Shown: in pieces, positions 1 to 64,000 of the stretch
Position numbering within the stretch: position 1 is the stretch's first letter
Layout: each line of letters begins with the position of its first letter
From: Paucidesulfovibrio longus DSM 6739
GTDB lineage: Bacteria > Desulfobacterota > Desulfovibrionia > Desulfovibrionales > Desulfovibrionaceae
Length of the DNA stretch: 64,000 nucleotides
Direction: 5' to 3'
Assembly (NCBI RefSeq): GCF_000420485.1
Contig: NZ_ATVA01000017.1
Location: 124,001 to 188,000, forward strand
The notes under the pieces: generated by a model
What the model was told of the DNA's origin: nothing
The model's input: only the letters and a program-made list of their open reading frames with translations
Databases searched by the model: none
Made by a program: the position numbers and the translations under genes

Positions 1-1663
1 CCACCGCCGCGTTCAGCGCCAGCAGGTTGGTCTGGAAGGCGATTTCGTCGATGACCTTGATGATCTTGCCGATGGCCTGGCTCGACTCGCTGATGGCGCT
101 CATGGCCTCGGTGAGCCGCTCCATGTGCTCCTCTCCCTGGCCCGCCGCGCTCTTGGCCTGGCCCGTGAGCCGACTGGCCTGGGAGGCGTTCTCGGCGTTG
201 GCCTTGGTCTGCGAGCTGATCTCGGTCAGGGAACTGGTGATTTCCTCCAGGGAGGAAGCCTGCTCCGTGGCGCCCTGGGACATGGCCTGGCTCGAATCCG
301 AAACCTCTCCCGAACCGGCGGCCACCTGGGAGGCCGCGTCCTGGATGCTGCGCATGGCCTCGTTCAGGGACACGACCATGCTCTTCAGAGCCTTGCCGAG
401 CACGTCCTTTTCCGAGGCGACCTCGATGCGCACGGTCAGGTCCCCCGCCGCCACCCGTTCGGCCGCGCCGGTCTTGGCCCGGAAGTAGTCCACCAACGCA
501 GCGAAGGATCGCCCGGCCTCGCCCAGCTCGTCCTTGCGCTTCAGCAGCCTGCCGCGCTCGGCGCGGTCCAGCTCGGCCATCTCCACGTCGCCGCGCGCGG
601 TCAGTTCCGCGCTGCGCGAGATGAAGCGGATGGGCTTGGCGATGAGCCCGGCCAGCCACCAGACCAGCGCCGTGGCGACCGCCAGCAGGCCCAGGCCCAC
701 CCAGATCATCTTCCAGGCCATGCTCCAGGCCTTGGTCCGCACCGAGGCGTCGTCCGCCAGCAGGTTCACGGACCAGGGACGTCCCGTTGCGCCGATGTGC
801 ACGGGCACGAAGACCTCGAACTGCGAGCCCTGGTATTCGCTGATGACCTCCCCGGCCTGAAGCCGGGGAAGATCCTCGGCGATGTCGGGATGCAGCGCCT
901 CCGCGCTTTTGCCCGTCAGCTCCGGTCGTCCCGTGACCCCGGCGAAGGTGCCGTTGTAGGAGATGATCGCGAGCAGCCCGGTATGGTCGAACACTTTGGC
1001 GTTCTGGGCCATCTCGTGCATCTGGTCCAGGGTCACGTCCACGCCCACGATGCCCTGGAAAACGCCGCCCACCATGATCGGGGCGGTTATGGAAACCAGG
1101 AGGACGTCCTTGCCCTGGGCCTTGAACGGGATCGGGTCCACCACCACGGGCTTGCCCGTGCGCTTCGGAATCAGGTAGTAGCCGCCCTCCGTCTCGTCGT
1201 CGTAGCCGTAGAGAGGCTCTCCGGCCACGCTGCCGCCCATGCGGTTCCAATAGGCCATGAACCGGCCCGTCTGGTCATGGTATTCGGCGTTGCGGTAGAG
1301 GGCGTCCGCGCCGTCGAAGGCGTCGGGTTCCCAGAGCGTGTACACGCCCTGGAATTGGGGGTTGCGCTCCAGCTCGCTCTTGAGCATGGCGGAAACCTCC
1401 GCCCGGCTCACGCCGAGGTTGCCCTGCTTGATCGCGGCCAGGGCGTTGGCCAGCGTCTTGGCCGCGCCCAGAGGCTCCTGAAGCATGGACTCCACGCGGC
1501 TGGAATAGTTCTCCGCAAGGTTCATGGCCTGCTCGCGCGCTCCGTCCACCTGCCTCTCGAACATGCTCACGGAGGCGAACGTGGTCAGCACGATGCACAC
1601 GCCGAAAAGCGCGGCGCTGGTCCAGAGCGCGATTTTGAACTGAATTCCGCTTGTCAGCCGCAT
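1..1663 (-). CDS. Methyl-accepting chemotaxis protein, double-Cache type (C-terminus outside window)
   Basis: Transmembrane chemoreceptor that passes ligand binding to CheA/CheW. Reading from the ATG at 1663, there is an N-terminal membrane segment, a periplasmic region of about 230 residues resembling dCache_1 (tracts such as GVYTLWEPDAFDG and GGYYLIPKR), a second membrane segment, a HAMP domain and the start of the MA signalling domain. The conserved tip [17 protein letters not shown] is just reached before the window ends, so the C-terminus is missing. The start has a G-rich Shine-Dalgarno (GGGGGAC). It lies 56 bp downstream of the next MCP on the same strand, as the last visible gene of the che operon. 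The family call is secure; the ligand is unknown. Confidence 0.92.
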   Translation of the reverse strand, partial: MRLTSGIQFKIALWTSAALFGVCIVLTTFASVSMFERQVDGAREQAMNLAENYSSRVESMLQEPLGAAKTLANALAAIKQGNLGVSRAEVSAMLKSELERNPQFQGVYTLWEPDAFDGADALYRNAEYHDQTGRFMAYWNRMGGSVAGEPLYGYDDETEGGYYLIPKRTGKPVVVDPIPFKAQGKDVLLVSITAPIMVGGVFQGIVGVDVTLDQMHEMAQNAKVFDHTGLLAIISYNGTFAGVTGRPELTGKSAEALHPDIAEDLPRLQAGEVISEYQGSQFEVFVPVHIGATGRPWSVNLLADDASVRTKAWSMAWKMIWVGLGLLAVATALVWWLAGLIAKPIRFISRSAELTARGDVEMAELDRAERGRLLKRKDELGEAGRSFAALVDYFRAKTGAAERVAAGDLTVRIEVASEKDVLGKALKSMVVSLNEAMRSIQDAASQVAAGSGEVSDSSQAMSQGATEQASSLEEITSSLTEISSQTKANAENASQASRLTGQAKSAAGQGEEHMERLTEAMSAISESSQAIGKIIKVIDEIAFQTNLLALNAAV

Positions 1664-1719
1664 GGAGTCCCCCCATTGCTTCGAGGCGTCACGACCCAGG
1701 ATCGCCTCCGCATTCTACA

Positions 1720-3879
1720 TTAATATCTTCCGAATTCCTCTCCATCCAGGGAGATGATTTCCTCCGGCCGCACTGTTTGCGCGCCCTCCAGGCCTCTCTG
1801 CGACCGCTGCGGCGCATCGGCGCGCTCGGACCGGCCTCCCTCGCCCTGGGGCAGCGCTTCGGGACGTCGGCTTCCGGCCTTCAGCGGCCGGGACGGCCGC
1901 GGCCCGCCGAGGGAAAATCCTTCCAAGACCCGGCGCAGGGTCGCGGCCTGGGCCGAGAGCTGCGAGGCCGCGGCGGCAGTCTGCTCCGCGCTGGCCGTGT
2001 TCTGCTGCGTGACCTGCTCGACCTGCCCCAGGCCCATGTTCACCTGGGACACGCCCTCGGCCTGCTCGCTCGAAGCGGCCGCGATCTCGGCCACGAGGTC
2101 CGCGGCGCTGCTCACGTCGCCCACGATGCGCTCCAGGGCCTCGGCGGTCTGCCGGGCGATGTCGCCTCCCGCGCGGACCCGCGCGGTCGAGCCTTCGATC
2201 AGCTCCGCGGTTTCCCGCGCGGCCTTGGCGCTGCGTCCGGCCAGGTTGCGGACCTCGTCCGCGACCACGGCGAAGCCCTTGCCGTGACTGCCCGCCCGCG
2301 CCGCCTCCACTGCCGCGTTCAGGGCCAGCAGGTTGGTCTGGAAGGCGATCTCGTCAATGACCTTGATGATCCTGCCGATGGCCTGGCTGGATTCGCCGAT
2401 ATCGGTCATGGCCTCGACCATGCGGCCCATGTGCTCGGCTCCCTCCTGGGCGCGCTTGCGCGCCTTGGACGCGAGCTGGTTGGCCTGGCCCGCGTTTTCC
2501 GCGTTGCTCTTGGTCTGCGAGCCGATCTCGGCCATGGAGCTGGTGATTTCCTCCAGGGACGATGCCTGCTCCGTGGCCCCCTGGGACAGGGACTGGCTCG
2601 AATCCGAGACCTGTTCCGATCCGGACGCGATTTGCAGGCTGACCTCGCGCACCTCTCCCAAGACGCCCCGCAGGCTCGCGGTCATGCGTTCCAGGGCCTG
2701 GCCGAGCTGGTCGCGCCCGGACGCGGGCACGATCTCGCGGGTCAGGTCGCCCCCGGCAACGGCCTCGGCCAATGCGGCCTTGGCGCGCTGGGCCGTGATG
2801 GTCCGGTCGAGCATGCGCACCAGATCGCCGATCTGGTCCCCCCGCGAAAGCATCCGCTCCGGCATTTCCGCTTCGAGGTCGCCCTCGCTCACGGAACGCA
2901 GGCCCTCCAGGGCCGCGCGGATGCCCAGGGTCACGCCGCGCACGATCAGCGCCGCGACCACGGTTCCCAACACCGCCGCGAGCACGAATCCGCCGACGAT
3001 CAGCCAGACGGCCAGGGATTGCGTGCGCCGGGTGGCCTCCGTCTTGACCGCGACCACCTTTTCCAGGGCCGCGGCCGCGGACGCCGCCTCCTGGTTCATG
3101 GACGCGTCGATCTCGTGCAGCTTCTGCATGATCGCGACCATGCCGAGAAAGTTCTCCTCGTACTTGGCGGTTTCCACCTTCGACCCCGCAGCCAGGGCCG
3201 CCAGTTCGGGCTCGCCGAGACGTTGCTCCAGCTCGGCGCTGCGCTGCACCGCCGTCTTCACGAGCTTGGCGACCCGGTCCAGGTACTCCTGCTGCTCGCG
3301 GATGATGTAGTTCTTCTCGTGCCGCCTGGCCTGAAGATGGTCCACGAGCACGTCCGAAGCCATGCGCGCCATGCGCGCCAGTCCGGGTCCGGCCGGACCG
3401 CCGGCCGCGGCCAGGGCCCGCTCGTCCAGGGCGTCGCGCAGCTCGCCCGCGTGCTTGGACATGGCCCGCGCGGAAAGGACCATCTGCCAGTCCACCTCGG
3501 CGCGGTGCTTGTCCTCGGCCACGTATTCGTCAAAGAGCCTGCCGTAGCCGGCCACATGTTCCAGGGCCGCGTCGATGAGCCGGATCTCGGCCGGGTCGGC
3601 CCCGGCCTTCATGGCCGAAAGCCCCTTTGCGACCTGCTCCAGCACCTCGTGGCACTTGGCCACGTAGCTTTCATCGGCCGAAGTCATGTAGGTCCGCGCA
3701 TTCACGCGGGCCGTGCCGATCAGCCTCGAAAGATCCGAAGCGTCCGTCGCTGTCTGGACCGCGCCCTCGATGCGGGCCATGCCCACGAAACCCGTGGCGC
3801 CCACGATGAACACAAAGAGCAGCAGAGCGGCGAACCCCGCTCCGATCTTCCATTCCAACCCGAGCTTCCTGAACAACAT
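1720..3879 (-). CDS. Methyl-accepting chemotaxis protein (719 aa)
   Basis: Chemoreceptor with an N-terminal membrane helix (about residues 14-34), a largely helical periplasmic region of about 250 residues, a second membrane helix (about 290-315), a HAMP domain plus a second HAMP-like linker, and a full MA domain with the tip [20 protein letters not shown]. The helical sensor suggests an HBM/4-helix-bundle type rather than the Cache sensor of its neighbour. It ends EEFGRY and shows no obvious CheR-tethering pentapeptide. It is directly downstream of cheW (45 bp) and probably in the same operon. The HAMP/MA part closely repeats the adjacent MCP, suggesting a tandem duplication with sensor exchange. 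Confidence 0.93.
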
Positions 3880-3923
3880 TGCAGCCTCCGTGCAATTTGT
3901 GGCCGCGTCGCGGCCGTTGTCGT

Positions 3924-4421
3924 TCAGGCCAGGGCTTCAAGCTCCTCCTCCCCGAGAAGCATGGGAACGTTCAACAGAATCTTCACGTCGTCATCGATCT
4001 TGCCCAGGCCCTGGATGTAGCGGCTGCCCTTGCCGACACCCGAAGACGGGGGCGGGGAAATCTGATCCTTGGGGATATCGGCGACCTCGTTGACCATGTC
4101 CACCACCAGGCCGATGGTCTGTTCGCCGATGCGCACGACGACCACGCAGGTGCGGTCGTCGTAGTCGCGCGGAGGCATGCGAAAGCGGGTGCGCACGTCC
4201 ATGACCGGGATGACCTGCCCCCGCAGGTTGATGACCCCGCGCACGAATTCCGGCATGTCCGGCACCGAAGTGATCTTCTGGATGCCGACGATCTCGGTGA
4301 CGTAGGCGATTTCCACGCCGTATTGCTCGTCGCCGAGATGAAACGTCAGATACTTGTCCTTCTGCGCGTCCTCGTCCTCGTCGAGCAGCAGCTGCGCGTT
4401 CAACATGTCCTCGTTGCCCAT
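3924..4421 (-). CDS. cheW: Chemotaxis coupling protein CheW
   Basis: Adaptor linking chemoreceptors to CheA in the cytoplasmic signalling array. The 165-residue protein is a single CheW domain, with the family tracts [20 protein letters not shown] and [16 protein letters not shown]. An acidic N-terminal extension of about 20 residues precedes the domain, slightly longer than usual. It is co-directional with cheA upstream (39 bp) and the MCP downstream (44 bp). Confidence 0.95.
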
Positions 4422-4460
4422 CTTTTCCCCCAGAGGCGCGCGTCACGCCCGTTTCGCTGT

Positions 4461-7055
4461 TCAGCCTTCGTTCGCCGCCGCCTCCTTGGCGCCCTTGCTC
4501 TCGGCCATGGCGATCAGCGAGCCCACGTCCAGGATCAGGCTGACCTCGCCGTTGCCGAGGATGGTGCAGCCCGAAAGGCCGCGCGCGTTGCCGAGGTAGC
4601 TCGGCAGCCCCTTGATAACGGTCTGGTGCTGGCCCAGGATCTCGTCGCAGAAGATGCAGACGTTCTTGTTTCCCGAATCCACGATGACCAGGATGCCCTT
4701 GTCCAGCTCCACCACGTCCGGCTCGGCGTTGTAGAGCTCGTGCAGCCGGACCACGGGAATCATGTCGTCCCGGACCTTGACCACTTCCTGGCCGTCCATG
4801 GTCACGGTGACCTGGTGCATGTCCGGGCGGAAGGATTCGCGGATGGAAAGCAGCGGCAGCGTGTACTGGGCCGAGCCCACGCGGATGAGCATGCCCTCGA
4901 TGATGGCCAGGGTCAGCGGGATGCGCAGCAGCACCGTGGCGCCCTGCCCCTGGTTGCTCTGCACGTCCACGCGGCCCTTGAGCTTTTCCAGGTTGCGACG
5001 GACCACGTCCATGCCCACGCCCCGGCCGGAAACGTCCGTGATCTTCTCGGCGGTGGAAAAGCCCGGCTCGAAGATCATCTTGAAGACTTCGCTGTCCGGG
5101 AGGTTGCTTCCGTCGCCCTGGATCATGCCGTTGCCGATGGCCTTTTTGAGGATGCGCTCGCGGGAGAGCCCGCGGCCGTCGTCGCGCACCGCGATGAGCA
5201 CCTCGCCCGCCTCGTGGCGCGCCTCGATGGTGACCACGCCCGTATCGGACTTGCCCGCGGCAAGCCGCTCTTCCGGCGGCTCCAGCCCGTGGTCCACCGA
5301 GTTGCGGATGATGTGCACCAGCGGGTCCGCGATCTGCTCGATGACGGTCTTGTCGACCTCGGTCTCCTCGCCGAGCAGCTCCAGCCGGACCTTCTTGCCC
5401 GCCTTGGTGGAAAGGTCGTGCACCAGACGGATCATCTTCCGGAAAGTGCGGGAGAGCGGGATCATGCGCACCTGCATGGCCACGTCCTGGAGATCCGCGA
5501 TGATGCGGCGCAGGTTGTGCGCCGCGCGCTCGAAGCCTTCCAGGTTCAGCCCCTGGAGGTCCGGGTGGCGGGTGGTCATGCTTTCGGCGATGACCAGCTC
5601 GCCCACGAGGTTGATGAGCACGTCCAGCTTTTCCAGGTCCACGCGGATGTCGCGGCGCTCGATCTTGCTGGCCGCGGGCGCGCTCTTCGGGGCGGAGCGG
5701 GCCGCCTTGGGCTCGCGGGGCGCGCCGGCTGGGGCCTTGGCCGCGCCGCCGCCGGGCAGCAGGCCCGCCAGCTCGCCCACCAGCTCGTCCACCGGTCCCA
5801 TGGTCAGCTTGCCCTCGGCGGCGATCTCCGAAAGCCCGGCCCGGAGCGTGTCCAGGCCCTTCATCAGCGTGGCCCGGTCCGACTCCCGCCGGGGCGTGGT
5901 CCCGGTCTTGAAGAAGTCGAGCACCGTCTCCATGGTGTGGCTGACGCGCTCCAGGGGCTTGAAGCCGAGCAGGCCGCAATTGCCCTTGAAGCTGTGGATC
6001 ATGCGGAAGGCCTCGTTGAGGGACTCCTCGGCCCCTTCGGGCTCGTCGAAAATCTGCATCAGGGCCTGTTCGGCCGCGTCCAGCGACTCCTCGGCCTCGG
6101 TGGTGAACTGTTCGATCATCTCCTCGGTCACGGGCAGTTGCAGCTCGTCCATGATGCTTTGAGGATAATCCGACTGGGCGAAGCTTTCCTGCGGCGCGGG
6201 CGTCTCGGCCTCCGGCTGCGGAGCCGGAGCCGGGGCGGCCGCCGGGGGTTCCGGAGCCTTGGCGGCCTTGGCCCCCTGCTGCTGCGCCTCGGCCACGAGC
6301 TGCTCGCGGTCCACCACGGTCACGCGGTCCTGGGGCAGGCCCACGGCGAACTCGATGATGTCCGGCCCGATGATGGAGGAGTAGAGCAGCTCGTACCAGA
6401 GCGGCCCTTCGGGCAGGCCCTGCTTGAGGTCGGTGTCGTCCGCCTCCAGCCGCGCGTCGAGAATCTCTCCCGTGCTGGAAAGGCGCTTGATCAGCGCCAG
6501 CGGGCCTTCGCCCTTCTCGCTGGAAACCTCGGCCAGATCGTACTTGAGAACGTAGATGAACTCGTGGTTCTTGGGGATGTTGCGCAGGGTCAGCGGCGTG
6601 ACCTCGAATCCGGTCTTCTGCCCGCCCTGGTCGGTGACGGCGACGTCCTCCTGGTCCTTCTGGCCGGGCACGTGCCCCTCCAGCAGGTCGCTCAGGAGCT
6701 TGTGCTCCTTGGAGATGTCCATCTCGTTGCTCACGTCGACGTTGGCCAGCAGCTCGCTGAGCTTGTCCACGCCCGCGAGCAGGCCCTCGATGATGGCGTC
6801 CGTGACCGGAACCACGCCGGAGCGCAGCGAGGAAAGCAGGGTTTCCATGATGTGGGCCAGTTCGCTGATGCTCGTGAACTGGAGGAAGCCCGCACCGCCC
6901 TTGATGGAGTGGGCGGCCCGGAAGATCTTGTCGATCATGGCCGGGTCGGGGTTTTCCTTCTGGTTGCCGAGCTGCAGGAAGTCGTCCTCGATGTTTTCAA
7001 GGTGCTCCTGGGCCTCGACCACGAATTCTTCGACGATGGAAGGATCATTCCCCAT
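4461..7055 (-). CDS. cheA: Chemotaxis histidine kinase CheA with two Hpt domains
   Basis: Histidine autokinase of a chemosensory array. Domains in order: Hpt1 (about 1-105, phosphoacceptor H49 in AAHSIKGG), a P2-like region (about 148-255), an Ala/Pro-rich linker, a second Hpt (about 302-410, H354 in MIHSFKGN), P3 dimerisation (from about 470), HATPase (RNSVDHG N-box near 585, then DDGRGLS) and a C-terminal CheW-like domain. At 864 residues it is longer than a standard CheA because of the extra Hpt, and both Hpt histidines are intact. The ATG has the G-rich SD GAGGGG and overlaps the end of the upstream RsbW/STAS gene by 11 nt, indicating coupling. No CheY, CheR or CheB gene lies beside it in the window. 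Confidence 0.95.
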   Translation of the reverse strand: MGNDPSIVEEFVVEAQEHLENIEDDFLQLGNQKENPDPAMIDKIFRAAHSIKGGAGFLQFTSISELAHIMETLLSSLRSGVVPVTDAIIEGLLAGVDKLSELLANVDVSNEMDISKEHKLLSDLLEGHVPGQKDQEDVAVTDQGGQKTGFEVTPLTLRNIPKNHEFIYVLKYDLAEVSSEKGEGPLALIKRLSSTGEILDARLEADDTDLKQGLPEGPLWYELLYSSIIGPDIIEFAVGLPQDRVTVVDREQLVAEAQQQGAKAAKAPEPPAAAPAPAPQPEAETPAPQESFAQSDYPQSIMDELQLPVTEEMIEQFTTEAEESLDAAEQALMQIFDEPEGAEESLNEAFRMIHSFKGNCGLLGFKPLERVSHTMETVLDFFKTGTTPRRESDRATLMKGLDTLRAGLSEIAAEGKLTMGPVDELVGELAGLLPGGGAAKAPAGAPREPKAARSAPKSAPAASKIERRDIRVDLEKLDVLINLVGELVIAESMTTRHPDLQGLNLEGFERAAHNLRRIIADLQDVAMQVRMIPLSRTFRKMIRLVHDLSTKAGKKVRLELLGEETEVDKTVIEQIADPLVHIIRNSVDHGLEPPEERLAAGKSDTGVVTIEARHEAGEVLIAVRDDGRGLSRERILKKAIGNGMIQGDGSNLPDSEVFKMIFEPGFSTAEKITDVSGRGVGMDVVRRNLEKLKGRVDVQSNQGQGATVLLRIPLTLAIIEGMLIRVGSAQYTLPLLSIRESFRPDMHQVTVTMDGQEVVKVRDDMIPVVRLHELYNAEPDVVELDKGILVIVDSGNKNVCIFCDEILGQHQTVIKGLPSYLGNARGLSGCTILGNGEVSLILDVGSLIAMAESKGAKEAAANEG

Positions 7056-7803
7056 GCTGCTGCCCCTCTTCGATGACGCTGTAGATTCGGCTCAACCGCG
7101 TCAGATGAAACATTTCCCGGATGTCCCCGTTGGCGTTGACCACCTCGAGCAGGCCCTCGTCCCCGCTCTTGGCGACCATGTTGGCGAAGATGACGAAAAT
7201 GGACAGGGCCACGGAGTCGATGTCCGTGACGTTGGTCAGGTCGAACCGGAAGCGGGTCAACCCCTGCTCCAGCAGCCCCACCAGCAGGGAGCGAAACGGC
7301 TCCGCCACCGAGGAGGAAAGATCCCCCGATGGGATGATCCGCCGGATTCCGTCCTCGTCCACGGTCTCGAACAGCGTGTCCCGCTTCACGGTCACATAGG
7401 CCGTGGCGCGGGTGCCCCCTTTGTCGAAGACCAGTTCGTCCGCGTAGGCGTTGACCATGGGCAGGCCTCGGTTGCGCTCCTGGTTCGGATCCTCGGAGAG
7501 CCGCAGGTCCAGGGATTCGTACTCGAAGCCGGCTCCCTGATCCTCGACCACGACCTTGAAGCGCATGGGCCCCGCGCTCTCGATGCGGACGCCGACCTTG
7601 CGTTCCTGCTCGCTCCGGTTGCCGTGCTCGATGGCGTTGTTCACGAGCTCGCGAAGAATCAGCCCCAGACCGGGCGCGCGCTCCACGCCGCACTCCTTGG
7701 CAAAGCCCCGGACATCTTCCACGAGCTGGTCCACCAGCCGCAGGTCCGACGGCAATTCGAGGCTGATCCCGTTTTCATCACGATCAATAATCATTCCTGT
7801 CAC
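7045..7803 (-). CDS. RsbW-like ATPase / STAS fusion protein
   Basis: 252-residue regulator fusing an anti-sigma-factor-type HATPase to an anti-sigma-antagonist (STAS) domain. The N-terminal half has the HATPase N-box ELVNNAIEHGN (about 52-62) and EDQGAGF. The C-terminal half (about 140-252) is a STAS fold with TDIDSVALSIF, which keeps the serine that is phosphorylated in SpoIIAA/RsbV proteins. Kinase and antagonist are usually separate proteins, so the fusion could be an intramolecular switch. It is the first gene of the che operon and overlaps cheA by 11 nt, so it probably modulates the CheA array or links it to a PP2C/sigma partner pathway. A second ATG three codons in is an alternative start. 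Confidence 0.85.
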   Translation of the reverse strand: MTGMIIDRDENGISLELPSDLRLVDQLVEDVRGFAKECGVERAPGLGLILRELVNNAIEHGNRSEQERKVGVRIESAGPMRFKVVVEDQGAGFEYESLDLRLSEDPNQERNRGLPMVNAYADELVFDKGGTRATAYVTVKRDTLFETVDEDGIRRIIPSGDLSSSVAEPFRSLLVGLLEQGLTRFRFDLTNVTDIDSVALSIFVIFANMVAKSGDEGLLEVVNANGDIREMFHLTRLSRIYSVIEEGQQHGE

Positions 7804-7981
7804 CCCTCTGCCCGGCCCGCAGCGGGCCTATCTCCATTCCTTCGTCAATGTTCCGTCGCCCTGGTCCCGAAAGCCGCCTTCGCGGCGAGTCCGGCCCCGG
7901 AGGCAACGCAAGAACGGTGCCGTTTTCGTGTCGTTTTCGCAAGCTTTCCCGCAAATATCCCCAAAAGGAAAGAGAGTACTG

Positions 7982-8009
7982 TTCATAATGAGAATACGAG
8001 CTTTTCCAA
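7982..8009 (-). promoter_or_regulatory. Possible sigma70 promoter of the che operon
   Basis: On the minus strand TTGGAA (8004-8009) and TATGAA (7982-7987) are separated by 16 bp, about 180 bp ahead of the first che gene. This lies in an AT-rich patch of the 297-bp gap 7804-8100. The rest of the gap shows no gene or clear hairpin. Confidence 0.3.
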
Positions 8010-8100
8010 AAAAAGGAAACCTGATTATTGGTCCGGCCCGAACGAAGATCGCGCCGCCGCGCGAAAATCGCGCTGCGCGACCCCCTGCGCGGTCGCGGGT

Positions 8101-9810
8101 TCACGCAATGCCGTGCGCGCGCAGCCGATTGTAGAGGCTGCCCCGGCTGATGCCAAGAAGGCGCGCCGCCTGGGATTTGTTCCAGTTCGTCCGTTCCAGC
8201 GCGTCCAGCAACTCGCGCCGCTCGTCCTCCCCGGCCCCCGTGGCCGGACGGGTCGGCGCACGCGGCGAAAGCAGATCCCTGGGCAGATGTTCCGCGCCGA
8301 TTTCGCCGCCCGGACAGAGAATGCAGGCGTGCTCCAGCGCGTGGCGCAGCTCCCGCACGTTGCCCGGCCAGGAATGGGCCTGGAGAACGCGCAGGGCCGC
8401 CGGGTCCGGGCCGGAAATGTCCTTGCCGAACGCTTGCGCGAATTCCAGCGCGAAATGTTCGGCCAATGCGGGAATGTCCTCGGCGCGCTCCCGCAGCGAC
8501 GGCATGCGCACCACCATGACCTTGAGCCGATAGTACAGATCTTCGCGGAACTCGCCCCTGGCCACCTTGGCGGGCAGGTCCGCGTTGGTGGCGGCGACCA
8601 CGCGCACGTCCGCCTCCAGGGTCCGGGAATCCCCGACCCGCTCGTATTCCCTGTTTTCCAGGAAGCGCAGCAGCTTCTGCTGGGTCCGCAGCGGGATGTC
8701 GCCGATCTCGTCCAGGAAGAGCGTTCCGCCCGCCGCCGCCTCGATGCGGCCGACCCTGTCGCGCACCGCCCCGGTGAACGCCCCGCGCACATGGCCGAAA
8801 AGTTCCGCGTCCAGAAGGGAGTCCGCCAGGGCCGCGCAGTTGACCTTGACCAACGGCCCCCCGGACCGCCCGCTGGCCGCGTGGATCGCGGCGGCGGCCA
8901 GCTCCTTGCCCGTGCCGGACTCGCCCGCGAGCAGCACCGAGGAATCCACTTCGCCGAGCTGCTCGATGCGTTCGTAGACCTGCTGCATGGCCGGGGCGAC
9001 GCCGATCATTCCCGCAGGCCCGCGCCGCTCGCGCAGGCGCTCCTCCAGGTTCGTGAGCCGGGTGATGTCCTGCGCGAAGATGGCCAGCCGCTCGGCGGAG
9101 CCTTCCTCGCCCAGGACCGGATAATAGCTGTTCAGGTAGACCCGCCCCAGGCGCTCGTCCCGGAAGCGGACCGGTCGCCCCAGGGCGAAGGCTTCCTCGG
9201 CCTTGTCCTTGCGGCGCGCCAGCACGTCGGACGCGAGGCCCATGTCTTCCGCCCGCAGGCCCGGCATCTCGTCGAGCGGCAGGCCGATCCGCTCCGCAGC
9301 CACCCGGTTGGCGTAGATGACGATCCCCTCCCGCGTCATGAGCAGGGCGGATTCCGTGGTGGCGTTGAGCAGGGCGCGGATGTTCTCCTCGCGCGTGCGC
9401 AGCTCGCGGCGCAGGCAGGCCTCGCTGCGCAGCAGGGCGCCGTGCTCCAGCGCGCGGGCCGCGACCCGCAGCAGGGTCTCGCGCTCCACGGGCTTGGTCA
9501 CGTAGTCGAACGCGCCGTGGCGCAGCGCGGCCGCGGCCGTGTCCACGGAAGGTTCGCCCGTGACCATGACCACGGGCAGAAGCGGACGAATCTCCTTGGC
9601 GCGCTCGAGCAGCTCGATGCCGGACGGGCCGCGAAGCAGGATGTCCGCGAGCACGAGGTCGAATCCGCCCTCGCCCGCTTCCTCCAGCGCGAGCAGCGCG
9701 CTCTCGCAGCCGTCCGCCTCGTGGGTTTCCAGGCCCTCCATGCGCAGCAGAAAGCCGAAAGACGAGCGGATGCCGGGTTCGTCGTCCACAATGAGCACGC
9801 GGCCCTTCAC
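8101..9810 (-). CDS. Sigma54-dependent response regulator (REC-PAS-AAA-HTH)
   Basis: NtrC-family activator of sigma54 promoters. From the GTG at 9810 (SD GGAGG 6 nt upstream) the 569-residue protein has a receiver domain (phosphoacceptor D56 in LVLADILL), a PAS domain (about 135-250), an AAA+ domain with Walker A GESGTGKE (296-303), GAFTGA sigma54 loop (343-348) and Walker B LFLDE (364-368), and a C-terminal Fis-type HTH (KSQAARLLGISRGSLYNRL). The frame stays open far upstream, but only this start has an SD and begins at the receiver domain. No partner kinase is adjacent, so it is an orphan regulator. A role in regulating the che operon just downstream is possible but not shown by a visible -24/-12 promoter. 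Confidence 0.93.
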   Translation of the reverse strand: MKGRVLIVDDEPGIRSSFGFLLRMEGLETHEADGCESALLALEEAGEGGFDLVLADILLRGPSGIELLERAKEIRPLLPVVMVTGEPSVDTAAAALRHGAFDYVTKPVERETLLRVAARALEHGALLRSEACLRRELRTREENIRALLNATTESALLMTREGIVIYANRVAAERIGLPLDEMPGLRAEDMGLASDVLARRKDKAEEAFALGRPVRFRDERLGRVYLNSYYPVLGEEGSAERLAIFAQDITRLTNLEERLRERRGPAGMIGVAPAMQQVYERIEQLGEVDSSVLLAGESGTGKELAAAAIHAASGRSGGPLVKVNCAALADSLLDAELFGHVRGAFTGAVRDRVGRIEAAAGGTLFLDEIGDIPLRTQQKLLRFLENREYERVGDSRTLEADVRVVAATNADLPAKVARGEFREDLYYRLKVMVVRMPSLRERAEDIPALAEHFALEFAQAFGKDISGPDPAALRVLQAHSWPGNVRELRHALEHACILCPGGEIGAEHLPRDLLSPRAPTRPATGAGEDERRELLDALERTNWNKSQAARLLGISRGSLYNRLRAHGIA

Positions 9811-10015
9811 GCCGGGCCTCCGCGCCTGGGGACGCGCCCGTCCGGACGCGATATCATTCCGACCATGAACAACCTCCTGCCCGTTGCCTCCGCACCGTAT
9901 CGCAATCGCCCGGCGAGCGGAAGCGCCCCGGCGCGACGAGTGCGATTGCATGCCCGGACGCCATCGGGTACTGCTTTGGCCTTGAGCCGAACCAAAACAA
10001 GGACGCAGCACCGAC

Positions 10016-11362
10016 ATGAGCACCATCGTGACCATTCCGATCATCAGCCGCCAGCTCGGCGTGACCGAGCTCACCGAACGCGAGGCCGGACGCATCCGCA
10101 CGGCCCTGACCTGCGAGAGCCACCGCCTCGTGGAGATCATCGGCGCCCTGATCAACATCCATAAGAAGGACTACAACGACACCCGCGCCGTGCGCGAAAA
10201 ATTCCGGCACATGCGCGTGGAGCTGCAGAAGAAGAACGGCGACTACGCCCTGATCTGCACGGGCGTGCCCCGCGACTGCCTCTACGACGGCGAGCACGTC
10301 ATCGAACAGTCCGTGGAGCAGGTTTCCTCGGCCATGCGCGACATCGTCTTCCCGCCCGCGCCGAAAAACGGGCTCGGCACTTCCGAGGAACGCTCGGCCT
10401 ACGTGAAGAAGTTCGTGGAGCACTCCGGCATGCTCTATCGCGGCGAGCGCGGCCTCGTGGTCTTCACCTGGGGCGGCCACCGCGTCAGCCGCGAGGAGTA
10501 CGACTTCGCCAAGGTGCTGGCCTATTGGCTGGGCCTGTTCATGCCGGACATGGAGAACATCACGGGCTGCGGCGACGGCATCATGAAGGCCCCGTTCAAG
10601 GGCGTGCAGGTGGCCTACGGCAAGCAGCGCACCTTCAAGCGCTTCGGCATGCGCGACTACATCGGCTTCACCGAGCAGGGCATCCTGGCGGCCGAAGCGC
10701 CCAACGAGCTGGTCAACCGGCTGGTGGTCTTCCCCACCATCGAGCAGCGCATGGAGGCGTTCATCCGCGCGTCGCACCGGGGGCGCGCCCACCCCGGCGG
10801 CCCCGGCACCATCGAGGAGATCATGACCATGCTGGCCCTGCTCTCCAACCCGGAAAACCAGAACATCCCCTTCTCCTTCGAGATGGTCGAGGAGACGGGC
10901 GGGGTCTATTTCAAGGAATTGGACGAATATCTGCGGATCTGCTTCAAGGACGCCCTGGACGGGCTTTACGATGTCTTCTGCTGCGAGCCCCAGACCTATG
11001 CCCGGCACGTGGCCGAAACCACGCGCAAGCTGCCCATGCGCTACCTCTGGAACGACGACTTCCATTTCGAGGAGCGGCTGCAAACCCCCTTCGAGGTCAG
11101 CTTCGAGAGCATGGAGGCGCTCGACCTCTCCCGCAACCAGGAAGCCTGCTCCCTGCTCATCAATCTGCGGCGATTCTTCTCCGCCGTGGTCCACCTCAGC
11201 GTCAAGGATCCGGACATGCTCGACTCCTGGGGCGACGAGCGCCCCCTGATCCGGGGCGACAGGGACATCCTCCGGGCCACGGACGACCTGGTCAAGAAGC
11301 TGGAACGCCAGGGCCGCATCCACCCCGAAAAGAAATACGCCACCCCGTACAGGGTGGCGTAG
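10016..11362 (+). CDS. ppnN: PpnN (YgdH)-type nucleotide 5'-monophosphate nucleosidase, LOG family
   Basis: Cytoplasmic enzyme hydrolysing nucleoside monophosphates to base and ribose-5-phosphate; in E. coli PpnN binds (p)ppGpp. The 448-residue protein follows the E. coli layout: N-terminal regulatory segment, Rossmann-like LOG core with WGGHRVSREEY (152-162), TGCGDGIMKAPFKG (183-196), IGFTEQGILAAEAPNELVN (216-234) and the catalytic signature PGGPGTIEE (260-268), then a C-terminal extension. It is transcribed divergently from the sigma54 regulator; the 205-bp gap 9811-10015 must hold both promoters, though none is obvious. The last codons form a hairpin (11338-11359) without a T-run. Confidence 0.85.
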   Translation: MSTIVTIPIISRQLGVTELTEREAGRIRTALTCESHRLVEIIGALINIHKKDYNDTRAVREKFRHMRVELQKKNGDYALICTGVPRDCLYDGEHVIEQSVEQVSSAMRDIVFPPAPKNGLGTSEERSAYVKKFVEHSGMLYRGERGLVVFTWGGHRVSREEYDFAKVLAYWLGLFMPDMENITGCGDGIMKAPFKGVQVAYGKQRTFKRFGMRDYIGFTEQGILAAEAPNELVNRLVVFPTIEQRMEAFIRASHRGRAHPGGPGTIEEIMTMLALLSNPENQNIPFSFEMVEETGGVYFKELDEYLRICFKDALDGLYDVFCCEPQTYARHVAETTRKLPMRYLWNDDFHFEERLQTPFEVSFESMEALDLSRNQEACSLLINLRRFFSAVVHLSVKDPDMLDSWGDERPLIRGDRDILRATDDLVKKLERQGRIHPEKKYATPYRVA

Positions 11363-11410
11363 AGCGCGCGGACGGCGCGGACGGGGCAAGAAAGGGCGGC
11401 AAAGCCTGCG

Positions 11411-13576
11411 TCAGCATCCGAAGCTGAGCCAGACTCCCCCGGCGCACATGAGCAGCGGCTGGAGCGCGAGCTGCACCCGGCGCATGGCAATCCCGGCCCG
11501 GGCGAGGCCGCGCTTTTCGCATATCCGGACCAGGATGGTCGGCAGCACCACGGCAAGAATCGAAACATAGGCCAATAGGAACGTCTTGTCGTAGATCGTG
11601 GCGATTCCCGAGGAGGGTTTGGCGACGGTGAAGTAGAGGGCGACGACGGCCAGCAGACAGACCGCCTGGATCTCCACCCGCGAGGAGGCCTCGGAGGAAA
11701 CGAAGATCGACAGGTAGGCCAGCAGAAGAATGATCGCCAGCGGCACCACTGTCTTGAGAAGAAAATCCACCGGCAGCCTCTTCAGACGCCAATGGAACAC
11801 GTAGCGCGTGTTTCCCGCCTGGACCAGCCGGTCCGTGGAAAGATCAACGTCCGAGATGTGTTCCGTTTCCGTGCCGACCAGACTGTCCACAACCTTCCAG
11901 CCCTCCGCGCTGAACTCCTCATCCAGCGCATGCCCGTTCGCGGGCTGCACCTCCAAAGGCAGTTCGGGATCGGGAGAGCGCAGTCCGATGCCGATCTCCT
12001 GCACGTCAAAGGGATACGCGGCCAGACGGGGCGTGAAGCTGAATCTTGCGAAGACCTTGTAGCGGCTTCGATACAGGGGGATTTCCCCCCCCAGCTTCCT
12101 GTTGGTTTCAAGAGGAACGGAATCCAGCAGCGGACGGTTCGTCTCCGGACTTCTGGCGACGTTGGAAAAATCGAGAATATCCAAAAGATCCAGGGCCAGA
12201 GGCTCCGCGCACTGCAAGGAGACGTTCACCTCCGCGTCGAACGTGCCGGTGCTGACGTTGACGTCCCTGACGTTCGCCACATCCATATGAACGTACTTGG
12301 TGAAGCTGCGCCGGACCTGCCCCCCGACCAGAACGTACTGCACGGGGTAGAGCTTGACCTGGAGGCTGCCGGGCGCCTTCCAGAGCAGCGAAGGCACGTC
12401 GTCCAGCGCTCCTTCCCGCGTATAGGCCCAGTCCCGCGTCCATCCACGGTAATATCCCTTCCCGTCCTGCAGTTCCGCCATGCCCCTCAGGATCGCTTCG
12501 CGCGGGGACGCTTCCCCGCTGCGGCTGCCGACCCTCCACGCATGCGCGGTCACGCCGACGAGGTCGCCATATTCCATGCCTCGAAGCACGTAGTCGTCCT
12601 GCACTCCGTGCCGACGGATTTCCCTGACGAAGCGCTCGCGTGAACGAAGGTATTCCAGGGACATGATGTCGTCGCCGCGCATCTGCAATCGCAGCAGGGA
12701 CACGTCCGGCCGGATGCGCTCGTCAAGCTTGCCCAACATCGAGATCATGTCCGAATACGTCGGCATCAGCGGACACGAAACCCCCTTCTGATGCAACAAC
12801 GCGAGGAGTTCGCTGGTATCGGAGCTTCCGTATCCGCTGACGATAATCGGCCGCCTTGCAGCGGCGATCCGGTCGCGCAAGAATTCCCAAGTCTGCGTTC
12901 CCCCGTTCCAGTCGTTGATCAGGGCTTGGAATCCATAGGGCGCATCCGTGCGCGCAGCCAAATTTCCGGCGATGGCATTCCCGAAGACGTTACCCTTGTC
13001 CCCGGCGTAGAGGACCACGTCGAACCCGCCGTCGTCCAGGAACGCTTCGAGTATCGTCATGTTCGCGCCCTCGCCGGGATCGGCGGTGAACACGTTCGGA
13101 CGCCCGCGGTAGAGCCTTTCCAGCGAAAAATTGCCTGCGATCCACGGAATCCCGGACCGCCCCACCACGTCGATAATCTTGTCGGCGCTTGTGGAACTCG
13201 ATCCGCAGGCAAGGGCGATGACCTGCGGGTCGGCCGCTGCCCGCTCGACCTGCTCGCGGAAGTCCGGATCTTTGGGGGAAAGGAATCGATACGTGACGGG
13301 CACTCCGCCCAGGCCCCCGGCCCGGTTGATCTCGTCCTTTCGAAGTTCGAGGAACAGCCGCGTCGAGCGTCCAAAAGGCGTGTCCGAACGTTCCATGGTG
13401 CCGATGACGCCTATCTGATACGGCTCCGGGCCCTGCCAGAAACCCTGCCGGAACAGGATCCCGGCCAGCAGAAGTCCGAGCAGCAGCGGCGCAGCGAGCC
13501 GCAGCCAGCGCGGGCCAGGGAGCCGAGGCAGGGACTCGAAGCTCAACCGCACAGGAAAGCCTTCATTTCCGGGCAT
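11411..13576 (-). CDS. Periplasmic-binding-protein / pentameric ligand-gated ion channel fusion
   Basis: 721-residue membrane protein. An N-terminal hydrophobic segment (about 27-44) is followed by a type-I periplasmic binding domain (about 53-400: IGVIGT, DEINRAGGLGGVPV, ALACGSSSTS, VVLYAGDKGN). Next comes a Cys-loop-type beta-sandwich (about 410-598) with the signature YPFDVQEIGIGL (521-532), and four membrane helices: M1 601-627, M2 632-655, M3 661-685, M4 699-719. This is the complete topology of a prokaryotic pLGIC with an amino-acid-receptor-like domain in front. The inference is an ion channel gated by a small periplasmic ligand. It overlaps the upstream gene by 14 nt. The ATG has no clear SD; a GTG at 13552 preceded by AAGG is a good alternative start (713 aa). 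It converges on ppnN. Confidence 0.82.
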   Translation of the reverse strand: MPGNEGFPVRLSFESLPRLPGPRWLRLAAPLLLGLLLAGILFRQGFWQGPEPYQIGVIGTMERSDTPFGRSTRLFLELRKDEINRAGGLGGVPVTYRFLSPKDPDFREQVERAAADPQVIALACGSSSTSADKIIDVVGRSGIPWIAGNFSLERLYRGRPNVFTADPGEGANMTILEAFLDDGGFDVVLYAGDKGNVFGNAIAGNLAARTDAPYGFQALINDWNGGTQTWEFLRDRIAAARRPIIVSGYGSSDTSELLALLHQKGVSCPLMPTYSDMISMLGKLDERIRPDVSLLRLQMRGDDIMSLEYLRSRERFVREIRRHGVQDDYVLRGMEYGDLVGVTAHAWRVGSRSGEASPREAILRGMAELQDGKGYYRGWTRDWAYTREGALDDVPSLLWKAPGSLQVKLYPVQYVLVGGQVRRSFTKYVHMDVANVRDVNVSTGTFDAEVNVSLQCAEPLALDLLDILDFSNVARSPETNRPLLDSVPLETNRKLGGEIPLYRSRYKVFARFSFTPRLAAYPFDVQEIGIGLRSPDPELPLEVQPANGHALDEEFSAEGWKVVDSLVGTETEHISDVDLSTDRLVQAGNTRYVFHWRLKRLPVDFLLKTVVPLAIILLLAYLSIFVSSEASSRVEIQAVCLLAVVALYFTVAKPSSGIATIYDKTFLLAYVSILAVVLPTILVRICEKRGLARAGIAMRRVQLALQPLLMCAGGVWLSFGC

Positions 13577-15347
13577 CCCGGCTGCCGACCGCCGGGCCCA
13601 GCGCGCGCAGGTCAATGACCTTGTCGTCCGGAGCCAGTTCCCAGAAATGGGCATGGCGCTCCATGGCCTTCGGCGAAACCAGCACGAGCTCGGCGTCGGC
13701 CAGCAGATGCGGCAGGTGGCGGTCGTCAAAAAAGTCGTCCTGATCCCCGCGGTGACCCAGGATCGCGCTCCGGCGAACCGCCAAGACGCAGCCCGGAATC
13801 AGACGCTCCAGCAGTACTCGCAGCTGCTGCTCCTCGTCCTGGGCGCAGAGCAGCAGCAGCGGCGCTTTCTTGGCGGTCAGGAGGTGCGCCAGCGTGAATT
13901 TGCGGGCATCCGCGTAGGCGTCGCGCCAGGCGACCAACAGCCGCTCCGCGCTGCGCAGGGGATCGTTGAGCCTGTGCCAGCAGGCGCCGCGCATGTTCGA
14001 AAGCACCCGGACCATGGGATCGTCCATGATGGTCTTGCGGCTGGCGGGATCGACCCGCTTGAGCGTGAAGAGGTCGATGTATGCGCGCAGGCCGCGCTCG
14101 TTGTCGTGCAGGAAGGTCCAGAGCGACTTGAGGTCGATGGGCTCGCGCACGGCCAGGGCGCGGTCCAGGCCTGCCAGCAGGCCGGCGCGGTCCAGGGGAG
14201 GCTGGGCCAGAACCTCATCCAAGGCCGACGGGGGAAATTCCTTTTCCGGGAGCAGGGTGGCCTCGCTGAGCGTATAAAAGCTTGCCCCGGTCGCGGCGGA
14301 GATTTCCGCAGCGGCCTCCCCGGCCTTGAGCGCGGCCGCGATAAAGCCTATCGAGGAATGCACGAGCCGATTGTCGCGACGGCCGAGCTCCACGCTCATG
14401 CCGTCCTGCGTGTAGGCCCGCACGTCCCTATCTCCGGCCTCTACCGCTTGGTTGTCCCCCTGCCCGACGTAGCGCTCGCCCGTGCCGGGCCAGCTCAGAT
14501 CCGCACCGCTGACGTAGACCTTGGACGAGCCCAGCGCTTCGACAAGCCCAAGGCAGGCGATGAGCGAGCCCTCCACGCCGTCGCGCAGGACAAAGGAATT
14601 GGGCAGGAAGGCCTGCCCGAAGCTGGCGCGCAGGAACAGCCCGCGAAACAGCTCGGCCACGGGATGCACGTGGGCCGAGGACAGGCACACCAGCACGGTA
14701 TTCTCCAGCCGGGGCACCCCTTCGTAAAACTGGCGCTGCTCCATGTTCGTGTCGTACTGGATCACGAAATCCGGCTCCACCCCGGCCTCCAGGCAGGGGC
14801 GCAGGGTCCGGGCGATGCAGATGACCAGACAGCGCTCGGCCAGCTCCGGCAGGCGCGGCAAAATTTCCTGAAGGGACGGCCCGGCCAGCAGGATCAGGGC
14901 GGGTCTGCCCGCGCCCAGGCCGCGCAGCTTGTCCGCCAGAGGGTAGCGCAGCAGCCAGGGGTAGTTGCGCAGCTGGCTCAGGCTCCTGGTCGGATCCTTG
15001 AGCGCGCCCATCAGCGAGGTCAGGGTCTGGTCCATCTCCGACATGGGTCTGCGGTGGAAAAAGGCGAGATAGACGCGGGCCAGGACATGCTTCTGGACCA
15101 GGAGCGTGGCCTGCGCCTCTTCCTTGTCCGCCTCGGCGGGAAGCACGAACAAGACCTTGCGCTCCCAGAATGCTTCGGGCAGCCGGGCGCACAGCTTGGC
15201 CGGATTGACGAATTGCAGCTTGGGAATGGAGAGGACGTGGCTGCGCGGAATCTTCGGGTCCACGTCCACCGGGCCGAGGGCGACCACGGTTTCCCCGTTC
15301 CACTCCGAAAGCGCCAGCCTGTCCGTTCGACATGCGGCAAGATTCAT
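13563..15347 (-). CDS. DUF115 / MptE-like glycosyltransferase-associated protein
   Basis: 594-residue cytoplasmic protein of the 6-hydroxymethylpterin-pyrophosphokinase-like (DUF115/Maf) superfamily, which in bacteria is usually tied to flagellin or surface glycan modification. The recognisable core is LILLAGPSLQEILPRL (about 151-166), CIARTLRPCLEAGVEPDFVI (about 176-195) and GADLSWPG near residue 290. The start has the SD AGAGGA. It lies between a TagB/F-like transferase (46 bp upstream) and the PBP-pLGIC gene (14-nt overlap), so the three look like one operon. No substrate can be read from the sequence. Confidence 0.75.
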   Translation of the reverse strand: MNLAACRTDRLALSEWNGETVVALGPVDVDPKIPRSHVLSIPKLQFVNPAKLCARLPEAFWERKVLFVLPAEADKEEAQATLLVQKHVLARVYLAFFHRRPMSEMDQTLTSLMGALKDPTRSLSQLRNYPWLLRYPLADKLRGLGAGRPALILLAGPSLQEILPRLPELAERCLVICIARTLRPCLEAGVEPDFVIQYDTNMEQRQFYEGVPRLENTVLVCLSSAHVHPVAELFRGLFLRASFGQAFLPNSFVLRDGVEGSLIACLGLVEALGSSKVYVSGADLSWPGTGERYVGQGDNQAVEAGDRDVRAYTQDGMSVELGRRDNRLVHSSIGFIAAALKAGEAAAEISAATGASFYTLSEATLLPEKEFPPSALDEVLAQPPLDRAGLLAGLDRALAVREPIDLKSLWTFLHDNERGLRAYIDLFTLKRVDPASRKTIMDDPMVRVLSNMRGACWHRLNDPLRSAERLLVAWRDAYADARKFTLAHLLTAKKAPLLLLCAQDEEQQLRVLLERLIPGCVLAVRRSAILGHRGDQDDFFDDRHLPHLLADAELVLVSPKAMERHAHFWELAPDDKVIDLRALGPAVGSRDARK

Positions 15348-15393
15348 CCGATTCCTCTTTTACTCGCGGCCCGCAAGGACCGTCCTTCTTGTT

Positions 15394-16605
15394 TCAGCAC
15401 GCACCGGGCGCGTATTCGCCCTGGAGCAGGTGCGCGGCGATGCGCTCGCCGGCTTTTCCATCCTGGTGCAAAAACGCCTTGTCCCGCAGCGCCCTTCGGG
15501 CCTCGGCCCACTCGTCCGCCCCGCCGGAGAGGACATGCTCCAGCGCGCGGAACAGGCTCGTCGCGTCGCGGCACTTGGGTCCGGGGCACATCTCCTCGAA
15601 GGGAAACTGGAATCCCCGGTCCACGGACATGTAGCTCTCGAAGTCGGCCCAGAAGAAGAGCACGGGCCGATCCATGAGCAAATACTCCGTGAATATGGAG
15701 GAATAGTCCGTGATCATCAAGTCCGCGAGGGGAAAAAACGGGTAGATGTCGCTGTCCGCGTTGCAAATGGTCACGTGCGGGGGCAGGTGGCCGATGCGCA
15801 CGGGCACGCGGCCGTGGGGCTTGATCAGCAGGTGCGCGCCGCGCTTGCCGAAATAATCCGCGAAACGCTCGAAATCGAGCGCGTCCTGTGTCAGTGGATT
15901 GACGTCCGTGTCCCGGAACGTGGGCGCGAAAAGCACCACCGGGCCTTTCTTGCGGGCCTTGACCACGGCGGTGTAGGCCTCGCGGTCGCAGCCGACCATG
16001 CTCCAGGCGTCCAGCGGCCGGAAGAGCACGTCCGTGCGCGGGTAGCCCAGGGAGACGAATTCCCTGGCGTGCATGGACTTGCGGAAGACCTCGTCCGTGT
16101 AGAACGGCGAGGTGGAAACGATCAGGTCGTAGTCGCTGTGGTCCTCGATCAGGGTCTGGTCCTTGCCGGCGAGCACGGACGCGCCCGCGAGCTGGAATCC
16201 GATCTTCTTGTTGCCGACCCCGTGCCAGAGCTGGACCTGCCGCGCCCCCTCGATGAGCGGATAGTAGAGATGGTTGCGGAAGCTGATGGCCTCGACCACC
16301 ACGGTCCCGGCGCGGGGAAGGATGTCCACGGCCTCGGGCGAGGGATGGAAGACCACGGGCAGCTTGGCCGCGCGCAGCTCCTTGTAGTCGGCCTTCTCCT
16401 GGGTCAGATACCAGCACTCCAGCTCGGGGTGGTGCTTCAGGAAATGCAGGAAGAGGTATTTCGTGTTTCCGGCGAAACCGCCGCGTCCGCGTCCGATGAA
16501 CACGTAGACGCGCTTCGACTTGGGCGTGCGGTTGCCCACGATCGTATACTGCGCCCTGATCTTGACGTATTTTCGCAAATACTCGTCGAGCCCTTCGTTC
16601 CCCAT
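15394..16605 (-). CDS. CDP-glycerol glycerophosphotransferase family protein (TagB/TagF-like)
   Basis: 403-residue membrane-associated transferase expected to add glycerol- or ribitol-phosphate-like units to a surface glycan. Family marks are LWHGVGNKKIG (127-137), SPFYTDEVF, GYPRTDVLF, APTFRD and, near the C-terminus, ITDYSSIFTEYLL followed by RPVLFF. The ATG at 16605 is chosen because GGAGGGG precedes it; the frame extends upstream without such a signal. In Gram-negatives such proteins decorate capsule or flagellar glycans, consistent with the DUF115 gene downstream. Confidence 0.83.
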   Translation of the reverse strand: MGNEGLDEYLRKYVKIRAQYTIVGNRTPKSKRVYVFIGRGRGGFAGNTKYLFLHFLKHHPELECWYLTQEKADYKELRAAKLPVVFHPSPEAVDILPRAGTVVVEAISFRNHLYYPLIEGARQVQLWHGVGNKKIGFQLAGASVLAGKDQTLIEDHSDYDLIVSTSPFYTDEVFRKSMHAREFVSLGYPRTDVLFRPLDAWSMVGCDREAYTAVVKARKKGPVVLFAPTFRDTDVNPLTQDALDFERFADYFGKRGAHLLIKPHGRVPVRIGHLPPHVTICNADSDIYPFFPLADLMITDYSSIFTEYLLMDRPVLFFWADFESYMSVDRGFQFPFEEMCPGPKCRDATSLFRALEHVLSGGADEWAEARRALRDKAFLHQDGKAGERIAAHLLQGEYAPGAC

Positions 16606-16822
16606 CGCTTCCCCTCCGGCCGGGCGCGCCCCAGGCCCGCGCCCCGCTTGTCGGTTAATTGTCCGTTCCGGCGGAGCGTTGCACAGGGCGTGCCGCGCTG
16701 TCCAGAAAGCGGGGCCGGGAAAACGACGACGCCTCCAAAAAGCCGCCCCCGTGCGCGGCACAGGAGCGGCTCGCCTGCCGCGGGCCGATCCGGATTCCGA
16801 ATCCGCCCTTCGGGTTTCCGGC

Positions 16823-19357
16823 TTATTTCTTGGCTGCGGACTTCTTCCCGCTCTTTTTCTTGTCCTCGTCCTTGTCCTTGCCGAACTTCTGGATGGCCTC
16901 GGCCATTTCCAGGAGCTTGGCGTCCGCGAGGCCGAAGATGGAATTCTTGGGGTACTTGCCGTTCTTGCCCCGGCTGCCCGCGGGCTTGCCCATGAGCAGC
17001 TCGGCCCCGTCCTCGATGCGGGCCACGGCCCAGACGTTGAAGCGGCCCTGGTCCACGGCGTCCACCACTTCCTGGCGGAGCATCAGATCCTTGACGTTGG
17101 CCTTGGGGATCATCACGCCCTGCCTGCCCGTCAGTCCGGCGCTCTTGCAGCAGAGGTAGAAGCCCTCGATCTTCTCGTTGACCCCGCCGATGGGCTGGAC
17201 CTCGCCCTTCTGGTTCACGGAGCCGGTCACGGCGATGTCCTGGCGGATGGGCAGGCCGGAGAGGCTGGAGAGCAGCGCGTAAAGCTCGGTGCTGGAGGCC
17301 GAGTCGCCGTCCACCCCGCCGTAGCTCTGCTCGAAGGCGATGGACGCGGCCAGGGCCATGGGCTTGTCCTGGGCGAACATACGCCGCAGCCAGCCCGCCA
17401 GGATGAGCATGCCCTTGTTGTGGGTGGGGCCGGAGAGGTCGGCCTCGCGCTCGATGTTGATCAGCCCTTCCTTGCCCAGGCTGGTCACGGCGGTGATGCG
17501 CGAGGGCTTGCCGAACATGTGGTCGCCCATGGAATAGACGGCCAGGCCGTTGATCTGCCCGACCTCTTCGCCGTCCGTGCTCACGAAGAGCGAACCCCGG
17601 TCGATCATCTCCTGGAGCCGCTCCTCCACCTGGTTGGAGCGGTAGATCTTGGCCTCGATGGCCTTTTCCACGTGCTCGGCGGTGACGGCCGCGCAGCTCT
17701 CGCACTGGTCCGCGAAGTAGGCGGCCTCGTCCACGAGGTCGGCCAGGTGCGGGAAGAAGGTGGAGATCTTTTCCTGGCGGCCGGACATGCGCACGGCGCG
17801 CTCCGTCACGCGGGCCACGGCCGAGGCGTCGAATGGCTTGAGGCCGCGCTTGTCCGCCACGCTGCGGATGAACCGGGCCACCTGGAGCACGCGCTCGTCC
17901 GTGCGGTCCATGCTCGTCTCGATGTCGGCCCGGACCTTGAATATCTTGTGCGTGTCCGGGTCGTAGCGGCGCAGCATCTGGTAGAGGTAGGGGTCGCCCA
18001 TGACCACGACCTTGACCTGCATGGGGATGGATTCCGGCTTCAGGCCCGTGGCCGTCAGGAAATAATACGGGTCAAAGGTCTGGATTTCGATTTCCTCGGT
18101 CTTCAGGGAGCGCTTCAGCGTCTGCCAGACGCCCGGCTCCATGATCGCGTCCATGAGGTTGAGCACCAGAAAGCCGCCGTTGGCCTTGACGAAGGAACCC
18201 GCCTTGATCTTGGTGTAGTCCGTGCGCCAGCCGCCGTTGCGGTCCATGATCCGCTCGATGGACCCGAAGAGGTTGCGGTAGGTGGGGTAGGATTCGATGA
18301 TCACGGGCGGGCCGTCCTGCTCGGAATTGTCCACCAGCAGGTTGACCTGATAGGGGTGGAAGACCACCTCGGGCGGCGGGGCCATCATCATCATGGGCCC
18401 GGCCTGCTGGGGCCGCGCGCCGAGCATCTTGATGGTGTCCAGGTTCTCGACCATGTCGTCGAGCACGGCGTCCACGTAGCGCGCGACCTTGGCCTCCTGC
18501 TCGTCCTTTTCGCCCTTTTCGTCCGTATCGTCCTTGCCCTCGCCGCAATACTCCTCCCGCAGCGGGCGGATGTATTCCTTGGCCAGGGCCAGGAACATGA
18601 GCCGGTCCACCTCCTCGCTCTTCTCCTTGACCTCCTTGTTCAGCCGCTTGACCTCGATGACGATGTGGTCCAGCTCTTCCTTGATCTCGCTGCGCCGCTT
18701 CTTGAGCCGTTCCAGCTCCTCCGCCGGAAAACGGCCCTTCTCGACCATCTCCTCGACCTCGACCATGCGCTTGGGCTCGCCGTCCACCAGGGGCACGACG
18801 TCGGGCCGCTGCACCGGGCCCATCTGCATGTTGACCACCACCAGGTCCGTGTCCTTGACCTTGTCTTCCACGGCCTTGTAGAACTCGCGGACCTGCTTTT
18901 CGTGGGCCTCCATGATCTGGTTCTTGCGCCCGATGTATTCCTCGGACTCGAAGAGCTGGGGAACCTCCTTCTTGATGCTCTCCAGGAAGTCGTGCATGCC
19001 CTTCTTGAACCCCGCGCCCCGGCCCGCGTCGAAACGGAGCAGGATGGGCGATTCCGGATGCTTGAAATTGTTCACGTAGCAGAGGTCGTCCGGCACGCCG
19101 TCGCCGCCGGAAAGCTCCTTGAGCAGCTTCTTGACCGTGAACATCTTGCCCGTGCCCGCCGGGCCGGTGACGAAGATGTTGTATCCCTTGCGGTCCATGC
19201 CCATGCCGAAGCGGAACGCCTCCACCCCGCGCTGCTGGCCGACGATGTCCGCCAGGGGTTCGAGATCATCCGTGCTCTTGAAGGACAACGACGCCGGGTC
19301 CAGACGCCACCGCAGATTTTCCAGTGCCACTTTGTGCTTGTCGGTTGTGGACGGCAT
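16823..19357 (-). CDS. Lon-like ATP-dependent protease (LonB/AAA_32 type)
   Basis: 844-residue ATP-dependent serine protease. It has an N-terminal AAA+ region with GPAGTGKMF (65-73), a long charged central insertion, an AAA lid, and a C-terminal Lon protease domain with catalytic serine in GGVDGDSASSTELYA and lysine in GGVNEKIEGFY. The usual Ser/Thr after the P-loop lysine is Met, which is unusual for an active ATPase, although atypical P-loops occur in this subfamily. The C-terminus is Lys-rich. It starts 4 nt after the Hsp20 stop, so the two are co-transcribed, consistent with a proteostasis pair. Confidence 0.9.
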   Translation of the reverse strand: MPSTTDKHKVALENLRWRLDPASLSFKSTDDLEPLADIVGQQRGVEAFRFGMGMDRKGYNIFVTGPAGTGKMFTVKKLLKELSGGDGVPDDLCYVNNFKHPESPILLRFDAGRGAGFKKGMHDFLESIKKEVPQLFESEEYIGRKNQIMEAHEKQVREFYKAVEDKVKDTDLVVVNMQMGPVQRPDVVPLVDGEPKRMVEVEEMVEKGRFPAEELERLKKRRSEIKEELDHIVIEVKRLNKEVKEKSEEVDRLMFLALAKEYIRPLREEYCGEGKDDTDEKGEKDEQEAKVARYVDAVLDDMVENLDTIKMLGARPQQAGPMMMMAPPPEVVFHPYQVNLLVDNSEQDGPPVIIESYPTYRNLFGSIERIMDRNGGWRTDYTKIKAGSFVKANGGFLVLNLMDAIMEPGVWQTLKRSLKTEEIEIQTFDPYYFLTATGLKPESIPMQVKVVVMGDPYLYQMLRRYDPDTHKIFKVRADIETSMDRTDERVLQVARFIRSVADKRGLKPFDASAVARVTERAVRMSGRQEKISTFFPHLADLVDEAAYFADQCESCAAVTAEHVEKAIEAKIYRSNQVEERLQEMIDRGSLFVSTDGEEVGQINGLAVYSMGDHMFGKPSRITAVTSLGKEGLINIEREADLSGPTHNKGMLILAGWLRRMFAQDKPMALAASIAFEQSYGGVDGDSASSTELYALLSSLSGLPIRQDIAVTGSVNQKGEVQPIGGVNEKIEGFYLCCKSAGLTGRQGVMIPKANVKDLMLRQEVVDAVDQGRFNVWAVARIEDGAELLMGKPAGSRGKNGKYPKNSIFGLADAKLLEMAEAIQKFGKDKDEDKKKSGKKSAAKK

Positions 19358-19361
19358 TCAA

Positions 19362-19772
19362 TCACTCCTTGACGATGTCGATGCTTCGGCATTGGTTGTC
19401 CGTGCACTTGGGCAGGACGACCCGCAGGGTTCCTTCCTTGTGGACGGCCTTGACCTCGCCGGGCAGCACCCGGCAGGGCAGGCCGAGATGGCGCGTGAAG
19501 CGCTCCTCCCTGCGGCCCTCCGGGCCGGCCACTTCGCGGCGGCCGGATATTTCCAGGCCGTACTGCGTGACCTTCACTTCCATGTCGTCCGGGCAAAGGC
19601 CGGGCACGGCCAGCCGCACGCGGATCTCCCGGTCGTCCTCCTCCACTTCCATCTCTTCCTGGCAAAAGGTGCCGGGCAGGCCGTAATCGATGCACAGGCT
19701 CTCGAAAAGCCGGTTCATGTCGCGCTTGAGCCTGTTGATCTCCCGGCTGCTCCAGATTTTCAGGTCGGGCAT
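19362..19772 (-). CDS. Small heat-shock protein, Hsp20/alpha-crystallin family
   Basis: 136-residue holdase chaperone. The alpha-crystallin domain spans about 45-130 (VRLAVPGLCPDDMEVKVT, ISGRREV, GTLRVVLPK). It lacks the usual IxI tail and ends CTDNQCRSIDIVKE. The ATG at 19772 is preceded by AAGGAGG. It is co-transcribed with the Lon-like protease 4 nt downstream. The upstream gap contains an AT-rich minus-strand stretch with GATAAT near 19825, a possible -10. Confidence 0.88.
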   Translation of the reverse strand: MPDLKIWSSREINRLKRDMNRLFESLCIDYGLPGTFCQEEMEVEEDDREIRVRLAVPGLCPDDMEVKVTQYGLEISGRREVAGPEGRREERFTRHLGLPCRVLPGEVKAVHKEGTLRVVLPKCTDNQCRSIDIVKE

Positions 19773-19893
19773 GTTTCGGACCTCCTTGCACGTCCCGTTG
19801 CAGGGCCATGGACCACCAAGTCCCATTATCAAATCCTCGAATAAATACCAAGCCGAAGAGTGATTTTTCTCATGCGTCGCCGGGCCGGGGCGC

Positions 19894-19928
19894 AAAAAAA
19901 GCCCCTGGCGCGCGCTGCGGCAGGGGCT
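19894..19928 (-). terminator. Rho-independent terminator after rubrerythrin gene
   Basis: GCCCCTG and CAGGGGC arms flank a GC-rich loop and are followed on the minus strand by seven T residues. It lies 46 bp past the stop at 19974. Confidence 0.85.
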
Positions 19929-19973
19929 GGTTCGCGGTCCCGCATGATCGGGGCGGCGGCGCTGATTCGCGGC

Positions 19974-20456
19974 TCACTCCACCGAGGCGAAGCGCTCGGG
20001 CACGGCCTGGCAGACCGGGCAGCGCTCCGGGGCGACGCCCTCGGCCACGAAGCCGCAAACCGTGCAGACGTGATAGGCTGCGGGTTTTTCCTCGTCCAGC
20101 TTGCGCGCGAGCCCGGCGTGGTTCAGGGCCGTGCGCCGGAACTGGTCCAGAAATCCTCCGGCCGGGCCGGGACAGCTCGCGAGGCAGTCCAGCGCTTCCT
20201 TGTAGTGCGCGGCGGATTTCTCCAGGGAGTCGAGAAGCTCCGCGAGGTTCTCCCCGGTGCTCTCGACCTTGCCGCGCAGGATCATCAGGCACTTTTCCGC
20301 ATGAACCTTCTGGGCCACGCCCAGAGCCTTGAAGAGCCGCTCGGCCTGGAGCAGTCCCTCGGAGCGCGCCTTGAGCGCGGCGATTTCCGAGCGGGCCGCC
20401 GCAGCGGATTCGTTCACAAAAGCCTCGGCCAGTCGCTGAATTCCGTTTCCTTGCAT
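19974..20456 (-). CDS. Rubrerythrin-family protein (ferritin-like plus rubredoxin domain)
   Basis: 160-residue oxidative-stress protein, expected to reduce peroxide at a di-iron site using electrons from the rubredoxin domain. The N-terminal four-helix part carries FVNES, HAEK and HYKEA iron-ligand tracts. The C-terminal rubredoxin-like domain has CTVCGF and CPVCQA (about 127-151), binding one iron. The ATG at 20456 is chosen for the SD GGAGACGA. It is monocistronic, with its own terminator. Confidence 0.87.
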   Translation of the reverse strand: MQGNGIQRLAEAFVNESAAAARSEIAALKARSEGLLQAERLFKALGVAQKVHAEKCLMILRGKVESTGENLAELLDSLEKSAAHYKEALDCLASCPGPAGGFLDQFRRTALNHAGLARKLDEEKPAAYHVCTVCGFVAEGVAPERCPVCQAVPERFASVE

Positions 20457-20643
20457 GTCGTCTCCATATGCGCCTTGAGTTCCTCGCCCCTGCCGGGGCG
20501 CTGCTCGGCAAAGCCTACGCCCGAGGCCCGGACTTGCCAACCTCCCCTGGCGGGCCTCGCCCGCGTCCGCACGCGTTGCCCGCCCCTGGGAATTCTGCTA
20601 TCGGGGATTTTCCGGATTTCGTCCGGACCGCCAGGAGATTTCC

Positions 20644-21651
20644 ATGCGCTCGCCATCGCCATACCCGCCCCAACCCGCCCCGCGCCTCGGCTATTGCCTG
20701 GGCCTTTGCCTGGGCCTGCTCCTGGCCGCGGCGCAGGCATCGGCCATGGGGCCGCGCCCGGACGAGCTGCCCCGCTTCGCGGGCGACCCCCAGAGCACCG
20801 TCTATGAAGGATATTCCTCGGCCAGGGAGGGCAAACTGCTCAGCTACACCCTGGTGGTCCAGTTCTCGGGCTGCCCGGACCGCGCCGACTTCGACCTGGA
20901 GCTGGACGCGGACCGGCCCGTGGCCATGCTGCCCGGCGTGGAGCAGCTGGACCGCGACGAAACCTGCCTGCGGATCACGGACATCTTCCGGGGAAAGGAC
21001 GCCGAAACCCTCCGGGGACGCCTGGGCGGCTGCGAACGCGGCGGCCTCGCCGCCACCATTCCCGTGGACTGCCCCGAAGGCTGCTCCCCGCCGGAAATCC
21101 TGCTCCGGCACGGCTGCGCCCACGCCGAAGCCTGGATCGCGGGCCAGCCGCAAATCATGGACAACCGCACGGCCCCGCGCAACCTCGGCTGGATCGGTGG
21201 CCCGCAGCACACCCTGGTGGGCTTCCACTTTTCCGACCTGCGGCCCGGCCCGCTCCAGATCGCGTTCAGCCGCGACCAGGACGCGGACGTGGAAGTGATC
21301 GCGGTGAATTTCGTCAGCGACCCGGAAGCCGAGCACACGGCCAGGGTGGAATCCCTGGGTGCCGAGGACAACGTCTATTCCGCCGTGGTCCATGCGCCCG
21401 GCGAATACGAAATGCTCCTGCTGCTCTCCAGCGGGGAGCCCCTGGACCGCGTGGAGGGCAGGGTTTCCCCGCCCGCGCCCTTCGTGCCTTCGAGCGCGCC
21501 CACGGACTACGCCGCGGCAAGCGTGGCCAGGGACGCGCGCACGGACGGAGACGGCGGCTTCTCCTTTGCCGTGGACAACTGCGCCGGAGCCTGGGCGCGG
21601 CGCAACGGGCTTTGCCCGGAGCGCGCCGAGGCCAGGGAAAACGCACAATGA
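20644..21651 (+). CDS. Exported protein of unknown function
   Basis: 335 residues, not recognised. The N-terminus is a signal peptide (hydrophobic run about 16-34, ending AQASA), so it is probably periplasmic. Eight or more cysteines are spread through the mature part, suggesting disulfides, and the C-terminal half is rich in beta-type alternation (ADVEVIAVNFVSD). The ATG has the SD AGGAGA. Its stop overlaps the endonuclease IV start (ATGA), so the two are translationally coupled although no functional link is evident. Confidence 0.75.
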   Translation: MRSPSPYPPQPAPRLGYCLGLCLGLLLAAAQASAMGPRPDELPRFAGDPQSTVYEGYSSAREGKLLSYTLVVQFSGCPDRADFDLELDADRPVAMLPGVEQLDRDETCLRITDIFRGKDAETLRGRLGGCERGGLAATIPVDCPEGCSPPEILLRHGCAHAEAWIAGQPQIMDNRTAPRNLGWIGGPQHTLVGFHFSDLRPGPLQIAFSRDQDADVEVIAVNFVSDPEAEHTARVESLGAEDNVYSAVVHAPGEYEMLLLLSSGEPLDRVEGRVSPPAPFVPSSAPTDYAAASVARDARTDGDGGFSFAVDNCAGAWARRNGLCPERAEARENAQ

Positions 21652-22544
21652 CCGGACCGCTCCTGGGAGCGCACATGTCCGTTTCCGGCGGGCTGCACAA
21701 GGCCGTGGAGCGCATCCGCTCCGTGGACGGCACGGCCTTGCAGATCTTCACGCGCAACCAGCGCCAGTGGAAGGCCGCGCCCGTGTCCGGCGAAGAAGCC
21801 GCGCAATGGAAGCGCGCCGTGCGCGACTGGGGGCCGTATCCCGTGGCCTCCCACGCCTCCTACCTCATCAATCTGGCCAACCCGGACCCGGACAAGGCGG
21901 AACGGAGCGTCAACGCCTTCGCGCAGGAGCTGCTGCGCTGCGCCGCGCTGGAGATTCCCTTCGCGGTCATGCATCCCGGCTCGCACCTGGGCGCGGGCGT
22001 TGCCGAGGGGCTGGCCGCCTTTGCCGTGAACCTGGACCGCGCCTTGGAACTGGCAGGAGAGCTGGCCCAGGAACCGGCTCAAAAATTGGACGGCAACAAG
22101 GCCGAATCCGTTTCCGTGCTCCTGGAAACCACGTCCGGCCAGGGCACCAACCTCGGCGCGGACTTCGCGCACCTCGCCGAGATCATGGAACGTTCCCGCC
22201 ACGCGCATCGCCTCGGCGTCTGCCTGGACACCTGCCACGTCTTTGCCGCCGGGTACGACCTGCGCACGCCCGAAGCCCTGGGCGCGACCCTGGACGAGCT
22301 GGACCGGGCCGTGGGCCTTGCGCGGCTGCGCTTCGTGCACGTCAACGACAGCAAGACCCCGCTCGGCTCGAAAAAAGACCGCCACGAGCACATCGGACAG
22401 GGCGAGATCGGCCTTTCCGGCTTTGCCGCGCTGATGAACGAGCCTCGCCTCGCCGGGCTGCCCCTGGTGCTGGAAACGGACAAGGAGGACGACCTGGCCG
22501 ACGACGTGCGGAACATGAACATTCTGCGAGGGCTCACCCGCTGA
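21648..22544 (+). CDS. nfo: Endonuclease IV (deoxyribonuclease IV)
   Basis: AP endonuclease of base-excision repair, a TIM-barrel enzyme with three zinc ions. The 298-residue protein has LGAHMSVSGGLHKAV at the N-terminus, VMHPGSHLG, LLETTSGQG, GVCLDTCHVFAAGYD and FVHVNDSKTPLGSKKDRHEH, which supply the usual His/Asp/Glu metal ligands. It starts at an ATGA overlap with the preceding gene. The length is typical of the family. Confidence 0.95.
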   Translation: MTGPLLGAHMSVSGGLHKAVERIRSVDGTALQIFTRNQRQWKAAPVSGEEAAQWKRAVRDWGPYPVASHASYLINLANPDPDKAERSVNAFAQELLRCAALEIPFAVMHPGSHLGAGVAEGLAAFAVNLDRALELAGELAQEPAQKLDGNKAESVSVLLETTSGQGTNLGADFAHLAEIMERSRHAHRLGVCLDTCHVFAAGYDLRTPEALGATLDELDRAVGLARLRFVHVNDSKTPLGSKKDRHEHIGQGEIGLSGFAALMNEPRLAGLPLVLETDKEDDLADDVRNMNILRGLTR

Positions 22545-22624
22545 TTTTTCGCGTTTTTTGATGACGCAGTCCCCCTTCGTATCGTATAAGCAGTGAAGAG
22601 GACACACTATCGTCAGGATGGACC

Positions 22625-23002
22625 GTGCGAATTCTGCTTGTCGAAGACAATCTGCTCAATGCCCTGGCGTTGAAACGCATTCTCGAACGCCGGGGGCATG
22701 AGATCCTGCACGCCGACGGCGGGCGGAAAGCACTGGAAATACTCGATTCCTCCGGCTTCGACCTCGTGCTCATGGATCTGATGATGCCGGACATGGACGG
22801 CTACGAAACCGCGCGGCGCATCCGCGGGATGGAAGGGGAGAAATCCCGCGTGCCCATCGTGGCGGTCACGGCCCTGCTGGCCTCGCAGGCCTTGGAGCGC
22901 TGCCTTCGGGCCGGGATGAACTCGTTTCTGACCAAACCCGTGGACGAGGAACATTTCCGGGACGTGGCCGAACGGCTCGGCCCTTCGCCCTGCGAGCCGT
23001 GA
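22625..23002 (+). CDS. Single-domain (CheY-like) response regulator
   Basis: 125 residues forming only a receiver domain: acidic pair E7-D8, phosphoacceptor D51 in LVLMDLMMPDMDGYE, switch residue in AVTAL and lysine in LTKPVD. It starts with GTG; the SD is weak (AGGATGG). There is no output domain, so it acts by protein-protein contact. It sits 48 bp before an NCS2 permease whose tail resembles an RsbW-type ATPase, which makes that permease its most suggestive partner. No histidine kinase is adjacent. Confidence 0.88.
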   Translation: MRILLVEDNLLNALALKRILERRGHEILHADGGRKALEILDSSGFDLVLMDLMMPDMDGYETARRIRGMEGEKSRVPIVAVTALLASQALERCLRAGMNSFLTKPVDEEHFRDVAERLGPSPCEP

Positions 23003-23050
23003 AGAACTCCGAAAACCGCATGGAGGGAACAGCTCTCCATTGAGACCACC

Positions 23051-24772
23051 ATGCAAGGCAACCAGCTCAAATTCGACGTCTCCGAACAGCCCTCCTTTTT
23101 TCTCACGCTCTCGCTCGCGCTCACGCACGTCCTGCTGATCTTCGACGGCATCATCTTCGTGCCCAACGTGCTCGGCAAAACCGCCGGACTCGACCACGAC
23201 GCCCTGCGCTTCATCACCTTCGCCACCATCCTCGTGGCCGCGCTCTTCACGTTTCTGCAGAGCCGACGAAAATCCAGAATCGGCGCAGGGTTCATCCTCT
23301 TCTGCGGCTCCTACAGCGCCTTCCTGGCCTGCTCTCTCGACGCCGTGAACATGGGCGGGCTGCCCCTGCTGGCGAGCATGTCCCTGCTCACGGTCCCGGT
23401 CATCTTCCTCTACACCTACTTCATACGCCACTTCCGGCACATCATCACCCCGGCCGTGGGCGGCGTGGTCGTGCTGCTCATCGCCATCTCCCTGGTGCCC
23501 ATCGGCCTGGATCTCTGGGCCGGAGCGCCGGACACCCTGCCGGAGGTCCGCCTCGCCCGCCTGGGCGTGGGCGGGGTCACCGTGCTGATCCTGACCCTGC
23601 TGATGCTCTTCGGCAACGGCAAGCTCAAGCTCTGGAGTCCCATCCTGGCCCTGCTCGGAGGCTACGGAGCCGCCCTGGCCGCCGGGCTGCTGCATTTCGA
23701 GCATTCGGCCGGAGCGGCCTGGATCGGCCTGCCGCCCCTGGCCTGGCCCGGAATCGAAACCAACATCACCACGCTGCACACCCCGCTGCTCCTGGCCTTC
23801 GGCATGGCCATGATCGCCAGCATGATCGAGAACACAGGCAACATCATGCTCGTGCAGCAGATCTCGAAGCGCGAGTTCCGGCGGGTTTCCTACGATCAGG
23901 TCCAGGCCGGACTGTACGGCGACGGCCTGAGCAAGGTGGCGGCGGGTCTGCTGGGCACGGCCGTGCCTTCCATCTACTGCGACAACCTGCCCCTGATCGA
24001 AATCACCGGAGCCGCCTCCCGGCGCATCGGCACCTTCGGCGCGGCCATCCTGCTCGCCCTGGCCTTCATGCCCAAGATCAGCGGCATCATCCTGGACATG
24101 CCCGGCCCGGTCATCGGCGGCCTGCTCATCGTCATCGCCTCCATGCTCTTCCACGCGGGCATCGGCCTCGTGACCATGAACCGGCTCGGCAACCAGCACG
24201 GCATCATCCTCGGACTCGCGCTGACCGTGGGGCTCGTGGCCGAGAGCGGCAGCTACTTCCCCGGCGTGGTTCCGGCCTCCCTGGCTCCTCTGCTGGAAAA
24301 CAGCGTGGCCGTGGGCGGGTTCACCGCGTTCTTTCTGAGCACCCTGGCCTACCTCGCGCCCAAGAAGAGCGTGCAGGGCAGCTTTCGCGCCGTGCCCGGC
24401 GAGCTGGCCGGCGTGCAGGAAATGATCGCCGCCGGGCAAAAACGACTCGGCATCTCCGACCAGGACATGATGCGCCTTTCGCTCTGCTGCGAGGAGGTCT
24501 TCATGCACATGGCCGGGCCGGACGCCGGAGCCGTGGAGGACGAGGAACGCAGGCTGACCCTGCGCGTTTCCAGAACCGAGGACGGCATCTTCACGGAGGC
24601 GGCCTGCGGACACAAGATGGACGACATCAACAACTTCGCACCGCCGGACAGCCTGCTGCTGGCGCGGCCGGAAGAACTCCAGCAGCTCGGCCTGCTGCTC
24701 TTCTCGGAATTCGCCCGCGAGCCGAAGCACGTCGAGATTTCAGGCTACTCCTACATCTCCTTCCTGCTCTGA
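23051..24772 (+). CDS. NCS2-family permease with RsbW-like C-terminal domain
   Basis: 573-residue protein. Residues 1 to about 435 form a 12-14-helix nucleobase:cation symporter-2 transporter: THVLLIFDGIIFVPNVLG near the N-terminus, GMAMIASMIENTGNI with the substrate-site glutamate, and DNLPLIEITGAASRRIG. Residues about 445-573 are soluble and resemble the HATPase of anti-sigma factors (LSLCCEEVFMHM in the N-box position), but the usual Asn of the N-box is not evident, so it may be non-catalytic. Substrate unknown (xanthine/uracil-type by family). It follows a CheY-like gene by 48 bp. Transporter-regulator fusions of this kind suggest sensing coupled to uptake. Confidence 0.83.
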   Translation: MQGNQLKFDVSEQPSFFLTLSLALTHVLLIFDGIIFVPNVLGKTAGLDHDALRFITFATILVAALFTFLQSRRKSRIGAGFILFCGSYSAFLACSLDAVNMGGLPLLASMSLLTVPVIFLYTYFIRHFRHIITPAVGGVVVLLIAISLVPIGLDLWAGAPDTLPEVRLARLGVGGVTVLILTLLMLFGNGKLKLWSPILALLGGYGAALAAGLLHFEHSAGAAWIGLPPLAWPGIETNITTLHTPLLLAFGMAMIASMIENTGNIMLVQQISKREFRRVSYDQVQAGLYGDGLSKVAAGLLGTAVPSIYCDNLPLIEITGAASRRIGTFGAAILLALAFMPKISGIILDMPGPVIGGLLIVIASMLFHAGIGLVTMNRLGNQHGIILGLALTVGLVAESGSYFPGVVPASLAPLLENSVAVGGFTAFFLSTLAYLAPKKSVQGSFRAVPGELAGVQEMIAAGQKRLGISDQDMMRLSLCCEEVFMHMAGPDAGAVEDEERRLTLRVSRTEDGIFTEAACGHKMDDINNFAPPDSLLLARPEELQQLGLLLFSEFAREPKHVEISGYSYISFLL

Positions 24773-24813
24773 GCCGGGCCGGGGGCGCCCGCACGGCCCG
24801 CCGCCGCACAGCG

Positions 24814-24849
24814 AAAAGGGCCGCACGCCTCGTCGACGTGCGGCCCTTT
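24814..24849. terminator. Bidirectional terminator hairpin
   Basis: A 13-bp stem (AAAGGGCCGCACG / CGTGCGGCCCTTT) lies between the convergent permease and anchor-A genes. It has A-rich and T-rich flanks, so it can serve both strands. Confidence 0.8.
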
Positions 24850-24874
24850 CGGCTTGCATTCTCCGGTGAGGGCG

Positions 24875-25789
24875 TCAGCTCCGGGTGCGGACGCGGCGCA
24901 GGCCCGCCAGGCCGAGCAGCCCGGATCCGAGCAGCCAGACCGCGCCGGGAATGGGCGTGGGCAGGGTGCCGTCGAAGGGAGCGTAGTTCTGCTGGGCAGG
25001 CCCGGACCAGGACGAAGCCACGGTCTGGCCGTAGATCACGCCGTTCTGCGCGTCCACGTGCGCCAGGGGGGCCAGGATGCTGCCTTCCACGGCCACGCCG
25101 GAAATGATCAGGTTCGTGGCCTCGTAGAAGTTGAAGAGCACCTTCTCGTTCCTGTCCGAGAAGGCCTGCATGCCCATGTTGGTGAAGCCCGAGTTCGCTC
25201 CGGACACGTTCACGACCACGGTGGCCCCGTCCGCCACGCCGCTGAAGGTCAGGTTGTCGGCGTCGAGAAGCTGCTGCCCGTCCAGGTTGAAGACCTCGAC
25301 CGTGGCGCCCGTGCCCACCAGGGTGACGGTGCCCCACTGGTAGGTGGAGCTGCCCGTGGCGGCCGCCTGGGACAGGCTCTGGGACAGGGAGGTGAGCTGG
25401 GCCTGGGCCGAGGAGAAGCTGAAGGGCAGGGTCGCTCCGGTGTAGGTCTCGCCGTCGGAGAGGTCGTAGCCCGGACCGTACAGGGAGCCGCCCACGCGGA
25501 TGTCGCCGTTGTAGACCCGGCCTCCGGTGTAGGTCAGGTCGCCGCCGACCACGAGCACGTCGCCCGAGCCGGAGGAGAGCTTGTCGCCCACGCTGTAATG
25601 CTCGAGCACGGCGTTGCCGCCCACGGCGAGCTTGCCCTCGGTATCCGAGGATCCCTGAAAATCGTTGAAGATGAAGGTATTGAAATCTCCAGCAACGCCG
25701 AGCCCGTAGCTGTCGGCCTGGGCCGAAGCCGCAGCCAGGACCAGCAGGGCCGCGAGCAGCAGGGGGGTGATGATCTTCTTTCTGTCCAT
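24875..25789 (-). CDS. Exported choice-of-anchor-A family protein with VPLPA/PEP-CTERM-like sorting tail
   Basis: 304-residue exported protein. It has a signal peptide (about 1-25, ending AQA), a beta-rich choice-of-anchor-A region (LGVAGDFNTFIFNDF, VGGNAVL, ILAPLAHVDAQNG) and a C-terminal tripartite tail PIPGAVWLLGSGLLGLAGLRRVRTRS (about 279-304; Pro-rich motif, membrane helix, Arg cluster). Such tails are processed by exosortase-type enzymes, usually in exopolysaccharide-producing Gram-negatives. No exosortase gene is in the window. The SD is GGAGGAAG. A perfect 7-bp inverted repeat lies about 65 bp upstream. Confidence 0.85.
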   Translation of the reverse strand: MDRKKIITPLLLAALLVLAAASAQADSYGLGVAGDFNTFIFNDFQGSSDTEGKLAVGGNAVLEHYSVGDKLSSGSGDVLVVGGDLTYTGGRVYNGDIRVGGSLYGPGYDLSDGETYTGATLPFSFSSAQAQLTSLSQSLSQAAATGSSTYQWGTVTLVGTGATVEVFNLDGQQLLDADNLTFSGVADGATVVVNVSGANSGFTNMGMQAFSDRNEKVLFNFYEATNLIISGVAVEGSILAPLAHVDAQNGVIYGQTVASSWSGPAQQNYAPFDGTLPTPIPGAVWLLGSGLLGLAGLRRVRTRS

Positions 25790-25853
25790 GACTTCCTCCG
25801 GAGGGTTATGGCGGTAACGCCTCGGGTTCTTCCGTTTATAAGAATGTACGCGG

Positions 25854-25876
25854 ACCGATGCGGATCAACCATCGGT
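25854..25876. promoter_or_regulatory. Inverted repeat upstream of the anchor-A gene
   Basis: ACCGATG and CATCGGT are perfect 7-bp arms separated by 9 bp, within the 292-bp divergent gap 25790-26081. The position, 65 bp before the start codon, suits an operator. The rest of the gap shows a TATAAA-like -10 on the minus strand near 25836 and nothing else clear. Confidence 0.35.
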
Positions 25877-26081
25877 ACAAAGTATGATTTTAGGGACAGG
25901 AAAAAACCTCCGCTCCGTCCCAAGAGGGAATCGGAAGCAAATACCGGGCCGCAGGCGACGCCCGGCCCCTTTTCCCGCAGCGGGGAGACGGAACATCGGC
26001 TTCGGGCGTTGCGCCGGACCCGGCAACCTGCGATAGTCGCCTGGGGGAACCGCACGGGACAACGTCAATCCGGAGGGAAAG

Positions 26082-26267
26082 ATGAAACGACTGCTCATTC
26101 TCGCGCTGCTGCTGGCCGCGGCAGCGATCTATTTCGGCGTGGTCACCGTGCGCAGCGGCGACGGCGAGTTTTCCGTCAAGCTCAACGAACAGAAGGCCGG
26201 AGAGGTCGTGGACACCCTCAAGCAGAAGGCCGGAGAGCTTCAGGACATGGTCAAGGACAAAAAATAA
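26082..26267 (+). CDS. Small exported or membrane-anchored protein
   Basis: 61 residues with an N-terminal hydrophobic helix (about 4-20) and a charged amphipathic tail (EVVDTLKQKAGELQDMVKDKK). The strong SD GGAGGGAAAG directly before the ATG and a coding-like pattern support a real gene. The function is not recognised. Its last codons overlap the terminator used by the converging choline-binding-protein gene. Confidence 0.65.
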   Translation: MKRLLILALLLAAAAIYFGVVTVRSGDGEFSVKLNEQKAGEVVDTLKQKAGELQDMVKDKK

Positions 26268-26293
26268 GGGAAGCCGCCCGGCGGCGGCCTCCC
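26259..26293 (-). terminator. Terminator of the choline/betaine operon
   Basis: A hairpin with GCCGCC/GGCGGC arms extended by GGGA/TCCC is followed on the minus strand by TTATTTTTT. The T-run is read from the AAA-rich final codons of the small gene at 26082, so two genes share these bases. Confidence 0.75.
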
Positions 26294-26324
26294 TCGTTCC
26301 GGTCGTCCTGGTCCGGCCCGGCCG

Positions 26325-27281
26325 CTACTCGACCTCGGCCAGACGCTTCTCGAACGCGGGCAGCGCGGGCTTGCCGTCCGCGGTGGTCACGCCCTCGAAC
26401 CAGGGGCGGTAGATCTCCGGATGGCGCTTGACCCATTGCAGGCCCGCCTTTTCCGTGCCGAGGTTGTCGCTCTTGCTCATCTCGGTCATGATCTGGTTCA
26501 TCATGCTCACCGGGAAGGTGAAGTTCTTCAGGAACCGCGTCACGTTGGGCATCTCCTGCGGAAAGCCGGCGCGCACGTTGGTGTAGACCGTGGCCGTGCC
26601 GTCGTTGCCGCCGAAGGTTTCCGCCGTGCTGCCCGTGAGATAGCGCATGTCGATGCGCTCGTTCATGCTGTGCGGGGCCCAGCCCAGGAACACGATCCAG
26701 CGCTTCTCGCGCACCGCGTCCTGCACCTGCGCGAGCATGCCCGCCTCGCTGGAGGGCACCAGCTCGAACCCGCCCAGCCCGAACATGTCCTTGTCGATCA
26801 TGGCCTGGATGATCTCGTTGCCGTCGTTGCCCTCTTCAATGCCGTAGATCTTGTGGTCGAGCTTGTCGGCGTATTTGGCGATGTCCGAAAAATCCTTGAG
26901 CCCGGCCTCCTGCACATAGGCGGGCACGGCCAGCGTGTATTTCGCGCCGGTCATGTTCGCCACCAGGTTGACCACGGAGCCGTCGTCGAAGAACTGCTGC
27001 GCGATGCTCTGCATGGAGGGCATCCAGTTGCCCAGGAACACGTCCGCCTCGTTCATGGACATGGCCTTGTAGGCGATGGGCACGGACACCAGCAGGTTTT
27101 CCGCGTCGTAGCCCAGGCTCCTGAGGATGTTCACCCCCAGCTCGGTCTTGACCGTGACCCCGGTCCAGCCCACGTTCACGAAGCGCACGGACTTCCCGGC
27201 CAGGGCCGTGCCGCTCAGGAGCAGCGTGGCGGCGAAGGCGGCCACCACGATCAATCGTTTCATTTTCTGGACGCAATACAT
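26325..27281 (-). CDS. Choline/glycine betaine ABC transporter substrate-binding protein
   Basis: 318-residue periplasmic binding protein of the ChoX/ProX (OpuAC) family that captures choline or betaine for an ABC importer. The signal peptide is at about 7-28 (IVVAAFAATLLLSGTALA). Typical tracts follow: VNVGWTGVTVKTELGVNIL, FLGNWMPSM (aromatic cage region), IYGIEEGNDGNEI and IVFLGWAPHSMN. The ATG at 27281 is preceded by GAGGAGA; an internal ATG at 27263 lacks an SD. It is the last gene of the betA-betB group, and no permease or ATPase gene of the importer is nearby. Confidence 0.88.
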   Translation of the reverse strand: MYCVQKMKRLIVVAAFAATLLLSGTALAGKSVRFVNVGWTGVTVKTELGVNILRSLGYDAENLLVSVPIAYKAMSMNEADVFLGNWMPSMQSIAQQFFDDGSVVNLVANMTGAKYTLAVPAYVQEAGLKDFSDIAKYADKLDHKIYGIEEGNDGNEIIQAMIDKDMFGLGGFELVPSSEAGMLAQVQDAVREKRWIVFLGWAPHSMNERIDMRYLTGSTAETFGGNDGTATVYTNVRAGFPQEMPNVTRFLKNFTFPVSMMNQIMTEMSKSDNLGTEKAGLQWVKRHPEIYRPWFEGVTTADGKPALPAFEKRLAEVE

Positions 27282-27384
27282 AAAATCTCCTCGGTTGCTG
27301 TTCCTCCGACCGAAGCCCGGGACCATCCCGCCCGCTCCGGGACCGGAACGCAAATGGGAGGACCGCGACGGCCCTCCCCTGCCC

Positions 27385-28875
27385 TTACGCCCCGAACCAG
27401 TTCAGGGGCTTGTTGGCGTGATTCTGATAGACGTGCTTGACCTCGGTGTACTCTTCGAGTCCGATGCGGCCCAGCTCGCGGCCCAGGCCGGACTGCTTGT
27501 AGCCGCCCCAGGGAGCCTGCACGAAATAGACATTGAAGTCGTTGACCCAGACCGTGCCGAAGCGCAGCGCGCGCGAGACGCGCCGGATGCGGTCCGGGTC
27601 GCGGGTCCAGAACCCGGCGGACAGGCCGTAGACCGTGGCGTTGGCCCGCTCCACGACCTCCTCCTCGGAGTGGAAGCGCTCCACGCTGATGACCGGGCCG
27701 AAGACCTCCTCCTGCACGATGCGCATGTCGTTTTCGCAGTTGTCGAACAGGGTCGGCAGGTAGAACCAGCCCTCTTGCAGCGCGGGGTCGTCCGGGCGCG
27801 CTCCGCCGCAGCGCAGGCGCGCGCCCTCGGCCGCGGCGATGGCCACGTATTCCTCGACCTTGGCCAGGTGTTCCGGCGAAATCACCGGGCCCATCTGGGT
27901 CTTGGGGTCGAAGCCGCTGCCCAGCCGGATCTTGCGGATGCGGGCTTCCAGGGCGTCCACGAAACGATCATGGATGCCGTCCTGGACCAGCAGCCGCGCG
28001 CCGGCAGAGCAGATCTGCCCGGCGTGGAAAAACACGGCGTTCAGGGCGTGGTCCAGGGCCAGGTCGAAGTCCGCGTCGTCGAAGACGATGTTCGGGTTCT
28101 TGCCGCCCAGCTCCAGGGCCATCTTCTTGACGTTGCCGCTGGCGGCCCGGATGATGCGCTTGCCCGTGTCGATGCCGCCCGTGAAGGAGATCAGGTCCAC
28201 GTCCGGGCTTTCGGAGAGTTCCGCGCCCGCGCGGGAGCCGGGTCCGAGCACGGTGTTGACCACTCCGGCGGGCACCCCGGCCTCCTCGCACAGCTCGGTG
28301 ATCTTGATGGTGGTCAGCGGGGTGATCTCGCTGGGCTTCATGACCAGGGTGCAGCCCGCGGCCAGGGCCGGAGCCAGCTTCCAGGAAGCCTGGAGCAGCG
28401 GATAGTTCCAGGGCGAAATCTGCCCGCAGACGCCCACGGGCTCGCGCACCACCAGGCTGGTCGAATCCGGATTCGGCGACTCGATGACCTCGCCGCCGTC
28501 CTTGTCCGCCAATCCGGCGAAGTAGCGGAAAATGCCCGCCACGTCGTCCATGTCCCAGCGGCTTTCCTCCAGGGTCTTGCCCGTGTCCAGGGTTTCCAGC
28601 CGGGCCAGCTCCTCGCGGTCGCGCTCCACCAGGTCGCCGATGCGGCGGACCACGGCGGCCCGCTGCACCGCGGGCAGACCCGGCCAGTCGCCGTGGTCGA
28701 AGGCCCGGCGGGCGGCGGCCACGGCGGCGCGGGCGTCTTCCCTGTCGCCGTGGGGCACCCGCGCGATCACGGAGCCGTCAAAGGGGTTGCGCACTTCGGT
28801 GGTTTCGCCGGAAGCGGCCTCGACCCACTTCCCGTCCAGATACATCCTGCGCTCCATCACGCTCTTCTCGCTCAT
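27385..28875 (-). CDS. betB: Betaine aldehyde dehydrogenase
   Basis: NAD(P)-dependent oxidation of betaine aldehyde to glycine betaine, the second step of osmoprotectant synthesis from choline. The 496-residue ALDH contains SPWNYPLLQASWKLAPAL, the general-base glutamate in LELGGKNPNI and the catalytic cysteine in GQICSAGARL. The ATG overlaps the betA stop (ATGA), showing coupling. ALDH substrate class is assigned mainly from the adjacent betA. Confidence 0.92.
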   Translation of the reverse strand: MSEKSVMERRMYLDGKWVEAASGETTEVRNPFDGSVIARVPHGDREDARAAVAAARRAFDHGDWPGLPAVQRAAVVRRIGDLVERDREELARLETLDTGKTLEESRWDMDDVAGIFRYFAGLADKDGGEVIESPNPDSTSLVVREPVGVCGQISPWNYPLLQASWKLAPALAAGCTLVMKPSEITPLTTIKITELCEEAGVPAGVVNTVLGPGSRAGAELSESPDVDLISFTGGIDTGKRIIRAASGNVKKMALELGGKNPNIVFDDADFDLALDHALNAVFFHAGQICSAGARLLVQDGIHDRFVDALEARIRKIRLGSGFDPKTQMGPVISPEHLAKVEEYVAIAAAEGARLRCGGARPDDPALQEGWFYLPTLFDNCENDMRIVQEEVFGPVISVERFHSEEEVVERANATVYGLSAGFWTRDPDRIRRVSRALRFGTVWVNDFNVYFVQAPWGGYKQSGLGRELGRIGLEEYTEVKHVYQNHANKPLNWFGA

Positions 28876-30530
28876 GCGTTCTCCTTTGCGGATTCGTGGC
28901 GGTAATACCCATACTCCTCCGGGGCGCAGGGCGTGTTGCCCAGGATGAGGTCCGCGGCCTTCTCCGCGATCATCATCACCGGGGCGTAGATGTTGCCGTT
29001 GGTGATCGAGGGCATGATCGAGGCGTCCACCACGCGCAGGTTTTCCACGCCGTGCACGCGCAGCTCGGCGTCCACCACGGACATGTCGTCGTAGCCCATC
29101 CTGCACGTGCAGCTCGGATGGTAGGCGCTCTCGCCCTCGCGGGCCACGAAGTCCAGGATCTCCTCATCGGTCTGGACGCGCTCGCCCGGAGCCAGCTCCG
29201 CTCCCCGGAACTCGTCGAAGGCGGGCTGAGTCATGATCTCCCGCGTCTTGCGGATGGCCTCGACCCACTCGCGGCGCTCCTGCTCCGTGGAAAGGTAGTT
29301 GAAGAGGATGGACGGATATTCCAGCGGGTCCGCGCTCTTGAGCTTCACGTGGCCGCGCACGTCCGTGTTCATGGGGCCGACGTGGACCTGGTAGCCGTGG
29401 CCCTCGTTGGGCGCGGAGCCGTCGTAGCGGATGGCGATGGGCAGGAAGTGGTACTGGATGTTGGGATACTTGACCCGGTCGTTGCCCCGGATGAAGCCGC
29501 CCGCCTCGAAATGGTTGGTGGCGGCCGCGCCCTTGCGGCGGAAGAGCCAGTCGAAGCCGATCTTGGGCTGGTTCCACCACTTCAGGGCCGGGAACATGCT
29601 CACGGGCTTCTTGCAGGCATACTGGACGTACAGCTCCAGGTGGTCCTGGAGATTCTCGCCCACGCCGGGCAGGTCGTGGACCACGTCCAGGCCCAGGGCG
29701 CGCAGCTCGTCCGCGTTGCCCAGGCCGGAAAGCTGCAAGAGCTGGGGCGAGTTGATGGCGCCGCCGCAGCAGATGATCTCGTTGCCGTAGACCTTCTCGA
29801 CCTTGCCGCCCCGGCGGAACTCCACGCCCACGGCGCGCTTGCCGGAAAAGAGAATCCTGGTCGCCTGGGCCTTGCAGCGCACGGTCAGGTTGGAGCGGTT
29901 CTTGACGGGATGCACGTAGGCGCGGGCCGCGTTCCAGCGCCGGCCCCGGTAGGTGGTGCGGTCGAAGCGTCCGAATCCTTCCTGCTGGCGGCCGTTGACG
30001 TCCTTGGTCAAGGGATACCCGGCCTGCTGCACGGCCTGGAAAAAGGCCTCGAAGAGCGGGTTTTCGCATTCGGGCGTGGTCAGGTAGAGCGGACCGCCCA
30101 GGCCCTGATACTCGTCGGACCCGGACAGACGGTACTCGAAGCGCTTGAAATAGGGCAGGCAGCGGGCGTAGTCCCAGTTCTCCAGGCCCTCGTTCTTCGC
30201 CCACTTCTCGTAGTCCATGGCGTTGCCGCGAATGTAGATCATGCCGTTGATGCAGCTGGAGCCGCCGAGCACCTTGCCGCGCGGCTGGTAGATGCGGCGG
30301 TTGTGCATGTAGGGTTCGGGCTCGGACTCGTACCACCAGTTGTAGAAGCGTCCCGCAAGGGGATAGGTCAGGGCGGCGGGCATATGGATGCGGAAATCCA
30401 GGCGATGGTCCGTCCGTCCGGCCTCGAGCACGAGCACCTCGTGCTTGGGGTTGGCGCTGAGCCGATTGGCCAGCACGCTTCCGGCAGAGCCGCCGCCCAC
30501 GATGATGAAGTCATATTGCTTGTTGCGCAT
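28872..30530 (-). CDS. betA: Choline dehydrogenase (GMC oxidoreductase)
   Basis: FAD-dependent oxidation of choline to betaine aldehyde. The 552-residue GMC protein starts with the FAD-binding motif FIIVGGGSAGSVLANRLS, has GGSSCINGMIYIRGN, the active-site HPSCTCRMG, and a C-terminal VVDASIMPSITNGN. The length is typical for BetA. The SD is AGGAGA. It is preceded by the GntR regulator (72 bp) and overlaps betB, so it forms the core of the choline operon. The enzyme feeds electrons to the membrane quinone pool, notable in a predicted anaerobe. Confidence 0.93.
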   Translation of the reverse strand: MRNKQYDFIIVGGGSAGSVLANRLSANPKHEVLVLEAGRTDHRLDFRIHMPAALTYPLAGRFYNWWYESEPEPYMHNRRIYQPRGKVLGGSSCINGMIYIRGNAMDYEKWAKNEGLENWDYARCLPYFKRFEYRLSGSDEYQGLGGPLYLTTPECENPLFEAFFQAVQQAGYPLTKDVNGRQQEGFGRFDRTTYRGRRWNAARAYVHPVKNRSNLTVRCKAQATRILFSGKRAVGVEFRRGGKVEKVYGNEIICCGGAINSPQLLQLSGLGNADELRALGLDVVHDLPGVGENLQDHLELYVQYACKKPVSMFPALKWWNQPKIGFDWLFRRKGAAATNHFEAGGFIRGNDRVKYPNIQYHFLPIAIRYDGSAPNEGHGYQVHVGPMNTDVRGHVKLKSADPLEYPSILFNYLSTEQERREWVEAIRKTREIMTQPAFDEFRGAELAPGERVQTDEEILDFVAREGESAYHPSCTCRMGYDDMSVVDAELRVHGVENLRVVDASIMPSITNGNIYAPVMMIAEKAADLILGNTPCAPEEYGYYRHESAKENA

Positions 30531-30602
30531 GGTTCTCCTGGTTCGTTGTTATCATTTCCCGTTGCGGCCCGGACGCGCGCGCCGGGGCCGTCTGTTCCTT
30601 GC

Positions 30603-31382
30603 TCATTCGGCGTTCTTCGCCCCCAGGAACGCTTTCCCGGCGGGGCGTTCGCCCTCGCGCTCCTGCACGCGGCGGCGCAGCAGCGCGTAGTGAAATCCTA
30701 TGCTGTTCAAGGCCCGGAGAGGGTCGGCCGCGGCAATGGCCCTGGCCGTCTCGGTCCAGTTGGCCACGGTCTTTTCCGCATAGCCCGCGTCCTCGTAGAG
30801 GGCGTAGTCGTGGGAGCTGAAGCCGAGCTGCACCGCGCGCATGATCCATTCGAAGATGGGGTTGCCCGCCATGGTGGCGAGCATGATGTTCAGCTCGCGG
30901 TCCATTTCCCCGACCCTGGCGAAGTCGGGATTTTCGCACTTCACCTCCCGCTCGAGCGCCTCGGCCCCGGCCACCAGCGCGTCCTTGGCTTCCTGCGGGG
31001 CGCGCGTCAGGGCCAGCATGGTGATGGTCCTGTCCACGCTCTCGCGGAACTCAATCAGATCCTGGGTGCCGACATGGTTCTGGCGCAGGAACAGGGCCAG
31101 GGACTCGCTGACGTTGGAAACCTCCATCTGCTTGACGTAGGCTCCGCCCTTGGCGCCCTTGCGCACCTCGAGCAGGCCCTTCTGGCGCAGGGCGCTGATG
31201 GCTTCGCGGATGACGCCGCGCCCGGTGCCGAACTGCTCCTGGAGCACGCGCTCGCTGGGCAGGCTCGCTCCGGGAGCGATCCTGCCGCCCACGATGGCGG
31301 CCTCGATCTGCAGGGCCACGTCCTCGCTGGCGCGGCCGGACCGGGCAGGCAGAAACAGCAGGTCGGTTTTGCTTTCGTTCAT
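30603..31382 (-). CDS. FadR-type GntR family transcriptional regulator
   Basis: 259-residue DNA-binding repressor. It has an N-terminal winged helix (FGTGRGVIREAISALRQKGL, then GAKGGAYVK) and a C-terminal all-helical FCD ligand domain (about 95-235). It is the first gene of the choline operon, occupying the place of the TetR-type BetI of other bacteria. Two near-identical dyads GGTCYGACCATT at 31394-31407 and 31533-31547 are likely its operators and imply autoregulation. SD GAGGGG. The effector could be choline or betaine, by inference from the operon. Confidence 0.88.
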   Translation of the reverse strand: MNESKTDLLFLPARSGRASEDVALQIEAAIVGGRIAPGASLPSERVLQEQFGTGRGVIREAISALRQKGLLEVRKGAKGGAYVKQMEVSNVSESLALFLRQNHVGTQDLIEFRESVDRTITMLALTRAPQEAKDALVAGAEALEREVKCENPDFARVGEMDRELNIMLATMAGNPIFEWIMRAVQLGFSSHDYALYEDAGYAEKTVANWTETARAIAAADPLRALNSIGFHYALLRRRVQEREGERPAGKAFLGAKNAE

Positions 31383-31393
31383 GTTCCCCTCTC

Positions 31394-31407
31394 AAGGTCT
31401 GACCATT
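31394..31407. promoter_or_regulatory. Putative GntR operator 1 (overlapping the leader of the regulator gene)
   Basis: AAGGTCTGACCATT has the GGTC-N-GACC-type dyad of FadR-subfamily operators. It begins 12 bp upstream of the regulator start codon, so binding would block transcription or translation initiation. Confidence 0.55.
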
Positions 31408-31460
31408 CCGCGCTGGTTCCGGCAGGATGTTCCGGAGCGCGGAGCAGCGGCGAATAGAAA

Positions 31461-31488
31461 ATATTCTTAAATTCTGTGGCGATCACAA
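31461..31488 (-). promoter_or_regulatory. Possible promoter of the choline operon
   Basis: On the minus strand TTGTGA (31483-31488) and GAATAT (31461-31466) are 16 bp apart, in an AT-rich patch between the two GntR dyads. The remainder of the 457-bp gap 31383-31839 holds only operator 2 and the transporter terminator. Confidence 0.35.
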
Positions 31489-31532
31489 AAGTCGCGGCAC
31501 TTATTTCGAGCGCACGCGGCAGCGTCCGCCTC

Positions 31533-31547
31533 AATGGTCCGACCATT
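31533..31547. promoter_or_regulatory. Putative GntR operator 2
   Basis: AATGGTCCGACCATT is a perfect 7-bp inverted repeat around one central base. It shares 11 of 12 core bases with operator 1 and lies upstream of the predicted -35 element. Confidence 0.6.
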
Positions 31548-31768
31548 AAATGCCCTACCATTTACCCCTTGTCAACCCCGTCTCTTCCCGCAAGGCGGCG
31601 GCGCTTCAGGGGAACGGAGCAACATGCCGGAATTTGGCCACAAGAAGCTGCGAATCCCTTTGCGCGGAAGCAGCGCGCACGTCTGCGCGAAAACGCAGAG
31701 CAAGGGTGAATGGTCGGATTCTTGCCCGGCTCCTGCGCGGGAAAAGAACGCCCGCCAGAAATGAACAG

Positions 31769-31798
31769 GCCCCGCCCCCCAGGGACGGGGAGCGGGGC
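31769..31798 (-). terminator. Hairpin after the MHS transporter gene
   Basis: GCCCCGC and GCGGGGC arms lie 42 bp past the transporter stop. The T-run on the minus strand is poor (CTGTTCATTT), so termination is plausible but may be weak. Confidence 0.45.
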
Positions 31799-31839
31799 TT
31801 CCGCGCCGGGCCAATGCCCGCCGGGCCGAGCGACCCCGG

Positions 31840-33117
31840 CTAGGACAGCGGCTCACGGCTGCGGTCGCGCATCCAGAAAAGCACGCCCACCGCCACCAGG
31901 CTCCAGCCCGCCATGAGCAGGGCCGGGGCCAGGGGATTGGCCGTGACCCGCGCCAGCCAGGTGGCCAGCATGGGGGTGGAGCCGCCCACCACGCCCATGC
32001 CGAGGTTGAAGGAGATGGAATAGCCCGAAAGGCGGTCGCGCGTGGGGAAAAGCTCCACGAACAGGGCCGGGGCCACGCCGCAGGGAACGCCCATGAGCAG
32101 GCCGAGCAGGAGCTGGGCCACGGCCACGGACGCGCCCCCGGCGAGCATCCAGCGGTGCAGGGGCCAGGCCGCGAGCAGGGCCGCGCCGAAAACGCACATC
32201 AGCAGCGTCCGGCGGCGCAGCAGCCGGTCCGAAAGCAGGCCCGCCAGCGGCACCACCAGCAGGACCACGGCCGAGGCCGCGGTGTTCCAATGCTGGGCGG
32301 TTTCCAGAGGCACCCCGCCGTATTCCTTGAGCCAGGTGGGCACGTAGACCAGGGAGAGATAGAAGACCGCGCCGTAGGCCGAGGCGAAGAGCGTGCCCTG
32401 CACGGTCTGCTTGAGATTGACCGTGACCGCCTCGCGGATGGGCGATTCCTCGCCCCGGCCCTCGGCGTGGCGGGTGAAATGTTCGGACGCAGGCAGGCGC
32501 GTGCGCATGCCGATGGACAGCGCGCCCAGCAGGGCCGCGAAAAGAAACGGCAGCCGCCAGGCCCAGGCCGCGACCTGATCCTGGCTGAACAAGGCCGAGG
32601 TCAGGGCGGCCATGCCCGATCCGAGCAGCATCCCGGCCACGCTGCCCACGTTGGCGAAGCTGCCGGAAAGGCCCCGCCGCCCCTGGGGCGCGGTCTCCAC
32701 GAGATAGGTCGTGGAGCTGGAAAACTCGCCGCCCACGGACAGGCCCTGGATCAGCCGGATGGCCACCAGGAGCACGGCGGCCCAGCGGCCGATGCTCTCG
32801 TAGGTCGGCAGCAGGCCGAGCCCCACGGTGGGCACGGTCATCAGGATCACGGAGAGCAGCATGGCCCGGCTGCGGCCGGCGGTGTCGCCTATCCAGCCGA
32901 ACAGGGCCGAGCCCAAAGGGCGCATCACGAACCCGGCCGCGAACACGCCGTAGGTCGCCAGCAGGGAGGCGGTCGCGTCGTGCGAAGGGAAGAAGCGCTG
33001 GGAGAGAACCGACGCCATGAATCCGTAGAGCGCGAAGTCGTACCATTCCATGACGTTGCCCAGGGTTCCGGCGATCAGCGCCGTTCCCCGGCGGTCCTTC
33101 CGGAGATGAAAAACCAC
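31840..33117 (-). CDS. MFS transporter, metabolite:H+ symporter (ProP/MHS) family
   Basis: 425-residue, 12-helix inner-membrane symporter. Family marks are NVMEWYDFALYGFMASVLSQ at the N-terminus, GWIGDTAGRSRAM in the first cytoplasmic loop and LIQGLSVGGEFSSSTTYLVE. MHS members carry betaine/proline, dicarboxylates or aromatic acids; proximity to the choline genes makes an osmolyte plausible but not proven. It starts at a GTG with the strong SD AAGGAGG, partly inside a long inverted repeat of the leader (33130-33160). Confidence 0.87.
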   Translation of the reverse strand: MVFHLRKDRRGTALIAGTLGNVMEWYDFALYGFMASVLSQRFFPSHDATASLLATYGVFAAGFVMRPLGSALFGWIGDTAGRSRAMLLSVILMTVPTVGLGLLPTYESIGRWAAVLLVAIRLIQGLSVGGEFSSSTTYLVETAPQGRRGLSGSFANVGSVAGMLLGSGMAALTSALFSQDQVAAWAWRLPFLFAALLGALSIGMRTRLPASEHFTRHAEGRGEESPIREAVTVNLKQTVQGTLFASAYGAVFYLSLVYVPTWLKEYGGVPLETAQHWNTAASAVVLLVVPLAGLLSDRLLRRRTLLMCVFGAALLAAWPLHRWMLAGGASVAVAQLLLGLLMGVPCGVAPALFVELFPTRDRLSGYSISFNLGMGVVGGSTPMLATWLARVTANPLAPALLMAGWSLVAVGVLFWMRDRSREPLS

Positions 33118-33129
33118 GAGAAAAACCTC

Positions 33130-33160
33130 CTTGTGTTTGCTGCCGGGAGCCTAACACAAG
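33130..33160. promoter_or_regulatory. Inverted repeat over the transporter ribosome binding site
   Basis: CTTGTGTT and AACACAAG are perfect 8-bp arms separated by 15 bp. On the minus strand the second arm runs directly into the SD (AAGGAGG) of the MHS transporter, so the element could be an operator or an RNA hairpin limiting ribosome access. Confidence 0.4.
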
Positions 33161-33218
33161 AATCCGGCTGGGGAAAATCACGGAGGGGAAAGCATTGTCC
33201 GGGACTTCCGGCCGCGCC

Positions 33219-34493
33219 TCAGCGCACCAGAGGCAGCTCCTGCCAGTGCGTGGTGTATCGCCGGGAGAGCTTTTCCTGGCGCATGTGCCATTCCCGGCTC
33301 CCGACCCCGGAGGCGGCCAGGCGCAGCGCGTCGCGGCTGTAGCGGGAATTGACCGCGTCCACCGCGCGCATCAATGCCCGCCGCCGCTCCAGCTCTCCGG
33401 CGTCCGGCTCCAGCAGGGAGCACTGGCGTCCCTTTTCCGGCACGAGGTCGAGCAGGAGCACTCCGGCCTTCTGGTACTTGTAGCCCTTGCGGTAAAGCTT
33501 GCGCAGGATCTTCAGGGCCGTGGCCAGGAGCAGCGGCGTGTAGGCCGTGGGCGTTTCCAGGGGCAGGCAGGAGGCGGCCTCGTATTGCGGGTCCGAGGCG
33601 AAGCGGTTGGTCTCCACGAAGACCTGCACGGCGCGGGCCAGCAGACCGCGCCGCCGGAGCTTTTCTCCGGCGCTCTGCACGTAGGCGGCGAGGGCCTCCT
33701 CCAGGCTTTCCAGCCGGGAAATGCGCACCCCGAAGGAACGCGAGCAGGTGATGCTCCTGGCCGGGGGCGGGCCTTGCTCCAGGGGAATGCAGGGGATGCC
33801 GCGCAGTTCCAGCACGGTATGCAGCCCGCAGACCGTGAGCAGGCGGCGGGCCCGGCCCTCGTCCATGCCCTTGAGGTCCAGGGCGGTGCGCACGCCCAGG
33901 GCCGCGAGCTTGCGCGCGGAGCGGCGGCCGACGCCCCAGACGTCCACGGCCTCCACCCCGGCCAGGACCGCGTCCACGTCGGCCTCGTCATGCAGCAGCC
34001 GCACGCCTTCACACTCCGGCGACTTCTTGGCCACCCGGTTGGCCGCCTTGGCCAGGGTCTTGGTCCGGGCCAGCCCCACGCAGACAGGAATCCCGGTCCA
34101 GCGCCGCACGGTTTCGCGGATCGACCGGGACAACTCCAGCAGCCGGGCGAAATCGCCCTGCACGCGCAAAAAGGATTCGTCGATGGAATAGTGCTCGATT
34201 TCCGGGGAAAATCGGTTCAGGACGCGGTGCACCCGCGCGGACATGTCGCCGTAGAGCGCGTAGTTGGACGAGAAAACGCGAACGCCGTTGGCCCGGAAGA
34301 AGCGCTCGCGCTTGAAGGCCGGCTCGCCCATGCCGATGCCCAGGGCCTTGGCCTCGTTGGACCGGGCGACCACGCAGCCGTCGTTGTTGGAGAGGACCAC
34401 CACGGGCCGCCCCTCCAGCGCGGGCTCGAAGACCCGCTCGCAGGAGACGTAGAAATTGTTGCAGTCCACCATGGCGTACAGGCGCGGGCACAT
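33219..34493 (-). CDS. umuC: Y-family DNA polymerase UmuC
   Basis: Catalytic subunit of DNA polymerase V, used for SOS translesion synthesis. The 424-residue protein has [17 protein letters not shown] with the first catalytic Asp, [15 protein letters not shown], and [11 protein letters not shown] with the Asp-Glu pair. Helix-hairpin-helix ([12 protein letters not shown]) and little-finger regions follow. Its ATG shares one base with the umuD stop (TGATG), so translation is coupled. Confidence 0.95.
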
Positions 34494-34978
34494 CAGTATC
34501 TCCGGACCACGCCCGTGACCACGCCCCAGACGTGCAGCTCCTGGGCGGAACCGACCACGATGGGTTCGAAGGCCGGGTTTTCCGGCGCCAGCACCCAGCT
34601 GCCTTCGCGGAAGCGGAGCCGCTTCACGGTCAGCTCGCCGTCGAGCACGGCCACCACGATGCGGCCCGGCGCGGGGTCGCGCGAGCGGTCCACCACGAGC
34701 ACGTCCCCGTCGTGAATGCCCGCGCCGAGCATGGACTCCCCGCTGACGCGGACCATGAAGGTGGCCGCGGGATTGCCCACGAGGTATTCGTTGAGGTCCA
34801 GGGCGCTTTCCACGTAGTCGTCCGCAGGCGAGGGAAACCCCGCGGCCACGGATGCGCCGTAGAGGGGCGCGCCGCCGGGTGCGGGCGCGGCTTTGGCCCT
34901 GCCCAGCAGCTCCACCCCGCCCCTGCCTGCCCGCGCATCGCGCGCCCTGTCCGTCCACTTCCAATCGCCCGCGCCCAT
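34493..34978 (-). CDS. umuD: UmuD-type S24 autoprotease (LexA-like)
   Basis: 161-residue Pol V accessory subunit activated by RecA-stimulated self-cleavage. The cleavage site is the Ala-Gly in SVAAGFPSP, the nucleophile is Ser in [12 protein letters not shown], and the general base is Lys in GELTVKRLR. The ATG at 34978 is chosen because GAGG sits 6 nt upstream; a GTG at 34987 lacks an SD. It forms a two-gene operon with umuC. The leader carries a 7-bp direct repeat spaced 21 bp and an imperfect dyad (35043-35070). Confidence 0.93.
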
Positions 34979-35042
34979 CTCTCGCACCTCGTCTTGTCCC
35001 GGCCGGAACAGCCCGACCAGAAGGCGAGTCTACCAAAAACAA

Positions 35043-35070
35043 ACAAATGTGCAACAACAGTTGACAAATG
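35043..35070. promoter_or_regulatory. Repeat/dyad cluster upstream of umuDC
   Basis: ACAAATG occurs at 35043-35049 and 35064-35070, exactly two helical turns apart. It overlaps an imperfect dyad (TGTGCAAC ... GTTGACA, 35048-35066). It is 65-92 bp ahead of umuD in an AT-rich island and is a candidate SOS-type operator. The rest of 35071-35443 shows no convincing gene. Confidence 0.4.
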
Positions 35071-35443
35071 CCGGTCTATATTCGGAAATCATTCGAAAAT
35101 CGACGAGGGCCGGGGGCGGGCAAAGACGGGGGCGGGCAAAGACGGCAGCGGGCCGCCTCGCGGATGCGGAGCGAAACCGCCGCCGCTCCGCGCAGGCCCG
35201 TGTCGGCAGGCGCGGACATGCCCGCAAATCATTCTTTCTAATTGCCTTCGCCGAAAGGGTCACCTAGGCGTTGGCGTGTGCACACCTTCCATCATGCGAG
35301 TGCGAACGAATGCAACGCGCTCGTGAAGGTTCCGCCCCCGGCCTCCCGCTTCTGCCGCGAGGGGAAAGGGGGCGGAGCCGATAGAATGCGTTTCGGGACT
35401 GTGGTTGAGCGGCTTTCGCAACACCTGACCCAGGAGAACTTCC

Positions 35444-35527
35444 GTGGAATACGTATTGCCCGTTGGTTTGCTGGTCGTGATCGTGATTCTGGCCGTGCGC
35501 TTTTTCGTGAAGCAAAACAAACAGTAG
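35444..35527 (+). CDS. 27-residue single-helix membrane microprotein
   Basis: A GTG with the SD AGGAGA 8 nt upstream opens a 27-codon frame. Its product has one uninterrupted hydrophobic helix (LPVGLLVVIVILAVRFF, about 5-21) and a basic tail (VKQNKQ). This is the layout of small inner-membrane regulators such as KdpF-like peptides, but no family is recognised. A GC-rich hairpin (35543-35565) follows. The evidence is SD plus composition only. Confidence 0.5.
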   Translation: MEYVLPVGLLVVIVILAVRFFVKQNKQ

Positions 35528-35776
35528 AACCGGACCCACGACGGGGCGCGTCTGCCGCGCGCCCCGCCCAGGACGGACCTCGTTCGCCCCGCCCGCTCCC
35601 GGAAGCGCGAAACGCCCCGCGGACCGCCGCTCCCGGCAATCCCCCCTGTTCATCACCCCCTATTCATCACCCCCTGGACATCCGCTGCGAACTCTGATTT
35701 CCTGCTTTCCTGCGGCACTTGACGGCTCATCTCCCTGCTTCGCACGGAACACACGCGAGGACGCGGCGGACCTTCC

Positions 35777-37609
35777 ATGAAACACCACCCCCAGCGGCGC
35801 ACGCCCGCGCGCCTTGCCCCGGCCACGGCAAAGCTCATGGCGGCTGTCCTGCCGGTTCTTCTGACGGCTGTGCTGTGCGGCTGCCTGGGAAGCGCTTCCG
35901 ACTCCCGGCCCTCCGATTCACGAACGTCCCCGACCTGGACGCCCAAGGTCTGGACGGAATATCTGCTCCACGGCCCCACGGGCCAGGGCCTGCCGGACTT
36001 CTCCCAGGCGGGCTACGCCCAGGGCGACGCGCCGCTGCCCCAGCCCGCCGGGCCGATCTTCGATGCGGACGCGGCTCCGTTTCGCGCCGTGCCGGACGAC
36101 GGCCAGGACGACACCGCTGCGATCCAGGCGGCAGCGGACGCGGCCGGAGCCGCAGGAGGCGGGGTGGTGCTTCTGCCGCGCGGCCGACTGCTGGTCCACT
36201 CCGCCCAGGACGGTCCCATCCTCCGCCTCTCGCGGAACAACGTGGTCCTGCGGGGTCGGGGTTCCGGCGCGGACGGCACCATCCTCCGCCTGGGCGCGCC
36301 CGGCCCGGCCGGCAAGGTGCGGCGGCTCGGCAGCGTGCCCGGCCAGGAGGAGGCCCGGCGCTTCGCCGCGGTTTCCGTGCTGGGCGACGAGTCCGGCCGC
36401 GAGCTGGCGCGCGTCACGCGGGACGCGGAGCGCGGAGCGCGGGAGCTTTCGGTTTCGGACGCCTCGGCCCTGAGGCCGGGCATGTTCGTGGTCGTCGAAT
36501 GCGACGACGGTTCCGAAGAGGCCGCCGGAAACCTTGCCCCGCCCGCGCCGGACGCCCCGGACCTTCCGGCGCGGCTGACCCGCCCCTTCCGGCTGCTGCC
36601 GGAGCAGAGCGACACCTTCGGCCCCCTGGCCCGCCGCCTTTCCTGGATCGCCCTGGTGGAGGCCGTGCCGGACGCGCGCACCGTGCGCCTGCGACAGCCC
36701 CTGCGCTTCGACCTGCTCCTGCGCTACGCGCCGCGCATATCCAGCTTCGAGGGAGTCCGCGAGGTGGGCGTCGAACACTTGCGCATCGAAAGCGCCTGGC
36801 CCGGCGGCTATCGCCACCACAAGCCCTACGAGGAAAACGGCGTCGCGGTGCGCAGCGCCAGGGAGCAGGACTACCTCTGGAACGGCGTCTGGATCAGCGG
36901 CGCGGCGAACTGCTGGGTCCGCGACGTGGTCTTCCGCGACCTGACGCAGGGCGTCATCCTCAGCCGCGCGGCCCACGTCAGCGTCGAGGACGTCCGCTTC
37001 GAGGGACACGACGGCCACGCGGGCGTGACCTTCGGCTGGAGCAACGACAATCTTCTTGCGCGGGCCGTGTTCCAGGGCCGCTTGGTCCACCCCGTGACCG
37101 TGACCATGACCGCCTCGGGCAACGTGGTCACGGACTGCGAAACGCGCTACCAGGGCACGGACCCGGTCAGCGGAACCAGTCCGGCCATCGACCTGCACGG
37201 CTATTTCCCCTACGAGAATCTCTTCGAGAACCTGCGCGGATTCAACGTGGTTCCGGGCGGCGACCTGAGCGTCATGCCCCACGGCGGGGTGCGCAACGTC
37301 TTCTGGAACGTGACCGCTCCGACGGAGCTGGGCGGATATCCGGACTGGGGCGGGGACAGCTTCGTGCAGACCTGGGCCTACGCGAGCACCTCGTCCGGCA
37401 CGCCCGCGACCATGCACGAACACCTGCCCCAGGCGTTTTACGTCGGGGTGCGGCGGGAAGGCGGCGAACTCAGCCTGGGCGGCTCCCGCGCGGACCGCCG
37501 CGACCAATGGATGACCGTGGAAGGGCTGAACCGCGCCGGGCTGGCCCTGCCCTCGCTCTTCCAGGCCCAGCGGGCGCTGCGCAGCGGCGCGCCCCGGCCC
37601 GCGCCCTAG
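35777..37609 (+). CDS. Right-handed beta-helix lipoprotein, pectate-lyase superfamily
   Basis: 610-residue exported protein. The N-terminal signal ends in a lipobox-like LCGC (about 33-36), so it is probably lipid-anchored. DDTAAIQAAADAA with GGGVVLLPRG (about 108-135) is the characteristic start of pectate-lyase-3/pectin-lyase-like beta-helices, and many later turns show N-x-V/I-x-D repeats (NNVVLRG, GNVVTDCETRY, RNVFWNVTA). It probably binds or cleaves an acidic polysaccharide. Its TAG stop shares the palindrome CTAG with the stop of the converging SGNH gene. Genes for glycan O-acylation follow on the other strand. Confidence 0.8.
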   Translation: MKHHPQRRTPARLAPATAKLMAAVLPVLLTAVLCGCLGSASDSRPSDSRTSPTWTPKVWTEYLLHGPTGQGLPDFSQAGYAQGDAPLPQPAGPIFDADAAPFRAVPDDGQDDTAAIQAAADAAGAAGGGVVLLPRGRLLVHSAQDGPILRLSRNNVVLRGRGSGADGTILRLGAPGPAGKVRRLGSVPGQEEARRFAAVSVLGDESGRELARVTRDAERGARELSVSDASALRPGMFVVVECDDGSEEAAGNLAPPAPDAPDLPARLTRPFRLLPEQSDTFGPLARRLSWIALVEAVPDARTVRLRQPLRFDLLLRYAPRISSFEGVREVGVEHLRIESAWPGGYRHHKPYEENGVAVRSAREQDYLWNGVWISGAANCWVRDVVFRDLTQGVILSRAAHVSVEDVRFEGHDGHAGVTFGWSNDNLLARAVFQGRLVHPVTVTMTASGNVVTDCETRYQGTDPVSGTSPAIDLHGYFPYENLFENLRGFNVVPGGDLSVMPHGGVRNVFWNVTAPTELGGYPDWGGDSFVQTWAYASTSSGTPATMHEHLPQAFYVGVRREGGELSLGGSRADRRDQWMTVEGLNRAGLALPSLFQAQRALRSGAPRPAP

Positions 37610-38562
37610 TCCAGGGCCGGAACCCCGCCCCGCACCAGGGGCCGCAGAACCGCCCCGGCGAACCGCTCGATGCCCGCGCGGTTGAAGTGCATGTGGTCGT
37701 AGAACCAGCGGCGGTCGTGCATGGCCGAGATGAAATTGTAGTAGCGCACGTCCGGCTCGCGGGCCGCGACCCCGGCCAGAAGCGCGTCCACCTGCGCCGC
37801 GCCCGGAAAGTCCGGCATGAGGATGGGCAGCATCACCCAGGTCACGTCGCAGCCGTGACTGCGGGCCAGCGCATTGATGCGCTCCACGTATTTCGCGTAT
37901 TTCTTGAAGTTTTCCAGGTCGTATTTTTCCAGGTAGTGCTGCCGGGCCTTTTCCATCTTTTCCAGGTCGATGCGCGGCAGGGTGCCCGCGGTAAGGCCGG
38001 GAGCGGCGTAGCGCGAGATCTCCCGCCAGTCCGACACCGCGATCATTTGCAGATACGAGGAGATGCGGTTCATGGGGTAGCCGTCCGCCAGAAGCTTGGC
38101 CAGGATGTCCAGCTCGAAGGGCTCGTCGCGCAGGAAAAAGTCGTTTTCCTCGTTGTTCACCGCCGAGAAGAACACCCAGGGATCCACGAGATAGATCACA
38201 TGGCGGGCGGTGTTGCCGCGCCGGAAGAAATGCGCGAGGTGCAGCTCCGCAGGCATGAGCCCGCCCCCGCCGCCCTTGGACAGGTTGGCGATGCGCCCGC
38301 CTGCGGCGCGCTCCAGCAGCTCGTGGTTGCCGTCGCGCGAGAGCACCCGGCCCCTGGACGTTCCCAGCAGCACCGCGTCGTATCGGCCGCCGCCGCCCTG
38401 GACCAGAAGGTTGGATTCGCTCTCGGCGTAGCTCAGCCTGATGTCGCGCTGCCGTCCGGAAAAGAACAGGAGCAGCGCGGCCAGCAGGAGCAGATTGAGC
38501 CCGGCGAACACGAGGCCCTTGAGCACGAGACGCGCAGCGGGATGGTTCGGCAGGATGCGCAT
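37606..38562 (-). CDS. SGNH-fold protein, likely O-acyltransferase partner (AlgJ/DltD-like)
   Basis: 318 residues: a membrane anchor (about 13-34) followed by an extracytoplasmic SGNH-like domain. VLLGTSRGRVL carries the nucleophile-type Ser (about 67) and the C-terminal FYDHMHFNRAGIERFA carries the Asp-x-x-His pair. Proteins of this kind pair with MBOAT transporters to acetylate exopolysaccharide; the MBOAT gene lies 16 bp upstream on the same strand. The closest family is not certain from sequence alone. Confidence 0.78.
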   Translation of the reverse strand: MRILPNHPAARLVLKGLVFAGLNLLLLAALLLFFSGRQRDIRLSYAESESNLLVQGGGGRYDAVLLGTSRGRVLSRDGNHELLERAAGGRIANLSKGGGGGLMPAELHLAHFFRRGNTARHVIYLVDPWVFFSAVNNEENDFFLRDEPFELDILAKLLADGYPMNRISSYLQMIAVSDWREISRYAAPGLTAGTLPRIDLEKMEKARQHYLEKYDLENFKKYAKYVERINALARSHGCDVTWVMLPILMPDFPGAAQVDALLAGVAAREPDVRYYNFISAMHDRRWFYDHMHFNRAGIERFAGAVLRPLVRGGVPALD

Positions 38563-38578
38563 GGTTTCGTTGTCCCGC

Positions 38579-40039
38579 TCAGAATTGGAAGTAGATGAAT
38601 TCCTGGCGCACGCCGAAGACCGTGCACAGCGCCACGGCCCAGGCTCCGGCGCTGTAGGCCAGCCAGCGCAGCGTCAGCGGCCAGCGGGCCACGCGCTCGC
38701 GCACCGCGCCGGGACGGCCCGCCAGCTCCACGCCCACGAGCAGCAGCACCAGCGCGCCGTGGAAGAGCAAAGTCCAGCCGCCCAGAATCGCGGGGCCGTC
38801 GCCCAGAAGCGGGCCGCCCGCCCGGGGGGCCATGCTGCGGAGCACGGTCAGGGCCTGGGCCAGGGAGTCGGCCCGGAAAAAGACCCAGGCCAGGCAGACC
38901 AGGGTCATGGTCAGGCCCACCTGCACCGCGTTGTTCAGCCCGGCCCGCAAAGGGAAGAGCCGGTCCGCAAGCCGCTTCTGGAAGCCGCCCGTGGCGTTCT
39001 CCAGCACGAGGACGGCTCCATGCAGCCCGCCCCAGACCACGAAGGTCCAGTCCGCCCCGTGCCAGAGGCCGGAGAGCAGGAAGGTCAGCAGGATGTTCAG
39101 ATGCCGCCGCCAGGCGGCCACGCGGCTGCCGCCGAGCGGGATGTAGACGTAATCCCGAAACCAGGTGGACAGGGAGATGTGCCAGCGCTGCCAGAACTCC
39201 CGCACGGAGCGGGCGAAATAGGGCCGGTCGAAGTTCTCGGTCAGCCGAAAGCCCATGAACCGCGCCGCGCCCAGGGCCACGTCCGTGTAGCCCGAAAAAT
39301 CGCAATAGATCTGAACGGTGTAGAACACCGCCGCCAGCACCACGGGCAGCCCGCGCAGCTCCCCCGCATGGTTGAAGACGTGGTTCACGTGCAGGGCCAG
39401 ATTGTCGGCGATGACCACCTTCTTGAACAGGCCCCAGAGCATCTGCCGCAGCCCGTCCACGGCGAGCGCCGCGTCGAAGCGCCGGGTGCGGAACGCCTCC
39501 GGCCGGAACTGGGGCAGCAGCAGCTTGGCCCGGTTGATCGGCCCGGCCAGAAGCTGGGGCCAGAAGGCCACGAAGAGCGCGAAGATTCCGGGATGGCGCT
39601 CCGCCTCGATCCGCTCCTCGTACACGTCGATGACGTAGCCGAGCACCTGGAAGGTGTAGAAGCTGATGCCCACGGGCAGGAGCATGTCCAGCAGGGGCGG
39701 GTCCACGGCAAGACCCCAGACAGCCAGGGCGTCGGCCAGGGAACGGCTGAAGAAGTTGAAATACTTGAAGACGAAAAGCAGACCCAGGTTGAAGACGAGG
39801 CAGAGCAGGAGATACTTGCCGCGTCCGGGCTTGCCCGGCAGCGCGGCCATGCGCAGGGCCGCGACATAGTTGACCAGGGTGGAGGCCAGAAGCAGGAGCC
39901 CGAACACGGGCCGCCAGGACATGTAGAAATAGTAGCTGGCCACCAGGAGCGGAACCCAGGCGTAGCGCCTGGGAACCACGAAGTGCAGCCAGGCGGTGAG
40001 CAGAAAAAACGCCGCGAAGCCGAGCGAGTTGAAGAGCAT
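38579..40039 (-). CDS. MBOAT-family O-acyltransferase (AlgI-like)
   Basis: 486-residue multi-helix membrane protein that moves acyl groups across the inner membrane for polysaccharide O-acylation. Marks include FVFKYFNFF, PVGISFYTFQVLGYVIDVY, FWPQLLAGPINR and the catalytic histidine in LWHGADWTFVVWGGLHG. The pair with the downstream SGNH gene and the nearby beta-helix lipoprotein forms a compact exopolysaccharide modification module. Confidence 0.92.
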   Translation of the reverse strand: MLFNSLGFAAFFLLTAWLHFVVPRRYAWVPLLVASYYFYMSWRPVFGLLLLASTLVNYVAALRMAALPGKPGRGKYLLLCLVFNLGLLFVFKYFNFFSRSLADALAVWGLAVDPPLLDMLLPVGISFYTFQVLGYVIDVYEERIEAERHPGIFALFVAFWPQLLAGPINRAKLLLPQFRPEAFRTRRFDAALAVDGLRQMLWGLFKKVVIADNLALHVNHVFNHAGELRGLPVVLAAVFYTVQIYCDFSGYTDVALGAARFMGFRLTENFDRPYFARSVREFWQRWHISLSTWFRDYVYIPLGGSRVAAWRRHLNILLTFLLSGLWHGADWTFVVWGGLHGAVLVLENATGGFQKRLADRLFPLRAGLNNAVQVGLTMTLVCLAWVFFRADSLAQALTVLRSMAPRAGGPLLGDGPAILGGWTLLFHGALVLLLVGVELAGRPGAVRERVARWPLTLRWLAYSAGAWAVALCTVFGVRQEFIYFQF

Positions 40040-40202
40040 GGATTTCCGACGCGCTCCATGGAAACGGGTTGCCGGGCCGGGAAGCCGCCACCGCCGAGAA
40101 GCCTGCCCCGCGCCGCGCCAAAGGCCGGAAACGCAGGGCAGCCGAAGCTAGCACCACGCCCCTTTCGCGGCAAGCGGGAACAGGGTGGGGGGAGGGCGCA
40201 CG

Positions 40203-40237
40203 AAAAAGCCCTCACGAAGTTACCTTCGTAAGGGCTT
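40203..40237 (-). terminator. Original tRNA-Phe terminator, now displaced
   Basis: A hairpin with AAGCCCT/AGGGCTT and ACGAA/TTCGT arms and a minus-strand TTTTT tail lies immediately beyond the displaced tRNA 3' end at 40248. It would have terminated tRNA-Phe before the island inserted. Confidence 0.7.
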
Positions 40238-40247
40238 GTTTTATCAG

Positions 40248-40266
40248 TGGTGCCGAGGGACAGAAT
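40248..40266. repeat. Attachment-site copy at distal end (displaced tRNA-Phe 3' end)
   Basis: tggtgccgagggacagaat is identical to the last 19 bases of the tRNA-Phe gene, including the encoded CCA. Similarity ends abruptly on both sides. Confidence 0.8.
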
Positions 40267-40270
40267 AGGT

Positions 40271-40314
40271 GGTGAGCTTCACGTAACTCACCGAGATTAC
40301 ACGCTTGAACGTGT
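40271..40314. repeat. Clustered inverted repeats at island end
   Basis: GGTGAG/CTCACC (40271-40276 and 40287-40292) and ACACG/CGTGT (40299-40303 and 40310-40314) lie just inside the attachment core. They could be arm-type recombinase or excisionase sites. Confidence 0.35.
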
Positions 40315-40339
40315 GTGCTTCCGGTGGCTTCCTCGAAGA

Positions 40340-40360
40340 TTGTACAACCTCAGTGTACAA
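40340..40360. promoter_or_regulatory. Putative antitoxin operator
   Basis: TTGTACA and TGTACAA are perfect 7-bp arms with a 7-bp spacer, 79 bp ahead of the winged-helix gene. AbiE-type antitoxins repress their operon through inverted repeats at this position. The rest of 40361-40438 contains a TTCTAGAATCTAGAA repeat (40419-40433) that may include the -10 region. Confidence 0.5.
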
Positions 40361-40438
40361 GTTTGACCAACCTCTGGGCAAGCCCGGCGCGGCTTTGGCT
40401 AGGAAGGTCTTGCCATGTTCTAGAATCTAGAATATGGA

Positions 40439-40963
40439 ATGAGCATGAATCTACTCCCTCAAGACGTACTCGTCATGATCAAGCTGGCGTTGCCGGGATC
40501 GGAGTCGTGGACCTACGAAGGCGTGGCCCACGATCTCGGCATGAGCTCCTCCATGGCTCATAGCGCGGTGAAGCGTTCCACGCAGGCCCGCCTCTTTGAT
40601 TCGGTGCGAAAACGTCCTCGACGCGGTGCCCTTGAGGAGTTTCTGGTGCATGGCGTCAAGTACGCCTTTCCCCCGGACATCGGTTCCGTCACCAGAGGCG
40701 TTCCCACCGCGCAGGGTGCCCCGGTATTGCAGGGCCAGTTCGTGCAGTCTGGTGATGACCTGTACGTATGGCCTCATGCGGAAGGGGAAGTGCGCGGCAT
40801 GAGTCTTTCGCCGCTGTTCAAGTCGGTTTCCAAGATCGTGCAGGCAGATAATGGCCTCTACCGGGCCTTGGCTCTGCTCGACGCAATCCGCATCGGCAGG
40901 GCGCGCGAGCAAAAGCTTGCCGGGGAAATGCTGACCGCGATGCTGCGGGGCGACAATGGCTAG
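40439..40963 (+). CDS. Winged-helix protein, probable antitoxin/repressor of the nucleotidyltransferase
   Basis: 174 residues. The N-terminal part (about 5-52) is a winged-helix DNA-binding domain (DVLVMIKLAL, YEGVAHDLGMSSSMAHSAVK). The remainder has no recognised fold and contains a proline/charge-rich segment and a helical C-terminus. It overlaps the next gene by 8 nt, the order (regulator first, nucleotidyltransferase second) seen in AbiEi/AbiEii and MenA/MenT systems. The ATG has no clear SD; a second ATG two codons on is possible. It is the first gene inside the tRNA-Phe island, preceded by a perfect inverted repeat. Confidence 0.75.
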   Translation: MSMNLLPQDVLVMIKLALPGSESWTYEGVAHDLGMSSSMAHSAVKRSTQARLFDSVRKRPRRGALEEFLVHGVKYAFPPDIGSVTRGVPTAQGAPVLQGQFVQSGDDLYVWPHAEGEVRGMSLSPLFKSVSKIVQADNGLYRALALLDAIRIGRAREQKLAGEMLTAMLRGDNG

Positions 40964-41648
40964 AGCCCGCTACCAGTGCGTTGATCGGATCGTGGAGACC
41001 GCACGACTTCTCGGCGACCTTGCCGAGCAATTCGTCTTCGTGGGCGGTGCGGCAACGGGTCTGCTTATCACGGACCCGGCCATCCCCAACCTGCGTCCGA
41101 CACTGGATGTGGATGTGATCGTGGAAGTCGCTACCCGGTTCGAGTACTACCGCCTTGAAGACGCCCTGCGGGAGCGGGGTTTCCAGAACGACATGGACGT
41201 GGTGTGCCGCTGGCATCATGGTCCCATCGTGCTGGATGTCATGCCCACGGACCCGGCCATACTCGGCTTCGCCAATCGTTGGTACGGGGATGCCGCGCGC
41301 CATGCGCTGGCGATGGAACTGGACGGCATCCCGCTTCGTGTGGTCAGCTCGCCGTATTTCCTCGCCACCAAGCTGGAAGCATTCCGTGGGCGCGGTGAGG
41401 GCGATTTCATGGCAAGCCACGACATGGAGGATCTCATCGCCCTGATCGACGGCAGACTGGAGATTGTCGCTGACGTGGAAGCCGCCGACAACGAGGTCCG
41501 CGACTATCTCGCACAAAGCATGGGCCACCTCTTGGCGAACGACGATTTCCTCGACGCGCTTCCGGGCCATCTCCCGGGCGATGCCGCAAGCCAGCAGCGG
41601 ATGCCCATCATTGAGGAGCGGATGCGGGAAATCGCGAAGATGAGGTAA
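40956..41648 (+). CDS. AbiEii/MenT-like nucleotidyltransferase, probable toxin
   Basis: 230-residue nucleotidyltransferase-fold protein. FVFVGGAATGLLI gives the GG motif (G30-G31), LRPTLDVDVIVE the metal-binding Asp pair (D51, D53) and HGPIVLDVMP the third Asp (D94). KLEAFRGRG and DMEDLIALI match the R...D-x-x-D-L region of the family. Family members include toxins that add nucleotides to tRNA acceptor ends or otherwise block translation, and phage-abortive-infection proteins. All catalytic residues look intact. It is coupled by an 8-nt overlap to the winged-helix gene. Toxicity is inferred, not shown. Confidence 0.78.
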   Translation: MARARYQCVDRIVETARLLGDLAEQFVFVGGAATGLLITDPAIPNLRPTLDVDVIVEVATRFEYYRLEDALRERGFQNDMDVVCRWHHGPIVLDVMPTDPAILGFANRWYGDAARHALAMELDGIPLRVVSSPYFLATKLEAFRGRGEGDFMASHDMEDLIALIDGRLEIVADVEAADNEVRDYLAQSMGHLLANDDFLDALPGHLPGDAASQQRMPIIEERMREIAKMR

Positions 41649-41900
41649 GCATTCTGTCGCGGCTTTTGAGTATTCAGAGGGCTGGCGATAAAAGGTTTTT
41701 CTTATAATGGCCTTCCCAGATTTTGGCGCGACACCCTGCCATTGTCCATGCTGGACCTCGCGACATGGGGGGGTGACCGTAGCTTCTGGGCATCTGTGTC
41801 CCGGCTCCTTTCGGCACCAAGATTGTACCAGTTCGGACAGGGAAACGATGGGTTCCTTGAAAGGTGTGTAATTCTGTGAAGTGGTTGGAATCACACAAAG

Positions 41901-41936
41901 AAAAAGGCTCCACGTGTTCACGTGAAGCCATTTTTT
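41901..41936. terminator. Island-borne bidirectional terminator beside tRNA-Phe
   Basis: GGCT-CCACGT and ACGTG-AGCC arms are flanked by AAAAA and TTTTTT. It ends tRNA-Phe on the minus strand and the toxin operon on the plus strand. Between the toxin gene and this hairpin (41649-41900) there is no recognisable gene. Confidence 0.7.
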
Positions 41937-41940
41937 CTGA

Positions 41941-41959
41941 TGGTGCCGAGGGACAGAAT
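41941..41959. repeat. Attachment-site copy within functional tRNA-Phe
   Basis: Same 19-bp core as 40248-40266. It covers CCA, the 3' acceptor strand, the T-stem 3' strand and three T-loop bases. Confidence 0.8.
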
Positions 41960-42016
41960 TGAACTGCCGACACGGGGATTTTCAGTCCCCTGCTCTACCA
42001 ACTGAGCTACCTCGGC
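41941..42016 (-). tRNA. tRNA-Phe (GAA)
   Basis: 76 nt with a full cloverleaf on the minus strand: acceptor GCCGAGG/CCTCGGC, D-arm GCTC/GAGC, anticodon stem GGGGA/TCCCC with loop CTGAAAA giving anticodon GAA (41981-41983 on the plus strand), T-arm GGCAG/CTGTC, and an encoded CCA. Its 3' end is the integration site of the mini-island, which restores it. Confidence 0.97.
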
Positions 42017-42092
42017 GCCGCGTTGGGAAATGGTTTCTACCGAACCGCTCCGCGCTTTGCAAGGAATTTTTTCGGGAAAAATTGCCCAGGGC

Positions 42093-43889
42093 TCAACTTT
42101 CCTTGCCTCCGGGCAGGCGGGCGCTCCCCTTGGCGGCCATGTCCCGGATGCGCTCCGCATAGGAGGCGCGCAGACGATTCAGGTAATCCTCGTCCAGCGG
42201 CCCCTTCCAGGTCACGACCTCCTTGAACCGCTTCGGGATCGACACCGCCGCCGGGTCGTATCCTGTCGTGAAGCGCGTGGCCCAGCGCAGTTCCTGCACG
42301 GCGTGGCCCACCTCGTCCAGCTTTCCGGCGAGAGCGCTCTGCCCCACGCTTGAGAGGCATTCCGAAACCAGCTCATCCTTGTAGATGCCGCGCGCGAACA
42401 GGCACGAAACCATGCAGCAGAGCAGGGTCCGCTTGCGCTCGTCCTCCACGAGGAAATCCAGGGCCGCTTCCAGATCCTGGTCCTGGTGCTGCTGGTCCCA
42501 GGCGTAGCCGCCCGCGTCCAGGTGCGAGTGGCGAAAGCCCATGCTCTGGGAGGTGAAGAAGACCTCGCCCGTGGCATAGCCCGCCATTTCCTGGCCGAGC
42601 ACGCAGGCGAAATCCCCGCCGCCGAATTTCGCCGCGGCCACGGGCACGCCCATGGCCAGCGCGGACCAGAATTCGTTGACCCGTCCGGCGAGCAGGTCCA
42701 GGGCCTCCTCGAAGTTCACGGCGTCGCCGAACTTCAGCGGCAGCAGGGTCTGCTCCTCGGTGACGACGCCCTTTTCCAGGGCCTCCGCCGCCCAGGCCAG
42801 GGCGACGCCCGCGCTCATGGCGTCCAGGCCCGTCTTCTCGACCCGGTCCATGATCATCAGGGACGGTGCGGCCTCGGTCACGCCGAGCATGGACCCCAGC
42901 GCGAAGATCAGCTCGTAGTCGTAGGATACCTGGCGATAGAAGAAGCGGTGGTCCTCCTGGAACTTCTCCCGCACGTAGCCGATGTGGATGCAGCCCACGG
43001 GGCAGCCGGCGCAGGCCATGTTCCTCAGGAGATTCTTCTCGGCGAAGCTCTCGCCGCTGATGCCCCCCACGTCCGGATCCGTGGTCTGCTGGAGGTTGCG
43101 CCAGGGCAGGCTCTTCAGCTCGTTGAGCGCGGCCACGTTTCCGGCGGTGCCCAGGTCGTGATACTTGCGCATCATGTCCGTGTCGGTCAGGCGGGTATGG
43201 ACCTGCTGGAAAAGCTTCGCATACTCCTTGCCGCCGGGCGCGTCGTAGACGCCGTCGCCGAGCAGCACCACGGCCTTGAGATTCTTGCTCCCCATGACTC
43301 CGCCGCCGCCCATGCGGCCGAAATGGCGGTAGGTGTCCACGTTGATGCAGGCCATGGCCGAGCCGTTTTCCCCGGCCGGGCCGACGCGCAGGATGCTGCG
43401 ATGGCCGGAGCCGGGGAACATCTTGCGCAGGGACTTGCCCGACTTGAACGCATCCCAGCCCGCCATCCAGCGCACGTCGCGCATCTCGACCCGCTGCGAG
43501 CCCACGCAGAGGCAGCTCAGGTGCGCGGCGCGGCCCCGGACCACCAGGGCGTCGTACCCGGCATAGGCCAGGCACAGGGCGGACCGACCGCCCGCGTGGC
43601 TCTCGGTGTATTGGTCATGATACGGCGACTTGAACGCCGCCACGGTCTTGCTCATCAGCGGAAAAAGGCCCGTGAGCGGCCCCACGGCCAGGATCAGGGG
43701 CTGGTCGGGATGGTCCCAGGGCTGGTCCGGCAGGCCGTAGCGCCCGAAGAGCAGCGCGGCCAGGCCGCTGCCGCCCGCCACGGCGTCGCGTCCGTCCATT
43801 TCCTCCACGCTGGAGCGGCCCGTGCCCAGGTCGGCCACGAGCACGCGGAAATGGTCGCGCACCAGGGAAACGTTCATGCTTGCGCTCAT
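42093..43889 (-). CDS. Aldehyde:ferredoxin oxidoreductase family protein
   Basis: 598-residue tungsto/molybdo-bis-pterin enzyme oxidising aldehydes to acids with ferredoxin as acceptor. The N-terminal pterin region has TESHAGGRSALCLAYAGYDA and GRMGGGGVMGSKNLKAVV. The 4Fe-4S ligands are in NMACAGCPVGC plus a later Cys in LLCCMVSC. The ATG at 43889 is chosen for the SD GGAGG and overlaps the ferredoxin stop (ATGA). Substrate range cannot be told from sequence. Confidence 0.92.
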   Translation of the reverse strand: MSASMNVSLVRDHFRVLVADLGTGRSSVEEMDGRDAVAGGSGLAALLFGRYGLPDQPWDHPDQPLILAVGPLTGLFPLMSKTVAAFKSPYHDQYTESHAGGRSALCLAYAGYDALVVRGRAAHLSCLCVGSQRVEMRDVRWMAGWDAFKSGKSLRKMFPGSGHRSILRVGPAGENGSAMACINVDTYRHFGRMGGGGVMGSKNLKAVVLLGDGVYDAPGGKEYAKLFQQVHTRLTDTDMMRKYHDLGTAGNVAALNELKSLPWRNLQQTTDPDVGGISGESFAEKNLLRNMACAGCPVGCIHIGYVREKFQEDHRFFYRQVSYDYELIFALGSMLGVTEAAPSLMIMDRVEKTGLDAMSAGVALAWAAEALEKGVVTEEQTLLPLKFGDAVNFEEALDLLAGRVNEFWSALAMGVPVAAAKFGGGDFACVLGQEMAGYATGEVFFTSQSMGFRHSHLDAGGYAWDQQHQDQDLEAALDFLVEDERKRTLLCCMVSCLFARGIYKDELVSECLSSVGQSALAGKLDEVGHAVQELRWATRFTTGYDPAAVSIPKRFKEVVTWKGPLDEDYLNRLRASYAERIRDMAAKGSARLPGGKES

Positions 43890-44323
43890 GCGGACGCCTC
43901 CTTGCCGGATTCCGGTTTCGCGGGGGCGTCGTCCGCCAGCTCCAGGCAGTCGTGCGGGCAGAAAGACACGCAACGGCCGCAGTGGATGCAGACGAAGGGC
44001 TCGCTCGAACGGTCCAGATGGATGGCGTCCACGGGGCAGGCCCGCGCGCATTCGCCGCAGCGGATGCAGAGCTTCTTCTTGACGATGACGCCGCCGCCCC
44101 GGCGCTGGGTCATGGCCCCTGTGGGGCAGGCCTGGGCGCAGTAGGCGGGATCGCAGGCCACGCAGACGCGGGCCTCGAATCCCGTGGAAAGACCGCCGGA
44201 GCTTTTGATGCGGATGCCCGCCGTGTCCCAGGAGATGCGTCCGTGCACGAGCCGGGCGCAGGCCAGGGAACAGGAATGGCAGCCGATGCACCGCTCCATG
44301 CGGGGTGTGATCAATGTTTTCAT
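43886..44323 (-). CDS. Multi-cluster 4Fe-4S ferredoxin, electron partner of AOR
   Basis: 145-residue iron-sulfur protein of the HycB/DmsB-like type with four cysteine groups (CIGCHSCSLAC, CVACDPAYCAQACP, CIRCGECARACP, CIHCGRCVSFCP), enough for about four 4Fe-4S clusters. It is translationally coupled to the AOR gene and presumably its electron carrier subunit. The start lacks a good SD; an internal ATG (MERCIGC) is possible. Confidence 0.9.
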   Translation of the reverse strand: MKTLITPRMERCIGCHSCSLACARLVHGRISWDTAGIRIKSSGGLSTGFEARVCVACDPAYCAQACPTGAMTQRRGGGVIVKKKLCIRCGECARACPVDAIHLDRSSEPFVCIHCGRCVSFCPHDCLELADDAPAKPESGKEASA

Positions 44324-44420
44324 GCTGCGAGTATATGTCCCGGTTTGCGGAAGGAAAACCCTTTTATTGGCCCCTTTCCGGCTGGAAGAAGAATAATGGA
44401 GCGAGACGTGGGGCTTGCGG

Positions 44421-44466
44421 AATGAAAACAGGCCCCCGCACCTGCGCGCGGGGGCCTGTTTTCATT
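44421..44466. terminator. Strong terminator after glycine-zipper lipoprotein gene
   Basis: Perfect 19-bp arms (44421-44439 and 44448-44466) with an 8-nt loop, AAAACAGG... on one side and CCTGTTTT on the other. It can act on both strands; here it lies 14 bp past the minus-strand stop at 44481. Confidence 0.9.
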
Positions 44467-44480
44467 CGGGCCGCCGACCG

Positions 44481-44918
44481 CTACTGAACCAGGGTCCAGG
44501 AGCCGTCCGGGTTGCGGTAGGCCTTGGCGTGCACGGTTTCGTCCTTGCCGTCCACGACCGCCTTCAGCTCCACGTCGCGATAGACGCGGTTGTCCTCGTA
44601 GTAGGCGGGCTTGGGCGTGGCTTCGTAATAGGCCCCGGTGTCCGGGTTGCGCCAGGTGCTGGTGCTCCCGGAAGGCACGGTTTCCAGGGTGTTGCTCATG
44701 CGCTGGCTGTCGTACTTGTCCCATTCGTTGCCGATGACGTATCCGAGCAGCAGTCCCAGGCCCGCGCCGATGGCCGCGCCCTGGACCTTGTTTCCAGCCG
44801 TGAGCGCGCCGACCGTTGCGCCGAGCAGCGCGCCTGTGGACGCCCCCTGCTGGGCCTTGCTGGCGCAACCGGCCAGAAAAACGAGCATGGTGACGATCAA
44901 TACCATCTTCTTCATCAT
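44481..44918 (-). CDS. Glycine-zipper lipoprotein
   Basis: 145-residue outer-membrane-type lipoprotein. Signal peptide with lipobox LAGC (about 15-18), then a glycine-zipper double helix (GALLGATVGAL ... AAIGAGLGLLLGYVIG, about 29-63) and a soluble tail with WRNPDTGAYYEATP, similar to OsmB/17-kDa-antigen-like proteins of the envelope stress response. It is monocistronic with a strong terminator. The 296-bp gap upstream (44919-45214) shows no convincing gene. Confidence 0.85.
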   Translation of the reverse strand: MMKKMVLIVTMLVFLAGCASKAQQGASTGALLGATVGALTAGNKVQGAAIGAGLGLLLGYVIGNEWDKYDSQRMSNTLETVPSGSTSTWRNPDTGAYYEATPKPAYYEDNRVYRDVELKAVVDGKDETVHAKAYRNPDGSWTLVQ

Positions 44919-45214
44919 GGCGATGCCTCCTTCATGCCCCGCTGCGGAGCTTTACTTCTCTATGAACTATATGAACGATGCGTTCCGAAAGCAAGCCCCG
45001 CCTTCGGAGAATCCGCTTTCGGTGTAGCAACGCGCGTGCCAGGAGTATCCGTCGCGGCGATAATTCTCCGGAAGCCGCAGCGGCGCGCCCTTCGGCGAAG
45101 CCTGAACGAATCAGACCGGTTCCTGCGCCGGGGCTTCCGAACGCGGGCTGCGCACCGGAGCGCAAATTTGCACTCCGGACATCGGCCCGGCGGTCGATGC
45201 GGAATTGCCGGGCC

Positions 45215-46432
45215 TCAGTCGCCGGGAAGCGATTCGCGGTCGCGGAAGCCTATAAGATAGAGGATGGAGTCGAGTCCCATGGTGGAGATGGCGTGGCCCG
45301 CGCCCTTCTTGACCTTGGGCTTGGCGTGGAAGGCGACGCCCAGGCCCGCGAGTCCGAGCATGGGCAGGTCGTTGGCCCCGTCGCCCACGGCGATGACCTG
45401 CTGGAGGCTGATGCCTTCCTTCTCGGCGATGGCCTTGAGCAGCTCGGCCTTGCGCGCGCCGTCCACAATGGCGCCGACCACGTTGCCCGTGAGCTTGCCG
45501 TCCCGGATTTCCAGTTCGTTGGCGTGGACGTAGTCGATGCCGAGGCGCTGGGCCAGGCGGTTGCCGAAGAAGGTGAACCCGCCGGAAAGAATGGCGATTT
45601 TGTAGCCGACGCGCTTGAGGTTGGAGATCAGCCGCTCCGCTCCCTCGGAAAGAGGCAGGTCCGCGGCCACGTCCTCGAGCACCTGGGCGTCGAGCCCCTT
45701 GAGCAGGGCCAGCCGCTTGCGCAGGCTCTGCTGGAAGTCCAGTTCGCCGCGCATGGCCGATTCCGTGATGGCGGCCACTTCCGCGCCCACGCCGGCGCGC
45801 GCGGCCAGCTCGTCGATGACCTCGGCCTGGATCAGGGTCGAGTCCATGTCGAAGGCCACGAGCCTGCGGTTGCGGCGGAAGACGTTGTCTTCCTGGAAGG
45901 CGATGTCCACGCCTATCTCGGCGGAAATATCCAAGAAGGACTGGCGCATGGCCGAGGTGTCGTCCGGGGTGCCGCGCACGGTGAACTCCACGCAGGCCTG
46001 ACGCGGGGACTCGCCCGAAAGGGGCACGCGGCCCGAAAGCCGGTGGATGGTGTCGATGTTCAGCCCGTTGCCCACGAGCACCTTGGTCACGGCCTCCAGG
46101 TGCACGGCGGTGATGCGCCGGGCCAGGAGCGTGACGATGTGCCGCTGCTTGCCCTGCGCGCCGACCCATTGGTCGTAGCCTTCGGAGTCCAGAGGGTGCA
46201 GCCGCAGGGAAATGCCCAGCTCGTGGGCCTTGAAGAGCACGTCCTTGACGATGGGCGCGGAATCGGCCTCGGGGGGGATGCGGATGAGAATGCCGAGGGT
46301 CAGAAAATTGTGGATGACCACCTGGCCGATGTCGAGGATGTCCACGCCATAGGCGGCGAGCACTTCGCTGAGGCCCGCGGTGACGCCCGGCTTGTCTCCG
46401 CCGGTGACGTGGATGAGTATGATGTCCTTCAT
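45215..46432 (-). CDS. serB: Phosphoserine phosphatase with N-terminal ACT domains
   Basis: Last step of serine biosynthesis, dephosphorylating O-phosphoserine. The 405-residue protein has two ACT-type regulatory modules (about 1-175) followed by a HAD phosphatase domain: motif I VAFDMDSTLI, motif II ILSGGFTFFGNRL, motif III/IV AVGDGANDLPML. The ATG at 46432 is chosen for the SD GGAGGAG. The two ACT modules suggest serine feedback. It is divergent from the ATP synthase operon. Confidence 0.95.
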   Translation of the reverse strand: MKDIILIHVTGGDKPGVTAGLSEVLAAYGVDILDIGQVVIHNFLTLGILIRIPPEADSAPIVKDVLFKAHELGISLRLHPLDSEGYDQWVGAQGKQRHIVTLLARRITAVHLEAVTKVLVGNGLNIDTIHRLSGRVPLSGESPRQACVEFTVRGTPDDTSAMRQSFLDISAEIGVDIAFQEDNVFRRNRRLVAFDMDSTLIQAEVIDELAARAGVGAEVAAITESAMRGELDFQQSLRKRLALLKGLDAQVLEDVAADLPLSEGAERLISNLKRVGYKIAILSGGFTFFGNRLAQRLGIDYVHANELEIRDGKLTGNVVGAIVDGARKAELLKAIAEKEGISLQQVIAVGDGANDLPMLGLAGLGVAFHAKPKVKKGAGHAISTMGLDSILYLIGFRDRESLPGD

Positions 46433-46762
46433 GCGTGCTCCTCCGGATCTGCTGGCTCTGCGGGGCGGCCCCGCGCCGGGTCGGAATGTGGCACACAACG
46501 GCCCGGCAGTAAAGCGGAGCGGGGCTTTGCGCGGCAACGCTCCGGCCCTGGCGCGCGGACGCGGCGCGTTCGGGGTTTCACAAGCGATCGGAAAGGCCGC
46601 AATCTCTGCTTGCCGCGAAAGCCGAGTTGGGGCAATGTGCCTGCCGGGCAATGCGCATTTTTCGGACTTTGGGCGTGGTTTTCCCGCCTGCTCCGGCGAG
46701 CGGCGCAGCGCAGCGGGGATGCTTTTTTTCCAGGGTTCCCGCGCTTTTTGCCCGCTTGCACA

Positions 46763-46792
46763 TTGACTGCCGCGCCGAGGCTGTGCTATGCC
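46763..46792 (+). promoter_or_regulatory. Predicted promoter of the F0 ATP synthase operon
   Basis: TTGACT (46763-46768) and TATGCC (46787-46792), 18 bp apart, sit just ahead of a Rex-like dyad and 84 bp before the first gene. The rest of the 443-bp gap 46433-46875 has no recognisable gene. Confidence 0.45.
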
Positions 46793-46801
46793 GCAGGTCA
46801 C

Positions 46802-46819
46802 TTGTGAAGGATTGCACGA
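46802..46819. promoter_or_regulatory. Rex-like operator ahead of the ATP synthase operon
   Basis: TTGTGAAGGATTGCACGA has an intact left half-site (TTGTGAA) and a degenerate right half relative to the Rex consensus TTGTGAAA-N2-TTTCACAA. It lies where transcription would begin, a repressing position. Confidence 0.5.
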
Positions 46820-46875
46820 GTTGCCTGTTTGGTGTATGAGGTGGCTTCAGTGCGACCCCGGAAACAAGGATCAAG

Positions 46876-47157
46876 ATGTTCTTTTTCAAGGGTGACAGGC
46901 ACCGCGAGCTGATCGACCAGCTCTCCACCGCCGGAACCATCGGCCTGAACCTGGTTTCGTCCACGTTCATCGGCCTGGCCATGGGCTGGTTTCTGGACAA
47001 GTGGCTTGGAACCAAGCCGTGGATGCTGCTGATCATGCTCCTCTTCGGAATCGTTGCGGGCTTTCGCAGCGTGATCCGCGAGGTGCAGCACATCCAGCGG
47101 TCCGACAAGAAACACGACGCGGGCGCGGAGCGCTCCGAGGATGAAGATGATTCGTAA
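46876..47157 (+). CDS. AtpZ/AtpI-type F0 accessory protein
   Basis: 93-residue membrane protein with two helices (about 21-38 and 48-65) linked by FLDKWLGTKPW, typical of the AtpZ/AtpI family that accompanies F0 genes and is implicated in c-ring assembly or ion supply. The C-terminus is acidic. It is the first gene of the F0 operon; its end overlaps the next gene. Confidence 0.85.
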   Translation: MFFFKGDRHRELIDQLSTAGTIGLNLVSSTFIGLAMGWFLDKWLGTKPWMLLIMLLFGIVAGFRSVIREVQHIQRSDKKHDAGAERSEDEDDS

Positions 47158-47560
47158 ACTGGAAGCCTTTCTCTACAAGCGCGGGTTCACGCACCCGCAG
47201 GTGCGCGCCATGGTGCGCAACCAGCTTGTGCTGGCCTTCCTGTCCATAACGGTCATCAACGGCCTGACGGCCTGCTCCGCATGGGCCCTGTCCTTTGCCG
47301 CGGGCTGCCTGCTCGTGACGCTCAATTTCTGGTGGATGGCCCGCACCGGGCAATCCGTCGTGTCTGCGCAGAAAGGCGCCGTCACGCTGATGCTGATACT
47401 TTTCTACGGAAGAATGGCTCTTACCGGACTGGCCCTGTTCGCGCTCATCGCGTGGCTCGATGCCTCTGTGTCCGGATTGTTGGTCGGCCTCTCCACGGTG
47501 GTGGTTAACGCTATTACTTGGGGGACCGCCAATTACATGCAAAAAGCGAAGGAGGCGTAA
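47147..47560 (+). CDS. atpI: ATP synthase subunit I-like membrane protein
   Basis: 137-residue protein with four predicted helices ([59 protein letters not shown]), matching the ATP-synthase-I family. The ATG at 47147 is preferred because GAGG is 6 nt upstream; an ATG at 47141 has its SD too close. It overlaps the previous gene and is followed 5 bp later by atpB. Confidence 0.8.
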
Positions 47561-47565
47561 GGACT

Positions 47566-48297
47566 ATGGCAGGTGGTTTGCCGCATCCCCTGGTAATTTT
47601 CAGGGAGCTGAACATCGCGCTCGGGGCGGACGCGGCTGCACATCCGGGCAGCCCGTTGGATCCGTCCATGTACCCGATCCCGACGCATGTGTGGTTTACG
47701 TGGTTGGCGATGGCTATTCTGCTCATCGCCGGGCTCTTGGTTCGCAGGAAACTGACCTTGGTTCCCGGCGGACTGCAAAACTTTTTTGAAATCATCATCG
47801 GCGGCATGGAAGATTTCGTCGTCGCCAACATCGGCGAGAAAGGACGTCAGTTCATGCCCATCCTGGCGACGATCTTCCTGTTCATCGCCACCATGAACTA
47901 CCTCGGACTGATGCCCGGGTGCGACGCGCCCACGGCCAACATCAACACCAACGCGGCCATGGCGGTCTTCGTCTTCGCCTATTACAACTACATAGGCATC
48001 AAGACCTGGAAGGCCGGCTACATCAAGCACTTCCTCGGACCCGTCGGCTTCCTCGCGCCGCTGATGCTCGTCCTGGAAACCATTTCCCACCTCGCGCGCC
48101 CGCTGTCGCTCACTCTGCGACTCTTCGGCAACATCCGCGGTGAGGAAATCGTGCTGATCCTGCTGTTCATGCTGGCTCCGGTGGCCTCCACCGTGCCCAT
48201 GTACTTCCTGTTCTTCCTGGCCAAGTCCATTCAGGCTCTGATCTTCTTCATGCTGACGATGATCTACCTGAAGGGCGCCGTCGAGCACGCCCACTGA
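47566..48297 (+). CDS. atpB: ATP synthase F0 subunit a
   Basis: 243-residue stator subunit forming the ion half-channels with the c-ring. It has five to six helices, [13 protein letters not shown] near the N-terminus, and the essential arginine in [16 protein letters not shown]. The SD AAGGAGG lies inside the atpI stop region. The F1 and b subunits must be encoded elsewhere, as in other Desulfovibrionales. Confidence 0.96.
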
Positions 48298-48367
48298 TCC
48301 GGGCCGGCTCGCTGATTTTGGGGAAATGGTCTTCGACCAAACAAATAACGATTTAGGAGAACGTACA

Positions 48368-48682
48368 ATGAAGCTCGTCAAAGTTCTGTTCGCTACCATG
48401 GCTATGGTTCTGACCGCCTCCATGGCTTTCGCCGCCGACGCCGCTGTCGCCAGCTCCGTCGCTTACGCCACCGCTCTGGGCATGGGCATCGCCGCCGGCC
48501 TCTGCGGCATCGGTCAGGGCCTGGGCCTGAAGGCCGCCTGCGAAGGCACCGCCCGCAACCCCGAGGCTTCCGGCAAGATCACCGTTACCCTGATCCTGGG
48601 CCTGGCCTTCGTCGAGTCCCTGGCCATTTACGCCCTGGTCGTCAACCTGATCCTTCTGTTCGCCAACCCGCTGATCGGCTAA
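48368..48682 (+). CDS. atpE: ATP synthase F0 subunit c
   Basis: 104-residue rotor proteolipid with an extra N-terminal hydrophobic segment (about 4-23, ending AFAAD) that looks like a cleavable signal. The two-helix hairpin follows, with GIGQGLG (Q50), polar loop ARNPE and the ion-carrying glutamate E83 in FVESLAIY. Q50, E83, S84 and Y88 match ligands of Na+-type c-rings, while the position equivalent to V63 is Phe. SD AGGAGA. A strong terminator follows. Confidence 0.95.
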
Positions 48683-48702
48683 TTGGCGTAGCAAGGTTTG
48701 AT

Positions 48703-48730
48703 AAAAAGGGAGGCTCCGGCCTCCTTTTTT
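48703..48730 (+). terminator. Terminator of the F0 operon
   Basis: GAGGC/GCCTC stem with TCCG loop, extended by A/T pairs and followed by six T residues, 20 bp past atpE. Confidence 0.88.
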
Positions 48731-48740
48731 ACAATAACTC

Positions 48741-48758
48741 TTGTTACGAATTTCACAA
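48741..48758. promoter_or_regulatory. Rex operator upstream of rex
   Basis: TTGTTACGAATTTCACAA matches the Rex consensus (TTGT ... TTTCACAA) at nearly all conserved bases and lies 15 bp before the rex start codon, implying autorepression. Confidence 0.75.
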
Positions 48759-48772
48759 TAAAAGCCGAGGAA

Positions 48773-49426
48773 ATGGGGCGCAAACCATTGAAAAGCGAAC
48801 ACATTCCCAAGGCCACCATAGGCCGCCTCGCTGTCTACATCCAGGTTCTGGAGAGGCTCAAGGCCGAGGGCACGGAAGTCATCTCCTCCGAGAACCTGGC
48901 TCAGGCCTGCTCGGTGAACTCCTCGCAGATCCGAAAAGACCTCGCCTACTTCGGCGAGTTCGGGGTGCGGGGCGTCGGCTATTACGTGCCGGAACTGATC
49001 ACCTCCATCAAGCAGTCCCTCGGAGTGGACCGCGTCTGGAACTGCTGCATCGTGGGCGTGGGCAACCTCGGCCGCGCGCTGCTGCGGCACGGCGAGTTCA
49101 AGAGCAAGGGCTTCAACATCAAGGTCGCCTTCGACTGCGACCCCTACAAGATCGGCGAGATCGTGGAGGGGCTCGAGGTCATCTGCACGCGCAAGACCAG
49201 AAATCTCGTGGACGAGCAGAAGCTCGAGATCGGGATCATCACCACCCCGCCGGAGCGCGCGCAGCGCGCCGCCAACTACCTCGTGGAGGCGGGCATCAAG
49301 GGCATCATCAACTATGCGCCCTCGCGCATCGAAGTCCCGGACCATATTCCTCTCGAATATGTGGACTTCATTCACCATTTCTACGCGCTGGCCTTCCACA
49401 TCAACCTCGGCAAGGCCGTGGAGTAA
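48773..49426 (+). CDS. rex: Redox-sensing transcriptional repressor Rex
   Basis: 217-residue NADH/NAD+-sensing repressor. N-terminal winged helix (IPKATIGRLAVYIQVLERL, NSSQIRKDLAYFGEFGVRG) and Rossmann domain (CCIVGVGNLGRALL), with a C-terminal swapped helix ending YALAFHINLG. The ATG at 48773 is chosen because upstream codons fall in the atpE terminator. In related sulfate reducers Rex controls energy genes including ATP synthase; here it is next to them and has an operator in front. Confidence 0.96.
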   Translation: MGRKPLKSEHIPKATIGRLAVYIQVLERLKAEGTEVISSENLAQACSVNSSQIRKDLAYFGEFGVRGVGYYVPELITSIKQSLGVDRVWNCCIVGVGNLGRALLRHGEFKSKGFNIKVAFDCDPYKIGEIVEGLEVICTRKTRNLVDEQKLEIGIITTPPERAQRAANYLVEAGIKGIINYAPSRIEVPDHIPLEYVDFIHHFYALAFHINLGKAVE

Positions 49427-49447
49427 GCCCCAGGGGGCGCTCCCTTC

Positions 49448-49485
49448 GACGTCCCGCCGCCTCAGGGCGCGGGACGTCTTTTTTT
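49448..49485 (+). terminator. Terminator of rex
   Basis: Perfect 10-bp arms GACGTCCCGC/GCGGGACGTC with an 11-nt loop and a run of seven or more T residues. Confidence 0.9.
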
Positions 49486-49569
49486 CTTCCCGCCCGCCCT
49501 TGTCCATTGTTTTCCGGAGACGGCTTTTCAGGATTACCAAAAGACGCTACAACCTCCAGCGGAGGCGGT

Positions 49570-50451
49570 ATGACCAAGACAGTTGATCCCGAATTCCCGC
49601 TGCGGGGACGCGGCTTTTCCATCCCCTACAATTTGCTGCTGATCACCATCGGATCGGCGCTGATCGCCTTCGGCATCAAGTCCATCGCCATTCCGCACGG
49701 ATTTCTCACCGGCGGCATGGCCGGAGCGGGCCTGCTGGTCTACTACATCATCGGCGGGCTCCAGCCCGGCCAGTGGTTCTGGGCGCTGAACGTGCCCATC
49801 TTCATCCTGGCCTGGTGCATGGTCAGCCGGCGCTTCTTCTTCTACAGCCTCTACGGCATGATCGCGGTGGGCCTGTTCATGGACCTCATGCCGCAGCTCC
49901 TCGTCATCCAGGACACCTGGCTCGCGGTCTTCACCTGCGGCGCGTTCATCGGCCTGGGAGCGGGCGTGGCCCTGCGTTCCCTGGGCTCCACGGGCGGCAC
50001 GGACATCCTCGCCGTCATCGCCAACAAGCGCTACAACGCCAACATCGGCAAATTCCGCTTTCTCGTGGACCTGACCATCTTCGGCGCGGGCTTCGGATTT
50101 CTCGATCTGGAGCGCATGCTCTACTCACTGGCCATGACCTTCGTGACCGGGACCGTCGTGGACTACAGCCTGAACGTGTTCAGCGAGCGCAAGATGGCCC
50201 TGGTCATCGCCGAACATTCCGAACCGATCATGCACGACGTGCTGGAAAAGCTGCACCGCGGCGCCACCTACCTCTACGGGCAGGGCGGCTACTCCGGACG
50301 GCGCAAAAAGGTCATCATGGTCATGGTCAACAACATTCAGCTCAAACGCCTGGAGGAAATCGTCTACACGCACGATCCCAAGGCGTTTTTGATCATCGGT
50401 TCGGGGTACAAGGTGCTCGGCAAGGGATTTTCGGCACGCAAGGAGTACTGA
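49570..50451 (+). CDS. YitT family membrane protein (DUF161/DUF2179)
   Basis: 293 residues: six or so membrane helices (about 20-185, with PHGFLTGGMAGAGLL and SLGSTGGTDILA repeats) and a soluble C-terminal DUF2179 domain (about 210-285). Function unknown in the family. SD GGAGG directly upstream. It is followed 1 nt later by the SAM-hydrolase-type gene, so transcription is shared. Confidence 0.88.
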   Translation: MTKTVDPEFPLRGRGFSIPYNLLLITIGSALIAFGIKSIAIPHGFLTGGMAGAGLLVYYIIGGLQPGQWFWALNVPIFILAWCMVSRRFFFYSLYGMIAVGLFMDLMPQLLVIQDTWLAVFTCGAFIGLGAGVALRSLGSTGGTDILAVIANKRYNANIGKFRFLVDLTIFGAGFGFLDLERMLYSLAMTFVTGTVVDYSLNVFSERKMALVIAEHSEPIMHDVLEKLHRGATYLYGQGGYSGRRKKVIMVMVNNIQLKRLEEIVYTHDPKAFLIIGSGYKVLGKGFSARKEY

Positions 50452-50452
50452 G

Positions 50453-51268
50453 ATGAATGCGGACCCAAGGCCCATCGCGCTGCTCACGGACTTCGGCCTG
50501 GACGACCCCTACGTGGGCCAGGTCAAGGGAACCCTGGCCCGCCTCGCGCCCGAAAGCCGCATCCTCGACCTCAGCCACGGCGTCGCGCCGTTCCAGATCG
50601 GCCAGGCCGCCTTCTTCCTCGCGGCCAGCGCCGCGCACTTTCCGGACAACACCGTATTCATGTCCGTGGTCGATCCGGGCGTGGGCTCCAAGCGCCGCAT
50701 CGTGGCCGCCCGCATCCGCAATCGGCTTTTCCTCGCCCCGGACAACGGACTGCTCGGCCTGCTGCTCTGCCCCCGCGCACTGTTGGGCCGCGAAGCAGAC
50801 ATCTTCTCCATGCGCGACATCCCCGACAACGCCTCCGCGACGTTTCACGGCCGCGACATCTTCGCGCCCCTGGCCGCCCGGCTGGCAAAAGGCGAGCCTC
50901 TCGAAAAACTCGGAATCCCCATCCGCAAGGACAGCCTGGTGCCCCACCCGGCCACGACGCCCCGGCCCTTGACCCCTGAAGACAGAGGCTCCAAGATAAC
51001 CGCGCACGTGCTCCACGTGGACCGCTTCGACAACGTGATTCTCAATCTTCAGCCCGGCGAGCTTTTCGCCAAGCTGATCGGCTCCGGCCAGCACCAGGGC
51101 GTCCCGGCCTACCCGCGGGCGGTGCGCACCTATTCCGACCTGCGCGAAAGGGAGGTCGGCATGCTCGAAGGCAGCCAGGGCCTGCTGGAGCTGGCCGTGA
51201 ACCAAGGCTCCGCCGCCAAGCTCATGGGCTGCCAGGTGGGCCATACCGTGACCCTGACCCTCGGCTGA
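50453..51268 (+). CDS. SAM hydroxide adenosyltransferase family protein (DUF62)
   Basis: 271-residue enzyme of the family that hydrolyses S-adenosylmethionine to adenosine and methionine; related members are fluorinases and chlorinases. Motifs LLTDFGLDDPYVGQVKG, FMSVVDPGVGS, FLAPDNGLLG and FHGRDIFAPLAA fit the family, and HVDRFDNVILNL marks the C-terminal domain. It lies between yitT and cobS; a link to cobalamin or SAM housekeeping is only suggestive. Confidence 0.88.
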   Translation: MNADPRPIALLTDFGLDDPYVGQVKGTLARLAPESRILDLSHGVAPFQIGQAAFFLAASAAHFPDNTVFMSVVDPGVGSKRRIVAARIRNRLFLAPDNGLLGLLLCPRALLGREADIFSMRDIPDNASATFHGRDIFAPLAARLAKGEPLEKLGIPIRKDSLVPHPATTPRPLTPEDRGSKITAHVLHVDRFDNVILNLQPGELFAKLIGSGQHQGVPAYPRAVRTYSDLREREVGMLEGSQGLLELAVNQGSAAKLMGCQVGHTVTLTLG

Positions 51269-51280
51269 AACACAACAAGG

Positions 51281-52027
51281 ATGACCATGAACCCGATCAA
51301 GGAATTTTCCACGGCGCTCGGATTTCTGACCCGGCTCGCCCCGGCGCGCCTCGTGGACCACACCGCCATTTCCGGCTGCATGCGCTGGCTGCCCCTGGTG
51401 GGCCTCGTGCTCGGCCTCGTGCTGGTCGCTCCCTTCTGGTGGCTCGGACTCTTTGCGGGCCGCCCGCTGGTCCAGGCCTGGATCATCGTCTGCCTGAACC
51501 TCTACCTCACGCGCGGCCTGCACTTCGACGGACTTTCCGATGTGGCCGACGGCTGCGCCTCGCACACGGAAACCGAACATTTCTGGGCCATCGTCAAGGA
51601 CAGCCACGTGGGCGCGTTCGGCGTTCTCGCCTTGGTACTGGCCGTTTCCGGCCAGATCGTGCTCTTTTCCGAACTGCTGGACGCGGGCCGATTCGGCGCG
51701 CTGGTCTGGTGCTTCGTCATGGGCCGCGCGGCCGCCGTTGTCCTCGGCTTCATCGTCCGCAGCCTGGCCCGGCCCGGACTCGGCCAGAAGTTCATGGAAG
51801 GCGCGAACTTTCCGGCCACGCTCTTCGCCTGCCTCTGCACCGTGGCCGCCGGAGTGCTGCTGACCAGCCCCCTGGGCGTGCTGCTCGCCGTGGCCCTGGT
51901 GGTGGTCGGGCTCGTGCCCCTCTACTACCTGATCTACACCGTGGAAGGCGTCAACGGCGATTTCCTCGGCGCCGCCATCGTCATCGCCGAACTCACCGCC
52001 GCCCTCGGCCTGCTGCTCGTCCTCTAA
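51281..52027 (+). CDS. cobS: Adenosylcobinamide-GDP ribazoletransferase
   Basis: Membrane enzyme joining adenosylcobinamide-GDP to alpha-ribazole in the last steps of cobalamin assembly. 248 residues, multi-helix, with the family motif TRGLHFDGLSDVADGCAS (metal-binding Asp residues) and GAFGVLALVL. No other cob gene is in the window, although a B12-dependent methyltransferase lies at its right edge. Confidence 0.93.
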   Translation: MTMNPIKEFSTALGFLTRLAPARLVDHTAISGCMRWLPLVGLVLGLVLVAPFWWLGLFAGRPLVQAWIIVCLNLYLTRGLHFDGLSDVADGCASHTETEHFWAIVKDSHVGAFGVLALVLAVSGQIVLFSELLDAGRFGALVWCFVMGRAAAVVLGFIVRSLARPGLGQKFMEGANFPATLFACLCTVAAGVLLTSPLGVLLAVALVVVGLVPLYYLIYTVEGVNGDFLGAAIVIAELTAALGLLLVL

Positions 52028-52042
52028 CCCCCGGAAACCGCC

Positions 52043-53044
52043 ATGCCCAGCATCCGATCCCGCTGCATCCTGCCGACGCTGCTCCTGGCCGCCCTCGCCG
52101 CGCTGGCAGCCTGCTCGCCGCGCATCACGCTCTTCCCGGACGGCAGCGAGCCGCTTGTGGAACAGGTTCTCCAGGGCAAAGGGGATGAGAAAGTTCTGCT
52201 CATCGACGCCAGCGGCGTGGTCTCGGACGAACCACGGCAAGGCATGCTCGGCTCGCGGCCCAGCATGGTCCAGGAAATCGCCAGCCGTCTGAAGCTGGCG
52301 GAAGAGGACGACTCCGTCCGCGCCGTGATCCTCAAGATCGATTCCCCCGGAGGCGGCGTCACGGCCAGCGACATCCTGCACCACGAACTGACCGAGTTCC
52401 GCAGACGCACGGACAAGCCCCTGGTCGCGCTGCTCATGGACGTGGCCGCTTCCGGCGGCTACTACATCGCCCTGCCCGCGGACCGCATCGTGGCCCACCC
52501 CACCAGCGTGACGGGTTCCGTGGGCGCGGTCTTCTTCATGCCCCGCGTGAACGGACTCATGGACCTTCTGGGCGTGCAGGTGGACGTGGCCAAGTCCGGG
52601 CGCAACAAGGACATGGGCTCCCCCTTCCGCGCGGCCACGGACGAGGAACGCGCACTCGCCCAGGCCCTCATCGACGAAATGGGCGGCAGGTTCCAAAGCC
52701 TCGTGCGCGAAGCGCGCCGCCTCGACGACCAGACCATGCGCACCGTGGCCACGGCCCGCGTGTTCACCGCGCCGCAGGCCCTGAAGCTCGGCCTGGTGGA
52801 CCGCCTCGGCTATCTCCAGGACGCCCTGCAAGAGGCCGAAAAGCTCGCCAAGCTGCCCGAGAACGCAAAGCTCGTGGTCTACCGCAGCTCGCTCCAGGCC
52901 AACGACACGCCCTACAACGCCGCCGCCGGACTATCCCTGGACCGCCCGGCGCTCGTGGACGCGGGAATCTTCGACGCAGCCCTGCAACGTTCTTTCCCGA
53001 AGCAGGCGGGCGTCTATTACCTCTGGCTTCCAGGATACGATTGA
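52043..53044 (+). CDS. sppA: Signal peptide peptidase SppA-like lipoprotein (S49 family)
   Basis: 333-residue serine protease degrading cleaved signal peptides. Signal with lipobox LAAC (about 21-24), then the S49 domain: KIDSPGGGVTASDI, catalytic Ser in DVAASGGYYIAL, and catalytic Lys in KSGRNKDMGSPFR. It is the short single-domain form. Lipidation would place it on the outer face of the inner membrane or in the outer membrane. Confidence 0.9.
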   Translation: MPSIRSRCILPTLLLAALAALAACSPRITLFPDGSEPLVEQVLQGKGDEKVLLIDASGVVSDEPRQGMLGSRPSMVQEIASRLKLAEEDDSVRAVILKIDSPGGGVTASDILHHELTEFRRRTDKPLVALLMDVAASGGYYIALPADRIVAHPTSVTGSVGAVFFMPRVNGLMDLLGVQVDVAKSGRNKDMGSPFRAATDEERALAQALIDEMGGRFQSLVREARRLDDQTMRTVATARVFTAPQALKLGLVDRLGYLQDALQEAEKLAKLPENAKLVVYRSSLQANDTPYNAAAGLSLDRPALVDAGIFDAALQRSFPKQAGVYYLWLPGYD

Positions 53045-53137
53045 CGGCAGCGCCGGGCGATCACCGCCCGGCGGAAACGCGCCTGCTCCCGGCGGGAATG
53101 CGGCGCCCGAACAACAACATACGCACGAGGAGCAAGC

Positions 53138-53542
53138 ATGAACGTCATTCCCACCCTGATCATCGCGGTCGGCCTGTACAACGCCCTGGCATTTCTCATG
53201 CCCGACAGCCTGACATCGCCGCTGCTGACCCTGCCGCTGCTCTCCGGGCAGGCCCTCGCCGTGAACGCGGGTGAACTCATCATCTGCCTGGCCGTGCTCC
53301 TGCTCTTCGTGGAAATCGTCAAGGCCACCCGCACCGGCGGCGCCACGGCCATCGACCACGCCCTGTCCCTGCTGCTCTTCGTGGGCTGCCTGATCGAATT
53401 TCTGGCCGTGCCCCAGACCGGCACCGCCGTGTTCATGATCATCACCCTCATGACCCTGCTCGACGTCATCGCCGGATTCACCATCAGCCTGAGCACCGCC
53501 CGCCGCGACCTCATGGTCGGCGGCTCCGGCGGCGGACTCTAA
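53138..53542 (+). CDS. Conserved-looking four-helix membrane protein
   Basis: 134 residues with four predicted membrane helices (about 4-20, 42-60, 73-88, 95-115) and a Gly-rich end (GGSGGGL). Not recognised. The SD is GAGGAGCA. It is the last gene of the yitT-to-sppA stretch and is followed by a repeat-rich gap. Confidence 0.7.
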   Translation: MNVIPTLIIAVGLYNALAFLMPDSLTSPLLTLPLLSGQALAVNAGELIICLAVLLLFVEIVKATRTGGATAIDHALSLLLFVGCLIEFLAVPQTGTAVFMIITLMTLLDVIAGFTISLSTARRDLMVGGSGGGL

Positions 53543-53572
53543 AGAGATATAAGAGAAAGAAGCCTCCGGCGG

Positions 53573-53646
53573 CTCAGGGGCCCGCGGCCCCTGAGAACCC
53601 CTTTCTGCACGAAGCCCCCGGCCGCGCTTGCGCGGCCGGGGGCTTC
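53573..53646. repeat. Two tandem GC-rich hairpins
   Basis: A 10-bp stem (53573-53595) and a perfect 16-bp stem with CTTG loop (53611-53646). There is no T-run, so these look like dispersed intergenic palindromes rather than simple terminators. Confidence 0.6.
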
Positions 53647-53773
53647 GTGCGCGCATTGCCGTTGCCGCTCGATAAACAGAACGAACCTCGACAATGGAGA
53701 AATTGGGCACGCGTGTGCGGAAGCGCGCGCAAGTCCGCAGGCGTTGCGCAGGGGAAAGGTCTTTGGAGGGATC

Positions 53774-53811
53774 CGGGGGGAACCCTTTCTGCAGAAAGGG
53801 TTCCCCCCGGT
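53774..53811. repeat. 38-bp perfect palindrome
   Basis: Fully symmetric about CTGCAG, 8 bp beyond the PocR gene stop at 53820. It shares AACCC(C)TTTCTGCA with the hairpin region at 53596-53609, so the intergenic gap 53543-53819 is built of related repeat units. It may terminate the minus-strand gene. Confidence 0.7.
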
Positions 53812-53819
53812 GAAATCTG

Positions 53820-54329
53820 CTAATCCTGAACCGGGTCGGCGCCGAGTTCCACGAGACGCTTCTTGAGGAAGGCCACGATTTCGTCCGCGCGTTCCGGGGT
53901 GAGCACGGGCGCGGTGGCCGCGAGCTTTTCGACCTCGTCCTCGTCCATGTCCAGGGACTTGGACACGAGGAAGGTTTCCACTTCGCTGTCCTGCATGAGC
54001 GCTCCGCAGCCGCCCGCGCAGCCGAGGTATTCCCCGTTCTTGAGCACGGGCACGGCCACCTTGGTCAGGCAGGCGTCGCATTCGTCGATGAGGGGCTTGC
54101 GGGCCTCGGTGCAGAACTGGCTGAAGTGCCGCCCGGCCACGGCGCAGATGGCGGAAAGTCCCTTGGGATCGCCCTTGATGCGCGGGCAGAGCTGGTTGCA
54201 CCAGTTGGCATAGGACGTGACGCGCATGCCGTCCGCGCCGTTCACGGCGGCGTTCAGGCCGTATTTGTCATGAAGTTCGCGCTCCAGCGCTTCCCATGCT
54301 TCTATCGGGGCGAGATCGGTAATCGTCAT
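53820..54329 (-). CDS. PocR sensory-domain protein
   Basis: 169-residue soluble protein consisting of one PocR domain, a Cys-rich ligand-sensing module. Marks are SYANWCNQLCPRIKG, ICAVAGRHFSQFC, DECDACLTKVAVPV and YLGCAGGCGAL. The ATG at 54329 is preceded by AGGAG; an upstream ATG lacks an SD. There is no output domain, so it would act by protein contact. The cysteines may bind metal or sense redox state. Confidence 0.85.
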   Translation of the reverse strand: MTITDLAPIEAWEALERELHDKYGLNAAVNGADGMRVTSYANWCNQLCPRIKGDPKGLSAICAVAGRHFSQFCTEARKPLIDECDACLTKVAVPVLKNGEYLGCAGGCGALMQDSEVETFLVSKSLDMDEDEVEKLAATAPVLTPERADEIVAFLKKRLVELGADPVQD

Positions 54330-54453
54330 GCGCAGCTCCTGCATTCGGGGTGGACATTTCATCTTTCGCTGTTGCGTACTCCTGTTCGCCCCGGCTTGCA
54401 AGAGCTTGAGATAGCACGCGAAGATCGCAACACCTTGAAATGCGGAAGAATGA

Positions 54454-55848
54454 TCAGGCCAGCGGAAGAGTGAAGACGAAGGCGGTTCCTTCGAGGTGTC
54501 CTGCGGGGGGGCTTTCCACGTGGATGACCCCGCCGTGGTTGTGGACGATGTGGCGGGTGATGGCCAGGCCCAGGCCGGTGCTGCCGTATTCGTTGCGGCG
54601 GTGCTTTTCCACGCTGTAGAAGCGCTCGAAGATGCGCGGCTGGTCCTTCTTGGGGATGCCCGGCCCGAAGTCGCGCACCGTGAATTCCAGAAAGCCTTCC
54701 AGGGTCCGGGAGCGCACGAGCACGGGCCGGGCTTCCGGCCCGAACTTGACGGCGTTTTCCAGCAGGTTGCGGAACACCTGGGTGAGCTGGTCCTCGTCCG
54801 CGAGCACGCGCGGCAGGCAGCCCGGCATCTCGTCCTGAAGGGTGATGCGCCTGGCTCCGGCCATGACCTGGATGGATTCCCAGGCGCGGCCCAGGGATAC
54901 GCGCGGATCCATGGGCACGCCGCGCACGCCGCCCGGCACGGAGCCGTCCGCCTCCAGCCGGGCCAGGGAAAGCAGGTCGCCGATCATCTTGCTCATGTGG
55001 TCGGCGTTGCGCAGGATCACGCGCAGAAATTTCACGGCCATGTCCGGCGGCGGGGCCATGTCGCCGAGCAGGGTTTCCGCATAGCCCTTGATGGAGGTCA
55101 GAGGGGTGCGCAGCTCGTGGGACACGTTGGCCGCGAAGTCGCGGCGCACGGATTCCAGGCGCTTGATCTCGCTGACGTCGTGGAACACGGCGATGGCTCC
55201 GAGCCCGGCCGCCTCGCTGGCGCGGAGCACGTTGACCTCGTAGATGCGGCGCTCGTCGAGCACCAGGAGCAGCGAGGAGATTCCATCGTCCTGCCCGGCG
55301 ATGACCTTTCCGCAGGCGTCGAGCAGTTCCGGGCTGGGCAGGACTTCCAGCGGGGAGCGGCCCAGGCGCTCGCCGCAGCCCGGCAGGATGCGCTCCATGG
55401 CGCGGTTGACGCGCTGGATGCGGCAGCGGGAGTCGAGCACCATCACGCCTTCGCGCATGCCGTTGAGCACGGCGCGGATTTCCTCTTTCTGGCTGGTCAC
55501 GGCGTGGACGCTGCGGGCCACGCTTTCGGCCATGCCGTCGATGGCCGTGGCCAGGGCGGCGAGTTCCCCTCCGGCGCGGCGATCCACCCGGCGCGCATAG
55601 TTCCCGCGGCCCACGGCGTCCACGGTTTCGATCATGGACGCGACCGAACGCCCGGCCCGGCCAAGGAGGAAGGAAAACCCGGAGAGCCCCGCGACGAAGC
55701 TCATGCCGAGCACGAGCAGTTCCAGGTTCAGGCTGGACGCGCCGCCGCTCGCCTCGCGCAGGGCCAGAAGCCCGGCCGAGGCGGCCAGGGGCAGGCTCCA
55801 GAACAGCAGCAGAGCGGTCCGCAGGGAAAAACCGGAGGAGCGGGACAA
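54454..55848 (-). CDS. PhoR-type sensor histidine kinase (HAMP-PAS-HisKA-HATPase)
   Basis: 464 residues. Two membrane helices (about 9-28 and 39-60), HAMP, PAS (about 120-215), HisKA with phosphoacceptor His in AANVSHELRTPLTSIKG, and HATPase with N-box NLLENAVKFG, DFGPGIP and STGLGLAI. The start is a TTG at 55848: GGAG sits 7-10 nt upstream and no ATG/GTG fits. It begins 2 nt after the response regulator stop, so the pair is coupled. The role in phosphate control is suggested by architecture only; no pst genes are nearby. Confidence 0.92.
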   Translation of the reverse strand: MSRSSGFSLRTALLLFWSLPLAASAGLLALREASGGASSLNLELLVLGMSFVAGLSGFSFLLGRAGRSVASMIETVDAVGRGNYARRVDRRAGGELAALATAIDGMAESVARSVHAVTSQKEEIRAVLNGMREGVMVLDSRCRIQRVNRAMERILPGCGERLGRSPLEVLPSPELLDACGKVIAGQDDGISSLLLVLDERRIYEVNVLRASEAAGLGAIAVFHDVSEIKRLESVRRDFAANVSHELRTPLTSIKGYAETLLGDMAPPPDMAVKFLRVILRNADHMSKMIGDLLSLARLEADGSVPGGVRGVPMDPRVSLGRAWESIQVMAGARRITLQDEMPGCLPRVLADEDQLTQVFRNLLENAVKFGPEARPVLVRSRTLEGFLEFTVRDFGPGIPKKDQPRIFERFYSVEKHRRNEYGSTGLGLAITRHIVHNHGGVIHVESPPAGHLEGTAFVFTLPLA

Positions 55849-55850
55849 GT

Positions 55851-56537
55851 TCAGCTCCGGAAACGGTAGCCCACGCCCCGGATCGTCTCGATCCAGTCGG
55901 CGTAGGGGCCGAGCTTCTGGCGCAGCCGCCGGATGTGCGTATCCACGGTGCGGGAGTAGCCCTCGAAATGGGTGTCCCAGACGGTGTCCAGCAGGTGGTC
56001 GCGGGTCTGAACCTTGCCCTTGCCCATGATCAGCTCGGAAAGAAGCTTGAACTCCGTGGCCGTGAGCTGGGCGTTCTCGCCGTCCACCTCGATGCTGTGG
56101 GCCTCGAAATCGACCTTGAGCCCTTCGCGTTCCCAGGCCTTGACCTTGTCCTCGCCGTCCGCCGGAGTGCGGCGCATCACGGCCTTGATCCGCAGGATCA
56201 GCTCGCGCGGGGAGAACGGCTTGACCACGTAGTCGTCCGCGCCCAGCTCCAGGCCGACGATGCGGTCCACCTCCTCGCCCTTGGCCGTGAGCATGATCAC
56301 GGGCAGGCCGGACGTGTCCGGGTTCTTCTTCAGCTTGCGGCAAATCTCCAGGCCGTCCATTCCCGGAAGCATCAGGTCCAGAAGCACCAGGTCGGGCTGG
56401 AAAGAGCGCACGATCTCGAGTCCCTGGTGGCCGTCCGCAACGGCGCGCACCTCGAAGCCGGAGGCCTTGAGATTGTATTCGAGCAGCTCGCGGGTATCCT
56501 CATGGTCTTCCACGACCAGAATCTTCTTGTCGGGCAC
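55851..56537 (-). CDS. OmpR/PhoB-type response regulator
   Basis: 228-residue DNA-binding regulator. The receiver has the acidic pair in VVEDHED, phosphoacceptor Asp in LVLLDLMLPGMDG and Lys in VVKPFSP. The winged-helix output domain (about 130-226) has ELKLLSEL-like TATEFKLLSELI and RTVDTHIRRLRQKLG. It is followed 2 nt later by its kinase. Two near-identical 15-bp repeats lie upstream (56581-56645). Confidence 0.94.
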   Translation of the reverse strand: MPDKKILVVEDHEDTRELLEYNLKASGFEVRAVADGHQGLEIVRSFQPDLVLLDLMLPGMDGLEICRKLKKNPDTSGLPVIMLTAKGEEVDRIVGLELGADDYVVKPFSPRELILRIKAVMRRTPADGEDKVKAWEREGLKVDFEAHSIEVDGENAQLTATEFKLLSELIMGKGKVQTRDHLLDTVWDTHFEGYSRTVDTHIRRLRQKLGPYADWIETIRGVGYRFRS

Positions 56538-56580
56538 GTCGTATCTCCTTGCTGGGGCGTCGGCGTTACAGTTTGCGGAT

Positions 56581-56645
56581 ATACCCGCTTGCGGCCCTTG
56601 CGGAAAGCCTTTCCTGTTACATTATTGTGAATACTCGCTTGCGGC
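56581..56645. repeat. Pair of 15-bp direct repeats upstream of the response regulator
   Basis: ATACCCGCTTGCGGC (56581-56595) and ATACTCGCTTGCGGC (56631-56645) differ by one base and are exactly 50 bp apart, flanking an AT-rich stretch. They may be regulator binding sites within the 273-bp divergent gap 56538-56810. Confidence 0.45.
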
Positions 56646-56810
56646 AAGGCTTTACGGAACCGGTCCGCCGAAAACAGGTGAACACGCCGCAATCATTGCG
56701 GTTAAAAAAAAATGCTGCGTCTCAGGTAAAGCATCGCGCCCGGCGGACCGATAAGATGGGCAACTCCGGATCATCAACCAGAAACGGATCGCCGGACAGA
56801 GGACAACAAC

Positions 56811-57017
56811 GTGTACTACCAGGGATTCGAAAAGAAATTCCCGTCCGGAACAAAGTACTGGACGGCCTACGATGACCAGCTCATCGGGCTGCTCTTCTCC
56901 AAGATCATCAATCGGAGCATCGGTCCGGCCACGAATGAACAGGACGTCGTGCAGGAGGCGGTCAACAATCTCTTCGACCTCTGCCTGTACATCAACAAGG
57001 ATTTTCATCAGTGCTGA
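56811..57017 (+). CDS. Small protein of unknown function (68 aa)
   Basis: 68 residues, soluble, slightly helical, with aromatic N-terminus (YYQGFEKKFPSGTKYWTAYDD) and C-terminal LCLYINKDFHQC. It starts with GTG after AGAGGA and is followed by a clear terminator, which supports a real short transcript. No family recognised. Confidence 0.6.
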   Translation: MYYQGFEKKFPSGTKYWTAYDDQLIGLLFSKIINRSIGPATNEQDVVQEAVNNLFDLCLYINKDFHQC

Positions 57018-57058
57018 CAAAACCTTGAGCCGCAAGGCAAAACGGGTTCCCTTTCACG

Positions 57059-57116
57059 AAAGGGGCGGCCGGATCAGGGAGGGGAGTCCCTGGACAGGGC
57101 CGCCCTTTTTGTTTTC
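57059..57116 (+). terminator. Terminator after the 68-aa gene
   Basis: GGGCGGCC/GGCCGCCC arms enclose a second small stem and are followed by CTTTTTGTTTT. Beyond it, 57117-57357 holds a TTGACA -35-like box at 57159 without a good -10. Confidence 0.75.
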
Positions 57117-57357
57117 CGGCGTCTTTTCGCGCCGGAAGGGAGACGTGTCGGCATCCGCTTGACAGCCCGCCGGAGCGGGTGCATCCTTACCCCCGCCGTT
57201 TCACCGTCCCCAGGCCCTGCCCACGGCTCTGCGCCGCGCGGAAAAAGTGGGTTTTCTTTTTTTCGGAAGGCGAATCGGCGCAAGCCTCGGCCTTTCTTCC
57301 CGCCCAGGAGCGGGCAGGCCCGGACGAACCACGACGTCAGGAGCGCAACGGGACGAA

Positions 57358-58239
57358 ATGCTTACATTCGACCTGCACTACCATACCAACATCCATCAAA
57401 TGCCCGGCATGCAGCGCCGCTTCCGGCTGAGGACCATCAGCCGGACCCTGGCCGACAGCGGGCTGGATTTCCTCGCCTCCACGGAGCATTCCTACAAGAA
57501 GCCCCTGGACGCCTATCTGTATCTCGCGGACGCCGCTGCGGGCGGGCACACGCGGATCATTCCCGGCGTGGAAACCGTGACCTGCGAGGGCATCGACCTG
57601 ATTTTCCTCTTCCGCGACGAGGAGCAAATGCGCCTGGCCGGGCGCGACATCGTCAGCTTCAAGCGCTCGGTGCGCGACGTCAAGCAGATCGCCCAGGCCA
57701 CGGGCGCCATTTCCATCATCCCGCACCCCTTTCACATCTGCCGCTCCGCCGCCGGAAACGCGCTTTCCCGCCGCGCCTATTCCCAGCTCCTGCGCAGCTG
57801 CGACTACGTCGAAATCCACAACGGCTCGGCCCTGACCATGGACAAGCGGCTTTCCACGAGCCGGACCCTGCCGCTCTTCCGCAAGACAGCGGACAAGCTG
57901 CGCCGGACCATCGACCTGCCCATGAAGGACCGGGGCAAGGGTCTGGGCTGGGCCGTGGGCTCGGACGCCCACTATCCCGGCGAGCAATTCATCGTGGGCC
58001 GCACGGACGCCCCCATGCTCAAGGGCGAGCACGTGCATGATTTCCTGAAACGGCGCATCCGCTTCCAGACCCATGAGCTGCTCAAGCCGGCCACGGACAA
58101 CTCCGTGAACAACTACCGCCTGCTGCGCAGCCTCCAGAGCGCCCTCAAGGAAGGCGCGCGCAAGGAGCTGATCAAGGCCAGGGCGCGCGCCGCCCTCGTG
58201 GCCTCGGCCATGGTCTGTTCCGGCCTCTCGTCCGGCTGA
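57358..58239 (+). CDS. PHP-domain metal-dependent phosphoesterase
   Basis: 293-residue predicted phosphoesterase. PHP motifs are FDLHYHTNIH at the N-terminus, STEHSYKK, IIPHPFHIC and GSDAHYPGEQF, giving the His/Asp metal ligands. The C-terminal part is helical and basic. Substrate unknown. The SD is weak (GGGACG). Confidence 0.85.
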   Translation: MLTFDLHYHTNIHQMPGMQRRFRLRTISRTLADSGLDFLASTEHSYKKPLDAYLYLADAAAGGHTRIIPGVETVTCEGIDLIFLFRDEEQMRLAGRDIVSFKRSVRDVKQIAQATGAISIIPHPFHICRSAAGNALSRRAYSQLLRSCDYVEIHNGSALTMDKRLSTSRTLPLFRKTADKLRRTIDLPMKDRGKGLGWAVGSDAHYPGEQFIVGRTDAPMLKGEHVHDFLKRRIRFQTHELLKPATDNSVNNYRLLRSLQSALKEGARKELIKARARAALVASAMVCSGLSSG

Positions 58240-58244
58240 TCGCG

Positions 58245-58292
58245 CGGCCCAAGGCTGTCGCGGCCCAAGGCTGTCGCGGCCAAATGCTGTCG
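58245..58292. repeat. Three-copy 16-bp tandem repeat
   Basis: CGGCCCAAGGCTGTCG occurs twice exactly (58245-58260, 58261-58276) and once with two changes (58277-58292), in the gap after the PHP gene. Confidence 0.8.
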
Positions 58293-58328
58293 CGGCCACG
58301 TCCATGCCGTAGCCTCGAAGAAAATCCC

Positions 58329-59012
58329 TCAGTTTTCCGAACGCCTGCGCAAGGCCCAGAACCAGCGCTGCGAGGACGTTCCTCCGGAACGGACCTCATA
58401 CGCCTCGGACTCTTGCGCCTCCCAGCCTTCCGGCAGCGCCTCCGGGGCGGGCTCGTTGGCCAGGACCACGACCCGGCCCTGCGGCGCGAGCATGGACCGC
58501 ACGAACGGCAGCAGCTGCGGCCAGGGCATGAAGGCCCTGCTGAGCACCAGATCGGCCAGGGGAGCCTCTCCGTCGGGCCTTGCCGCAACTTTGGCCACGT
58601 GCGCCAGGGCGTCCTCGGCCCGGCCCTGATAGACCAGGGTGCGGGCCAGCCCCATGCGGCCCGCGGCCAGGCGCATGAACACGCAGCGCTTCTCGCGCAC
58701 CTCCACGAGATGATACTCGCCCCGATCCCAGCAGCAGCGCAGGGGAATGCCCGGCAGGCCCGCGCCCGCGCCCAGGTCGAGGCAGAGCGGGGCTTGGGGC
58801 AGGCCCAGGCGTTCCAGAAACGGCGCAAGACGCAGGCTGTCGATGAGCAGCGTCTCGAAGATGGTCCGGGCGTCGCGCGGGCCCACGAGGTTCGTCTTGC
58901 GGTTCCAGTGCACGAGCAGGTCGAGATAGAGCGCGAGGCGTTCCTTCGCACCCGAATCAAGGTGCAGGTCGAGGCTTTGCAAAGCAGATTCCAGATCAAA
59001 CCCGGCGGACAT
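58329..59012 (-). CDS. rsmG: 16S rRNA (guanine527-N7)-methyltransferase
   Basis: SAM-dependent methylation of G527 of 16S rRNA. 227 residues with VHWNRKTNLVGPRD, the SAM-binding DLGAGAGLPGIPL and VEVREKRCVFMRL. It follows radA by 3 nt on the same strand, not in its frequent place beside mnmG/parA. Confidence 0.93.
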   Translation of the reverse strand: MSAGFDLESALQSLDLHLDSGAKERLALYLDLLVHWNRKTNLVGPRDARTIFETLLIDSLRLAPFLERLGLPQAPLCLDLGAGAGLPGIPLRCCWDRGEYHLVEVREKRCVFMRLAAGRMGLARTLVYQGRAEDALAHVAKVAARPDGEAPLADLVLSRAFMPWPQLLPFVRSMLAPQGRVVVLANEPAPEALPEGWEAQESEAYEVRSGGTSSQRWFWALRRRSEN

Positions 59013-59015
59013 GCC

Positions 59016-60338
59016 TTATCCTTTTCCAAAGAGTCGTTGTTGCAGATCGGCCAGGGTCCGGCAGGACTCGGCCTCGAACACGGGATTGTGTCCCAGGCGT
59101 CCGGCCTGCTTGAGCCGCGTGTCGCGCCCGGAAACGGGCCGCACCTGCCCGTTGAGGTCCACCTCGCCCCAGAAGATGGCCCCGTCCGGCAGGGCGCGGT
59201 CATAGTAGGACGAGAGCACCGCCGCCACCACGCCCAGGTCCAGGCCGGGGTCGCGCATGGCCAGGCCGCCGGAAATCTTGGCGTAGATGTCGTATTGCGA
59301 CAGGTTCAGGCGCAGGCGTTTTTCCAGCACCGCCAGCAGCAGGTGCAGCCGGTTGGTGTCGAAGCCCAGGGCCGTGCGCCGGGGAATGGAGAGGAACGTC
59401 TTCGAGGCCAGGGCCTGGACCTCCACGGCAAAGGGGCGCTGCCCCTCCACGGCCATGACCAGGGCCGAGCCGGACAGCGCGGCCTCGCGGCTGCCCAGGA
59501 ACATGGTCGAGGGGTCGTCCACGATCTCCAGGCCCAGTTCCTTCATCACGAAGACCACCAGCTCGTCGCTGGGTCCGTAGCGGTTCTTGAGCACGCGCAG
59601 GATGCGCGAAAAGTGGCTGCGGTCGCCCTCCAGGTAGAGCACGGTGTCCACCATGTGCTCCAGGAGCTTCGGCCCCGCGATCTGGCCGTCCTTGGTCACG
59701 TGGCCCACGAGGATCAGCGTGGTGCTGCTCTTCTTGGCCGCCTCCACCAGCTCGGCGGACACGGCCCGCACCTGGCTCACGCTGCCGGGAATGCCGTCGG
59801 CATTGGGCGAGGAAATGGTCTGCACGGAATCCACGATGAGCAGTTCGGGCGGCTCCGGGCCTTCGAGCACGGCCAGCCCGTCCTCCACGCGGTTCGAGGC
59901 CATGGCCAGCAGGCCGGGCCCGAGCAAGCCCAGGCGCTGGGCGCGGCTCTTGAGCTGGGGCAGGCTTTCCTCGCCGGAGAGGTAGACCGACTTGGCGCCC
60001 AGCGCGGCCTGCCGTCCTGCGAGCTGGAGCAGGAGCGTGGACTTGCCGATGCCGGGTTCGCCGCCCAGGAGCACCGCGCCGCCCGGAGTCAGCCCCTTGC
60101 CCAGCACCTGATCCAGGGCGGGAAAGCCCGTGGTGCGGCCTTCGAGGCTGTCTTCCGGGAGATCCTCCAGCGGACGCGGTCCCGCGCCTGATTCGGAAGT
60201 GCGCCCGGCGCGGGCCTTGCCCTGGGCCACGGACACGGCCTCCAGGGTGTTCCAGGCCTTGCAGGAAGGGCACTGGCCCTGCCAGCGCGGGGATTGCCCT
60301 CCGCAGGACGCGCAGCGAAACACTTCCTTGGTCTTCAT
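59016..60338 (-). CDS. radA: DNA repair protein RadA
   Basis: Branch-migration helicase of homologous recombination. 440 residues: zinc finger CASCGGQSPRWQGQCPSC (about 9-26), RecA-like core with Walker A GEPGIGKST, the RadA motif KNRYG, and a C-terminal Lon-like domain. The ATG at 60338 is chosen for the SD GGAGAG and because it abuts the zinc finger. Confidence 0.96.
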   Translation of the reverse strand: MKTKEVFRCASCGGQSPRWQGQCPSCKAWNTLEAVSVAQGKARAGRTSESGAGPRPLEDLPEDSLEGRTTGFPALDQVLGKGLTPGGAVLLGGEPGIGKSTLLLQLAGRQAALGAKSVYLSGEESLPQLKSRAQRLGLLGPGLLAMASNRVEDGLAVLEGPEPPELLIVDSVQTISSPNADGIPGSVSQVRAVSAELVEAAKKSSTTLILVGHVTKDGQIAGPKLLEHMVDTVLYLEGDRSHFSRILRVLKNRYGPSDELVVFVMKELGLEIVDDPSTMFLGSREAALSGSALVMAVEGQRPFAVEVQALASKTFLSIPRRTALGFDTNRLHLLLAVLEKRLRLNLSQYDIYAKISGGLAMRDPGLDLGVVAAVLSSYYDRALPDGAIFWGEVDLNGQVRPVSGRDTRLKQAGRLGHNPVFEAESCRTLADLQQRLFGKG

Positions 60339-60472
60339 GTCCACTCTCCGGATGTTGAAGGCTGATGGCCGATCGACCGCAAGGCCGACCAGGAGCCAAT
60401 GCGCCGCGACGAAGCGGAACCCGCCCCGCACGGACGACAAAAGGGCGCGACCGCTCGCGCCCTCCTGCAAAT

Positions 60473-60500
60473 CAAAAAAGGCCCCGACGAGCGGGGCCTT
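60473..60500 (-). terminator. Terminator after the DUF3426 gene
   Basis: AAGGCCCCG/CGGGGCCTT arms with a 5-nt loop and a minus-strand TTTTTT run, 5 bp past the stop at 60505. Confidence 0.88.
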
Positions 60501-60504
60501 ATTC

Positions 60505-61770
60505 TTAACGTTTCGGGTCGCGGGCGTCCACGATCTCGATCTGGTATTCCTTGACGTTCTTGGGCGGGTCGAAGAAGACCACCATGAACGGCGTGGTCTG
60601 GTCCGGCTTGATGAAGGAATTGTTGGCGTAGATGCCCGCCGAGGAGTTCAGGCTCTCCTCGATCTCCTCCTTGGTCTGGACCTGGAGCTGGAGCAGGGAG
60701 AGCGTGTTGCCGCACATCTGCTCCTGGGTGGCGAGCACGTTGCCCTGCTCGTCGAAGAGGGTCACGAGCACCTTGATGCGCTCCTTGGCCTCCTGGAACT
60801 TGTTCAGGGCCTTGCCCTCGACCACGAAAAGCGGCCCGGCGTGCTCGTTGGTGATCACGTACTGGCGGAAATCCACGGGCTGGATGTTCTTGATCCGCTC
60901 GGCGGGCAGCTCGCCCGGCTCGGGCTGCTGCGGCTCGTCCGGTCCGAGCACGAAGGGAACCTTGAAGGGCAGCTCGGTGCCGAGCTGGACGCCCATGGTC
61001 TGCATGGAGTCCGGCAGGGACCACATGCCGAAATTGAAGGTCACGATGGCTCCGGCCGCGCCCAGAAGCAGCAGCAGGATGAGGTAGAGCAGGAACTTGC
61101 CGAATCCCCCGCCCTTGCGCTTGGGCTCCAGATCGAGGTCGTCTCCGGAAAGGGAGTGGAAGAGGTCGCTGCGCGCCTCGTCGTCGTACTCTTCCTCTTC
61201 GGAATCGTCGGCCACGAGGTCCGGCGCGGCGTTCTCGTCTTCGAGATCCTCGTCCGCCAGCCCGAAATCGTCGTCGGGCGCTCCGGAAAGCACGTCGTCC
61301 TCGGAATCGTCGTCGAGGTTGAAGCTGCCGAACCCGCCATCCGTTTCGGCGGATTCCTTCTCGTCCTCGTCCGCGTCCGCGAATCCGGCGAAGAGGTCGT
61401 CCCCGGCCTCGTCGTCGTCCAGGTTCAGGTCGCCTTCCGCGCCTCCGGCCGGAGCTTCGGCGGCGAAGTCCTCGTCGAAGTCGCCTCCGAAGTCGTCCCC
61501 GCCGTCCGCGACAGCCTCCTCAAAGGCCTTGTCGAAATCCGAGTCCGGCTCCGGAACGGGCGCGGCGGCCTTGGGCGGTTTCTGGGCCTTGGGCGGCGTG
61601 GGCGCCTGCACCATGTCGTCCGTGAGGATTTCCGTCTCCTCTTCGGGCGGCGGCGGAGTCACGCGGAAGACGTGCTCGCACTTGGCGCACTTCACTTTCA
61701 GCCCCTTGGCCGTAATCTTTCCGTCAGGAAGATTATATTTCGTCTCACAGCTGGGACAGGCGACGATCAT
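60505..61770 (-). CDS. Zinc-ribbon, single-pass membrane protein with DUF3426 domain
   Basis: 421 residues. N-terminal MJ0042-type zinc ribbon (CPSCETKY ... CAKCEHVF, about 5-35), a very long acidic low-complexity region (about 45-215, rich in Asp/Glu/Gly), one membrane helix (FLLYLILLLLLGAAGAIV, about 227-244), and a C-terminal extracytoplasmic DUF3426 domain. Function unknown. It is 11 nt downstream of hpt. Confidence 0.87.
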   Translation of the reverse strand: MIVACPSCETKYNLPDGKITAKGLKVKCAKCEHVFRVTPPPPEEETEILTDDMVQAPTPPKAQKPPKAAAPVPEPDSDFDKAFEEAVADGGDDFGGDFDEDFAAEAPAGGAEGDLNLDDDEAGDDLFAGFADADEDEKESAETDGGFGSFNLDDDSEDDVLSGAPDDDFGLADEDLEDENAAPDLVADDSEEEEYDDEARSDLFHSLSGDDLDLEPKRKGGGFGKFLLYLILLLLLGAAGAIVTFNFGMWSLPDSMQTMGVQLGTELPFKVPFVLGPDEPQQPEPGELPAERIKNIQPVDFRQYVITNEHAGPLFVVEGKALNKFQEAKERIKVLVTLFDEQGNVLATQEQMCGNTLSLLQLQVQTKEEIEESLNSSAGIYANNSFIKPDQTTPFMVVFFDPPKNVKEYQIEIVDARDPKR

Positions 61771-61781
61771 GGCAGTCTCTC

Positions 61782-62318
<537 letters not shown>

Positions 62319-62361
62319 ATCATCGTTTCCTCAACGCGGACGCGGGGCCGCTCCGTCGCGG

Positions 62362-62835
62362 CTAGAGCCGCATCATCATGGCGGTCTCGTCGCAGTCCGG
62401 GAATTTGGGACAGTTCAGACAATCGGACCAGACCTTCTGCGGCAGCACGTCCTTGGGCACCTCGCGGAAGCCCAGGTGCGCGAAGAAGTCCGGCGTGTTC
62501 GAGAGCACGAACACCTTGTAGAGCCCAAGCGTGACGGCCTCGCTCAGGCAGGCCTCCACCAGATCGCGGCCCAGGCCCCGGCCGCGGAAGTCGCGGGTAA
62601 TGACCAGGGAGCGTACCTCGGCCAGCTCCTCCCAGCAGATGGACAGGGCGCAGCAGCCCGCCAGCCGCCCGGTTTCCTTCTCCACGACCACGAAAAAATC
62701 ACGCAGGAGCGTGTAGAGCTGGTTGAAGGAGCGCGGCAGGACCAGCCCTTCCTCCTCCGGATTGTCCAGCAGCATGGCGTGCATGGGCTTGACGTCGGAA
62801 ATGCGCGCCTTGCGGATGACGAACGCGTTGTCCAT
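62362..62835 (-). CDS. GNAT acetyltransferase, short ArgA-like, with C-terminal cysteine cluster
   Basis: 157 residues. The GNAT core has VRSLVITRDFRGRGLGRDLV with the acetyl-CoA loop RGRGLG (about 85-90) and FFAHLGFREV. The C-terminus DCLNCPKFPDC carries three cysteines in a short stretch, seen in stand-alone N-acetylglutamate synthases of anaerobes and possibly metal-binding. Arginine biosynthesis is therefore the favoured role. Its ATG directly abuts the stop of the thioredoxin-like gene upstream. Confidence 0.8.
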   Translation of the reverse strand: MDNAFVIRKARISDVKPMHAMLLDNPEEEGLVLPRSFNQLYTLLRDFFVVVEKETGRLAGCCALSICWEELAEVRSLVITRDFRGRGLGRDLVEACLSEAVTLGLYKVFVLSNTPDFFAHLGFREVPKDVLPQKVWSDCLNCPKFPDCDETAMMMRL

Positions 62836-63381
62836 CTATTTGGCCGCCGCCGCGCGCTTGATCAAAGCCGCGAGCATCTCTTTGGGGTAAAAGCCGGAGT
62901 CCTCGAAGGCGATCTCGCCCTTGGCGTCGTAGAGCAGAAGCTTGGGAATGTAAACGGTGCGCAGCTCGTCGCCCACGGCGGGCTCCACCAGCAGCACCGT
63001 GGCCCCGGGCTCGTATTCCTTGAAAAACCCGCGGACAAGGTTCTTGTCCATGTCCAGGTTGAGCAGCAGCACCTCCAGCTCGTCCGGGGGGAACTGGTCG
63101 GCCAGCTCCTCGAGCACGGGCATCTCCTGCACGCAGGCCGGGCAGTTCACGGACCAGAGGCAGACGAGCACGGCCTTGCCGCGTCCCGCGGCGATGCGCT
63201 CCTTGACCTCTTCCACGTTCAGGGGCTTCAGGCTGTCGCTCCAGTGGCCCCCGGTGGAGGCGGAAGCCTCTTCCCCGGACGAGGCCGAGCCTTCCGGCGA
63301 ACCGGAGGAACAACCGGCCTGCAACGCCACCAGCAGCAGCGCCGCGACCAGCATGGATCCGAAAACGGATATTCTTTTCAT
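62836..63381 (-). CDS. TlpA-like thioredoxin-fold lipoprotein
   Basis: 181-residue exported thiol-disulfide protein. Signal with lipobox LQAGC (about 20-24), a Ser/Gly-rich linker, then a thioredoxin fold with active site NCPACVQEMP. The ATG at 63381 is chosen for the SD GAGG. Probably reduces periplasmic disulfides, for example during cytochrome c maturation. Confidence 0.88.
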   Translation of the reverse strand: MKRISVFGSMLVAALLLVALQAGCSSGSPEGSASSGEEASASTGGHWSDSLKPLNVEEVKERIAAGRGKAVLVCLWSVNCPACVQEMPVLEELADQFPPDELEVLLLNLDMDKNLVRGFFKEYEPGATVLLVEPAVGDELRTVYIPKLLLYDAKGEIAFEDSGFYPKEMLAALIKRAAAAK

Positions 63382-63543
63382 GGATACCTCGTGAATCTTG
63401 GGCGCGGTTGTATCAGAAAGCTTCCGGCCCGAAAAGGACACAGTAAGGCCCCCGGCCCCATCAGGCAAGCCCGGACCGCGAGGCGCGGACATACACGCCT
63501 GCGCGCCGGGCCACAAGCGCGCGGCGCGCGGGCGGCCTTCCGC

Positions 63544-64000
63544 CTAGTTCATCAGGCGCTTGGCCAGCTTGACCGCGCTGACCGCGTCCGTGGAGAAGCC
63601 GTGCGCGCCGATGGCCTCGGCAAAGGCTTCCGTGACCACGGCCCCGCCGATCATCACGCGCACGTCGTCCAGGCCCTGCTCCTTCAGCAGCTTGATGGTG
63701 TCCTCCATGCGCACCATGGTGGTGGTCATCAGCGCGGAAAGTCCCACGAGCTTGGCCCCCTCGGCCCTGGCCGCCTCCACGATGCGCTCGGCAGGCACGT
63801 CCTTGCCCAGGTCCACGACCTCGAAGCCGTGGTTGCGCAGCATCAGGCAGACGATGTTCTTGCCGATGTCGTGGATGTCGCCCTCCACGGTGGCCATGAC
63901 CACGCGGGGCTTGTCCTTGCCCGCGCCGTCCTTTTCCAGCAGCGGCTTGAGCAGCTTGAACGCGGTTTGAAGCGTTTCCGCGGACTGGATCAGCTGGGGC
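63544..64000 (-). CDS. B12-binding C-terminal part of a cobalamin-dependent methyltransferase (5' end outside window)
   Basis: The visible 151 residues are a cap-like segment (QLIQSAETLQTAFKLLKPLL) and a corrinoid-binding Rossmann domain with the axial-ligand motif EGDIHDIGKN, LSALMTTTM and IGGAVV. This is the C-terminus of a MetH-like homocysteine methyltransferase or a corrinoid protein of the MtbC type. The full gene is needed to decide. cobS at 51281 would support its cofactor supply. Confidence 0.85.
   Translation of the reverse strand, partial: PQLIQSAETLQTAFKLLKPLLEKDGAGKDKPRVVMATVEGDIHDIGKNIVCLMLRNHGFEVVDLGKDVPAERIVEAARAEGAKLVGLSALMTTTMVRMEDTIKLLKEQGLDDVRVMIGGAVVTEAFAEAIGAHGFSTDAVSAVKLAKRLMN

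Follow-up and report, generated by a model that had tools for sequence, protein, structure and literature searches.

The 64,000-nucleotide stretch of Paucidesulfovibrio longus DSM 6739 DNA analyzed here (the window) carries a gene for a bacterial relative of the acetylcholine and GABA receptors that has a nutrient-binding protein joined to its front. In a single chain an N-terminal hydrophobic helix is followed by a type-I periplasmic binding protein domain (PBP-I), a Cys-loop-type beta-sandwich and four helices, each recognized by sequence or by fold. The PBP-I lies between the N-terminal signal and the ligand-binding and channel core, as in the PBP-I-fused bacterial ART-LGICs. The initial annotation had proposed such a combination of receptor and channel in one chain, and the proposal is borne out by the match to PF13458, the matches to ELIC and sTeLIC, a leave-one-out profile and fold matches. 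We regard the observation as confirmed, with one correction. The 721-residue frame is real and intact, but it is read on the minus strand, where it runs from 13576 down to 11411 without an internal stop; read on the plus strand, this span contains stops. The gene is the sole match in its own genome, G000, both when searched with the protein at E ≤ 1e-3 and when searched with channel profile A4.

The earlier interpretation is partly supported, since it holds as architecture and fails as novelty. Fusions of PBP-I with a channel in Magnetospirillum magnetotacticum and Bradyrhizobium japonicum were described by Tasneem et al. (Genome Biology, December 2004; PMC549065), who, in the available text of that paper, drew the parallel with the NMDA receptor and proposed chemotaxis receptors acting as homopentamers. 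The domain logic of ionotropic glutamate receptors, presented as something new, had therefore been published for such fusions, and we found further examples. The window protein is a rare and divergent PBP-I::pLGIC of a kind known since 2004, little studied and uncharacterized, and it is not wholly new. Among the papers listed by our literature search there was no functional study of PBP-fused channels, and the accessible part of PMC4795631 contains no wording on N-terminal or periplasmic domains.

Table 1. Features of the PBP-I::pLGIC gene and its surroundings, in window positions.
Feature	Residues	Position	Strand	Basis or remark
PBP-I::pLGIC gene	721 aa	11411..13576	minus	
N-terminal hydrophobic helix	24-42	13451..13507	minus	hydropathy; helix 23-43 in model
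Type-I periplasmic binding domain	51-405	12362..13426	minus	PF13458; PBP profile
First-lobe pocket stretch (CGSSSTS ... GNFS)	124-151	13124..13207	minus	PBP alignments
Cys-loop-type ligand-binding beta-sandwich	425-600	11777..12304	minus	leave-one-out profile; model strands; fold matches
YPFDVQ, conserved loop motif	521-526	11999..12016	minus	PFD.Q invariant in A4
Four-helix channel domain	602-720	11417..11773	minus	model; M1-M3 also hydropathy
Pore helix M2	633-652	11621..11680	minus	alignments, positions
MptE-like protein, upstream neighbour		13563..15347	minus	PF01973, 8.6e-19
CDP-glycerol glycerophosphotransferase-like, upstream neighbour		15394..16761	minus	PF04464, 2.7e-58
LonB/LonC-like protease, upstream neighbour		16823..19357	minus	PF13654, 2.9e-46
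PpnN-like nucleosidase, convergent downstream neighbour		10016..11362	plus	domain and family matches
Terminator-like hairpin directly downstream of channel gene		11336..11361	minus	

The N-terminal hydrophobic helix is presumably a signal peptide or an uncleaved signal anchor, which would put the remainder of the chain in the periplasm. The binding domain behind it was predicted correctly: the Pfam model PF13458 (Peripla_BP_6) matches residues 51-268 with E 3.7e-10 and 40.5 bits, above its cut-off of 31.7. The other family named for this half, PF13433, gave no match at E ≤ 1. A profile of 60 PBPs from which the window protein was left out covered residues 47-269 (E 9.8e-21); its rows were gathered partly by similarity to the window protein or to other fusions, and such E-values are somewhat flattered. 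The best PDB match of the PBP half was 3HUT, a putative branched-chain amino acid ABC transporter protein (2.3e-4). Sequence support for the domain extends over residues 47-270, and the remainder to 405 is assigned by length only; neither Pfam nor the PBP profile matched the second lobe (residues 270-405) past residue 270. A search of the viral contigs for additional PBP rows for folding found none. The single-sequence model of the PBP alone had a mean pLDDT of 37.7, a very low confidence, with values mostly below 50 in the second lobe, and the top Foldseek matches of this model, to which we give little weight, were leucine-binding protein, LIVBP and AmiC. In the first lobe the serine-rich residues 124-130 together with Ser151 align with the serine/threonine positions of the LivJ-type PBP pocket, in the alignments with both 3HUT and the 60 PBPs. 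We take the matched positions to be the residues that contact the amino acid in LIVBP. Type-I homology and the first-lobe pocket serines are as expected for a Leu/Ile/Val-type PBP (PF13458).

What identifies the second half of the chain as a channel? A profile of six relatives, with the window protein left out, matched residues 428-690, sandwich and helices together, at 92 bits (E 1.9e-30); with this profile none of 2000 shuffles was reported, nor was the reversed sequence. These six relatives from alignment A4 are Myxococcota and Spirochaetia contigs that were themselves found by similarity to the window protein, so that this E-value, too, is somewhat flattered. The full profile A4, which includes the window protein, finds GLIC in the PDB at 2.4e-30 to 1e-29, and by phmmer residues 467-713 match ELIC (3.3e-6) and sTeLIC (7.2e-6) there. 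The NCBIfam model LGIC_1 reached E 2.7e-6, but with 27 bits against a cut-off of 500. The Pfam channel models PF02931 and PF02932 did not match the window protein at E ≤ 1, an outcome that the initial annotation had named beforehand as refuting. This miss is not counter-evidence to membership of the pLGICs, because the models are insensitive here: PF02932 also misses four of the six A4 relatives at E ≤ 0.01.

The predicted structure agrees with the pLGIC fold that had been supposed for the C-terminal half. The whole chain, modelled as one chain from a ten-row alignment, has a weak mean pLDDT of 50.9, and the channel blocks are mostly at 60-83. Residues 410-721 of this model match sTeLIC (Foldseek E 1e-12, with a large rmsd of 11.9 Å) and GLIC (VIA Z 15.1 over 275 aligned residues, with an equally large rmsd of 11.5 Å), and the modelled half also matches ELIC. 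The channel helices occupy residues 602-625, 628-651, 658-688 and 692-720. Among the four membrane helices claimed earlier, M1-M3 are clear by hydropathy; M4 (692-720) was not flagged by it and comes from the model alone. The YPFDVQ motif is present as had been noted, and its PFD.Q core, R600 at the end of the ligand-binding domain (LBD) and P612, the M1 proline, are invariant in alignments A6 and A4. The protein thus has these features of pLGICs: a sandwich followed directly by a four-helix channel, (F/Y)PFDxQ, R600, P612 and a hydrophobic gate at 9'.

It is useful to set this architecture beside the known systems. ELIC, GLIC and sTeLIC share the LBD and the four-helix fold, but they have no PBP front end. 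DeCLIC resembles the window protein in being a pLGIC with a large additional domain at its N terminus and in its origin, a sulfate-reducing deltaproteobacterium. However, that domain consists, by the published description available to us (PMC12664993), of two jelly-roll lobes, whereas ours is a PBP-I, and the window protein does not belong to the DeCLIC type. According to Fan et al. 2025, in the available text of the same paper (PMC12664993), DeCLIC is the only pLGIC with an N-terminal domain that has been partially characterized, and the accessible text of Lycksell et al. 2022 (PMC9897478) says the same for structures. In ionotropic glutamate receptors a PBP-I-type domain also heads a ligand-gated channel, yet their pore and second ligand domain are unrelated to the pLGIC-type four-helix pore and the Cys-loop sandwich of the window protein. 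The window protein is not one of these receptors, which are defined by PBP-II with an inserted pore loop: its C-terminal half is a pLGIC, and the PBP-II families of Pfam gave no match in the protein at E ≤ 1. The ART-LGICs of M. magnetotacticum and B. japonicum have the same N-terminal PBP-I, Cys-loop-type LBD and four-helix channel. They are alphaproteobacterial and are likened here by their published description, as far as available; the window protein, in contrast, comes from another phylum and is very divergent.

How frequent are such proteins? Searches with the window protein itself (P0001) returned no full-length relative. Partial matches or the protein itself were found in 10 of 59 relatives; matches occurred in 58 of 395 phylum genomes and in 5 of 297 class genomes, the own gene being the only full-length one in both sets, and the class of the Pelagibacteraceae genome G685 gave one partial match (1/385). 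The plasmids, phages, genome contigs and viral contigs that were searched were also without a full-length relative of P0001. These genome sets overlap, and in the searches of the phylum, the class and the class of G685 scoring was limited to the best two or three candidates in each genome. With profile A4, a pLGIC was detected in 3 of 119 family genomes (own included), 13 of 247 phylum genomes, 6 of 240 genomes in the class of G685 (two of these six being MscS-type fusions) and 16 of 116 in the class of G681. Five further PBP-I::pLGIC fusions were found, four (L118-L121) in one alphaproteobacterial order, that of G738, and one in the phylum of the window. The latter, L143 (protein P0004 of genome G267), has the same architecture as the window protein in 743 aa, with PF13458 at 7.5e-36 and a channel profile match over 453-706. 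It was not listed in the phylum search with P0001 (395 genomes), although its genome probably belonged to that sample, and P0001 alone found no other fusion, so that the single sequence is too divergent a probe. Since A4 did find L143 in the phylum, the absences obtained with P0001 mean that there is no close relative, not that there is no PBP-pLGIC. At L135, another locus of the phylum sample, a pLGIC gene adjoins a separate PBP gene.

The architecture is observed directly, and gating is what we infer from it. In the explanation that we think probable, with some reserve, the protein is a homopentameric pLGIC in which a LivJ-like PBP-I on each subunit detects a small ligand of the amino-acid type and thereby gates or modulates the pore. 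The chain would lie in the inner membrane, and on the periplasmic side a ring of five PBP domains would surround the channel top. The PBP lobes would be closed by a small ligand resembling an amino acid or a carboxylate, and their movement would pass through a linker of roughly 20 residues (405-425) to the first sandwich strand. The changed quaternary twist would then open the L9' gate, and a ring of Glu at 2' would favour cations; the outcome would be nutrient sensing converted to ion flux. The fusions L118-L121 and L143, natural parallels with the same domain order, speak for this explanation. A soluble binding protein and a pentameric pore, both well understood, are here joined in one chain, which opens a long-standing question to direct test, namely whether a sensor domain added to a Cys-loop channel can gate it and how the movement of that domain is passed on to the pore.

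In conventional prime numbering the pore helix has R633 at 0', E635 at 2', V639 at 6', L642 at 9', A646 at 13' and F649 at 16', with Ser at -1' and -2'. L9', A13' and F16' are presumably the same residues in ELIC. An acid at 2' also occurs in other channels (Glu in L008 and L079, Asp in L013 and L030). The acid at -1'/-2' that is usually linked to cation selectivity is absent, and this counts against the favoured explanation, as does the failure of the Pfam channel models to match.

The ligand box of the sandwich suggests that sensing may have been handed over from the orthosteric site to the PBP. In the alignment with ELIC, deletions take in the counterparts of F133 and F188, and Leu stands in place of Y175; these three are, we assume, the principal-side aromatics in ELIC numbering. 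The aromatic amine site of ELIC is thus missing in the window protein. The only two aromatics of its loop-C region belong to the shared RYVF strand, and none lies in loop C proper; most close Myxococcota rows have 6-7 in this region. Such erosion is no proof of a hand-over, because some channels without a PBP are also poor in loop-C aromatics (one each in L034 and L020, none in L063), and among the PBP-fused channels L118 and L119 keep five and seven (L120 and L121 one each). The PBP could instead only capture and concentrate the ligand beside the channel, with the canonical intersubunit site of the sandwich doing the gating. This was proposed for PBP-linked bacterial channels in the available text of Tasneem et al. 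(PMC549065). The loop-C aromatics retained in L118 and L119 are in its favour. For the window protein we consider it rather unlikely, as the three aromatics equivalent, by our assumed numbering, to those on the principal side of ELIC are lacking and loop C has none.

It is also conceivable that the PBP is degenerate or structural and that the channel answers another cue, be it protons, calcium or the state of the membrane, as GLIC or DeCLIC does. The PBP branch in the tree is very long, 3.1 changes per column, and ligand binding may for this reason be altered or lost; the second lobe is not recognized by sequence, and the N-terminal domain of DeCLIC, by the published text available (PMC12664993), appears to modulate gating. 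However, the pocket serines of the first lobe are kept and the frame is intact without stops, and we regard this explanation as unlikely.

The position of the gene raises another possibility, that the channel is a working part of a surface-glycan system and, jointly with the other genes of the operon, senses glycan export or serves it. It lies on the same strand as these genes, its start overlaps the stop of the MptE-like gene by 14 bases, and a terminator-like hairpin follows it, a sign that is weak by itself, with 6 such sites in the region against 4.4 expected from shuffles. However, the same-genus genome G002 has LonC, Glyphos and the MptE-like gene in the same order and then PpnN directly, with an empty site and no channel (at locus L132 the MptE-like frame ends at 6873 and PpnN starts on the other strand at about 6970). 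In G001, also of the same genus, LonC-Glyphos-MptE is kept, with something different behind it, again without a channel. Neither genome gave a match to the window protein or to profile A4. The GC3 of the channel gene, 0.79, is the lowest of nine window ORFs measured (0.85-0.93 in the other eight), as expected for a newcomer gene. The odd partners are better accounted for by a late arrival of the channel gene, or by its loss from both sister genomes, than by a function in common. Because both same-genus genomes carry the operon without the channel, the glycan neighbours, which the initial annotation had put forward as unexplained partners, give no functional clue; a glycan partnership was rejected as the function, and we hold it very improbable. 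A non-conducting signalling receptor that retains the channel fold is hardly credible, for although conduction by the window protein is a prediction and M4 was not flagged by hydropathy, M2 keeps R0', L9', A13' and F16' and the model has four helices.

If several PBP-I::pLGIC fusions exist, then we can ask: Did they arise once or more than once? Placing all fusions in one clade gave, in the AU test on the channel tree, p 0.397 with five fused proteins and 0.094 with six; on the PBP tree p was 0.052 with five and 0.115 with 27 fused PBPs, MscS fusions included. Long branches occur in both kinds of tree. The window protein sits on a long branch in each tree (1.9-3.1). The tests do not discriminate between common and separate origin. 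Rows with a profile match spanning fewer than 150 positions, and duplicate sequences, were left out of the channel tree, and its six-fusion version was extended by L143 and seven other new loci from the phylum search with A4. The PBP tree was built without L065, L066, L098 and L105 (same loci or partial), L041, for whose omission there was no good reason, the own-genome loci L001, L083 and L124, and L040 of E. coli. The 34 stand-alone PBPs give the window PBP a better E-value (5.4e-19) than the 26 fused PBPs do (5.3e-11). We set this difference aside as a sign of separate fusion, because the collection of rows was biased: most stand-alone rows had matched the window protein, while the fused rows came via P0002.

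Proteins with the same head on another pore were also detected. L093 (P0002, 1041 aa) and L094 (P0003) combine a PBP-I and a sandwich with an MscS domain; PF13458 matches them at 2e-35 and 8e-34, and PF00924 (MscS) at 2.4e-18 and 6.8e-19. Profile A4 recognizes their sandwich, with 1.1e-7 in L093 and 7.4e-7 in L094 among frames, and 1.7e-6 and 2.6e-4 per genome. The alignment of P0004, the protein of L143, with P0002 spans residues 12 to 565 (28% identity, 577 columns, E 2e-61) and ends where the pores begin. For the sandwich piece alone the two proteins score 97.8 bits, whereas the best of 1000 shuffles reached 22.7. A head shared by two pores is thus well supported, at the sequence level, for L143 and P0002. 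Profile-profile comparison of the MscS-side sandwich A7 with A4 (probability 97.5%, E 5.9e-12) also argues for a pore swap, whereas A7 found no pLGIC in the PDB by sequence, only an Mce protein at 0.0081, which argues against it.

The window protein aligns with P0002 by BLAST over 50 residues only, and for this reason it is linked to the PBP-MscS group through profiles, not directly. The L143 head is clearly related to those of the alphaproteobacterial PBP-pLGIC and PBP-MscS proteins; for the window protein BLAST shows no such kinship beyond short pieces. Tentatively, and with more doubt than confidence, we may consider that a portable head of PBP-I and sandwich sits on at least two unrelated pores, pLGIC (L118-L121, L143 and the window protein) and MscS (L093, L094 and kin), and that the window protein was separately assembled, its PBP having taken over sensing from an eroded orthosteric site. 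The part that concerns the window protein is the uncertain one. MscS is heptameric. If this reading is true, the Cys-loop sandwich is a transmission between sensor and pore, one that would have to work in a different subunit number when it belongs to an MscS fusion. The sandwich would then be a general coupling part and not a speciality of pLGICs, and heads swapped between pores would show by natural example how ligand-gated channels of chosen specificity might be built. Among the matches listed by a full-text literature search there was no report of a PBP-sandwich head shared by pLGIC and MscS pores. In the order of G738, P0002 has matches in 38 of 82 genomes, each covering 884 or more of its 1041 residues (E ≤ 2.8e-240); one of these 38 has a TGA inside the frame and one is without the first 150 residues.

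The type I periplasmic binding (PBP-I) head is also found on pores of the MscS type. In alphaproteobacterial proteins of approximately 1040 aa, a PBP-I head is followed by a ligand-binding sandwich of pLGIC type and then by an MscS-type pore. One of these proteins, P0002, was matched over at least 884 residues in 38 of the 82 genomes of one alphaproteobacterial order. Such proteins did not come up among the papers listed by full-text searches. The protein of locus L122 has the same PBP-I, sandwich and MscS parts, and its C-terminus carries a cyclic-nucleotide-binding domain (PF00027, 2.2e-17). Its gating may therefore be under control from either face of the membrane.

Besides the window's own protein, its phylum holds another PBP-I::pLGIC fusion, P0004. 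Among the pLGIC-side heads found, the head of P0004 is the nearest relative of the PBP-MscS heads. In genome G099 of this phylum, a PBP-I gene directly adjoins a pLGIC gene as two separate genes. In the channel tree this channel clusters with the PBP-fused L118 and L119 of an alphaproteobacterial order (SH-aLRT 99%), and the pair may represent an unfused state of the architecture. Within the window's genus, genome G002 has an empty site for the 2.2-kb channel gene: its MptE-like and PpnN genes are separated by a gap of about 100 bases.

Three other pLGICs are the mirror image of the N-terminal PBP fusions, with a solute-binding domain (SBP_bac_5, E 2.4e-39 to 5.6e-44) placed after the fourth channel helix; the consulted passages of Tasneem et al. 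(PMC549065) report PBP-II genes as channel neighbours only. The Cache::pLGIC architecture of two loci is of a kind already described there. In G023, from the window's family, two pLGIC genes without PBP lie in tandem, and both channels have Glu at pore position 2'.

Coordinates of the features in other genomes
Feature	Locus	Strand	Remarks
PBP-I::sandwich::MscS, P0002	L093:1879-5001	-	
PBP-I::sandwich::MscS, P0003	L094:1970-5227	+	
PBP-I::sandwich::MscS, further loci	L098-L117		
PBP-I::sandwich::MscS::cyclic-nucleotide-binding variant	L122:1125-4619	+	1165 aa
PBP-I::pLGIC, P0004	L143:145-2373	+	
pLGIC gene and adjoining separate PBP-I gene	L135:204-1304 and L135:1232-2623	both -	G099
Empty site	L132, about 6873-6970		G002
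pLGIC with C-terminal type-II solute-binding domain	L046:5559-8075	+	G684, Spirochaetia
pLGIC with C-terminal type-II solute-binding domain	L097:1626-4034	+	G684, Spirochaetia
pLGIC with C-terminal type-II solute-binding domain	L088:2-2374	+	G1081
Cache-fused pLGIC	L095:2465-4675	-	dCache_1 2.8e-14
Cache-fused pLGIC	L146:61-2220	+	dCache_1 3.2e-12
Tandem pLGIC genes	L008:1417-2568 and L008:191-1306	both -	G023
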